Of a stretch of 33,656 nt of DNA, positions 1 to 33,656 are shown piece by piece. The notes beneath the pieces were generated by a model, which made no database searches, had not been told where the DNA came from, and saw only the letters and a program-made list of their open reading frames with translations. Origin of the DNA: Anaerolineales bacterium (GTDB lineage Bacteria > Chloroflexota > Anaerolineae > Anaerolineales > Villigracilaceae); the NCBI GenBank assembly GCA_013360875.1, contig JABWAU010000029.1:1-33656 (forward strand), in the 5' to 3' direction. How positions within the stretch are numbered: position 1 is the stretch's first letter; every line of letters starts with the position of its first letter. Both the position numbers and the translations under genes were made by a program.

Positions 1-426
1 GAGGACTTGCAGGATTTCATAAGGGTCCTTTCCCGCCATATTCATCACGCCGACGAAGCCGGTTTTGTGCGAACCGGAACCGTATGCCCCGTCCACGCCT
101 TTGTAATCCCAGCCGTGACACTCCTTGCAACGCCAGGTATCCCCCCCGGTACGCGTGTTTGTGGTTTGGGTCGCCCACAAGGGATGGTCGCCTTCTGGAA
201 CATCCACACCCAATTCCACTGTCCACTCGTCATACAACCTGCCGCCACGCGCAACATCGCCTTCGAGCATCGGGGGCATGGCTGTGGGAGGAATATCAGT
301 CGCCTCCGCCGGCGCTTCCGTTGCCGCGGGGTCTGCCGGCGGAGGCGTAACAGCCTGACCGCACGCAGCAAAGAGGACCAGCGCCACACCGGATAACCCG
401 ACAAGTAAAGCAATTCTTCCGTTCAT
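1..426 (-). CDS. c-type cytochrome lipoprotein, 3' end cut by window edge
   Basis: The visible 142 residues start at an ATG (426) preceded by a GAGGAG ribosome site about 8 bases away. Residues 1-22 form a lipoprotein signal with lipobox LFAAC, so Cys22 would be lipidated. A proline/alanine/threonine-rich linker follows to about residue 50. One haem-binding motif CKECH (Cys100, Cys103, His104) is visible, followed by GWDYKG and GAYGSGSHKTG. This is a membrane-anchored extracytoplasmic monohaem (or larger) cytochrome c; the axial Met and any further haem sites lie outside the window. The neighbour on the same strand is a blue-copper lipoprotein, so both may serve one electron-transfer chain. 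That link is inferred from adjacency only. The redox partner cannot be named. Confidence 0.85.
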   Translation of the reverse strand, partial: MNGRIALLVGLSGVALVLFAACGQAVTPPPADPAATEAPAEATDIPPTAMPPMLEGDVARGGRLYDEWTVELGVDVPEGDHPLWATQTTNTRTGGDTWRCKECHGWDYKGVDGAYGSGSHKTGFVGVMNMAGKDPYEILQVL

Positions 427-803
427 AAAACAATCTCCTCGCTGCCAAATACTGATAAAGTTATGAATTTTTCCGATTGGGAAAATGTGGTGTGGGGCTG
501 CGTCCTCCTTTCCTGATATGGCTGTAAACCCGCGTATAGTGATGTTTCAGCGACAGGCTGATCGGGAAGAACGGGCGCGTATTGTTACATTGCCCCTTAA
601 CGCACATAAAAGCACGGAGGTCTCACTCATCGTCCTTCTCCTGTCCAGCCAATATCAGACAATATTAGTCCGATTTGTAGTAATATACACATGATCCACC
701 CGCCCGTCGATAGCCCGCCATTCACAAGGGGAATTAAAAAAGGGCTATATTTCGGTTATGTTTTTGGAAAAAGTGTTAACCCTTGAATTCCGCCCGTTAT
801 TGT
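427..803. other. intergenic region without a recognisable gene
   Basis: This stretch separates two minus-strand lipoprotein genes. A 69-codon plus-strand reading frame (485-694) has no ribosome site and no recognisable protein features. The bases next to 426 hold the ribosome site of the cytochrome gene. I see no tRNA, clear promoter or repeat here. Confidence 0.6.
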
Positions 804-850
804 CCGCTGTCAACTTCCCGCCCCTTTGCGGATCGGGAAGTTGACAGCGG
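804..850 (-). terminator. 17-bp perfect inverted repeat just 3' of the cupredoxin gene
   Basis: The arms at 804-820 and 834-850 are perfect complements, with a 13-base loop. The hairpin lies 4 bases beyond the stop codon of the minus-strand cupredoxin gene, where a terminator is expected. No T-run follows on the minus strand, so it may be a factor-dependent or 3'-stabilising hairpin rather than a classical intrinsic terminator. Confidence 0.6.
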
Positions 851-854
851 CGCC

Positions 855-1271
855 CTATTTATCGCCTGCCACGACGCGTAATTTTGCCACCATGCCGGAC
901 ACGATGTGGCCCGGCGTCCTGCAAACGATTTCATAGTCGCCCGGTTCCGTGGGGGCGGTAAAGGAGGTCTGCGCGCTGCCGCCCGGCTGGACCTCCACCT
1001 CCCAGTAGATGTTGGGGGTGTCGCTGCCATCCCATGCGTCGCCCGCATTCGCGCCGTATTTCATGATGACAAAGTTATGAATCACAGCGCCGTTATTCGC
1101 GGCGTTGACCGTTATTTCCTGTCCCGCGGGAACCGTGAATTCGTTCGGCGCGAATTGGAAATCGGTCATCGTCACGTTGATGGTCGTGGTCGGGGCGTTT
1201 CCGCCCCCTCCGCAAGCCGCCAGCGCAAGGGAAAGACTCAACAGGACAAGAATAACGGTGTATTTTTTCAT
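855..1271 (-). CDS. cupredoxin-domain (blue copper) lipoprotein
   Basis: This 138-residue protein is a small type I copper electron carrier anchored outside the membrane. Residues 1-20 are a lipoprotein signal ending in LAAC, followed by a Gly-rich spacer. The plastocyanin/azurin-like fold covers about residues 30-135. The expected copper ligands are all present and correctly ordered: His65 (in IHNF), Cys117, His122 (CRTPGH) and Met127. The start is supported by AAGGAG five bases upstream of the ATG. It is followed by a strong hairpin, and downstream on the same strand is the cytochrome c lipoprotein. It could exchange electrons with that cytochrome or with a terminal oxidase or N-oxide reductase, but nothing here decides which. 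Confidence 0.9.
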   Translation of the reverse strand: MKKYTVILVLLSLSLALAACGGGGNAPTTTINVTMTDFQFAPNEFTVPAGQEITVNAANNGAVIHNFVIMKYGANAGDAWDGSDTPNIYWEVEVQPGGSAQTSFTAPTEPGDYEIVCRTPGHIVSGMVAKLRVVAGDK

Positions 1272-1348
1272 CTCTGCTCCTTATTGTATTTGGCGTCATA
1301 TTTCCGAAACCGCCTGAGGGTACCACGAAATCCTTAGACGACCATTCG

Positions 1349-1453
1349 CTACCGTACATTTGAACCGCGAAGCCCGCAAAGGGCGCCAAAAAACCTTTTT
1401 AACCTTCGCGATCTTGGCGTGCCTGACGATAAAAATTGATTGATGTACGGTAG
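1349..1453. repeat. 105-bp element bounded by 11-bp perfect terminal inverted repeats
   Basis: CTACCGTACAT at 1349-1359 and ATGTACGGTAG at 1443-1453 are perfect inverted repeats. Inside is a second imperfect palindrome (CCGCGAAG near 1373 and CTTCGCG near 1404) around a stretch of A and T runs. It has no coding capacity. It lies between the cupredoxin gene and a wrecked transporter gene. The layout resembles a MITE or similar non-autonomous element; no clear target duplication is visible. Confidence 0.55.
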
Positions 1454-1510
1454 AGAAGACGATCATAAAAAATCCCGCCGCGATGAGAACAAAATGAAGT
1501 AAACTGTTCG

Positions 1511-1806
1511 ATGACAGAGCGACACATGACAACTCTTACCAAATCTGCCGCGAACAAATACTGGACCTATGCCTTATGGCTGGCGTTCTTCACCATTTTC
1601 TACAACCTTGCCGAGGGACTGATCTCCATTTTCTTCGGCTTAGTGGCATCGAGCCTGATCTACGAATTGAGCGGCTTCGGCTCCGTGGATTCCATCGGCG
1701 CGCTGGGATTGATCTGTTCTCGTACAACGAAGAGAAGGAAGCCTTCGAAAAAGCCGCAGGCATGGAAGATTGTTGCAATGATGAGGAATGTGAGGTAAGT
1801 TCGTAA
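1511..1806 (+). pseudogene. remnant of a membrane cation-transporter-like gene (internal deletion and frame change)
   Basis: The first 95-codon frame begins with a credible membrane protein N-terminus (ANKYWTYALWLAFFTIFYN, then LAEGLISIFFG) resembling small cation-transporter-like proteins of the CDF type. It then runs into a basic out-of-frame tail. The +1 frame carries a credible cytosolic C-terminus (NEEKEAFEKAAGMEDCCNDEEC) ending at 1806. Such proteins are normally about 200 residues with several membrane segments. Here the middle is missing and the two ends are in different frames. I therefore call it a decayed gene. The family name rests on remembered motif similarity and is tentative; an ATG at 1511 or 1526 could be the original start. 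Confidence 0.55.
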
Positions 1807-1853
1807 ATACCCCCCAATCAACGCCCTGCTTGATAATTTTAGAGGTGCGAGAA

Positions 1854-3113
1854 ATGAACAACCTGATCAAAACACTGCTACAGCGGATTCTTCCCTTTGC
1901 GTCGCGCATCGGCTTCGACGCCAGCGACAGCGACGACACGCGACTGCAAAAGACGTTGCTGGCGCTGGGTTCGTTCACGTTCATTGCCGCAGGCGCCTTG
2001 TGGGGCGTCCTCTATTTCTTTTTGGGCGAGTACGTCGCGGGTTTCATCCCATTTGGCTATGCAGTCGTTTCATCTCTCAGCGTCGCCATTTTTCACGTTA
2101 CGCGCCGGTATAAGTTTCTTCTTTTCACCCAACTCCTGCTCATCCTTTTCCTGCCATTCCTGTTGATGATCGCCCTGGGCGGATTCGTCAAATCGAGTGC
2201 GGTCATCATCTGGTCGCTCCTATCGCCGCTTGGCGCGCTGCTGTTTGGCGAACACCGTCAGGCGCTGCGTTGGCTGGGCGGATATCTCGGTCTTGCCGTC
2301 ATCAGCGGATACTTCGAATTTCATCCACTGGTCTTGTCTTCGCTTTCACCAGCCACAATAACCGTCTTTTACATCATGAATCTCGGCGCGGTTTCGGCGA
2401 TCGCCATCTTTCTTCTGGTTTATTTCGTCAACCAGAAAAATCTGTTGTACGAGATGTTGCGCCAGGAACAGGCAAAATCCGAAAATCTTTTGCTTAACAT
2501 CCTTCCCAGGCACGTTGCCGCCCGTTTGAAACAGGGAGAAGAGACGATTGCAGATGACTACGACTCGGTCAGCATCATGGTCGTGGACCTGGTTGACTTC
2601 ACTCCGCTTTCTGCGGCTTGCGACCCGAAAGCCATGGTCCAGTTTTTAGGCGGGATGTTTTCATACTTCGATCAACTGGTCGAAAAATACGGCGTCGAGA
2701 AGATCGAAACGGTCGGCGATAGTTACGTGATCGCCGCGGGGCTTCCGATCCCGCGCGCTGACCATGCAAAAGTGGTTACACAGATGGCGCTGGAAATACA
2801 GGACTATTTCGAGCGCGGCGTTTACCTGGAGGGAAACCGCCTGAGTTGCCGCATCGGCATCAACTCCGGTCCCATCACGGCGGGTGTGATCGAACGCAAG
2901 AAAATTTCCTTCAACGTGTGGGGCGATACGATCAACACCGCCAGCCGGATGCAAACATATAGTTTGCCCGGACAGATACAGATTTCAGAGGCGACCTACG
3001 AACTGGTCAAGGATGACTTCATCTGCGAGCCGCGCGGTACGATCAACGTGAAGGGCAAAGGGGATATGAATGTGTGGCTGGTGGTTTCGGAGAAAGAAAA
3101 ACAGACGATATAA
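1854..3113 (+). CDS. membrane-bound class III adenylate/guanylate cyclase
   Basis: This 419-residue protein makes a cyclic nucleotide from ATP or GTP at the inner face of the membrane. I chose ATG 1854 over 1830 because AGAGG stands about 8 bases before it. Residues ~30-200 contain several hydrophobic segments forming a membrane domain. A short linker (RQEQAKSENLLLNILPRHVAARLK) leads to the catalytic domain, about 235-415. Metal-binding Asp245 (VVDLVDFT) and Asp289 (VGDSY) are present, as is the NTASRM transition-state region. The base-selecting positions are Glu285 (KIETVGD) and Asn354 (FNVWGD). Adenylate cyclases usually have Lys and Asp/Thr there, guanylate cyclases Glu and Cys/Gly, so the substrate is uncertain. 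No partner gene is evident next to it. Confidence 0.9.
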   Translation: MNNLIKTLLQRILPFASRIGFDASDSDDTRLQKTLLALGSFTFIAAGALWGVLYFFLGEYVAGFIPFGYAVVSSLSVAIFHVTRRYKFLLFTQLLLILFLPFLLMIALGGFVKSSAVIIWSLLSPLGALLFGEHRQALRWLGGYLGLAVISGYFEFHPLVLSSLSPATITVFYIMNLGAVSAIAIFLLVYFVNQKNLLYEMLRQEQAKSENLLLNILPRHVAARLKQGEETIADDYDSVSIMVVDLVDFTPLSAACDPKAMVQFLGGMFSYFDQLVEKYGVEKIETVGDSYVIAAGLPIPRADHAKVVTQMALEIQDYFERGVYLEGNRLSCRIGINSGPITAGVIERKKISFNVWGDTINTASRMQTYSLPGQIQISEATYELVKDDFICEPRGTINVKGKGDMNVWLVVSEKEKQTI

Positions 3114-3200
3114 TCTCCCCGTCCGTATATACCAGGAGCAAGGCATGACCGACAACCTGTAGTTCATAACCTTTTTCAGGGCAATTAACCCGCTGAATGA

Positions 3201-3704
3201 ATTCAAGACTTCGCAGGTCTCATTCGCGCCGTTACCGCTCACATCTCCCGCGCGGACAAAGACAACGAAAGAATAATTATCCACGAAGACATGAGGTCTC
3301 ACACCAACAGCCGAGGCTTGCCCTCGATTTTTGTTTTAAATCACCCACGCAACATGCTACAGGTTCCCATGTTCCACACTTACCTCACTTCTCACCCCAA
3401 CGTCAATGAGATTCTGAACCTCCTGCTCAAGAATTCGAGAAGGATCTTGAAGGGTCGATTCGTCGGCATGGACCTGTCTTACACGATTCTCACCCAGTGC
3501 CGCACCCATTACACACTCGAACACGGCGATGTGGTCTCGAAGGCTGTCGCAGCGGAATGGGCAAAGCAGAGGTTCGAACCCGAATGGCGTCCGCTTATCT
3601 TACGCGTCTGGATCGGACGGCAAAATTCCAGGGAGAAAACCGACTTCGGAAATCTGAACGGAACGTTGGATTTTATCCGGTATACTTTGGGAAAGGCGCC
3701 ATGA
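3201..3704 (+). pseudogene. eroded nucleotidyltransferase-like gene (C-terminal part of aminoglycoside adenylyltransferase type)
   Basis: An open frame runs from just after a stop at 3198 to 3704. The first ATG is at 3291 and has no ribosome site. The C-terminal ~80 codons (LSYTILTQCRTHYTLEHG, then VVSKAVAAEWA, then EWRPLILRVW) resemble the helical C-terminal domain of aadA-like nucleotidyltransferases. The catalytic GSxxxxD region is absent. The earlier part, with an IHEDMRSHTN segment, does not match that family, so the frame may be a fusion of fragments. A short palindrome AGACTTCGCAGGTCT lies at its upstream edge. The stop overlaps the start of the next gene as ATGA, as in a translationally coupled pair, so the end of the gene may be original. 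Confidence 0.45.
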
Positions 3705-4459
3705 ACGTTAACCGTTTTCAGATCATCGCTTCTTCGTCTCATCCGCATTATCGCGATTTGGTACGCGGTCTGACCAAAGCCGCGTGGCCCGAATTCATGC
3801 TGCACGACGCCGTTGCCAACGAGAACTGGCACGAACTGTTGGACAGTTTTGCAGACTATCAACTGGCAATGTACGACGTGGAAAATAACCGCGCCGCGGC
3901 GATGGCAAACGGTTTCCCGTTGAGGTGGGATGATACGCTCGAAAACCTCCCCGATGGCGGTTGGGACTGGGCGTTCGCGGAAGCGGTAAGGAACCACAAA
4001 CAGGGAATATCCCCAAACTATCATTGCGCGATCCAGGTCGTCATTCATCCCGATTATCAAAGCCAGCGGTTGAGCGCGCCGATGGTTAAAGCGGTGCGCG
4101 GCCTCGCCAAATCCAAAGGATTGAACGCTCTGATCATCCCTGTCCGCCCGAGTGAGAAAAGCAAATACCCGCTCATCAGTCTGGACGATTACGTCACGTG
4201 GCAGAACGAAGAGGGACTCCCTTTCGACGCCTGGCTCAGAGTCCATGTCAGACTGGGAGGCAGGATGGTCAAAGTATGTCACCAGTCAAAGACCGTGCGC
4301 GGCAGGCGCGCGGAATGGGAGGCATGGACCGGCTTGAAATTCCCCCAAAGCGGACGCTACGTCATTCCCGATGCGCTGGTTCCAATCGAGATGGACGTCG
4401 AAAAGGACGAGGGGATTTACGTCGAGCCGAATGTGTGGATGGTGCATTTTCCTGCCTGA
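3701..4459 (+). CDS. GNAT-like acyltransferase domain protein
   Basis: This 252-residue protein appears to be a soluble GNAT-type acyl-CoA-dependent transferase. The start at 3701 follows GGGAAAGG and overlaps the previous frame by ATGA. The best motif is about residues 110-135 (IQVVIHPDYQSQRLSAPMVKA): a strand followed by the turn and helix that bind the acyl-CoA pyrophosphate in GNATs. The turn QSQRLSAP is a relaxed version of the usual Q/RxxGxG/A. The C-terminal half contains conserved-looking segments (WQNEEGLPFDAWLRVHVRLG). The acyl donor and acceptor are unknown. An older in-frame start at 3497 would overlap the upstream frame heavily and is rejected. Confidence 0.7.
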   Translation: MNVNRFQIIASSSHPHYRDLVRGLTKAAWPEFMLHDAVANENWHELLDSFADYQLAMYDVENNRAAAMANGFPLRWDDTLENLPDGGWDWAFAEAVRNHKQGISPNYHCAIQVVIHPDYQSQRLSAPMVKAVRGLAKSKGLNALIIPVRPSEKSKYPLISLDDYVTWQNEEGLPFDAWLRVHVRLGGRMVKVCHQSKTVRGRRAEWEAWTGLKFPQSGRYVIPDALVPIEMDVEKDEGIYVEPNVWMVHFPA

Positions 4460-4461
4460 TT

Positions 4462-4467
4462 TATAAT
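4462..4467 (+). promoter_or_regulatory. TATAAT -10 element placed for leaderless transcription
   Basis: A perfect TATAAT lies seven bases before the ATG at 4475, with no ribosome site between. Initiation at the usual distance would start the mRNA at or within a base of the A of ATG. Confidence 0.55.
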
Positions 4468-4474
4468 TGAATCC

Positions 4475-5677
4475 ATGAAACCCGCTTATTGGCTGGTTAT
4501 TGCCGTTGCGTTCCTCCTCTTCGCCTGCCAGCCGACCACACTCCCTGCCATTACCATCATTGATAACGATCAGGTCGTCACGCTTCAAACGGCCGAACGC
4601 GTGCCTTCCGCGATCCTCGCGCAAGCGGGTATTACCCTTAACCCGAATGACCGCCTCCTCCTCAACGGACTCCCCATTGCGCCTAATTCTCCAGTCCCTA
4701 CTTCCCCAATTACCCTCCAACTCCGCCGCGCAGTCGCCATCACCATCTCCTCACCACAGGGGAAGCAAACCATCCAAACCTCTGCGTTCACTGTTGGCGA
4801 AGCGTTGCAAGAGGCGGGCATTCAACTCTCAGCAAGCGACAAAGTTGACCCGCCCCTGTATTCCCCAATTCTTCAATTCACCGATTTTCCAATCACCATA
4901 TACCCCTCCCGCGAACTCACTGTCAGCGTGGATGGAAAGGTCATGCAGATTCAATCGTCGGCGAAGACGGTTGGGGAGGCGCTGGCTGAGGCTGGGATTC
5001 CGCTCCTCGGGCTCGACTACAGCCTCCCGTTGGAGAATGAAGCGTTGCCGTCCGATGGGCGGATCAGGGTCGTGCGCGTCAGCGAGTCGATTCTCCTCGC
5101 GCAAAAATCCATTGTCTTCGAAAGCGAATTGATCGCCTCGGCGGACGTCCCGCTCGATCAAACGCGGGTATTACAACCCGGTGAAAACGGGCTCACCGTG
5201 CAGCGAATCCGCATTCGTTATGAAGATGGGACGGAGATTTCACGCGTGATCGAAGACGAAACACTCGTGCGCCCGCCGAAAGATCGCATCCTCGGTTACG
5301 GCACAAAGGTCGAGATCAAGACCGCCGTCGTGGACGGCGTGAGCATCGAATACTGGCGCGCAGTGCAGATGTATGCCACGTCGTATTCGCCGTGCCGTTC
5401 GGGCGGCGACCGGTGCTACTCCGGCACATCCAGCGGCGCCAGGGTGCAAAAGGGCGTGGTGGGACTGCGCTACAGTTGGTACCTGGTCATGCAGGGACAA
5501 CCGCTTTACATCCCCGGTTACGGGTACGCCACCGTGGCGGACGTGTGCGGCGGCTGTGTGGGCAGGCCCTGGATAGACCTCGGTTACAGCGACGAGGATT
5601 GGGAACAATGGAGTTCGTGGGTCACGGTTTATTTTCTGACGCCCGTTCCGCAGAACATCGTATACGTTTTGGAATGA
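4475..5677 (+). CDS. G5/ubiquitin-like (DUF348) and 3D-type cell-wall lipoprotein
   Basis: This 400-residue lipoprotein has a signal ending in LLFAC (Cys18). Residues ~28-200 contain tandem DUF348-like ubiquitin-fold units, each with a VGEALxEAGI signature (seen twice). A G5-like domain follows, about 205-285 (VLQPGENGLTVQRIRIRYEDG, then a linker with EI and GYGTKVE). The C-terminal ~110 residues resemble the 3D double-psi beta-barrel: MYATSYSPC, YIPGYGYATVADVCGG and IDLGYSDEDW keep two of the aspartates that name that domain. The order matches Rpf/YabE-type wall proteins. The family is linked to peptidoglycan remodelling; lytic activity here is inferred. Four cysteines flank the 3D core and may form disulfides. 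Confidence 0.8.
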   Translation: MKPAYWLVIAVAFLLFACQPTTLPAITIIDNDQVVTLQTAERVPSAILAQAGITLNPNDRLLLNGLPIAPNSPVPTSPITLQLRRAVAITISSPQGKQTIQTSAFTVGEALQEAGIQLSASDKVDPPLYSPILQFTDFPITIYPSRELTVSVDGKVMQIQSSAKTVGEALAEAGIPLLGLDYSLPLENEALPSDGRIRVVRVSESILLAQKSIVFESELIASADVPLDQTRVLQPGENGLTVQRIRIRYEDGTEISRVIEDETLVRPPKDRILGYGTKVEIKTAVVDGVSIEYWRAVQMYATSYSPCRSGGDRCYSGTSSGARVQKGVVGLRYSWYLVMQGQPLYIPGYGYATVADVCGGCVGRPWIDLGYSDEDWEQWSSWVTVYFLTPVPQNIVYVLE

Positions 5678-5729
5678 CCATTGCGACCGGACGCATCCAA
5701 TGTATTGAAGAATATGGAGAGCCGACCTT

Positions 5730-6566
5730 TTGCGAATCGATGAAATTCCCCCGCTCGACGCATCCGCCCTGCTCAAGCGATACGGTTTGCGAGCCGATAA
5801 AAGACTCGGGCAGAACTTCTTACAGGAACCCTCTGCGCTCGAAACCGTCGCCTCCGCCGCGCAGATCAAGCCGACGGATACCGTCCTGGAGATCGGTCCC
5901 GGCCTCGGGAGTCTGACGCGTTACCTTGCGGTTCTGGCGCGCCGCGTCGTTGCGGTCGAACTGGACGCGGACCTGATCCCGCCGCTTCGGGCGATTGCCA
6001 GCCCCTACGAAAACGTCCACATCGTTCACGGCGACATCCTGGAACTCGACCCCGGAGAATTGATCCATGACGCGGATTATCTGGTCGTCGCAAACATCCC
6101 CTACTACATCACGTCCGCCATCATTCGCCATCTGTTGGAAAGCCGTCCCAAACCGAGCCGTATCGCGCTGACGGTTCAAAAGGAGGTCGCAGGGCGCATT
6201 TGCGCGGAACCTGGGGAGATGAGCCTGCTGGCGTTGAGCGTGCAAGTGTATGGCAAGCCGCGCATCGCGGCGCGCATCCCGGCGGGGGCGTTCTTTCCCG
6301 CGCCGAAGGTTGATTCAGCGGTTCTGACGATTGACGTTTACCCGAGTCCGTTGATCGAACCGGAGTTGCTGGATGCCTTTTTCAAACTCATCAAAGCCGG
6401 GTTCAGCCAGAAACGCAAGACCCTGCGAAATTCCCTTTCGTCAGGATTGCACATTCCCCCGGCAAAAGCCGCGGAGCTGCTCACAAAAGCGGAAATTGAT
6501 CCCATGCGCCGCGCGGAGACGTTGAGTATCGAGGAATGGCAAAGGCTCTGCGCGCTTGTCAAGTAA
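5730..6566 (+). CDS. rsmA: 16S rRNA adenine-N6,N6-dimethyltransferase RsmA/KsgA
   Basis: This 278-residue enzyme dimethylates two adjacent adenines in the 3'-terminal helix of 16S rRNA using S-adenosylmethionine, a late step of 30S assembly. The start is TTG at 5730: the reading frame begins MRIDEIPPLDASALLKRYG and leads directly to the family N-terminus RLGQNFLQEP. No ATG precedes the conserved region in this frame, and a GGAGAG lies upstream. Motif I (VLEIGPGLGSLT) covers about residues 51-62. The catalytic NIPY motif is at 122-125. GAFFPAPKVDSAVL and the C-terminal helical domain are complete. Length is normal for the family. It stands alone, closed by a hairpin terminator. Confidence 0.96.
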   Translation: MRIDEIPPLDASALLKRYGLRADKRLGQNFLQEPSALETVASAAQIKPTDTVLEIGPGLGSLTRYLAVLARRVVAVELDADLIPPLRAIASPYENVHIVHGDILELDPGELIHDADYLVVANIPYYITSAIIRHLLESRPKPSRIALTVQKEVAGRICAEPGEMSLLALSVQVYGKPRIAARIPAGAFFPAPKVDSAVLTIDVYPSPLIEPELLDAFFKLIKAGFSQKRKTLRNSLSSGLHIPPAKAAELLTKAEIDPMRRAETLSIEEWQRLCALVK

Positions 6567-6621
6567 TGCAACCCCGCGCGAACGCTCGAATTCGCGCATT
6601 CGCGGCTTTATTCAAAGAAAT

Positions 6622-6650
6622 GCGCCTCCCCGACTTGGGAGGCGTATTTT
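6622..6650. terminator. bidirectional intrinsic terminator
   Basis: CGCCTCCC (6623-6630) pairs with GGGAGGCG (6637-6644) around a 6-base loop. TATTTT follows on the plus strand and a T-rich stretch on the minus strand. It closes rsmA from the left and the glycosyltransferase operon from the right, abutting the latter's stop codon. Confidence 0.8.
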
Positions 6651-7402
6651 CATTCCTCGACTGTGATCCTGTGCGGGCGGCTTTTCCTGCGCAAGTCGCG
6701 GTAATGCCACCACACGTCCCACACGCGCATCGCTGCTTCCAGTTGTATCTTGAGCGACATCTTCGACTTCCCCAAACGACGATCCGAAAAATGGATGGGG
6801 ACTTCCGTCATGTCAAGCCCCATCAAATAGGCGACGTACGCCATCTCGACCAGGAACACATACCCATTGGAACGAATGCGTTCGAGCGGGATCGCCTGCA
6901 ATGCGTTTCGCTTCCACATACGATAACCGGTGGTCACGTCGTGCAGCGGGAAACCGAGGATCGTCCGCGCGTAGCGGTTGCCGAACGCGGAAAGCGCCTT
7001 CCGCCAGAGGGGCCAGCGCCGGGCGAGGGAGCCGCCTTTTACATAACGGGACCCGATCACCACGTCGCAGGATTCGATGCGGCGCGCCATCTCGACCAGC
7101 ACAGCCGGGTCGTGGGAAAAATCCGCGTCCATCTGGACCACGGCATCGGCTCCCATTTCGAAAGCCTTTTCGAACCCTTCGAGATACGCGGAGCGCAATC
7201 CCAGTTTCCCGGGTCGGGATAACACCGCGATCCGCCCGCCGTATTCTTTTGACAACTTCCGCGCGATCTCTCCCGTCCCGTCCGGGCTGTTATCGTCCAC
7301 GACAAGCACGAACAAATCCAACGGAAGCGAAAAAAGAGCGGAGACCAGCCTTGGGAGGTTCTCCGCTTCGTTATAGGTTGGCAGGACAACGACGATCTTC
7401 AC
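6650..7402 (-). CDS. family 2 glycosyltransferase, dolichol/polyprenol-phosphate mannosyltransferase type
   Basis: This 250-residue protein is a GT-A fold glycosyltransferase of the DPM1/GtrB group. These transfer a sugar from a nucleotide donor to polyprenyl phosphate at the cytoplasmic face. Motifs in order: VVLPTYNEAENL at the N-terminus, VVDDNSPDGT, the metal-binding DxD in MDADFSHDP, VIGSRYVKGG, and DVTTGYRMW with a C-terminal GKSKMS. No C-terminal membrane segments are seen, so it is the short soluble DPM1-like form. It is the last gene of a four-gene minus-strand operon and overlaps the response regulator by four bases (ATGA). The sugar donor cannot be read from sequence. Confidence 0.9.
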   Translation of the reverse strand: MKIVVVLPTYNEAENLPRLVSALFSLPLDLFVLVVDDNSPDGTGEIARKLSKEYGGRIAVLSRPGKLGLRSAYLEGFEKAFEMGADAVVQMDADFSHDPAVLVEMARRIESCDVVIGSRYVKGGSLARRWPLWRKALSAFGNRYARTILGFPLHDVTTGYRMWKRNALQAIPLERIRSNGYVFLVEMAYVAYLMGLDMTEVPIHFSDRRLGKSKMSLKIQLEAAMRVWDVWWHYRDLRRKSRPHRITVEE

Positions 7403-8253
7403 AACTGCCTGTCCAAAAGATCGCTCTTCAATTGATCCACGCTGGAATAGCGTCCAAACGCCGAAGGCACGTCGGTCACCTTCACCGAAAGCCTGTCGGG
7501 GCGTTTCGACGCCTGCTCGCGATCCTTGATCGGATAAAAGTAATCCAGCGATTGTTCGAGCCTTGACTTGATGCGTTCGCTAAACGCGGACATTGCGGCG
7601 GGCGGCATGACAACCACGAAATCCGTGGGGCTGATGTGACCGAGAAAATCGTCGGTCGCGCCCGATTCCTTGATCGTGTTATGGATCATCAGGCTGATCG
7701 CTCGCATCACGTCGTCCGACGCGACGAACCCGTAGGCTTCGCGGAACGAATCCAGGTGCACGATGGAAATGTGGAGCAGCGCCCATCCGCTTTTGTGGAT
7801 CACTTCGGAGAGGCGCTCGTCAACGAGGGGTCCCTCGGGCAATCCGCTGACGGGGTTGGTCAACGACCCCTGGCTGACGCGCCTGAGCGCATTGCGGACG
7901 CGCAGGCGAAGTTCCTGCACGTCGAACGGCTTGGTGATGTAATCGTCCGCGCCGACCTCGAACCCCTGCAGGCGGTCCACGCGTTCGCGTTTCTCCGTCA
8001 GGAAGATGATGGGAATCTCCTGGGTGCGTCGGTCGGCGCGCAGGCGCCGCGCCACCTCGTAACCGTCAATGTCGGGGAGGCGGATATCTAAAATGATGAG
8101 GTCGGGCGAAATGGATTGACCCGCGCGCACGCCGTCCTCCCCCCAGTTGACGGTATACACGTCATATCCCTGGACGCGGAAATAGGCGTTCAACATTTCC
8201 GCGACGTCGGGGTCGTCTTCGACGATCAGGATCTTGTGTTTGGCTTCTGCCAC
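7399..8253 (-). CDS. response regulator: receiver domain plus degenerate GGDEF domain
   Basis: This 284-residue protein starts at a GTG (8253). The receiver covers residues ~7-125 and is complete: acidic pocket Glu12-Asp13-Asp14, phospho-acceptor Asp56 (LIILDIRLPD), Thr86 and Lys108 (TKPF). The rest resembles a diguanylate-cyclase fold (NPVSGLP, ALLHISIVHLDSFREAYGF), but the GGDEF loop reads SPTDF and the metal/substrate residues are lost. Catalysis is therefore unlikely; the domain probably serves as a binding or interaction module. The gene sits 12 bases after a V4R gene and overlaps the glycosyltransferase gene by 4. The cognate kinase is not in the window. Confidence 0.9.
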   Translation of the reverse strand: MAEAKHKILIVEDDPDVAEMLNAYFRVQGYDVYTVNWGEDGVRAGQSISPDLIILDIRLPDIDGYEVARRLRADRRTQEIPIIFLTEKRERVDRLQGFEVGADDYITKPFDVQELRLRVRNALRRVSQGSLTNPVSGLPEGPLVDERLSEVIHKSGWALLHISIVHLDSFREAYGFVASDDVMRAISLMIHNTIKESGATDDFLGHISPTDFVVVMPPAAMSAFSERIKSRLEQSLDYFYPIKDREQASKRPDRLSVKVTDVPSAFGRYSSVDQLKSDLLDRQL

Positions 8254-8265
8254 GTCAGCCCCGCT

Positions 8266-8901
8266 TTACGCCATGGGTTCTTTTTGAATGACGAACTCGC
8301 ACACCGCGTCGCCCATTGCCACGCACTTCGATTCGTTGACGCGGAACTCGCTGCCCCCCGAAACCCACTTGAGCGATTCCTGCAACAGCCCGGTGGCGAT
8401 GTAACAGACCGGCTTGTCCGCGTTTACGCGCCCCCAGCATACAGGACATTTGTGGATGGTCCAGATGAACTCCGTATCCTTTTCCTCGACGGTGCTGTGC
8501 TGATCGCTCAATTGGGAAAAGATCTTGGCAAATGCCGGCAGACCAATCCTCAGTTTGGATTGAAGCGGGAGGACGACAAAAGCCAGGTCAGCCGCGCCGG
8601 CCAGGGCGCCGAAGTTCTTCAGGGCGTCGGAGAAGGTCGCCCGTCCAGCCCGAAGCGCAAGCCCGCGCCCGCCGCGAGGACCGTACATTTCCTCCAGCGC
8701 AACGCCGATGGCAGATAGTTCTGCAAAGTCAAAGCCTTTGTCCAGGTTGTCGGGCGGATAGTTTTCGATGTAGTGGTTCAAGCCAGCGAGGTTGAGGATG
8801 GCGTTGAGTCCGTTTTTTCCCATCACTTCTTCCAGGGATTTTATGATGATCAATCCAAATTTGTTGGGGTAATATAAACCGGCGTTTTGCACAGGGCTCA
8901 T
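8266..8901 (-). CDS. V4R (4-vinyl reductase-like) small-molecule-binding domain protein
   Basis: This 211-residue soluble protein has a V4R domain in its C-terminal half. Features seen are the GGRGLALRAGRATF segment and a cysteine-rich end (HKCPVCWGRV, PVCYIATGLLQESLKW, then CVAMGDAVCEFVI) matching the CxxxGDxxCxF ending of the domain. V4R domains bind small hydrophobic ligands or metal-linked cofactors and often control an attached or neighbouring regulator. Here the domain is free-standing, between a Roadblock protein and a response regulator. The start is supported by GGAG six bases before the ATG. It is probably the sensory element of the operon; the ligand is unknown. Confidence 0.85.
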   Translation of the reverse strand: MSPVQNAGLYYPNKFGLIIIKSLEEVMGKNGLNAILNLAGLNHYIENYPPDNLDKGFDFAELSAIGVALEEMYGPRGGRGLALRAGRATFSDALKNFGALAGAADLAFVVLPLQSKLRIGLPAFAKIFSQLSDQHSTVEEKDTEFIWTIHKCPVCWGRVNADKPVCYIATGLLQESLKWVSGGSEFRVNESKCVAMGDAVCEFVIQKEPMA

Positions 8902-8913
8902 ACTCGACTCCAG

Positions 8914-9285
8914 TTAGATCAGTTTTGCAAGATCTTCGGCGGTGCGTCTCATATCCAGGAAGATCAAGCCTAATTTTGCCTGCTCACGCGCCAACGCGGT
9001 GAGAACCGCGTCCTCGCCCACCGACATCAGCACAACGTATCCCTTTTCCCCTTTGATGTATACCTGTTCCAGCGAACCCCTGCCCAGTTCAGTGGCAATG
9101 CGCTCGCCCAGAGATAACATCGCCGCAGACATCGCCGATACGCGATCTTCCTCCACACCCTGGGGCAAAGCGGAGGCAATGCTCAAACCGTCCACGCTTA
9201 CCACCGCGGACGCTTCGATGTCGGGGGAAGACGCCTGCAATTCCCGGAGACGATCAACCATTTGTTGAGTTCGTGATTTGGACAA
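8914..9285 (-). CDS. Roadblock/LC7 domain protein
   Basis: This protein of 123 residues is read from a TTG start at 9285, which has AGGAGGG about six bases upstream. A longer frame from 9378 is rejected because it would place the N-terminus at the promoter. The Roadblock/LC7 fold covers about residues 8-120: DIEASAVVSVDGLSIASALP, then SAMSAAMLSLGERIATELGRG, VYIKGEKGYVVLMSVGEDAVLTALA. Bacterial members commonly act as GAPs or scaffolds for MglA-type small GTPases. No GTPase gene lies in the window. It is the first gene of the operon with V4R, response regulator and glycosyltransferase. Confidence 0.9.
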   Translation of the reverse strand: MSKSRTQQMVDRLRELQASSPDIEASAVVSVDGLSIASALPQGVEEDRVSAMSAAMLSLGERIATELGRGSLEQVYIKGEKGYVVLMSVGEDAVLTALAREQAKLGLIFLDMRRTAEDLAKLI

Positions 9286-9359
9286 GACAGCCCTCCTGCG
9301 CAGAAAAAATGCTCCAGCCAACGCATTTGGCTGAAATCGTATTGACAAGAATTGCGGAT

Positions 9360-9388
9360 AATATAGCGTAGTGGACAAAATGTGTCAA
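9360..9388 (-). promoter_or_regulatory. sigma-70-type promoter of the Roadblock-V4R-RR-GT operon
   Basis: On the minus strand a perfect TTGACA (9383-9388) is followed after exactly 17 bases by TATATT (9360-9365). This points into the operon, leaving a leader of roughly 65-70 bases before the TTG start at 9285. Confidence 0.8.
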
Positions 9389-9472
9389 GCCAGCGCGTTT
9401 CAAATCCCGCCGGGCATTAACAGAACTGCAAACACGGGCGTCATCGCGTCGTCTGGTAAGATTAAACCGCGC

Positions 9473-10621
9473 ATGAAAAGGATTCTTCTTTTCCTGTCCG
9501 CCGTCACTCTCTTCATCGTTCCCGTTTCCAGCCCGTCGAGCGCGCACGCGCAGGAGGACGAACCGGAAAGCGGGGCTGTGGTTTGCGCGCCTGGCGCATA
9601 CCAGGATGTGCCGGACGATTGCCTGCCTCTCGGACCATCCACTTTCATCACGGAAATGGCAAGGCTGGGGCTGACCTTTCCTCCGCGCCCTCTGCTGGCG
9701 AATAGACCCGACCCATTTCTCACCGATCTTCCATATCGTTACTTTCGCCTCGATGAGGAGCATGTGCCGGTGTTGAACGCTCCCGGCGGCGATCCCACCG
9801 GGCAGGGATACCTGCCGGGGTTCGTGTACGTTTCGTATATTGACCGCGTGGATACCGGGCGCGGCGTCTATTACCTGCTCGAATCCGGCGGGTGGATACC
9901 GGGCATGGGGTCGCGCATCGGGGAATATTCCCGGTTCCAAGGGTTGCAGTTCCGCTCGATGCCGCGCAATCCCTTCGCGTGGGCGCTGCCATTTTACAGC
10001 GACAGCATACCGGTCAGGAGGGCGCCCGGCTACAATACGCCGCTGACCGAAAAGGTTCTTTACCCATACATTGACATCGTGCAGGTCTACGATACGAAGC
10101 ACGCGGACGGTGTGGACTGGAACATGATCGGTCCCAACGAGTGGGTGGAGGCGCGCGTCCTGGCTGTGGCAACTCCAAAGACCGCGCCGCCCGAAGGAGT
10201 CGCCGGCAACCGCTGGATTGACGTTGACCTGGCGGAGCAAACGCTGGCGGTCTATGACGACAATGAACTGGTCTTTGCCACCGTCATCGCCAGCGGACTC
10301 GAACCGTTCTGGACACGCCCCGGCCTGTTCCAGATCTACGAGAAAAAAGAGACCGAGACCATGCAGAACAGCGACCCGGCCGACTTTTATTATCTCGATA
10401 ACGTTCCCTGGACGATGTATTTCGACAAGGCACGCGCGCTGCACGGCGCATACTGGCGGACGCGTTTCGGTTATCCCCAATCGCATGGCTGCGTCAATCT
10501 TTCCGTCGGCGACGCGCATTGGCTGTTCAATTGGGCGAACGTGGGAGATTATGTTTACGTCCACGATGCCACCGGACAAACGCCCACCGATCCCGCGCTC
10601 TATCCAGACTGGGCGTATTGA
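9473..10621 (+). CDS. L,D-transpeptidase (YkuD domain), secreted
   Basis: This 382-residue exported protein forms or edits 3-3 peptidoglycan crosslinks, or attaches proteins to the wall. The start is ATG 9473, beginning MKRILLFLSAVTLFIVP; the signal peptide ends near AHAQ (residue ~27). Residues ~75-235 are a non-catalytic region with SH3-like stretches. The YkuD domain begins at about 244 (RWIDVDLAEQTLAVYDDNELVF) and contains the catalytic SHGCVN with His338 and Cys340, preceded by ALHGAYWRTRFG. All required catalytic residues are present. A TAAGAT hexamer stands ten bases before the ATG and no ribosome site is seen, so a short-leader transcript is possible. The gene faces away from the Roadblock operon. 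Confidence 0.92.
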   Translation: MKRILLFLSAVTLFIVPVSSPSSAHAQEDEPESGAVVCAPGAYQDVPDDCLPLGPSTFITEMARLGLTFPPRPLLANRPDPFLTDLPYRYFRLDEEHVPVLNAPGGDPTGQGYLPGFVYVSYIDRVDTGRGVYYLLESGGWIPGMGSRIGEYSRFQGLQFRSMPRNPFAWALPFYSDSIPVRRAPGYNTPLTEKVLYPYIDIVQVYDTKHADGVDWNMIGPNEWVEARVLAVATPKTAPPEGVAGNRWIDVDLAEQTLAVYDDNELVFATVIASGLEPFWTRPGLFQIYEKKETETMQNSDPADFYYLDNVPWTMYFDKARALHGAYWRTRFGYPQSHGCVNLSVGDAHWLFNWANVGDYVYVHDATGQTPTDPALYPDWAY

Positions 10622-10646
10622 CACGCCTTAATGCGTATGATAAACT
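10618..10646 (+). promoter_or_regulatory. promoter of tRNA-Asp
   Basis: TTGACA (10618-10623) overlaps the stop codon of the L,D-transpeptidase gene. After 17 bases comes TAAACT (10641-10646), about 22 bases before the tRNA 5' end. Confidence 0.65.
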
Positions 10647-10667
10647 ACGCCCCGCTTCGATAAAACT

Positions 10668-10744
10668 GGTCCCGTGGTGTAGCGGCCTAACATGCGGCCC
10701 TGTCAAGGCCGAGATCGCGGGTTCGAATCCCGTCGGGACCGCCA
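10668..10744 (+). tRNA. tRNA-Asp (anticodon GTC), CCA encoded
   Basis: The acceptor arm GGTCCCG pairs with CGGGACC at 10734-10740, followed by discriminator G and encoded CCA. The anticodon loop reads CTGTCAA with anticodon GTC (Asp), and the T-arm reads CGGGTTCGAATCCCG. Its own promoter and intrinsic terminator flank it. The reverse strand reads as a false protein frame. Confidence 0.97.
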
Positions 10745-10759
10745 ACGATAACACGAAAG

Positions 10760-10784
10760 AACCGATCAAAAGGTCGGTTTTTTT
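10760..10784 (+). terminator. intrinsic terminator of tRNA-Asp
   Basis: AACCGATC (10760-10767) pairs with GGTCGGTT (10772-10779), with one G-T pair and an AAAA loop, and is followed by TTTTT. Confidence 0.85.
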
Positions 10785-11607
10785 GTTGTTTTGTGCCGAA
10801 TTTCGTCCAAAATCAGGCGCGTTAATAGTTACGCTCCGCGGGTTCGTTAAACGGCGTTTCATGATCGAACCCGCGATGCAGCATAACAGTGGCAGGTTAG
10901 CAACACATATCCGGAAGGACTGGGCTTCTTGATTGGAAATTATTTGCGATAGGTAATACCTCATCCACCATCATACTTGAATTTACGGTAGGGTCCCCTA
11001 TCAAGTGGCGAAATACACTAACGAGTAGCCTTCCCAATTTGCTCAACAACAATCCAATGTTACGAGGACAGTGCATTGGGATCGCCATCAATAACCCTAG
11101 AATATCTTCACCAGACACAAATCCAATTTCCATTTCAACTGAACCAAAACCGGCTACAGCATGTTCATCAATCGCCTTTCCAACTGCGTTGTTTGCTCTT
11201 TTCCTTCATCTGCCTTTCGTTTATTGTAACTACTCAGCCCTTCTCGCATACGCAGGCCCTAAAGGTCTTTCTCGCAAAAACAGACGCTGAATTTGCAGAG
11301 ACATCATGCTTGAAGCGCATTTTTTGATTGCAAAGGAGACCTTTAGGGTCTTGCCTGAGCAGTTACCGTTTATTTCTTAATATGGCAGATCTCCGGTTCA
11401 GCCAGTTTTTTTGTAAACTTAGCTTACTTCAGATGTCCATCGCTTTGCCGCTCTCTCATTCCTTAATTTTGGGGTGTGTCTTATCTCTTCTTTTTCCAAA
11501 TCGCTTTGGCTGTACGATAAATTGCAGGAGTAAAACCTATAAAATCGAGGATATTTGTCATTTCAATAAAGGGATAACCTGCGGATATGGTCTCAGCACG
11601 CTTATCC
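10785..11607. other. decayed, more AT-rich region downstream of tRNA-Asp
   Basis: This stretch of over 800 bases carries no intact gene. A perfect 10-bp inverted repeat (10837-10846 and 10866-10875) repeats the tRNA T-arm sequence CGCGGGTTCG. A minus-strand frame open from about 11208 to 10897 reads protein-like (AVAGFGSVEMEIGFVSGED, then LIGDPTVNSSMMVDEVL), with its first ATG at 11133; it may be a gene fragment of unknown family. A 26-codon minus frame (11481-11561) reads MTNILDFIGF and ends AIWKKKR. Two arms of the CCCTAAAGGTCT palindrome lie at 11257-11268 and 11337-11348. The mix suggests remains of inserted DNA. Confidence 0.45.
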
Positions 11608-11613
11608 TATAAT
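11608..11613 (+). promoter_or_regulatory. TATAAT -10 element placed for leaderless transcription
   Basis: A perfect TATAAT ends eight bases before the ATG at 11622, with no ribosome site between. Its position matches those before 4475 and 32326. Confidence 0.5.
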
Positions 11614-11621
11614 GTTTGTGT

Positions 11622-12437
11622 ATGAAGTTCCTCTCGCTGGTCAGATCCCGAAACGCCAAAGCTGCGGCGATCTATTTGCTCAAGATACTTGTTCTCGCGG
11701 TGATCTACCACCTCGCCGCGCGGGTAGGACTGAAGATGGCGTATGTGCAATTCAACACGTCGCCGGTCTGGCCGCCGACAGGCATAGCGCTGGCCGCGCT
11801 TCTGGTTTTTGGCTTCAATGTTTGGCCCGGGATCAGCCTTGGCGTTCTATTCGGATCGCTGCTCACGGGGGCGGATCCCGCCATCGCGGTGGGGCTTACG
11901 ATAGGTAATACGCTGGAGGCACTGACGGGGGCGTATCTGCTGAAACGCTTCATCGGTTTCCACAACGCGATGGATCGGATTCGCGACGCGGTGGGACTGG
12001 CGGCGGTTTCCGTGTTCAGCACGACCATCAGCGCGACGATTGGAACGTTCACGCTCATGTTGACGGGGAGCGCGGAATGGTCGGGGTTTGGCGCGATATG
12101 GACGACATGGTGGATAGGGGATCTGCTTGGCGCTCTCGTCGTCGCGCCCGCCTTGTTGGTGTGGGCGAAGCCGCCATCCCTGCGGTCAAGGAGCCGACAA
12201 TACCTGGAGGGAGTCGTTCTTCTCGTCCTGCTGGTTTTTGTGACGCGGTACGTCTTTGGAAGCGAACCGCCCGATGGAATCTTTCATCAGACATTGATCT
12301 ACCTGCTCTTCCCGTTCACCATTTGGGCGGCGTTGCGATTGGAACAACATGGGGCGACGCTGGCGATTTTCGTCGTTTCGGGGATCGCCATCTGGGGGAC
12401 GGTGCAGGGATTGGGTCCGTTCGGCAGTCCCAAGTAA
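11622..12437 (+). CDS. MASE1-domain integral membrane protein, output domain missing
   Basis: This 271-residue membrane protein has about eight hydrophobic segments and typical MASE1 signatures: NTSPVWPPTGIALAALLVFG near residue 45, then PGISLGVLFGSLLTG, IGNTLEALTGAYLL, FTLMLTG and WTTWWIGDLLGALVVAPALL. MASE1 is a sensory membrane domain normally followed by a histidine kinase, GGDEF or EAL module. Here the frame stops right after GPFGSPK, near where the last membrane helix would run on. Nothing recognisable as an output domain follows in any frame before the next gene. It is therefore probably a truncated sensor, or less likely a stand-alone MASE1 protein. The ATG at 11622 is preferred over a TTG six bases earlier because of the -10 element. 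Confidence 0.75.
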   Translation: MKFLSLVRSRNAKAAAIYLLKILVLAVIYHLAARVGLKMAYVQFNTSPVWPPTGIALAALLVFGFNVWPGISLGVLFGSLLTGADPAIAVGLTIGNTLEALTGAYLLKRFIGFHNAMDRIRDAVGLAAVSVFSTTISATIGTFTLMLTGSAEWSGFGAIWTTWWIGDLLGALVVAPALLVWAKPPSLRSRSRQYLEGVVLLVLLVFVTRYVFGSEPPDGIFHQTLIYLLFPFTIWAALRLEQHGATLAIFVVSGIAIWGTVQGLGPFGSPK

Positions 12438-12512
12438 AATCAATCGCAACAACGGGCGTCGGTGGGGGTGGTCGAGTACGAAGCATCGAGACCCGCCGAC
12501 GCCCAAACCGAT

Positions 12513-13418
12513 ATGCAACCTTCATCTGCTTTCACTCAATTGGGATCAGCCGCCCGCGACTGCCTCACAAATGGACAACGCGGGAAAATCCTCGCGGTCT
12601 TCTCGAAAGTAATCTACCTCTTGACTGAGACAGATGAACTTTTCTGGATCACGACGGACGACGCGCCCATGCACCGACGCTGCGCGATCATCCCTTCGCC
12701 TCTTCCCGGACTTTCGGCTGGGTCGCCGTTTCGAGTGGCAGATCATCATCTGACACTTGATCCCGATCTCCTCTTCGAGATTGGCAATCCTCCCGTGTGG
12801 GTTGCTCCTCGCACAAATCGAATTTTGGATATTGCCTCATTACCTGTCCACATTCATTCCTTTTTCTCGCAACTGGATTTATCCCAAGCCAAAGGATTCG
12901 GTAACTTCATCCCGCAAATCCTTGCCCTCACCGAAAACAACCCCACCCAATCAAAATTCACCGACCCAATCCTCCAATTCTCCCATCCTCTTATTGTAGA
13001 CATGGCACATACCTGCCTCGATCATCAACTCTCCCGCCCCCCCGAAATCGCAGACAAACTCATCGGGCTTGGCACAGGTCTCACCCCCTCAGGCGATGAC
13101 TTCCTCGGCGGCATGTTATTTGCCGTCCATCATCTTCAAGCCGCGTATCCCGATTTTGATTTCACAGCCTACAAACTTCAAATCGAAACCTATCGCTCAC
13201 GGACTCCTTTCATCAGTTTCACCCTCTTGAAAGATCACGCCAGCGGACACGCCATCGAACCATTGCATCGCATCGTCAACGACATCCTCAGCGGCGGATC
13301 GTTCGAAAGCATTTCGCCATTCGTTTCGCAACTGACCCGCATCGGTCACTCCACTGGCTGGGATTTGTTGACTGGATTATTGACGGGATTGCTCATTACA
13401 TATCACAACGGACGTTAG
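12513..13418 (+). CDS. DUF2877/AllH-like protein (putative oxamate carbamoyltransferase subunit)
   Basis: This protein of about 301 residues is read from ATG 12513; an in-frame ATG at 12462 has less family-like sequence before it. The N-terminal part (GSAARDCLTNGQRGKILAVFSKVIYLL) and the diagnostic GLGTGLTPSGDDFLGGML near the middle match the DUF2877 family, which includes AllH/YlbF of purine and allantoin degradation. AllH works with FdrA, AllG and a carbamate kinase. Just downstream is a fragment of fdrA, so this gene is the survivor of such a cluster. No allG or kinase gene is in view, and whether it still functions is doubtful. Codon use is ordinary. Confidence 0.75.
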   Translation: MQPSSAFTQLGSAARDCLTNGQRGKILAVFSKVIYLLTETDELFWITTDDAPMHRRCAIIPSPLPGLSAGSPFRVADHHLTLDPDLLFEIGNPPVWVAPRTNRILDIASLPVHIHSFFSQLDLSQAKGFGNFIPQILALTENNPTQSKFTDPILQFSHPLIVDMAHTCLDHQLSRPPEIADKLIGLGTGLTPSGDDFLGGMLFAVHHLQAAYPDFDFTAYKLQIETYRSRTPFISFTLLKDHASGHAIEPLHRIVNDILSGGSFESISPFVSQLTRIGHSTGWDLLTGLLTGLLITYHNGR

Positions 13419-13421
13419 CCT

Positions 13422-13658
13422 GTCCTGGACGGACTGTCCAGGGGGAACGTCCGCCTACTCGCCTTGAAACAAATCGCAGCGGAGAAAAATCTCCTCGTCA
13501 TGGGACCAGGCTGCGGCACGAGTCTGATCGGAGGCGTCGGTCCTGGTTTTGCCAATATCGTCCGCAAGGTTCGCAACGGACAGCCAGCCCAGGTCTTACT
13601 GATTTCGTTGAACAGCCGAGGCTCGATCGGATTCCATTTGGAGGCGCCTGTCGGATAG
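13422..13658 (+). pseudogene. fdrA: fragment of fdrA (acyl-CoA-synthetase-like)
   Basis: A frame open from about 13422, with a TTG at 13464, reads RLLALKQIAAEKNLLVMGP, then GCGTSLIGGVGPGFANIV. This corresponds to the internal MGPDCGTAIIxGVxLGFAN segment of FdrA. Similarity ends after VRK and the frame stops at 13658; several hundred residues on both sides are absent. A 7-bp hairpin CCTGGAC/GTCCAGG lies at its start (13423-13441). It follows an AllH-like gene as in intact purine-degradation clusters, which supports the identification. The rest of the gap to 13854 shows nothing recognisable. Confidence 0.6.
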
Positions 13659-13854
13659 TGGCAAACTGTCAAGATCAAACCAAAGCGCTCCACTTCAACG
13701 TGAAGGACAGGTGGAAAAGCGTAGAAGACAATGGAAGCGGACCAGGTGATGGTGTATTGAGAATGGAATTCGTAACAACATCGTTCTGATAATTTGCATG
13801 GATACCATCGGGTGTATACTTCGATGAACATGTTCAAAAAGGAGATCCGAGGAG

Positions 13855-14382
13855 ATGACTGAATACTGGAACAATTTATGCGCATTCCTGCCATCGATTC
13901 CCATGCCACCAAATCCGCCCCAACCCGACTTTCAGGGTCTTGGCGCACAGCAGGTCAACCTGATCGCCCATCTGGCAGGCTGGCCCGTTCGCATTAACGT
14001 CTTCACGCAACCCGGCATCCAAAATGCAATGGCGACAGGCAATACACCGTGGTTTGGCGATGAAGTCGTTATTTACGATCCAATCTTTATGGAGGGTCTA
14101 AGACAGCGTTACGGTTTGTCCGCGCCGTTCGGGGTGTTGGCGCACGAGGTGGGACACATCGTGCGCGGCGTACTCGTTCCCGGCTGGATGCCCGATTGGT
14201 CGGATGAAATGCGCGCAGATCATTTCGCCGGGTTCGTCCTGGCGCGTCATGGACTCGACCTCCAACCGCTCCAACGTTGCATCATGGAACTCATGGCTCG
14301 ACCCGGCTACCGCCACCCCGATGGCAGAACGCGGGCGGCGGTCGTGAGAGGCGGCTACATCGAAGGCGGGGGAATTGCCTAA
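13855..14382 (+). CDS. small HExxH metalloprotease-like protein
   Basis: This 175-residue protein carries a zinc-protease signature: HEVGH at residues 97-101 (catalytic Glu98), followed by EMRADHFAGFVLA, in which Glu118 and Asp122 form the ExxxD seen after the active-site helix in M48-like families. A proline-rich stretch (residues 14-25) follows the N-terminus. There is no signal peptide or clear membrane helix, so it may be cytoplasmic. AAGGAG about ten bases before the ATG supports the start. Substrate unknown. It could be a full small peptidase or a domain relic; the active-site geometry favours an active enzyme. Confidence 0.7.
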   Translation: MTEYWNNLCAFLPSIPMPPNPPQPDFQGLGAQQVNLIAHLAGWPVRINVFTQPGIQNAMATGNTPWFGDEVVIYDPIFMEGLRQRYGLSAPFGVLAHEVGHIVRGVLVPGWMPDWSDEMRADHFAGFVLARHGLDLQPLQRCIMELMARPGYRHPDGRTRAAVVRGGYIEGGGIA

Positions 14383-14446
14383 AAACGCCGCGTGAGGCGA
14401 ATAAAAATCCGGTTAATCTCATTCCACCATAATTCAGGAGGCTTAC

Positions 14447-15460
14447 ATGCTCAAAGGCAGAGTGATGGACCTAATCGTTCTGTTGGTCATTGCAATGGTC
14501 GGGTTGTTCATCGCGTACGTCACGTTCGGCATCCTCAATTCACAAGCCGAAGCGGAAATCCAGCAATATTCCGTCTCCGGCGCGATCGCCGGCGCATTGA
14601 TATCCGTAAGCCTGCTCACATCCGTGTATCTTCAACTGCGGAAGTCCAGCGGCGAACTCGAAGAACTGCGCGAGAAAAATAAGGAACTCGAACACAAATT
14701 GATCCGTGGCGCTCCGCACCCCCAGCAATTTGTCATTGAAGTGGACGAACGCCAGCGTATCGTTCTCGCCAGACCCGCGGAGTGGAAACCTTTCGGAGGC
14801 GTTATTTTTGATTTTTGGCGTCCGCCGGAAGGACTCCCCCGACTCAAGGAAAAACTGACCAGCCCCATTCCCATGCCGCCGGAATTGAGTCAACGGTATC
14901 CCGTTCGGTTCAATGCAACCTTCATCCCCATACCATCCGGCGTCAGCGAAGATAAATACTATGAGAGGTATCTGGAAAGCGTCAAAAGCAATCCCTGGAT
15001 CGGGGAGATGACCGCGGAATATGTTCATCTTGGAGGCGAAGGGGGAAAGACCCGAAGCCTGAAACTAATTGGGCAGACGTTCACTTCGTTGATGATAGGC
15101 CAGGATCCGATCACATTAGAGCCAATGTTAATTACAAACCCATTCACCGCGCAACAAGTGAAGGAACTGCGCGAACGCCAGGCTCACCCCCCTCCGCCGC
15201 AGGCAGCTGCCAACGCCAGCCAGGCGCCCAATTCCAGCGCGCCGCTACAATCGCCCGATTCCTCCGCATCCTCGCCGGCCTCGGCGTCCTCCGCCCCACA
15301 ACCTCCCCAGATCGCCCAGGGATGGCAAATGAATGTAGTGTGTTATCACAAGCAATTGGGTAAAGTCTTCTTCTTCAGTTTTTGGGACGACGACCACGAT
15401 TTCACCGAGTCAAGCTCCCAATTCAACAAGATACTCGACTCGATCCGCTTCCTGACGTGA
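14447..15460 (+). CDS. membrane protein with two N-terminal helices and coiled coil, function unknown
   Basis: I do not recognise this 337-residue protein as a named family. Residues ~7-28 and ~42-62 are membrane helices. Residues ~65-85 (SSGELEELREKNKELEHKL) form a short coiled coil. A soluble domain follows (about 92-230), then an Ala/Pro/Ser-rich linker (~245-290). A short C-terminal domain ends FNKILDSIRFLT, a pattern seen at the end of PsbP-like or lipoprotein-type domains. AGGAGG five bases upstream fixes the start. The architecture suggests a membrane-tethered protein with two globular parts, but no activity can be assigned. Confidence 0.75.
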   Translation: MLKGRVMDLIVLLVIAMVGLFIAYVTFGILNSQAEAEIQQYSVSGAIAGALISVSLLTSVYLQLRKSSGELEELREKNKELEHKLIRGAPHPQQFVIEVDERQRIVLARPAEWKPFGGVIFDFWRPPEGLPRLKEKLTSPIPMPPELSQRYPVRFNATFIPIPSGVSEDKYYERYLESVKSNPWIGEMTAEYVHLGGEGGKTRSLKLIGQTFTSLMIGQDPITLEPMLITNPFTAQQVKELRERQAHPPPPQAAANASQAPNSSAPLQSPDSSASSPASASSAPQPPQIAQGWQMNVVCYHKQLGKVFFFSFWDDDHDFTESSSQFNKILDSIRFLT

Positions 15461-15515
15461 CCGAACGCCGGGCGCGGAATGTAATATCTCCCGCCATCGC
15501 CTCGTCCATCCACAC

Positions 15516-16361
15516 ATGAACCAACTCAGAACCATCTCCCAGATCATCGAACCGCAGACTGCCATCGAAGGCGCGGGCGTGCGATTGCTCCGCTCCATCG
15601 CACCGAAATCCAGCAACCTGTTCGACCCCTTCTTGCTCTTCGACCATTTCGCCTTCAACGACCCACTCGAAGGACCCCTCCGCGGCTTCCCCATGCACCC
15701 GCACCGCGGCATCGAGACCGTCACCTACATGCTCGAAGGCGCAACGCATCACCGCGACAGCCTCGGCAACGCAGGTCTCATCGGTCCCGGCGACGTGCAG
15801 TGGATGAGTTCGGGGCGCGGCATCCTGCACGAGGAAATGCCCCGCCGCGGTCCAAGCGGGAACATCTACGGCTTCCAACTGTGGGTCAACCTGCCGTCGC
15901 ATCTGAAGATGTCCGAGCCGCGCTACCAGGAGGTGACCGCCGCCACGATCCCGACCTATGAAAAGGACGGAGTCAGGATCCGCGTCGTGGCTGGGACGGT
16001 GGACGGCGTGACCGGTCCCGTTACCGACATCGCCGCCTCGCCTCTTTACATGGACGTGGAGCTGGCTCCCGGCATCGAATGGCATTTCCCCATCCCAGGC
16101 GGACACACCCTCATCACCTACGTCTTCCAGGGTGAAGGAGTCTTTTCGGGTGAGACCATAGACGCTGTGAAAATGGTCAAATTCAGCGAGGGTGATCACA
16201 TCATGGTCAAGACCGAGAACAACCCGGTCCGCTTCATGCTCATGGCGGGCGCGCCGTTCAAGGAACCGATTGTGCCGTATGGTCCCTTCGTGATGAACAC
16301 CCTCGAAGAGATTCAACAAACGTTGAAAGAACTGCGCGACGGGACGTTTATCAAGGAATAA
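15516..16361 (+). CDS. pirin family bicupin protein
   Basis: This 281-residue protein has the pirin double-cupin fold. The N-terminal metal site is complete: His61 and His63 (MHPHRGIETVTY), His105 and Glu107 (ILHEE). The core signature DPFLLFDHF is present near residue 40. Bacterial pirins are cytoplasmic; some have quercetinase activity and others regulate metabolic enzymes, so the precise role is open. Length is typical. It stands alone, ending in a strong terminator eight bases after the stop. No ribosome site is obvious before the ATG. Confidence 0.92.
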   Translation: MNQLRTISQIIEPQTAIEGAGVRLLRSIAPKSSNLFDPFLLFDHFAFNDPLEGPLRGFPMHPHRGIETVTYMLEGATHHRDSLGNAGLIGPGDVQWMSSGRGILHEEMPRRGPSGNIYGFQLWVNLPSHLKMSEPRYQEVTAATIPTYEKDGVRIRVVAGTVDGVTGPVTDIAASPLYMDVELAPGIEWHFPIPGGHTLITYVFQGEGVFSGETIDAVKMVKFSEGDHIMVKTENNPVRFMLMAGAPFKEPIVPYGPFVMNTLEEIQQTLKELRDGTFIKE

Positions 16362-16369
16362 GGAGCCAG

Positions 16370-16402
16370 ACCTCCGAGGTCTCAGACACCTCGGAGGTTT
16401 TT
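16370..16402 (+). terminator. intrinsic terminator of the pirin gene, made from a dispersed palindrome
   Basis: ACCTCCGAGGT (16370-16380) pairs perfectly with ACCTCGGAGGT (16388-16398) around a 7-base loop, then TTTT. Each arm is itself a near palindrome. Closely similar units lie at 32272 and 19474. Confidence 0.85.
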
Positions 16403-16545
16403 CGTTGGCGCAACGCCGAAAGCGTCGAAGGAGCGAAACGATTGAAGACCAGAGGACATTCATTCCAAATCCCGAAGTGGTTACGGAATTTTCGTTTCAG
16501 CATACATCTCTTCGGAATTGAAATCTTCATCACGGGAGGTCTTGC

Positions 16546-17013
16546 ATGACACAAGTTTTATACGGCTCACGGTTGGGCAAACAAGGCAAGATCCGCGTCG
16601 GCTGTTCCGCCGTCATCTTCGATGAAACGCGCACGAACGTACTGCTGACGCGCCGCGCGGACAACGGTCTATGGTGCGTGCCGGGCGGCAGGATGGAATC
16701 GGGTGAGTCCGCGGCGGAGGCGTGTGAAAGGGAGATTTTGGAGGAAACAGGCTTGAGCGTCCGCGTGAAGCGTCTGGTCGGCGTGTACAGCAATCCTGAT
16801 CAACTGGTCATCTATCCCGATGGAGAAAAGGTCCATTTCGTCATCCTCGGTTTCGAAGCAGAGATCATCGGCGGCGAACTCGGCTTGAGCAACGAGACCA
16901 CCGATGCGGGGTTCTTCTCTCTGAAAGAGATCGAGTCAATGCCCATGCACGGCAAACACAAACAGCGCGTTGAAGACGCATGGCTGAACCAGGCCGAGAC
17001 GTTGATCCGATAA
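16546..17013 (+). CDS. Nudix hydrolase
   Basis: This 155-residue protein hydrolyses a nucleoside diphosphate linked to another moiety; the substrate is unknown. The Nudix box fits GX5EX7REUXEEXGU exactly: Gly48, Glu54, Arg62-Glu63, Glu66-Glu67 and Gly69, so the metal-binding glutamates are intact. The preceding segment (VLLTRRADNGLWCVPGG) and following strands (YPDGEKVHFVILGFEAEII) are typical of ADP-ribose or MutT-like members. The start is supported by GGGAGG seven bases upstream of ATG 16546. It is followed by a structured repeat. Confidence 0.92.
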   Translation: MTQVLYGSRLGKQGKIRVGCSAVIFDETRTNVLLTRRADNGLWCVPGGRMESGESAAEACEREILEETGLSVRVKRLVGVYSNPDQLVIYPDGEKVHFVILGFEAEIIGGELGLSNETTDAGFFSLKEIESMPMHGKHKQRVEDAWLNQAETLIR

Positions 17014-17068
17014 ACATCACGAAGGGTAATTCCGCTCAAGGTTGCTTTCAGTCCAACCCTTTGGGACT

Positions 17069-17162
17069 ATCAGTAGATCACGAAAGCGCGTATTAGGCGG
17101 TCTCTACCGCCGTATTTGCGCCAGAGGGCGCAAATTACGCGCTGTTTTCGTGAAGTACTGAC
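17069..17162. repeat. structured dispersed repeat, copy 1 (three-way-junction palindrome)
   Basis: The outer arms ATCAGTAGATCACGAAA and (reverse complement of the right end) GTCAGTACTTCACGAAA differ at three positions. Inside, GCGCGTA pairs with TACGCGC and encloses two hairpins: GGCGG-TCTCTA-CCGCC (17097-17112) and TTTGCGCC-AGAG-GGCGCAAA (17115-17134). The two loops are complementary in four bases. A 6-base direct repeat GACTAT flanks the element (17065-17070 and 17160-17165), a possible target duplication. Copy 2 is at 33562 and a shorter relative is at 30479. Confidence 0.8.
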
Positions 17163-17200
17163 TATGAGCAATATCAATCCCATCACTCATGGAGACGAAC

Positions 17201-17761
17201 ATGCTGGATAAACTTTCTGAAACGTCGAAGAAGTACGCGAACGGCTGGCTGGTGTTTGTTTTGCTTGCGGGATTCCTGTCTTTCAACGCGGTCATCCTGC
17301 CGAGGCAGGAGGTAAAAATCAAATCCGCCTCGGGCGGTACGGGACCGATCGACCTGCAACTCTTTTACACGCCTGAAAAAGTTTATTCGATGGTGGCATC
17401 CTACGGCGAGGAGGGACGCGCCGCGTACCGGACTTTCGAGTTGACAGGGGACATCCTTTACCCCATTATTTATACGTTGTTCTTTGCGCTCGCCATCACG
17501 TGGCTTTTCCAGCGCGGCTTCCCCGGCACGAGTGGAATGCACAAATTCAACATCGTGCCGTTTGGAGCGTGGCTGTTCGACCTATTTGAGAATCTGGGAA
17601 TTGTCGCAATGCTTTCGGTGTACCCGTCAACGCCCGCGCTGCTCGCATGGCTCTCGGCAATCTTCACGCTGGTCAAGTGGCTGTTTGCAGGCGCAAGCGT
17701 CCTTTTGATGCTGGTCGGTTTGATCATGGCTGTGAGGAATGGATTCAAGAAACAGACGTAA
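17201..17761 (+). CDS. integral membrane protein of unknown function, about four helices
   Basis: This 186-residue protein is read from ATG 17201, chosen over 17189 because GGAG precedes it by six bases. Helices lie near the N-terminus (WLVFVLLAGFLSFNAVIL) and around DILYPIIYTLFFALAITWLF, FGAWLFDLFENLGIVAML, and LVKWLFAGASVLLMLVGLIM. A loop after helix 1 contains FYTPEKVYSMVASYGEEGRAAYRTFELTGD. The pattern TPEKVY and the D-x-F-E-N in helix 3 look conserved, but I cannot name the family with confidence. It is the only gene of its unit, closed by a bidirectional terminator. Confidence 0.75.
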   Translation: MLDKLSETSKKYANGWLVFVLLAGFLSFNAVILPRQEVKIKSASGGTGPIDLQLFYTPEKVYSMVASYGEEGRAAYRTFELTGDILYPIIYTLFFALAITWLFQRGFPGTSGMHKFNIVPFGAWLFDLFENLGIVAMLSVYPSTPALLAWLSAIFTLVKWLFAGASVLLMLVGLIMAVRNGFKKQT

Positions 17762-17765
17762 CGCG

Positions 17766-17797
17766 TAGGGGCGGGATGACCCGCCCCTATATTTTTC
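17766..17797. terminator. bidirectional terminator between convergent genes
   Basis: TAGGGGCGGG (17766-17775) pairs with CCCGCCCCTA (17780-17789), loop ATGA, with TATTTTT after it on the plus strand. The right arm contains the stop codon of the minus-strand methyltransferase gene. Confidence 0.85.
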
Positions 17798-18488
17798 TCC
17801 ACCATACGCCCGTGCATTCGGGCAGAATAACCCAGTTGTTCTCCCTCACCTTATCCCCCAATTCATCACCAAAGAAGAAACGAGATAATTCCTCCGCCTC
17901 TTCGATGGATTCGAATTTGTAATCGGTTCTTATCCATTTGTTTTGGAATCTCACCTCGCCCAGCCAGGGATAGAAATCCTTGAGATGTTCCAACTCAATC
18001 GGCGACTCGTTCCCCGTACCCAACGATTCAAACAGGACGATATAACTGCCCCGCCTCAACACGCGTTTCATTTCGCCCAGCCATTTCTCCAACTCAGCCC
18101 GCCACGAGTCGGGATTCCACACCGCGAGGTAACTGACGCTCCAGCCGGAGACGGCGAGGTCGGCGGAGTTATTGGCAATTGGTAATTGGCGGTGGTCGGC
18201 AACTTCCACCTTCCAATTGGACAGTCCGCCTGCCTCCAGTTTCTGACGGCAAACCCGCAGCATCTCCTCCGAGGCATCGAACGCCCGCATGGATTTGGCG
18301 CGCGGCGCAAGCATGACGGCAAGGCGCCCGGTCCCTGCGCCGAGGTCGAGGACATCAAGTCCCTCCACGTTTACGATTTCATCGAGCGCGCGGGGGATGT
18401 TGCCCAGATAATCCTCACGCGAAATGAGCGCTTCATATCGGTCGCCGTCTGTTTGATAGATTTGTCGCTGCTGTTCAGACACGGTCAT
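17787..18488 (-). CDS. class I SAM-dependent methyltransferase
   Basis: This 233-residue protein has a methyltransferase type 11-like fold. Motif I is LDVLDLGAGTGRLAVML (about residues 44-60), the acidic residue after strand 2 is in MRAFDASEEML, and the post-motif strand DLAVSGWSVSYLAVW carries the substrate side. The C-terminal part (FRFF-like region, VILPECTGVWWRKI) is short. Substrate is not predictable; small-molecule methylation is the usual role. GAGGAG lies directly before the start. Transcribed divergently from the YbaK gene across a 51-base gap. Confidence 0.87.
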   Translation of the reverse strand: MTVSEQQRQIYQTDGDRYEALISREDYLGNIPRALDEIVNVEGLDVLDLGAGTGRLAVMLAPRAKSMRAFDASEEMLRVCRQKLEAGGLSNWKVEVADHRQLPIANNSADLAVSGWSVSYLAVWNPDSWRAELEKWLGEMKRVLRRGSYIVLFESLGTGNESPIELEHLKDFYPWLGEVRFQNKWIRTDYKFESIEEAEELSRFFFGDELGDKVRENNWVILPECTGVWWRKI

Positions 18489-18539
18489 CTCCTCACTTAT
18501 TTGCTATACTTGGATAATTCTAATTGATAAAGGTGATAA

Positions 18540-19013
18540 ATGCCTCTCTCCCCATCCGCTCAAAAAATTCAGGATTTGCTCAATTCACTCGGTTATCACT
18601 ACACCGTGATCGAACACGCCGAGTCCACACGCACGGCGCAGGAAGCGGCAGAACGCGCCGGCTGTGAACTCGGTCAGATCGTCAAGTCGTTGATCTTCAG
18701 GGGCAAGGAGTCGGGCAAGCCGGTCATCGTCCTCACGAGCGGGGCGAACCGCGTGGACGAGAAGCGCATCCGTGAGTACGCAGGAGAAGGTATCGGGAAG
18801 GCGGATGCCGATTTTGTAAGAGCAGTAACCGGCTTCGCCATTGGAGGCGTACCGCCCGTCGGGCACGTCCAAAGGATAGAGACGTACATGGACGAGGACT
18901 TCCTGCAATATGAAGTGGTCTGGGCGGCGGCGGGAACCCCCAATGCGATCTTCGAGTTGAAGACGTCCGATCTGCAAAAGATGACGGACGCAAAAATCGT
19001 GCAGGTGAAGTGA
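18540..19013 (+). CDS. YbaK/ProX-type aminoacyl-tRNA deacylase domain protein
   Basis: This 157-residue protein belongs to the YbaK/EbsC/ProXp superfamily, which hydrolyses mischarged aminoacyl-tRNAs in trans. Signatures seen are the N-terminal helix, TAQEAAERAGCELGQIVKSLIFRG with the conserved lysine in IVKSL, VLTSGANRVDEKR, and GFAIGGVPPVGH, the substrate-pocket loop. AAGGTG precedes the ATG at 18540. It overlaps the next gene by four bases (GTGA), so the two are translationally coupled. Which tRNA it clears is not readable. Confidence 0.92.
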   Translation: MPLSPSAQKIQDLLNSLGYHYTVIEHAESTRTAQEAAERAGCELGQIVKSLIFRGKESGKPVIVLTSGANRVDEKRIREYAGEGIGKADADFVRAVTGFAIGGVPPVGHVQRIETYMDEDFLQYEVVWAAAGTPNAIFELKTSDLQKMTDAKIVQVK

Positions 19014-19468
19014 ACGACATTTATAACTATCTGTATTACCACGCGAAGCTCTCGAGCAGCGGCATGCCAACCGCCAAACAAATGAAGGCGGTGGCGGGGG
19101 CAGGCGTGGAGTTGGTCATCAACCTTGCGCCGCACGACGTTCCGAACGCCATACCGAACGAACCCGAACTGGTCGAGTCGCTGGGCATGCAATATATCAA
19201 TATCCCGGTCAATTGGAGTACTCCCACAAGAGACGGCTTGAATATCTTCATGGATGCGATGGACGCCAACAGGGATCGAAAGATCCACGTACATTGTGAA
19301 GCGAATTTCCGCGCCAGCGCGTTCATTACGATATACCGCATTTTGAGACTGGGCTGGAAGCCTGAAGAGGCGTTTGCAGTGATGCACACGATCTGGGACG
19401 AGGACGCCTACCCCGTCTGGAAGATGTTTATCGAGGATGCCTTGAAACGGAGCGCGGACGGCTCGTAG
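19010..19468 (+). CDS. protein-tyrosine-phosphatase-like protein with shortened CX4R loop
   Basis: This 152-residue protein starts at a GTG overlapping the YbaK stop. It has the compact PTP/BLH-type fold: LVINLAPHD near residue 36, INIPVNW near 64, and the P-loop HVHCEANFRASAF. The catalytic motif reads Cys96-EANF-Arg101, one residue shorter than the CX5R of active PTPs. The nucleophile and arginine remain, so either the group uses a variant loop or it binds phosphate without turnover. A general acid may be Asp in one of the preceding loops. The unit ends in a very stable hairpin. Confidence 0.8.
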   Translation: MNDIYNYLYYHAKLSSSGMPTAKQMKAVAGAGVELVINLAPHDVPNAIPNEPELVESLGMQYINIPVNWSTPTRDGLNIFMDAMDANRDRKIHVHCEANFRASAFITIYRILRLGWKPEEAFAVMHTIWDEDAYPVWKMFIEDALKRSADGS

Positions 19469-19473
19469 CGCTC

Positions 19474-19506
19474 AGACCCTAAAGGTCTTCGAGACCTTTA
19501 GGGTCT
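19474..19506 (+). terminator. 15-bp perfect hairpin terminator after the PTP-like gene
   Basis: AGACCCTAAAGGTCT (19474-19488) and AGACCTTTAGGGTCT (19492-19506) pair fully around a TCG loop and are followed by a T/C-rich run. The same arms, split by 68 bases, occur at 11257 and 11337. Confidence 0.8.
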
Positions 19507-19518
19507 TCTCATTTCTAT

Positions 19519-19547
19519 TTGCAATCAGACATTCTTTGTCGTAAAAT
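19519..19547 (+). promoter_or_regulatory. promoter of the tyrosine-catabolic operon
   Basis: TTGCAA (19519-19524), a 17-base spacer and TAAAAT (19542-19547) precede hppD, with AAAGGAGG as ribosome site. No operator palindrome is evident at the start site. Confidence 0.7.
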
Positions 19548-19573
19548 CTTCTCATCTCACCAAAGGAGGCACA

Positions 19574-20707
19574 ATGGCTGTAACCGAAAAACCCGTAAAC
19601 GAAACCCGTCCCATGACCGAGGAGGCGGACTTCCTGCAAATCAAATCCGTTGACCACGTGCATTTCTACGTGGGAAACGCCAAACACACCATGTATTACT
19701 GGTGGAAGGCGTTTGGCTTCAAACCCGTTGCCTACTCCGGACTCGAAACCGGCAACCGCGACTTTGCTTCGTACGTGCTTGAATCGGGGCAGGCGCGGTT
19801 TGTTGTTTCTGCGCCGTACTCACCCTCCAGCCCGCTCGCCGCGCATCACATGGTGCATGGCGACGGCGTCAAGGTCATCGCGCTGGGCGTGGACGACGTG
19901 GAGAAAGCCTGGAAGGAGACCACCGCCCGCGGAGGTAAATCCGCGTGGGGTCCGCGCGAGGAAAAGGACGACCACGGCATCTATCGCACGTCTGCCATCC
20001 ACACGTATGGCGAAACCCTGCACGTCTTCGTGGACCGCGACGATTACAAAGGTGTGTTCGCCCCAACTTACAAGCCGATCCAATACGAAGCCGAATCCAC
20101 CGGGCTTGCCGCCATTGACCACATGGTCGGCAACGTGCAACTCGGCAAGATGAACCATTGGGTCAACTTCTATCATCAAGTGATGGGCTTCCGCCAGTTG
20201 CTGCATTTCGACGACAAGGACATCTCCACCGAATATTCCGCGCTCATGTCCAAGGTGATGCAGAACGGCAACGGGCGCGTCAAGTTCCCCATCAATGAAC
20301 CCGCCGAGGGACGCCGCAAGAGCCAGATCGAGGAATATCTCGATTATTACCTCACGCCCGGCGTCCAGCACATCGCCCTCATCACCGGCGACATCATCAA
20401 GACCGTTGGCGAACTCCGCAAGCGCGGCGTGGAGTTCCTGCGCGTGCCAGACACGTACTACGAAATGCTCCCCGACCGCATCGGCAAGATCAAAGAGGAT
20501 TACAAGGACATCCACCAACTCGGCATCCTCGTGGATCGGGACGACGAAGGCTACCTCCTGCAAATCTTCACGCGTCCCATCCAGGACCGCCCGACCATGT
20601 TCATCGAAGTCATCCAGCGTCACGGCGCAAAGGGATTCGGCAAGGGCAACTTCAAGGCTTTGTTCGAATCCATCGAACTGGAACAGGAACGACGAGGAAA
20701 TCTCTAG
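19574..20707 (+). CDS. hppD: 4-hydroxyphenylpyruvate dioxygenase
   Basis: This 377-residue non-haem iron enzyme converts 4-hydroxyphenylpyruvate, O2 and release of CO2 into homogentisate. It has two vicinal-oxygen-chelate repeats: the N-terminal one starts SVDHVHFYVGNAKHTMYYW, the C-terminal one AIDHMVGNVQLGKMNHWVNFY. The iron ligands are in place: His183, His266 (GVQHIALITGD) and Glu345 (MFIEVIQRHG). The C-terminal gate helix region (GFGKGNFKALFESIELEQ) is complete. AAAGGAGG precedes the ATG. First gene of an operon with a FAH-family hydrolase and homogentisate dioxygenase. Length matches the family. Confidence 0.97.
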   Translation: MAVTEKPVNETRPMTEEADFLQIKSVDHVHFYVGNAKHTMYYWWKAFGFKPVAYSGLETGNRDFASYVLESGQARFVVSAPYSPSSPLAAHHMVHGDGVKVIALGVDDVEKAWKETTARGGKSAWGPREEKDDHGIYRTSAIHTYGETLHVFVDRDDYKGVFAPTYKPIQYEAESTGLAAIDHMVGNVQLGKMNHWVNFYHQVMGFRQLLHFDDKDISTEYSALMSKVMQNGNGRVKFPINEPAEGRRKSQIEEYLDYYLTPGVQHIALITGDIIKTVGELRKRGVEFLRVPDTYYEMLPDRIGKIKEDYKDIHQLGILVDRDDEGYLLQIFTRPIQDRPTMFIEVIQRHGAKGFGKGNFKALFESIELEQERRGNL

Positions 20708-20713
20708 TTGAAA

Positions 20714-20764
20714 GTCAAAGGTCGAAGGTCTAAAGTCAATGATTTGCGACCTTCGACCTTTGAC
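20714..20764. repeat. 17-bp perfect inverted repeat inside the tyrosine operon
   Basis: The arms at 20714-20730 and 20748-20764 are perfect complements with a 17-base loop. The unit begins six bases after the hppD stop and ends 15 bases before the next ATG. No T-run follows. Its sequence (repeats of AAAGGTCGAAGGTC) looks like a dispersed intergenic repeat. It may protect the upstream message or reduce downstream expression. Confidence 0.7.
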
Positions 20765-20779
20765 CTGGAACTCAATACA

Positions 20780-21673
20780 ATGAAATTCGCCACCATCTCC
20801 ACGCTTCGCGCCACGACCCAGCCTGCCCTCGTTATCGAGGACAGAGTCCACACCCTGCCCTTCGCGGACATGTACGCCGTCATGGAAGCCGGCGCCGAAA
20901 AAGCCGCTAAAAAGGCATCGAAGGATTCATTATTGCTCGACGAGGTTAAGTTCCTCTCGCCGCTGAAGCCCTACACATTACGCGATGGATACGCTTTCGA
21001 ACAGCACGTCAAGACCGCCAACAAGAACCGCGGACGGGAAGTGCCGGAGGAATGGTACGAATTCCCGGTCTTTTACTTCACCAACCCCAATGCTGTGTTC
21101 GGTCACGAGGATGCGATTCCCTACCCTCCCTACACCAATGCCATGGACTACGAACTCGAGATCGCGGCGGTGATCGGCAAGCCGGGCATCAACATCAAGC
21201 CCGAAGAAGCGCCCGATTATATTTTTGGCTACACAATCTTCAACGACTGGTCGGCGCGCGACATCCAACGGAAAGAAATGATCGTCGGGTTGGGTCCCGC
21301 CAAAGGCAAGGATTTCGCGTCGGCGTTTGGGCCCGTTATCGTCACGCACGAAGCGATTTCCGATAAAGCGACGGGACGCCCGGGCGTGTACGATCTCGAA
21401 ATGGTCGCGCGCGTCAACGGCAGGGAATTGTCCCGAGGCAACTTCAAGGACATGCACTGGTCGTTCGGAGAGATCATTGCGCGCGTTTCGGATTCAGTGA
21501 TGCTATATCCCGGCGACGTGATCGGCTCCGGCACGGTCGGCACAGGCTGCCTGCTCGAACTGACGAAGTTTCAGGGTCCCTGGCTGAACGAAGGCGACGT
21601 GGTCGAACTGGAGGTCGAACGCATCGGCGTTTTGAGAAACACTGTTGGAAAAAAGAAGTTACTGGTCGAATAA
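20780..21673 (+). CDS. fumarylacetoacetate hydrolase family protein
   Basis: This 297-residue protein is read from ATG 20780; an in-frame start at 20708 would translate the repeat and is rejected. The FAH fold is evident: YALRD-like entry (YTLRDGYAFEQHV), FYFTNPNAVFGHED, the metal-binding glutamates in DYELEIAAVIGK, the aspartate in FGYTIFNDWSARDIQ, KGKDFASAFGPVIVT, and the C-terminal GDVIGSGTVGTGC. In this operon it most likely cleaves fumarylacetoacetate to fumarate and acetoacetate, the last step of homogentisate breakdown. FAH-family enzymes also include decarboxylases and pyruvate hydrolases, so the assignment leans on context. No maleylacetoacetate isomerase gene is nearby. Confidence 0.88.
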   Translation: MKFATISTLRATTQPALVIEDRVHTLPFADMYAVMEAGAEKAAKKASKDSLLLDEVKFLSPLKPYTLRDGYAFEQHVKTANKNRGREVPEEWYEFPVFYFTNPNAVFGHEDAIPYPPYTNAMDYELEIAAVIGKPGINIKPEEAPDYIFGYTIFNDWSARDIQRKEMIVGLGPAKGKDFASAFGPVIVTHEAISDKATGRPGVYDLEMVARVNGRELSRGNFKDMHWSFGEIIARVSDSVMLYPGDVIGSGTVGTGCLLELTKFQGPWLNEGDVVELEVERIGVLRNTVGKKKLLVE

Positions 21674-21687
21674 AAGACGGAGGACCC

Positions 21688-22854
21688 ATGCCCTTTTATC
21701 ACAAACTCGGACAAATCCCCCACAAGCGGCATACGCAATTCAGAAAACCGAACGGCGAATTGTATCGTGAAGAATTGATGGGATTGGAGGGATTTTCGTC
21801 CCTGCAATCCATCCTGTATCACAACTTCATCCCGCCGCGCGTCAAACACGCGGAGGACATCGGTTCGCGCCTCCCGGAAACTGTGGACTTCGGACCGATC
21901 CGTCACCGCGCCTTTGCCACCGCTGACGCGCCGCTGGGAACGGATCCTGTTTCGGCGCGCATTCCGTTACTGGCAAACAGGGACGTGATCCTCGGCGTGG
22001 CGCGCGCCAGCAAAAGCATGGATTATTTTTACCGCAACGCGCAGGCTTATGAAACGTGGTGGGTGCATGAAGGGAGCGGCGTGTTGAAGTCGCAGTTCGG
22101 GAACCTCAAATTCCGCAAAGGCGATTACATCGTCATCCCGTTTGGCACGACCTGGCAAATGCTCCTCGACGACGGTGAAGCGCGCTTTTTCACCATCGAG
22201 AACCCTTCGCAGATCGAGCCGCCGAAACGGTATCGCAATCACTTCGGTCAACTGCTCGAACACGCGCCCTACTGCGAACGCGACATCCGCGTACCCGAAG
22301 AACTGGAAACACATACCGAGCGCGGCGAGTTCGAAGTGCGGATCAAGGTGCGCGATAGATTGTCGAAACACATCCTCGATTATCACCCCTTCGACGTGGT
22401 TGGCTGGGACGGTTATCTGTATCCGTGGATCTTCAACATCGAGGACTTCGAGCCGATCACCGGACGAGTCCACCAGCCGCCGCCGGTGCATCAAACCTTC
22501 GAAGCGCATAACTTCGTAGTGTGTTCGTTCGTGCCGCGCCTCTTCGACTATCACCCGGACGCCATCCCTGCGCCGTACAACCACTCGAACGTGAACTCGG
22601 ACGAGGTGATCTATTACGCCGAAGGCAATTTTATGTCCCGCAAAGGAATTGACCGTTGCGATATATCATTACACCCATACGGACTTCCTCACGGTCCACA
22701 GCCTGGCATGACGGAAGCCAGCATCGGCAAGAAGGAAACGCAGGAACTGGCTGTCATGGTAGACACCTTCTACCCGTTGCACATCACCAAGGAAGCGTTG
22801 GAATACGAGAAGCCCGAGTATCAATCCACATGGATGGAGGGGAGCGGAGAATAA
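21688..22854 (+). CDS. hmgA: homogentisate 1,2-dioxygenase
   Basis: This 388-residue cupin-fold iron enzyme opens the ring of homogentisate to maleylacetoacetate. The N-terminus MPFYHKLGQIPHKRHTQFRKPNGELYREELMG and the region YETWWVHEGSGVLKSQFGNLKFRKGDYIVIPFGTTW match the bacterial short form. The C-terminal half has HQTFEAHNFVVCSFVPRLFDYHPDAIP and NSDEVIYYAEGNF with the downstream His in HPYGLPHGPQPG, which carry the iron-binding residues. It is shorter than the ~430-residue human-type enzyme. GGAGG lies close upstream, 14 bases after the FAH-family gene, making it the third gene of the operon. Confidence 0.93.
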   Translation: MPFYHKLGQIPHKRHTQFRKPNGELYREELMGLEGFSSLQSILYHNFIPPRVKHAEDIGSRLPETVDFGPIRHRAFATADAPLGTDPVSARIPLLANRDVILGVARASKSMDYFYRNAQAYETWWVHEGSGVLKSQFGNLKFRKGDYIVIPFGTTWQMLLDDGEARFFTIENPSQIEPPKRYRNHFGQLLEHAPYCERDIRVPEELETHTERGEFEVRIKVRDRLSKHILDYHPFDVVGWDGYLYPWIFNIEDFEPITGRVHQPPPVHQTFEAHNFVVCSFVPRLFDYHPDAIPAPYNHSNVNSDEVIYYAEGNFMSRKGIDRCDISLHPYGLPHGPQPGMTEASIGKKETQELAVMVDTFYPLHITKEALEYEKPEYQSTWMEGSGE

Positions 22855-22946
22855 TCAGCCATTGGATTTGGACAACGAGGCGATCCATTTGCCTGTAGTG
22901 GACAGTAAGAATCCGGAGAGTCTTTCGTCCATGCACAAAACGCCCA

Positions 22947-23501
22947 ATGAAAAATCTATCGTCGTTTCTGATAAGCGTAATCGGATTACGCGATGCACAT
23001 GGAGAAGGACATTCCGAACGTGTGATGACGCTTTCCACAGGGTTGGGCGGGAAGATCAAATTGACCTCTGCCGAGTTGGATCTGCTCCAATTTTGCGCGC
23101 AGATCCATGATATTGGCAAGATCGCCATCAGCGAGTTTCTCGTCAACAAACCGGGCCGGTTTACCGAAGCCGAACATCTCATGATCCAACACCACGCACA
23201 ATTGGGGGCAAACTTGATCGAAAAACTAAAACTGGACAGGCGTATCCACTTGAGCATCTTGCACCATCACGAAAATTTCGATGGGAGCGGCTACCCCCAT
23301 AAACTTGCAGGCGATCAAATCCCATTCGAGGCAAGGATCATCCGCATCACCGATACCTACGACGCTTTAACCAGTAATCGCGGCTATCGTCCTGCTTATT
23401 CCCACAAAAAAGCGCTGGCAATCATGGAACGCGACCATCATTGCTTCGACGCGGAATTACTCAAGGTCTTCTTCAGAATGCTGCACAGGAGGAAGTATTG
23501 A
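22947..23501 (+). CDS. stand-alone HD-GYP domain protein (cyclic-di-GMP phosphodiesterase type)
   Basis: This 184-residue protein consists almost wholly of an HD-GYP domain. Metal ligands appear in order: His22 (GEGHSERV), His54-Asp55 (IHDIGKIA), His82/His83, His107-His108 (LHHHENFDGSGYP), with GYP at 115-117 and Asp136. HD-GYP enzymes cleave cyclic-di-GMP; full motifs suggest activity. There is no ribosome site at the ATG, and the +2 frame stays open just upstream (from 22862), so a frameshift or loss of an N-terminal sensory part is possible. The window holds no intact GGDEF partner. It follows hmgA by 92 bases and may share its transcript. Confidence 0.85.
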   Translation: MKNLSSFLISVIGLRDAHGEGHSERVMTLSTGLGGKIKLTSAELDLLQFCAQIHDIGKIAISEFLVNKPGRFTEAEHLMIQHHAQLGANLIEKLKLDRRIHLSILHHHENFDGSGYPHKLAGDQIPFEARIIRITDTYDALTSNRGYRPAYSHKKALAIMERDHHCFDAELLKVFFRMLHRRKY

Positions 23502-23533
23502 TTTCGATGCGGCTGAGAATGGCGACTTTTCTC

Positions 23534-23563
23534 TTGTTCCCGACAATCCATTTGGCATAAAAT
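23534..23563 (+). promoter_or_regulatory. putative promoter of the serine hydrolase gene
   Basis: TTGTTC (23534-23539), an 18-base spacer and TAAAAT (23558-23563). A 7-bp hairpin (23580-23601, CGACGGG/CCCGTCG) and then GGAGG follow before the ATG at 23617. The hairpin could end readthrough from the HD-GYP gene or act in the leader. Confidence 0.45.
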
Positions 23564-23616
23564 AGAGAAGACAACATACCGACGGGCGATAATTCCCGTC
23601 GTTTTGCGGAGGCGCA

Positions 23617-24987
23617 ATGAACCTTTCCACATCGCAGATCACGGACACAAAATTCAGGAAGATCGCCAAAAAGATCGTTTCCGAAATGAAGCGGCTCGAC
23701 GTGCCGGGCATCGCCATCGGCATCTGGCACAGGGGCAGGGAACATACGGCGGGGTTTGGCATCACAAGCGTGGAGCATCCGCTTCCCGTCACACCCAATA
23801 CGCTTTTCCAGACCGGTTCGATCAGCAAGACCTTCACCGGCACCGTTTTGATGATGCTCGTCGAGCAGGGCAAAGTGGAGCTGGACGCGCCCGTCCGAAA
23901 GTACATCAAGGATTTCAGGGTGCAGGATGAAAAGGTGTCGAAAAAGGTCACGGTCAGGCATTTGCTTACACATACCGGCGGATGGGTCGGCGACTACTTC
24001 AATAACTTCGGGGATGGCGACGATTCGCTCGCAAAGGCGGTGGAAGATCTAGCCAAATTACCGCAGATACAACCCTTGGGGACGATCTGGTCGTATAACA
24101 ACACGGGGTTCAACGCCGCTTCACGGATCATCGAGATCGTGGCGAAGAAACCCTACGAAAAGGCAGTACAGGAAATGATCTTCGACCCGTTGGGGCTTGA
24201 CATGTCCTTCTTTTATCCCAGCGACATCCTGTTCACACATCGCTTCGTGGTCGGGCATCAGAAGGTGAAGGGAAAAGTTCAGGTGGCGCGTCCGTGGGCG
24301 ATTGGCAGGGCAGGCAACGGCGTGGGAGGAGTCGTGTCCACTGTCCGCGATCTGTTGAAGTATGCGCGCTTCCATACGAGCAATGGAAAGAAGAACGTCA
24401 TCTCTGGAAAAAGCCTGCGGGCGATGCGCGTCCCACAGGCGGATGCCGGTCCGCGCGGGATGATGGGGATCACGTGGTTCATTCGGGATGCAGGCAGGTT
24501 CAAAGTGTACGCGCACGGCGGCGCGACCAACGGGCAGCAGGCGTATTTCTTTTTCATCCCCGACAAGGATTTCGCCTGCGCCATCCTGACGAACAGCGAC
24601 GACGGCGGGATTATTACGGCTGAAATGTTCGGGTTGGTTCTCGAAACATATTTCAAGGTCATTCTGGCATTGCCCGAACCCATCGAGATCCCGACGGTGG
24701 AACTCAAAGAGTACACGGGACGTTACAGGATCGGTACCGAGTGTTTCGACATTAAGGTCAAGGATAAATACCTGATGTATCATCACATCCCGCTGGGAGG
24801 TTTTCCCACACCTGATTCGCCTCCGGGTCCCGCCATGCCGCCGATGCGGTTTCAGTTCTATGCAAAGGACAAGGTCATCGGTTTGGACGAACCGTATAAA
24901 GGCGCGTTGGGCGATATCCTTCGTGATGAAAAAGGGCGCGTGGAATATTTTCGGGTCGGAGGGCGTGCGCACAAAAGGATTTCGTAA
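23617..24987 (+). CDS. class C beta-lactamase family serine hydrolase
   Basis: This 456-residue protein has the penicillin-binding/beta-lactamase class C fold. The catalytic SxxK is Ser68-Ile-Ser-Lys71 (TGSISKTFTG), the YxN motif is Tyr160-Asn-Asn162 (WSYNNTGFNAASR), and the third motif is HGG in VYAHGGATNGQQAYF. The domain ends near residue 350 and a ~100-residue C-terminal beta domain follows, as in many esterase/D-aminopeptidase relatives. There is no signal peptide, so it is probably a cytoplasmic esterase or peptidase and not a resistance enzyme. Start supported by GGAGG. Single-gene unit. Confidence 0.9.
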   Translation: MNLSTSQITDTKFRKIAKKIVSEMKRLDVPGIAIGIWHRGREHTAGFGITSVEHPLPVTPNTLFQTGSISKTFTGTVLMMLVEQGKVELDAPVRKYIKDFRVQDEKVSKKVTVRHLLTHTGGWVGDYFNNFGDGDDSLAKAVEDLAKLPQIQPLGTIWSYNNTGFNAASRIIEIVAKKPYEKAVQEMIFDPLGLDMSFFYPSDILFTHRFVVGHQKVKGKVQVARPWAIGRAGNGVGGVVSTVRDLLKYARFHTSNGKKNVISGKSLRAMRVPQADAGPRGMMGITWFIRDAGRFKVYAHGGATNGQQAYFFFIPDKDFACAILTNSDDGGIITAEMFGLVLETYFKVILALPEPIEIPTVELKEYTGRYRIGTECFDIKVKDKYLMYHHIPLGGFPTPDSPPGPAMPPMRFQFYAKDKVIGLDEPYKGALGDILRDEKGRVEYFRVGGRAHKRIS

Positions 24988-24992
24988 TCCTC

Positions 24993-25021
24993 TTGTATCC
25001 AGCAAACGAATCGGCTATAAT
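24993..25021 (+). promoter_or_regulatory. promoter with perfect TATAAT ahead of a 250-base leader
   Basis: TTGTAT (24993-24998), 17 bases, then TATAAT (25016-25021). Transcription would start near 25028, some 250 bases before the LVIVD gene. Confidence 0.7.
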
Positions 25022-25027
25022 AAGATA

Positions 25028-25171
25028 AATCCAGTCTGAATTATAACGACATCGAACAGGCACACCTATCGCGTGATGGGAATGCATGGTCACGTGGATC
25101 AGTCGGGCTGATGTATATAACGGAAAGATCCACGTTAGACTGCCGAGGAATTTTTCTTCGGTAGTTTTTTT
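25028..25171 (+). ncRNA. structured leader RNA ending in an intrinsic terminator (riboswitch- or attenuator-like), class unknown
   Basis: Between the promoter and the gene lie several hairpins: CCTATC-GCGT-GATGGG near 25070, a 9-bp perfect stem ACGTGGATC (25092-25100)/GATCCACGT (25127-25135), and a terminator CTGCCGAGG/CTTCGGTAG (25140-25164) with seven T. CAGTC at 25100-25104 (also at 25032-25036) can pair with GACTG at 25138-25142, which would block the terminator's left arm. That gives a plausible antiterminator. I could not match it to a known riboswitch class. It might also be an independent small RNA. Confidence 0.5.
25140..25171 (+). terminator. intrinsic terminator inside the leader
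   Basis: A nine-pair stem with two G-T pairs, loop AATTTTT and a run of seven T, located 104 bases before the start codon of the downstream gene. Confidence 0.75.
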
Positions 25172-25217
25172 CCTATTGAAAGGAGGTGGTTCTCGGATCG
25201 TTGAGAAGAATTACCCT

Positions 25218-25265
25218 ATGACCAAGCATCGTATCGAATCCGGCCGTCTAACTTTAGTTTTATAA
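25218..25265 (+). CDS. possible 15-codon leader peptide
   Basis: A tiny frame, MTKHRIESGRLTLVL, ends ten bases before the ATG of the LVIVD gene. Upstream, GAAAGGAGGTG (25178-25188) is an 11-base match to the anti-Shine-Dalgarno end of 16S rRNA, but it stands too far (29 bases) from this ATG. It is nearer (14 bases) to a TTG at 25201, whose 6-codon frame overlaps this one by ATGA. Translation of either is unproven. Confidence 0.25.
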   Translation: MTKHRIESGRLTLVL

Positions 25266-25275
25266 GGAGAATATC

Positions 25276-27072
25276 ATGGACAAGAAGATGAAAGTGTTCG
25301 TAAGAGCCGCAAGGACCGTTTTTCTGGCTCTCGCAATCGCGCTTGCCCCCATCTCATTCGCCCAGGCGAATGAGAACCATGGAGATGATATTCAGGTCCA
25401 TTTCACTGACGAATTCCTGGCGCTGACGGATAGCACATTTACCCAGGGACAAGACGGAGATCATCGCCCTCCACGTTCCCGTAACGTCTCTGTCGTCAGC
25501 CACCTCAGTTTTGGCGAATCCATGTCGAACACCACCAACACGGACGTTTGGGCGCACGGGAAGTTCGCCTACGTCGGCACCTTTTCCAGTCCGGCTTGCG
25601 CCGGTGACCTGGGATTGGGTGTCAAAATCGTTGACATCTCGAATCCCGCCAATCCGCAATGGATCGGTGATCTTGCTTCTCCAGTGGCGACTCGAGCCAA
25701 CGATGTCAAGGTGACGCGCATTGATACCGCCTTTTTCCACGGCGATCTATTGGTGCATACCAACGAACCCTGCCGCACGGGCGGCGATGGCGGCATCCGC
25801 CTCTATGACGTATCCGACCCATACAACCCGGCTCATCTGGCTGATTTCTATTCGATTGGCAGTCCGGGACCGGGGCCGGGGCCGATAGCCTTTGGAGTCC
25901 ATAACACCTACCTCTATCAACTTGGCAATCGCGCGTACGTGATGCTGGTTGCAAACATTGATCCCAATCTCTACGATTTTCGCATCGTGGACGTAACCGA
26001 CCCCTCCGCACCAACCGAAGCGGGACGTTGGAGCGCCACTGTCAGTCCGGATGCGCCGGCGGGTCTCGAACCTCGTGGCACTTCCCGCAGTCTGGGCATT
26101 CACGATGTATGGGCGAACGACAACGGCAAGATGGGAATACTCTCCTACTGGGATTCGGGCTATATCCTGCTGGACATCAGCGACCCGACCAACCCGCGCT
26201 TCCTGGGCAATTCCACGTGGGGACCGGATGACGAGGGCAACGCTCATGCCGCCGTCCCCGCGCGCGGCGGGAATCTCATCGTTACCACCGATGAAGATTT
26301 CTCCGCCACGGGTTTGGGCCGCGTCACTGTGAACGCAGGTCCACATGCCGGGGAGATTTACGAGGCAGTGGTGGGTGCCATCAGTCCATCCTTCTCCCCG
26401 CTTACAGCCGATGTAGCCTGGGTTGGCAAGGGCGATCCCGAGACAGACACCATTGACGACGCCCGCTACGGCTGTCCGGGCGGAAAACCCTATGGCGAAT
26501 CGGTTACCGGGAAGATCGCGTTGATCCAACGCGGCTTCTGCGCGTTCTCCGACAAGATCAACCGCGCCACGGCTGAAGGGGCGGTCGGTGTGATCATGTT
26601 CAATAACGTCGGCGAGGCGCTGGTGCTGATGGGCGGCACACCGGTGACCACCCCCTCCGTTTTCGTCGCGCAGAGTCGCGGCGAGCGTCTGGCAGCGGAT
26701 CGGGAGGCGAATCAACCCGTCAACGTGACGATGCGAATGGGAGAATTCGATGGCTGGGGCTTCGCCCGAATCTTCGACACCTCGAACCCGTCCAACATAC
26801 AGTTGCTTAGCACGATCAAATTGCCTTCCACCAATGATCCGAGCGCGCCCAATCCCTTCGGAGTGCATAACGTCTTCGTGCGCGGCAATACCGCCTACTT
26901 CTCATGGTACGCGGACGGATTCGTAGCCGTGGATTTCAGCCAGCCCAAGTCGCCGCGCGTCATCGCCGAATACAACGACAACAACAACTTCTGGGGCATT
27001 TACGTGCAAGGCGATCTGATCTTCGCCAGTGACCGCAACAACGGGCTGTGGATCTTCAAATTCAAACCATAG
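25276..27072 (+). CDS. secreted LVIVD-repeat protein with inserted PA domain
   Basis: This 598-residue exported protein has a signal peptide ending near AQANE (residue ~34). LVIVD-type beta-propeller repeats recur: VKIVDISNPANPQWIGDL, IRLYDVSDPYNPAHLADFY, FRIVDVTDPSAPTEAGRW, YILLDISDPTNPRFLGN, then ARIFDTSNPSNIQLL and FVAVDFSQPKSPRVIAEY. Between repeats four and five (about residues 355-485) sits a PA domain (GKIALIQRGFCAFSDKINRATAEGAVGVIMFNN). PA domains usually bind protein or peptide partners. The ligand is unknown; a cell-surface or extracellular binding protein is likely. GGAG precedes the ATG. Expression probably depends on the structured leader upstream. Confidence 0.88.
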   Translation: MDKKMKVFVRAARTVFLALAIALAPISFAQANENHGDDIQVHFTDEFLALTDSTFTQGQDGDHRPPRSRNVSVVSHLSFGESMSNTTNTDVWAHGKFAYVGTFSSPACAGDLGLGVKIVDISNPANPQWIGDLASPVATRANDVKVTRIDTAFFHGDLLVHTNEPCRTGGDGGIRLYDVSDPYNPAHLADFYSIGSPGPGPGPIAFGVHNTYLYQLGNRAYVMLVANIDPNLYDFRIVDVTDPSAPTEAGRWSATVSPDAPAGLEPRGTSRSLGIHDVWANDNGKMGILSYWDSGYILLDISDPTNPRFLGNSTWGPDDEGNAHAAVPARGGNLIVTTDEDFSATGLGRVTVNAGPHAGEIYEAVVGAISPSFSPLTADVAWVGKGDPETDTIDDARYGCPGGKPYGESVTGKIALIQRGFCAFSDKINRATAEGAVGVIMFNNVGEALVLMGGTPVTTPSVFVAQSRGERLAADREANQPVNVTMRMGEFDGWGFARIFDTSNPSNIQLLSTIKLPSTNDPSAPNPFGVHNVFVRGNTAYFSWYADGFVAVDFSQPKSPRVIAEYNDNNNFWGIYVQGDLIFASDRNNGLWIFKFKP

Positions 27073-27111
27073 GGTTTGGATCAACCAGCCGGATACCGCG
27101 GCATAGTATCG

Positions 27112-27140
27112 AAGCCAGCAGGACAACCTGCTGGCTTTTC
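27112..27140 (+). terminator. intrinsic terminator of the LVIVD gene
   Basis: AAGCCAGCAGG (27112-27122) pairs perfectly with CCTGCTGGCTT (27127-27137), loop ACAA, then TT and a pyrimidine run. The remaining gap to 27296 shows nothing else recognisable. Confidence 0.88.
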
Positions 27141-27296
27141 TCTTCCATTTCAGGGATAATCCTTCCGTCGCGGCGATCATCCGGCGGTGCGAATATGCGG
27201 GCAGGTTTTCGCGACCTCGCAGGAACTCAAAACAGTTGTCGAGCGTTATGGGAACAGCGCGGCAAGTGATTCCATCATGGACACAGGAAGTGAGTT

Positions 27297-28064
27297 ATGA
27301 AAGTAACGAAACCTCTACTGGCTGGCATCCTGCTATTTGCATTCACGTCAGCCTGCAACCTGCCCGGCAGCGGCGAACAGGTCTTGCCGCCCGGCGATGT
27401 CCAGACCGCCGCGGCGTTGACCGTGGAGGCATTGCTGGCGCCGTCTGCCACCGCGACCATCCGCCAGGAAACCGCCACATCCCCGCCTGTTACATCAACT
27501 CCCACGAGCGGACCGACCGGCACGATCACCCCGACGTATTCCATGCCGATGTTGAGGGTGTTACAACAAACCAACTGCCGCGCGGGTCCCGGTCAGGATT
27601 ACGAGGTTGTGTACACGTACCTGGCTTGGAAGGAACTGGAGATCGTCGGGGCGTATCCGCAGGAAAATTACTGGCTCGTGAAATCCGCTGAAAGCCCGGC
27701 GGGTGTGTGCTGGTTGTGGGGCGAGTACGTGGAAGTGAAGGGAAGTTACTGGGTCGTTTCGAGCGTCACGCCGCCGCCAACGTCAACCAAGCCGCCGCCC
27801 GCCGCGCCGTCCATCCAGGAGTGGACGTTCAATTGCAGCGTCGGGCAGTTGACCGTCAACATCGCGTGGACGGATCGGGCGAACGACGAGATCGGTTACC
27901 GTGTCATCCGGGACGGTCAGGCTGTCGCGCAATTACCAGCGGATTCAAAGTCCTATTCCGAATCCATCTCGTACACCGCAGGCGATAAATTTTCTTATTT
28001 CATCGAGGTTTACAACGCGGCTGGCTCCACCCGAAGCAAGGAAATATCGTTTAGTTGTCCGTAG
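27297..28064 (+). CDS. lipoprotein with SH3-like domain and C-terminal fibronectin-like domain
   Basis: This 255-residue lipoprotein has a signal ending in FTSAC (Cys20). A Thr/Pro/Ala-rich linker covers about residues 45-80. A bacterial SH3 (SH3b) domain follows, about 84-150: LRVLQQTNCRAGPGQDYEVVYTYLAWKELEIVG, then WLVKSAESPAGVCWLWGEYVEVKG. After a second proline linker, residues ~172-255 form an Ig/FN3-like domain (IAWTDRANDEIGYRVIRDGQAVAQL). The architecture is common for surface lipoproteins of Anaerolineae. It probably binds wall or surface glycans; no catalytic residues are seen. Ends at a bidirectional terminator shared with bipA. Confidence 0.82.
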   Translation: MKVTKPLLAGILLFAFTSACNLPGSGEQVLPPGDVQTAAALTVEALLAPSATATIRQETATSPPVTSTPTSGPTGTITPTYSMPMLRVLQQTNCRAGPGQDYEVVYTYLAWKELEIVGAYPQENYWLVKSAESPAGVCWLWGEYVEVKGSYWVVSSVTPPPTSTKPPPAAPSIQEWTFNCSVGQLTVNIAWTDRANDEIGYRVIRDGQAVAQLPADSKSYSESISYTAGDKFSYFIEVYNAAGSTRSKEISFSCP

Positions 28065-28144
28065 GATTACGGATACGAATTTGGAATCCGACGACGCGGC
28101 GACACTTGCCGCCAAACAGAACGGAAACAAGCTCCGTGACTCCA

Positions 28145-28175
28145 AAAAGGACTTGCCAAATGCGCAAGTCCTTTT
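28145..28175. terminator. bidirectional intrinsic terminator between convergent genes
   Basis: AAAAGGACTTGC (28145-28156) pairs perfectly with GCAAGTCCTTTT (28164-28175). T-runs on both strands close the SH3 lipoprotein gene and bipA. Confidence 0.9.
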
Positions 28176-28178
28176 CGT

Positions 28179-30035
28179 TTATGCTTCGAACGCTTCCTTT
28201 GCTTTCTTCGTCACCTTGCCGCGCTCTTCGGTGTTCAAAATCCGCTTGCGGATACGATAATTTTCAGGTGTGACTTCGAGCAGTTCGTCGTCAGCCAGGT
28301 ATTCGATCGCCTCGTCGAGGGACATTTGTCGGGGCGTGGTGAGGCGGATCTCCATGTCGCCGCGCGCCGCGCGCACATTTGTCAAATGCTTCTTCTTGCA
28401 AACGTTGACGGCGATGTCGCCCGAGCGCGCATTCTCGCCAACAACCATGCCTTCGTACACCTCCACGCCGGGACCGTAGAACAACATGCCGCGCTCCTCC
28501 GCAGCCTTCAACGCGTAGGCGGTGGTCGTGCCAGCCTCCCACGCGACGAGCGAACCGGACTGCCGCGTGCTCATCGGTCCCGCCATTTCATCGTAGCCGT
28601 AGAAGATGGTGTGCATGACGCCCGCGCCGCGCGTGGAGGTGAGGAACTGATAGCGGAAGCCCAGCAAGCCGCGGGTCGGGACGATGAAGACCATGCGCGT
28701 CGTGCCTTCGCCCGAAGCCTGCATATCCATCATTTTGCCTCGTCTACTCCCAAGCATTTCCACCACCACGCCGACGGTTTCGTTGCTGGTTTCGATGTGT
28801 ACTTCCTCATAAGGTTCGAGCAGCGCACCGTCGTCCGCTTTGTGGAAGATGACCTCAGGGCGCGAGACCTGAAATTCATAACCCTCACGCCTCATCGTTT
28901 CGATGAGGATGCCCAGATGCAACTCGCCGCGACCTGATACTAAAAAGTTTTCGGCAGACTCGGTATCCTCCACACGCAAAGCGACATTGGTGCGCAGTTC
29001 GTCATACAGACGCTCGCGCAGGTTTCGAGAAGTGCTGTACTTGCCTTCACGCCCGGAGAACGGAGAGGTGTTCACCCCAAACGTCATGCGGACGGTGGGT
29101 TCCTCCACTTTGATGGTCGGCAAAGCGACGGGGTTGGCGGGGTCGGCAAGCGTTTCACCGATGCCGATCTCTTCCAAGCCTGCAAGCGAAACGATGTCAC
29201 CTGCGCTGGCTTCCTCGATCTCTATCTTGTTCAACCCCTGGAAGGTATAAAGATACTTTGCGGATTCAGGAAGATTACGTCCATCCACTGTCAGACGCGC
29301 GAGACGCTGTCCGGCCTTGATCCTGCCCGCAAAGATACGACCAACGGCAGTCACGCCGCGGTAATCGTCATAACCGAGTGTGGTGACGAGCAATTGCAGC
29401 GGCGCGTCCGGGTCCACTTTGGGCGCGGGGATGTGTTTGAGAATGACATCGAACAAACAGGCAAGATCAGGATCGAGGTCCGGGGTGAGACCGGCTCGTC
29501 CAGCCGTCGCCTGGGCATAGATGACGGGGAAATCCGCCTGCTCTTCAGTGGCGCCGAGTTCGATAAAGAGGTCGAAGGTCTCGTTGAGGACGCGCGTGGG
29601 TTCGGCGTCCTTGCGGTCAATTTTGTTGATGACGACGATGGCTTTGTGTCCCATTTGAAGCGCCTTCTTAAGCACAAAGCGGGTCTGCGGCATGGGACCT
29701 TCCGCTGCATCCACGAGCAGGAGAACGCCATCCACCATGTTCATGACGCGTTCCACCTCGCCGCCAAAATCGGCGTGACCGGGCGTATCCACGATGTTGA
29801 TCTTGATCGTGTTTCCCGTGGCAGGATCGGGAACTGTGATGGCGGTGTTCTTGGCAAGGATGGTAATGCCGCGCTCGCGTTCGAGGTCATTGGAATCCAT
29901 CACGCGCTCGGCAACCTGCTGGTTGTCGCGGAAGGTGTGCGACTGGCGCAATAGACCATCAACAAGGGTGGTCTTGCCGTGGTCCACGTGGGCGATGATG
30001 GCGATGTTTCGGAGGTCGGTTCGTTCGGTTTGCAT
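28179..30035 (-). CDS. bipA: ribosome-associated translational GTPase BipA/TypA
   Basis: This 618-residue GTPase binds the 70S ribosome in the EF-G site and aids 50S assembly and stress growth. The start is ATG 30035 ([29 protein letters not shown]). A longer frame to 30377 translates repeat DNA and is rejected. G1 is AHVDHGKT, G2 lies in the [12 protein letters not shown] region, G3 is [16 protein letters not shown]4 is NKID. Domain II, the EF-G-like domains ([35 protein letters not shown]) and the BipA-specific C-terminal domain ([34 protein letters not shown]) are complete. Length is normal. Its upstream region on the minus strand is rich in repeats and contains a terminator-like hairpin. 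Confidence 0.97.
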
Positions 30036-30056
30036 TCTTACACCTGGTTTCAGAAT

Positions 30057-30157
30057 GTCGTTGCGAGGAGAGGTGAGACGCGACAGCGTCGAAATCCCGA
30101 CGAAGCAATCTCTTCTCTCAATTATGGGATTGCTTCGCAACAACCGCTCGCAATGAC
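30057..30157. repeat. 101-bp dispersed palindromic element upstream of bipA
   Basis: The ends GTCGTTGCGAG (30057-30067) and CTCGCAATGAC (30147-30157) are inverted repeats with one mismatch. An inner 10-bp perfect pair, CGAAGCAATC (30101-30110)/GATTGCTTCG (30128-30137), forms the core. Sequences of this kind (TTGCGAG ... GAAGCAATC) are widely dispersed in many bacterial genomes. It starts 22 bases before the bipA start codon on the minus strand, so it would be in the bipA leader. Confidence 0.75.
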
Positions 30158-30174
30158 ATATGGATATTACACAC

Positions 30175-30203
30175 AAAAACCCCCGGCAGGGGAGCCGAGG
30201 GTT
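30175..30203 (-). terminator. terminator-like hairpin upstream of bipA (minus strand)
   Basis: On the minus strand AACCC-T-CGGC pairs with GCCG-G-GGGTT around TCCCCT, followed by TTTTTG. No minus-strand gene clearly ends here. It may be a leader attenuator or close a small transcript. A second hairpin, GCCCC/GGGGC, and a CTGAGCGAAG...GTAGTCGAAG repeat follow at about 30213-30246. Confidence 0.55.
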
Positions 30204-30316
30204 TAGTCCTGAGCGAAGCCCCGTTTGTTGGGGCGTAGTCGAAGGATCGGCGTGCGGGTGGTATTTTATCAGAATGTGTGAATTTTGAGCAGGGAATGTT
30301 ATAATCCCGTCCATTA

Positions 30317-30412
30317 TGAGATACGAACGCTCGGACAAAGTCTTCCTGTGCATCGGTGTACGTGGATTCGATTTCAAAGGCTTCCTCGAATCGCGCCTGT
30401 TGCCTGGATGAT
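30317..30412 (+). CDS. possible 31-codon gene or gene remnant
   Basis: This small frame ([19 protein letters not shown], ending LESRLLPG) is preceded by a perfect TATAAT at 30300-30305, eleven bases before the ATG. That layout is nearly the same as the one before 32326. A strong hairpin terminator follows at 30437. Third-position GC is about 60 percent, like real genes nearby. It has no ribosome site and I recognise no family. It may be a small leaderless gene or the head of a decayed one. The minus strand also carries an open frame here (to 30432) with no start signal. Confidence 0.3.
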
Positions 30413-30436
30413 TTAGTCTGTTTTGTTGTCATTTCA

Positions 30437-30475
30437 CGCCGTGGCGCCCCAACGCCGCGGCGTTTTGTTTATTTT
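30437..30475 (+). terminator. GC-rich intrinsic terminator
   Basis: CGCCGTGGCG (30437-30446) pairs with CGCCGCGGCG (30453-30462), one G-T pair, loop CCCCAA, followed by TTTTGTTTATTTT. The only plus-strand candidate upstream is the 31-codon frame. Confidence 0.75.
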
Positions 30476-30477
30476 GT

Positions 30478-30534
30478 GCGTAGGACACGTTCTCTAACGT
30501 GTCCATCGGCGTAAGCGAACACCGACTACGCCAT
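30478..30534. repeat. structured dispersed repeat, short relative (copy 3)
   Basis: GCGTAG at the left pairs with CTACGC at the right. Between them are two hairpins: GGACACGT-TCTCTA-ACGTGTCC and TCGGCGT-AAGCGA-ACACCGA (one mismatch). The first has the same TCTCTA loop as copies 1 and 2 on an unrelated stem. Each hairpin is led by GTAG on its own strand, as in a pair of inverted REP units (a BIME). The outer ATCAGTA arms of copies 1 and 2 are missing. It ends about 23 bases before the ABC-F start codon. Confidence 0.7.
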
Positions 30535-30557
30535 GATTTGATAATATTGGAGCAAAC

Positions 30558-32255
30558 ATGATCTCGATCACAGTTTCGAATGCCACCCTCATACTTGGCG
30601 CGCACGTCATCTTCCGCGATCTGAGTTGGGAGATCCAGCACGACCAGAAGATCGGTCTCATCGGTCCCAACGGTGCGGGAAAATCGTCGCTGTTCAAGTT
30701 GATCGTGGGCGAACACGAACCCGAAAAAGGCGGGACGGTCATCCGCGCCAAAGGTGTGACCGTCGGATATTTGCCCCAGCACCCCGAATTCGAGCCAGAC
30801 CGAACCGCCATTTCACTTGCGCTGGAGGGAAATCCACGCATCGCGGAAATTGACTTGGAGTTGAAACGCCTCGAAAAGCGACTCGGCGACCCTGAGGTCT
30901 ACAACAACCCCAAGACCCTTGAACGCACACTGGATTCCCAGCACAAACTGCTGGAGGAGTTCGAGTCGCTGGGCGGGTTGAACTACGAATCGCGCGTCCG
31001 TGAGTTGCTGCGCGGACTGGGACTACCCGAATCGGACTTCGAGAAACCGGTCCGCGCGTTGAGCGGCGGACAGAAGAAACTGATCGGATTGGCGCGGCTG
31101 ATGCTGGCGCTTCCATCCGTGTTACTACTGGACGAACCGGACAACCACCTCGACATGCCGGGCAAGGAGTTTCTCGAGAAACTCATCAACGAGTATCCCG
31201 GCGCGGTCGTCATCATCTCGCACGACCGGTACATTCTCGACGCGGTCGCCACCCACATCGCCGAGATCGAAGACGGCAAAATTACGACCTTCACCGGCAA
31301 CTATACCGAGTTCATCGTGGACAAGGAGGAACGACTGGCGCGGCAGGAGGAACTGTATCAGGTCCAGCAGCGCGAGATCGGGCGGCTCGAGATGGCGCTG
31401 ACACGCTACAAACAATGGGTTGTCTTCAACGACAAGTTTGCGACGCGCATCCACAACATGGAGGCGCGCATCGAACGCATTGAAAAGATCGAGCGTCCCG
31501 TGCTCGAACGCCGCAAAATGGACCTGTCGCTCAACGGCTGGCGCGGGTCGAACCAGGTGCTGGAGTTTGTGAGGGTGAGTAAATCGTTTCCTCAGCCCGC
31601 TTCGACTGCGGTCGCTTCGCTCCCTCCGCTCAGCGCGATAAACGTTTTGAACAACCTCAACTTCCTCATCCGTCATGGCGAGCGGGTGGGATTGATCGGC
31701 GCGAACGGAGCGGGAAAGTCCGTGTTGCTGCGGATGATTTTGGGAAAGGAGCAGCCTACGAGCGGCGAGATCAAACTTGGTCCGAGCGTGAGGGTCGGGT
31801 ATTACGCGCAGGAACATGAAACGCTGGATTTCGACCAGACCGTGATGGACGCGGTTCGACACGCAGGGAAGATGAGCGAGTCGAACGCGGTCTCATTCCT
31901 CATCCGTTATCTGTTCACATATCAACAAGTGACTCAAAAGGTCGGGGCGCTTTCAGGCGGTGAACGGAGCCGTTTGCAACTGGCGTTGCTTGTTTTATCC
32001 GGCGCGAACTTCTTATTGCTCGATGAACCAACGAACAATCTCGACATCGCCTCTGCGGAAGCGCTGGAGAACGCCCTCGAAGAATTCAACGGGACTGTTC
32101 TCGTCATTTCGCATGACCGGTATTTTCTCGATAGAACCGTGGACCGCATCTTCGAGTTGAAGGATTCGCAAATCACCGAATACATCGGCGGGTATAGCGA
32201 GTACGCGGCTAAGGCTGGGATCAATTCCCTCGAAGCGAATCAGGCAAAGGCGTGA
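30558..32255 (+). CDS. ABC-F family ATPase (Uup/EttA-like)
   Basis: This 565-residue soluble protein has two fused ABC ATPase domains and no membrane segments; ABC-F proteins act on the ribosome. Domain 1: Walker A GPNGAGKSS, signature LSGGQKKL, Walker B VLLLDEPDNHLD (D in place of the usual T). Linker helices (ERLARQEELYQVQQREIGRLEMALTRYKQW) follow. Domain 2: Walker A GANGAGKS, signature LSGGERSRL, Walker B FLLLDEPTNNLD, switch His in VISHDRYFLD. Between the first strand of domain 2 (EFVRVSKSF) and VLNNLNFLIRHGERV lies an extra ~18 residues, PQPASTAVASLPPLSAIN, encoded by a palindromic repeat. GGAG six bases upstream marks the start. Confidence 0.92.
   Translation: MISITVSNATLILGAHVIFRDLSWEIQHDQKIGLIGPNGAGKSSLFKLIVGEHEPEKGGTVIRAKGVTVGYLPQHPEFEPDRTAISLALEGNPRIAEIDLELKRLEKRLGDPEVYNNPKTLERTLDSQHKLLEEFESLGGLNYESRVRELLRGLGLPESDFEKPVRALSGGQKKLIGLARLMLALPSVLLLDEPDNHLDMPGKEFLEKLINEYPGAVVIISHDRYILDAVATHIAEIEDGKITTFTGNYTEFIVDKEERLARQEELYQVQQREIGRLEMALTRYKQWVVFNDKFATRIHNMEARIERIEKIERPVLERRKMDLSLNGWRGSNQVLEFVRVSKSFPQPASTAVASLPPLSAINVLNNLNFLIRHGERVGLIGANGAGKSVLLRMILGKEQPTSGEIKLGPSVRVGYYAQEHETLDFDQTVMDAVRHAGKMSESNAVSFLIRYLFTYQQVTQKVGALSGGERSRLQLALLVLSGANFLLLDEPTNNLDIASAEALENALEEFNGTVLVISHDRYFLDRTVDRIFELKDSQITEYIGGYSEYAAKAGINSLEANQAKA
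31590..31635. repeat. palindromic repeat inside the ABC-F coding sequence
   Basis: Read on the minus strand it contains CTGAGCGGAG and CGCAGTCGAAG, the same parts found in the intergenic repeat at 30213-30246. It is read through in frame as about residues 345-361 of the ABC-F protein. Confidence 0.6.
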
Positions 32256-32271
32256 AAAGAGCCGTTTTCGG

Positions 32272-32300
32272 ACTTCTGAAGTCTCGGAGACTTCCGAAGT
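32272..32300. repeat. dispersed palindrome between ABC-F and LysM genes
   Basis: ACTTCTGAAGT and ACTTCCGAAGT pair with one central mismatch around CTCGGAG. The arrangement mirrors the terminator at 16370. No T-run follows on the plus strand. It lies just upstream of the -10 element for the next gene. Confidence 0.65.
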
Positions 32301-32309
32301 CTGCAATGG

Positions 32310-32315
32310 TATAAT
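32310..32315 (+). promoter_or_regulatory. TATAAT -10 element, near-leaderless start
   Basis: A perfect TATAAT ends ten bases before ATG 32326, with no ribosome site between. The region where a -35 would lie is occupied by the palindrome. Confidence 0.55.
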
Positions 32316-32325
32316 TCCCGCCCGT

Positions 32326-33492
32326 ATGATTCAAGAACCTTCGTCCACACAAAAAACAAAGGTCTGCCCCACGTGCGGGACGCGATTGAGCGAGAGCGCT
32401 ACGCGATGTCTCGTGTGCGGGACGGAATTGACCGCGAAAGCCACGCCAAAATCGAAAAAAATCGAAACCGGGATGCAGGCAAGCCGTATGCCGGAAATCA
32501 CGCTCAGCCTGCCGGCTGCGCTCGGCGCGCTGGTCATCATCCTGCTCATCGGCGCGGCGGCGGTGTATTTCGGTTTGAGTTCCGGGATTGCGGGCGCCTC
32601 AATCACGACCCCCACCGCTGAGGGAACGGCAACCGCCACCCCGACCATCACCCCGACTCCCACAGAGACGCTGCCGCCGACACCCATTCCAACAGAGACG
32701 CCATTGCCGCCGTTCGATTACACGGTGCGCGCCAACGATACCTGCGGTGGGATCGCGGTTGCGTTCGGCGTTTCAGTGCAAAGCATCATCATCCTGAACA
32801 ACCTGCCCACCACCTGCATCATCTCCGCGGGACAAACGTTGAAGATCCCCTATCCAACGCCGACTCCCGCGCCGCCGCCGACCGATATCCCAAACGAAGC
32901 CACGCAGACCGCGCAGGCTTGCGAAAAGATCTCCTATACGGTGCAGGCGAACGATACGCTTTCGAGCATCGCGGCAAACTACAACGTCCCGCAGGAGGCG
33001 ATCAAGTTCTACAACGGACTTTCCACGGATAACGTTTTCGTGGGGGTGCCGATCATCATCCCGTTGTGCGAACGATTCGCCACGCCGGGACCGACTCCCA
33101 CTGCGACGCTTCCGCCTCCCTACCAAGCCCCGAACCTGCTCCTGCCTGCAGATGGCGCCGCCTTCACCCTGGCAAACGACGTGGTGACGTTGCAGTGGGC
33201 GACCATCGGCACGCTGCGCGAAAACGAGCGTTACCAGGTCACGATCGAAGACGTGACCTCGGGTCAGGGACGGCGCATTACGGATTACGTGACCGATACG
33301 AAGTACATCGTCCCCACCTCGTTCCGCCCGAACGATAACCTGGCGCACGTCATCCGCTGGTGGGTCACCACCGTCCGCCAGAACGGCGTGGACGAGCAGG
33401 GACAGCCGATCTGGGTTTCCGCCGGGGCGATCAGCGAGAAGCGCGTCTTTTCGTGGGTCGGCGTGGCGGTGCAAAGCACGCCCAATCCGTAG
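32326..33492 (+). CDS. zinc-ribbon, single-helix membrane protein with two LysM domains
   Basis: This 388-residue protein has a cytoplasmic N-terminal zinc ribbon (Cys14, Cys17, Cys28, Cys31 in CPTCG and CLVCG). One membrane helix follows at about 62-84 (LPAALGALVIILLIGAAAVYF), then a long Thr/Pro-rich linker. Two LysM domains, about 130-176 (YTVRANDTCGGIAVAFGVSVQSI) and 205-250 (YTVQANDTLSSIAANYNVPQEAI), should bind peptidoglycan or chitin-like glycans outside. The C-terminal ~110 residues form an Ig-like domain (LLLPADGAAFTLANDVVTLQW). The topology joins an inner zinc-binding head to an outer wall-binding part. No catalytic residues seen. Single gene behind a near-leaderless promoter. Confidence 0.88.
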   Translation: MIQEPSSTQKTKVCPTCGTRLSESATRCLVCGTELTAKATPKSKKIETGMQASRMPEITLSLPAALGALVIILLIGAAAVYFGLSSGIAGASITTPTAEGTATATPTITPTPTETLPPTPIPTETPLPPFDYTVRANDTCGGIAVAFGVSVQSIIILNNLPTTCIISAGQTLKIPYPTPTPAPPPTDIPNEATQTAQACEKISYTVQANDTLSSIAANYNVPQEAIKFYNGLSTDNVFVGVPIIIPLCERFATPGPTPTATLPPPYQAPNLLLPADGAAFTLANDVVTLQWATIGTLRENERYQVTIEDVTSGQGRRITDYVTDTKYIVPTSFRPNDNLAHVIRWWVTTVRQNGVDEQGQPIWVSAGAISEKRVFSWVGVAVQSTPNP

Positions 33493-33561
33493 GCAAACGA
33501 GAGAGCGTAAGGAAATGCACCGCCATATCTGGAAAGTGGAAGGATGTGGCGGTTCTTCATT

Positions 33562-33656
33562 ATCAGTAGATCACGAAAATCCTGCGTAGGTCTGCGCTCT
33601 CTAGCGCAAACCTGTCGTTAGAGAACGCCAAGTACGCGCTTTCGTGAAGTACTGAT
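33562..33656. repeat. structured dispersed repeat, copy 2
   Basis: The outer arms ATCAGTAGATCACGAAA and ATCAGTACTTCACGAAA (right end, reversed) match at 15 of 17 positions. Inside, GCGTA pairs with TACGC around two hairpins: GTCTGCGC-TCTCTA-GCGCAAAC and TGTCGTT-AGAG-AACGCCA. Stem sequences differ from copy 1, but loops TCTCTA and AGAG are kept. The loop-2 region contains TAGAGA, the exact complement of loop 1. The element ends on the last base of the window, which fits a contig break at a repeat. Confidence 0.8.

What the first reader, a model, noticed from the sequence alone, without database searches (positions are those of the whole stretch)
24993..25275. Strong promoter plus 250-base structured leader with internal terminator before an LVIVD/PA-domain gene
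A 17-base-spaced promoter with perfect TATAAT feeds a leader containing a 9-bp stem, a seven-T intrinsic terminator, and a CAGTC/GACTG pairing that would disrupt the terminator. After it comes an 11-base perfect anti-SD match with no properly spaced gene, and a 15-codon frame just ahead of the gene. This looks like a riboswitch, attenuator or leader-peptide control not matching any class I know.
Basis: partly seen in the sequence, partly recalled or inferred. Interest (0 to 1): 0.6.

Follow-up and report, generated by a model that had tools for sequence, protein, structure and literature searches.

The report
Diverged c-di-GMP riboswitch, orphan ribosome site
The stretch before this secreted-protein gene is a relative of a known RNA switch for the signal c-di-GMP whose sensor core has changed, followed by a strong ribosome-binding site with no gene of its own that is also seen before other exported-protein genes in related bacteria.

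Summary
The features described are all in the sequence. Rfam finds no riboswitch, but a model of 19 same-genus c-di-GMP-I aptamers, built without the window, hits 25049-25147 at 33.6 bits (E 2e-8; next best in the window 12). Relatives share the architecture: promoter, aptamer, terminator, orphan SD, exported-protein gene. One has an intact aptamer at the same site.

The window's aptamer keeps P2, P3 and G20, A47 and C92. It has lost A48, A49, the last base of the P2 tetraloop, the P3 internal loop and the C44-G83 contact, and differs at 14 of 37 near-invariant columns. c-di-GMP control is probably lost or altered; a new ligand is possible but unproven.

The orphan SD is a separate module: 66 of 80 leaders have it (1.2 expected), about 86 nt before the start codon, with start codons depleted just after it. 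The same spacing occurs without riboswitches: 1161 pattern matches against 341 reversed controls in 150 class genomes, and 33 of 41 genes checked look exported. It resembles the stabilising STAB-SD of Bacillus thuringiensis cry3A. The 15-codon frame and the CAGTC pairing are not conserved.

The parts
24993..25021 (+). promoter: TTGTAT, 17 nt, TATAAT
   Evidence: read directly; TATAAT also stands before the leaders of G002 and G008 and G014
25049..25147 (+). diverged c-di-GMP-I-type aptamer
   Evidence: model R1, 33.6 bits, E 2.3e-8
25052..25054 (+). P1 5' strand UCG, can pair with CGA 25144-25146 (not in the predicted minimum-energy fold)
   Evidence: R1 alignment; fold
25059..25061 (+). GGC: equivalents of G20, G21, C22 (retained)
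   Evidence: alignment mapped on Vc2 numbering (residue list; mapping mine)
25065..25080 (+). P2: CCUAUC, loop GCGU (relatives end in A), GAUGGG
25081..25088 (+). J2/3 core AAUGCAUG where the family has GACGCAAA: A47 kept; G42, C44, A48, A49 changed
25089..25140 (+). P3: GUC 25089-25091 with GAC 25138-25140, then perfect 9 bp 25092-25100/25127-25135; the family's internal loop is gone
25137..25171 (+). intrinsic terminator with T run; its 5' arm overlaps P3 base, J3/1 and P1 3' strand
   Evidence: -17.5 kcal/mol
25178..25188 (+). orphan Shine-Dalgarno GAAAGGAGGTG; 95 nt from AGGAGG to the ATG; no start codon 3-11 nt after it
25218..25265 (+).
25265..25269 (+). ribosome-binding site (AGGAG) of the gene
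   Evidence: read directly
25276..27072 (+). 598-aa LVIVD-repeat / PA-domain protein with signal-like N terminus
   Evidence: Pfam PF08309, PF02225; L240 row

Best explanation
The region is a two-module 5' leader. Module 1 descends from a c-di-GMP-I (GEMM) riboswitch with a terminator platform. In relatives the terminator's 5' arm is the aptamer's own 3' strand, so a ligand-stabilised aptamer should block termination (inferred ON switch). In the window P2 and P3 survive and P1 can still pair, but seven near-invariant unpaired bases, the P3 internal loop and the C44-G83 contact are changed. So most likely c-di-GMP no longer controls it well and the terminator acts as a constitutive attenuator behind its promoter. 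Module 2 is an orphan strong SD just after the terminator. It most likely docks 30S subunits without initiating translation and protects the downstream mRNA, as STAB-SD does. Shown: homology, architecture, base changes, and the conservation, spacing and start-codon depletion of the orphan SD. Inferred: switch direction, loss of response, ribosome docking, mRNA stabilisation.
For: R1, built without the window, hits 25049-25147 at 33.6 bits, E 2.3e-8, next best 12 bits. The G002 leader after the same beta-lactamase-like gene carries an aptamer at 57.3 bits for RF03167 (gathering 59) and 58.4 for RF01051 (gathering 35). In the family structure 17 of 24 pairs change on both sides, 0 of 500 shuffles as high (alignment fitted to that structure). 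The window differs at 14 of 37 columns conserved in at least 95% of 83 other aptamers; the next worst differs at 7, median 0. Orphan AGGAGG in 66 of 80 leaders, 1.2 expected, median 86 nt to the start. Start codons 3-11 nt after it: 8 of 594 positions against 109 of 2375 further on. The SD outlives the aptamer: two G008 leaders keep a terminator-like hairpin and the SD, a G006 leader only the SD (by eye), with no R1 match there. STAB-SD precedent: PMC4113751 and PMC3997798, passages.
Against: P2 and P3 stay paired despite the core changes, and G20, A47 and C92 are kept, which plain decay would not favour. Some c-di-GMP-I aptamers naturally lack a tetraloop receptor (PMC11218506 passage), so losing the P3 internal loop is not by itself disabling. 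A dead ON switch before an intact terminator would starve the gene. No RNA data exist. Orphan-SD statistics use related leaders, so p-values are only indicative; 14 of 80 leaders lack AGGAGG, six of them with GGAGG. A weaker excess over control also appears at the shifted spacing (434 against 289). The spacer shows no structure (mean z 0.07), so the preferred spacing is unexplained.
Confidence: 0.66

Rival explanations
1. The aptamer is a functional variant with altered ligand specificity: stems are kept while the pocket and packing changed, as when GEMM-I aptamers gave rise to c-AMP-GMP sensors.
For: P2 and P3 are in the predicted fold, P1 can pair, and the P2 changes keep pairing; G20, A47 and C92 are kept while A48, A49, C44 and the loop changed. 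GEMM variants with another ligand are known (PMC7266159, passages).
Against: The variant core pattern occurs only in this genome of 396 searched, apart from four two-mismatch matches (those four were not examined further). One sequence gives no conservation of the new core. Neighbouring loci show plain loss of the aptamer.
Confidence: 0.17
2. It is still an ordinary c-di-GMP riboswitch that tolerates the changes.
For: G20, A47 and C92, the contacts named in PMC4744006 (passage), are kept, and the G14-C93 pair atop P1 can form. Receptor-less c-di-GMP-I aptamers exist (PMC11218506 passage).
Against: A48 (key in PMC3764141) and the interhelical pair (universal in PMC4744006; equated with C44-G83 by me) are lost. 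No Rfam riboswitch match up to E 10, and none in the window among the five RF01051 matches of this genome at E 1.
Confidence: 0.14
3. The orphan SD is a relic or serves a leader peptide, not a docking site.
For: Eight of 66 leaders have a start codon 3-11 nt after it; the window has a TTG 14 nt after it and a 15-codon frame.
Against: Start codons are depleted, not enriched; no conserved frame; in the seven leaders where the tract lies more than 100 nt behind the aptamer it is still 77-108 nt from the gene.
Confidence: 0.15
4. Chance promoter, hairpins and purine tract in an intergenic spacer.
For: The terminator and 9-bp repeat alone are not rare in shuffles.
Against: Independent model hit and syntenic homologues.
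Confidence: 0.02

Closest known systems
c-di-GMP-I-GGC (RF03167) and c-di-GMP-I / GEMM-I (RF01051) riboswitches
   Same: P1/P2/P3 layout, G20, A47, C92, overlap with a terminator, exported-protein gene as in relatives
   Different: last base of the P2 tetraloop, P3 internal loop, C44-G83 contact, A48 and A49 lost; no Rfam riboswitch match
STAB-SD of Bacillus thuringiensis cry3A
   Same: GAAAGGAGG-type SD in the 5' UTR not followed by a start codon (cry3A sequence recalled; role from passages)
   Different: other phylum (Chloroflexota, inferred); about 86 nt before the gene's own start; here after a terminator; seen before many exported-protein genes; stabilising effect untested here
Bc1 c-di-GMP-I riboswitch of B. 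thuringiensis (PMC11218506, abstract and passages)
   Same: c-di-GMP-I aptamer, terminators and a long platform before the gene
   Different: GAAA loop with receptor and two terminators; no orphan SD named in the passages seen

Membership tests
c-di-GMP-I riboswitch | Rfam match above gathering score | tested here: not met
   only a tRNA in the window at gathering score; no riboswitch among four matches up to E 10 in 24900-25400
c-di-GMP-I riboswitch | homology to family members | tested here: met
   33.6 bits, E 2.3e-8 with a genus model lacking the window
c-di-GMP-I riboswitch | P1, P2, P3 helices | tested here: met
   P2 and P3 in the predicted fold; the three P1 pairs are possible but not in that fold
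c-di-GMP-I riboswitch | ligand contacts G20, A47, C92 | tested here: met
   25059, 25086, 25143 by alignment (mapping mine)
c-di-GMP-I riboswitch | A48 and A49 | tested here: not met
   U 25087, G 25088; A in 83 and 82 of 83 others
c-di-GMP-I riboswitch | GNRA or GYRA loop on P2 (receptor only in type I) | tested here: not met
   loop GCGU; the last base is A in 82 of 83 others; types from PMC11218506
c-di-GMP-I riboswitch | interhelical C44-G83 pair | tested here: not met
   C44 is U 25083; no bulged G in P3
c-di-GMP-I riboswitch | binds c-di-GMP | not testable with these tools
   needs in vitro probing
STAB-SD | strong SD in the 5' UTR | tested here: met
   GAAAGGAGGTG 25178-25188; Anaerolineae anti-SD CCUCCUUU per PMC10783764 table passage; this genome's 16S end was not read
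STAB-SD | does not direct initiation | tested here: inconclusive
   no start codon 3-11 nt after it; depletion across leaders; no ribosome data
STAB-SD | stabilises the mRNA | not testable with these tools
   needs half-life measurements
leader-peptide attenuator | conserved short reading frame | tested here: not met
   10 of 66 leaders, 17.5 expected

The most novel reading that the evidence does not exclude
Anaerolineae mark mRNAs of exported proteins and lipoproteins with a non-initiating, strong Shine-Dalgarno sequence about 70-110 nt upstream of the true start. It docks 30S subunits to protect or prime the mRNA. Riboswitches, here for c-di-GMP, are interchangeable modules placed upstream of it, and the window shows one whose sensor is being lost or retuned while the docking site stays.
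Probability: 0.4. Interest if true: 0.7.

Novelty: new variant of a known kind. Interest (0 to 1): 0.5.

Why it matters
It shows a sensor module changing while promoter, terminator and orphan SD persist, with an intact homologue at the same site for comparison. If the orphan SD works as inferred, a bacterial class uses ribosome docking away from any start codon in the expression of its exported proteins, which RNA-seq and ribosome profiling of an Anaerolineae isolate could test directly. It also links c-di-GMP to secreted proteases in this group.

Tried and rejected
DNA search of the leader in 298 class genomes gave, outside the own genome, only short matches (best E 0.004). The LVIVD protein has no relative by tblastn in genome contigs and only partial, weak matches in 60 relatives, so synteny with the upstream beta-lactamase-like gene was used. 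Of 13 named loci with that gene, R1 finds a strong aptamer only in L237; four further matches at E up to 1 score 11-19 bits. The variant core was sought in 396 class genomes: only the window, plus four two-mismatch matches. Leader-peptide and CAGTC-antiterminator ideas were tested and not supported.

Selection and dropped rows. The 82 leaders are strong model hits taken, not a random sample; two listed hits close to a contig end (G355, G424) and the canonical switch G002C190 were left out, as were the canonical tandem switches. Two of 82 had no usable gene call. One search read minus-strand loci in the wrong orientation; this was put right, and nothing is counted. The 83 other aptamers include two sites fetched twice.

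Papers. Searches about an orphan SD and about the riboswitch in Chloroflexi listed no paper that by title or abstract describes this in Chloroflexota. Searches showed 20 of 31 and 15 of 30 papers; PMC2864571, listed, was not opened; only open-licence PMC papers are held. This is weak evidence of absence.

Full report
Setting. The window is contig C7 of an unnamed 3.99-Mb genome. Ten named contigs that carry the neighbouring beta-lactamase-like gene have the same lengths as contigs of same-genus genomes and are titled Chloroflexi, Anaerolinea, Anaerolineaceae, Anaerolineales or Anaerolineae MAGs, so I place the window in Chloroflexota, Anaerolineae, by inference. The leader lies between that gene (23617-24987) and a 598-aa protein with LVIVD repeats and a PA domain. 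The leader DNA has one place in its genome.

Homologues at the same site. Downstream of the orthologous beta-lactamase-like gene, G002 and G008 carry leaders with TATAAT, a similar start of the aptamer, a terminator-like hairpin and an AAGGAGG tract. In G002 Rfam gives c-di-GMP-I-GGC at 57.3 bits, just under its gathering score of 59, and RF01051 at 58.4 bits, over its 35. In G014 an intact aptamer stands before a PA gene that lies upstream of the same beta-lactamase-like gene. The G002 gene is an M28 peptidase with a PA domain; the only significant match of the window's protein to it is within the PA domain, so the gene behind the leader differs.

The family. Fourteen of 18 same-genus genomes have an RF01051 match over the cut-off. 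In an Rfam scan of seven loci, 11 of 12 matches at gathering score are to RF03167 and one to RF01051. Of eight genes behind such leaders, seven match Pfam: three subtilases, a trypsin-like, an M6 and an M28 peptidase, and a BNR-repeat protein. Model R1 from 19 of these aptamers, window excluded, has matches at E up to 0.1 in 116 of 152 family genomes and hits the window at 25049-25147 with 33.6 bits, E 2.3e-8; the next best window match has 12 bits. In covariation, 17 of 24 pairs change on both sides, none of 500 shuffles as high, and slid controls are far lower; the alignment was fitted to that structure.

What changed in the window. Among 37 columns conserved in at least 95% of 83 other aptamers the window differs at 14, the next worst at 7, the median at 0. 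Mapped by me on Vc2 numbering (residue lists from PMC3764141 and PMC4744006 passages): A18, A24, A35 of the P2 loop, G42, C44, A48 and A49 are changed; G20, C22, A47 and C92 are kept, and G14-C93 can pair. P3 has lost its internal loop and is a perfect 9-bp helix, so no bulged G is left as partner for position 44. P2 and P3 are in the predicted fold; P1 is not, though its three pairs are possible. c-di-GMP-I aptamers without a receptor exist (PMC11218506 passage), so that loss alone proves little; the loss of A48, A49 and the C44 contact weighs more. This is either decay with stems surviving or a variant pocket; the variant core was found in no other of 396 class genomes beyond four two-mismatch matches.

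Switch logic. The terminator's 5' arm (from 25137) is the aptamer's 3' part (P3 base, J3/1, P1 strand), as in relatives. A ligand-bound aptamer should therefore hinder termination; this direction is inferred. With the pocket changed, read-through would depend on terminator strength.

The orphan SD. In 80 of 82 leaders with a usable gene call, 66 have AGGAGG between aptamer and gene, 1.2 expected from dinucleotide shuffles; the median distance to the start codon is 86 nt, middle half 81-95, range 73-141. Of the 14 without it, six carry GGAGG. In the seven leaders where the tract lies more than 100 nt behind the aptamer it is 77-108 nt from the gene, so it belongs to the gene side. Start codons 3-11 nt behind it are rarer (8 of 594 positions) than further on (109 of 2375; p 8e-5, relatedness ignored). 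In the window AGGAGG lies 95 nt before the ATG.

It is not tied to riboswitches. In the own genome a pattern of AAGGAGG, 55-85 nt, GGAG, 4-10 nt, ATG has 35 matches against 12 for the reversed control. With AAGGAGGT and 54-84 nt over 150 class genomes: 1161 against 341, with more matches than control in 129 genomes and fewer in 12. With 134-164 nt: 434 against 289, more in 88 and fewer in 27 (summed); a weaker excess thus remains at the shifted spacing. A stricter form in 60 genomes: 330 against 32. Of 49 loci examined (29 of the own genome, the window among them, and 20 others), 41 gave a gene of 90 aa or more behind the pair; 33 of 41 have a signal-like N terminus by a home-made hydrophobicity rule, against 5 of 19 other genes in the same loci (Fisher p 1e-4). 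The 41 include three riboswitch leaders and some likely chance matches. Many look like substrate-binding lipoproteins by their N termini (my reading). One further case lies in the window itself at 424-512 on the minus strand.

Interpretation. A strong SD without a start codon stabilises mRNA in Bacilli (PMC4113751, PMC3997798, passages). The same role is the best guess here. The locus history fits two modules: two G008 leaders lost the aptamer but kept a terminator-like hairpin and SD, and a G006 leader kept only the SD (by eye; no R1 match there).

Verdict. It is a diverged c-di-GMP-I riboswitch leader plus an orphan SD module. The aptamer is not filed as a working member because tested defining contacts are missing. 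The orphan SD pattern across the class is the more novel part.

Noticed in passing
window 424-512 (-): Another orphan strong SD (GAAAGGAGGAC) 84 nt upstream of a lipoprotein-like gene running off the contig end.
   Followed up: partly
G000:C150 (L139) and G006:C121 (L140): Clusters of three c-di-GMP-I-GGC riboswitches, each before a gene with a signal-like start; in L140 a subtilase, a BNR-repeat protein and a trypsin-like protein.
   Followed up: partly
L115/L132, L109/L125 and similar: Tandem pairs of canonical c-di-GMP-I aptamers about 160-170 nt apart in at least 10 of 18 same-genus genomes; not counted among the leaders here.
   Followed up: no
L148 (G008:C601), about 4400-4730: A second leader before another exported-looking gene with TATAAT, a terminator-like hairpin and AAAGGAGGTG but no aptamer match.
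   Followed up: partly
listing: Many orphan SDs continue as AAGGAGGTGAT, which would lengthen pairing with the usual 16S 3' end; not counted or compared with ordinary RBSs.
   Followed up: no
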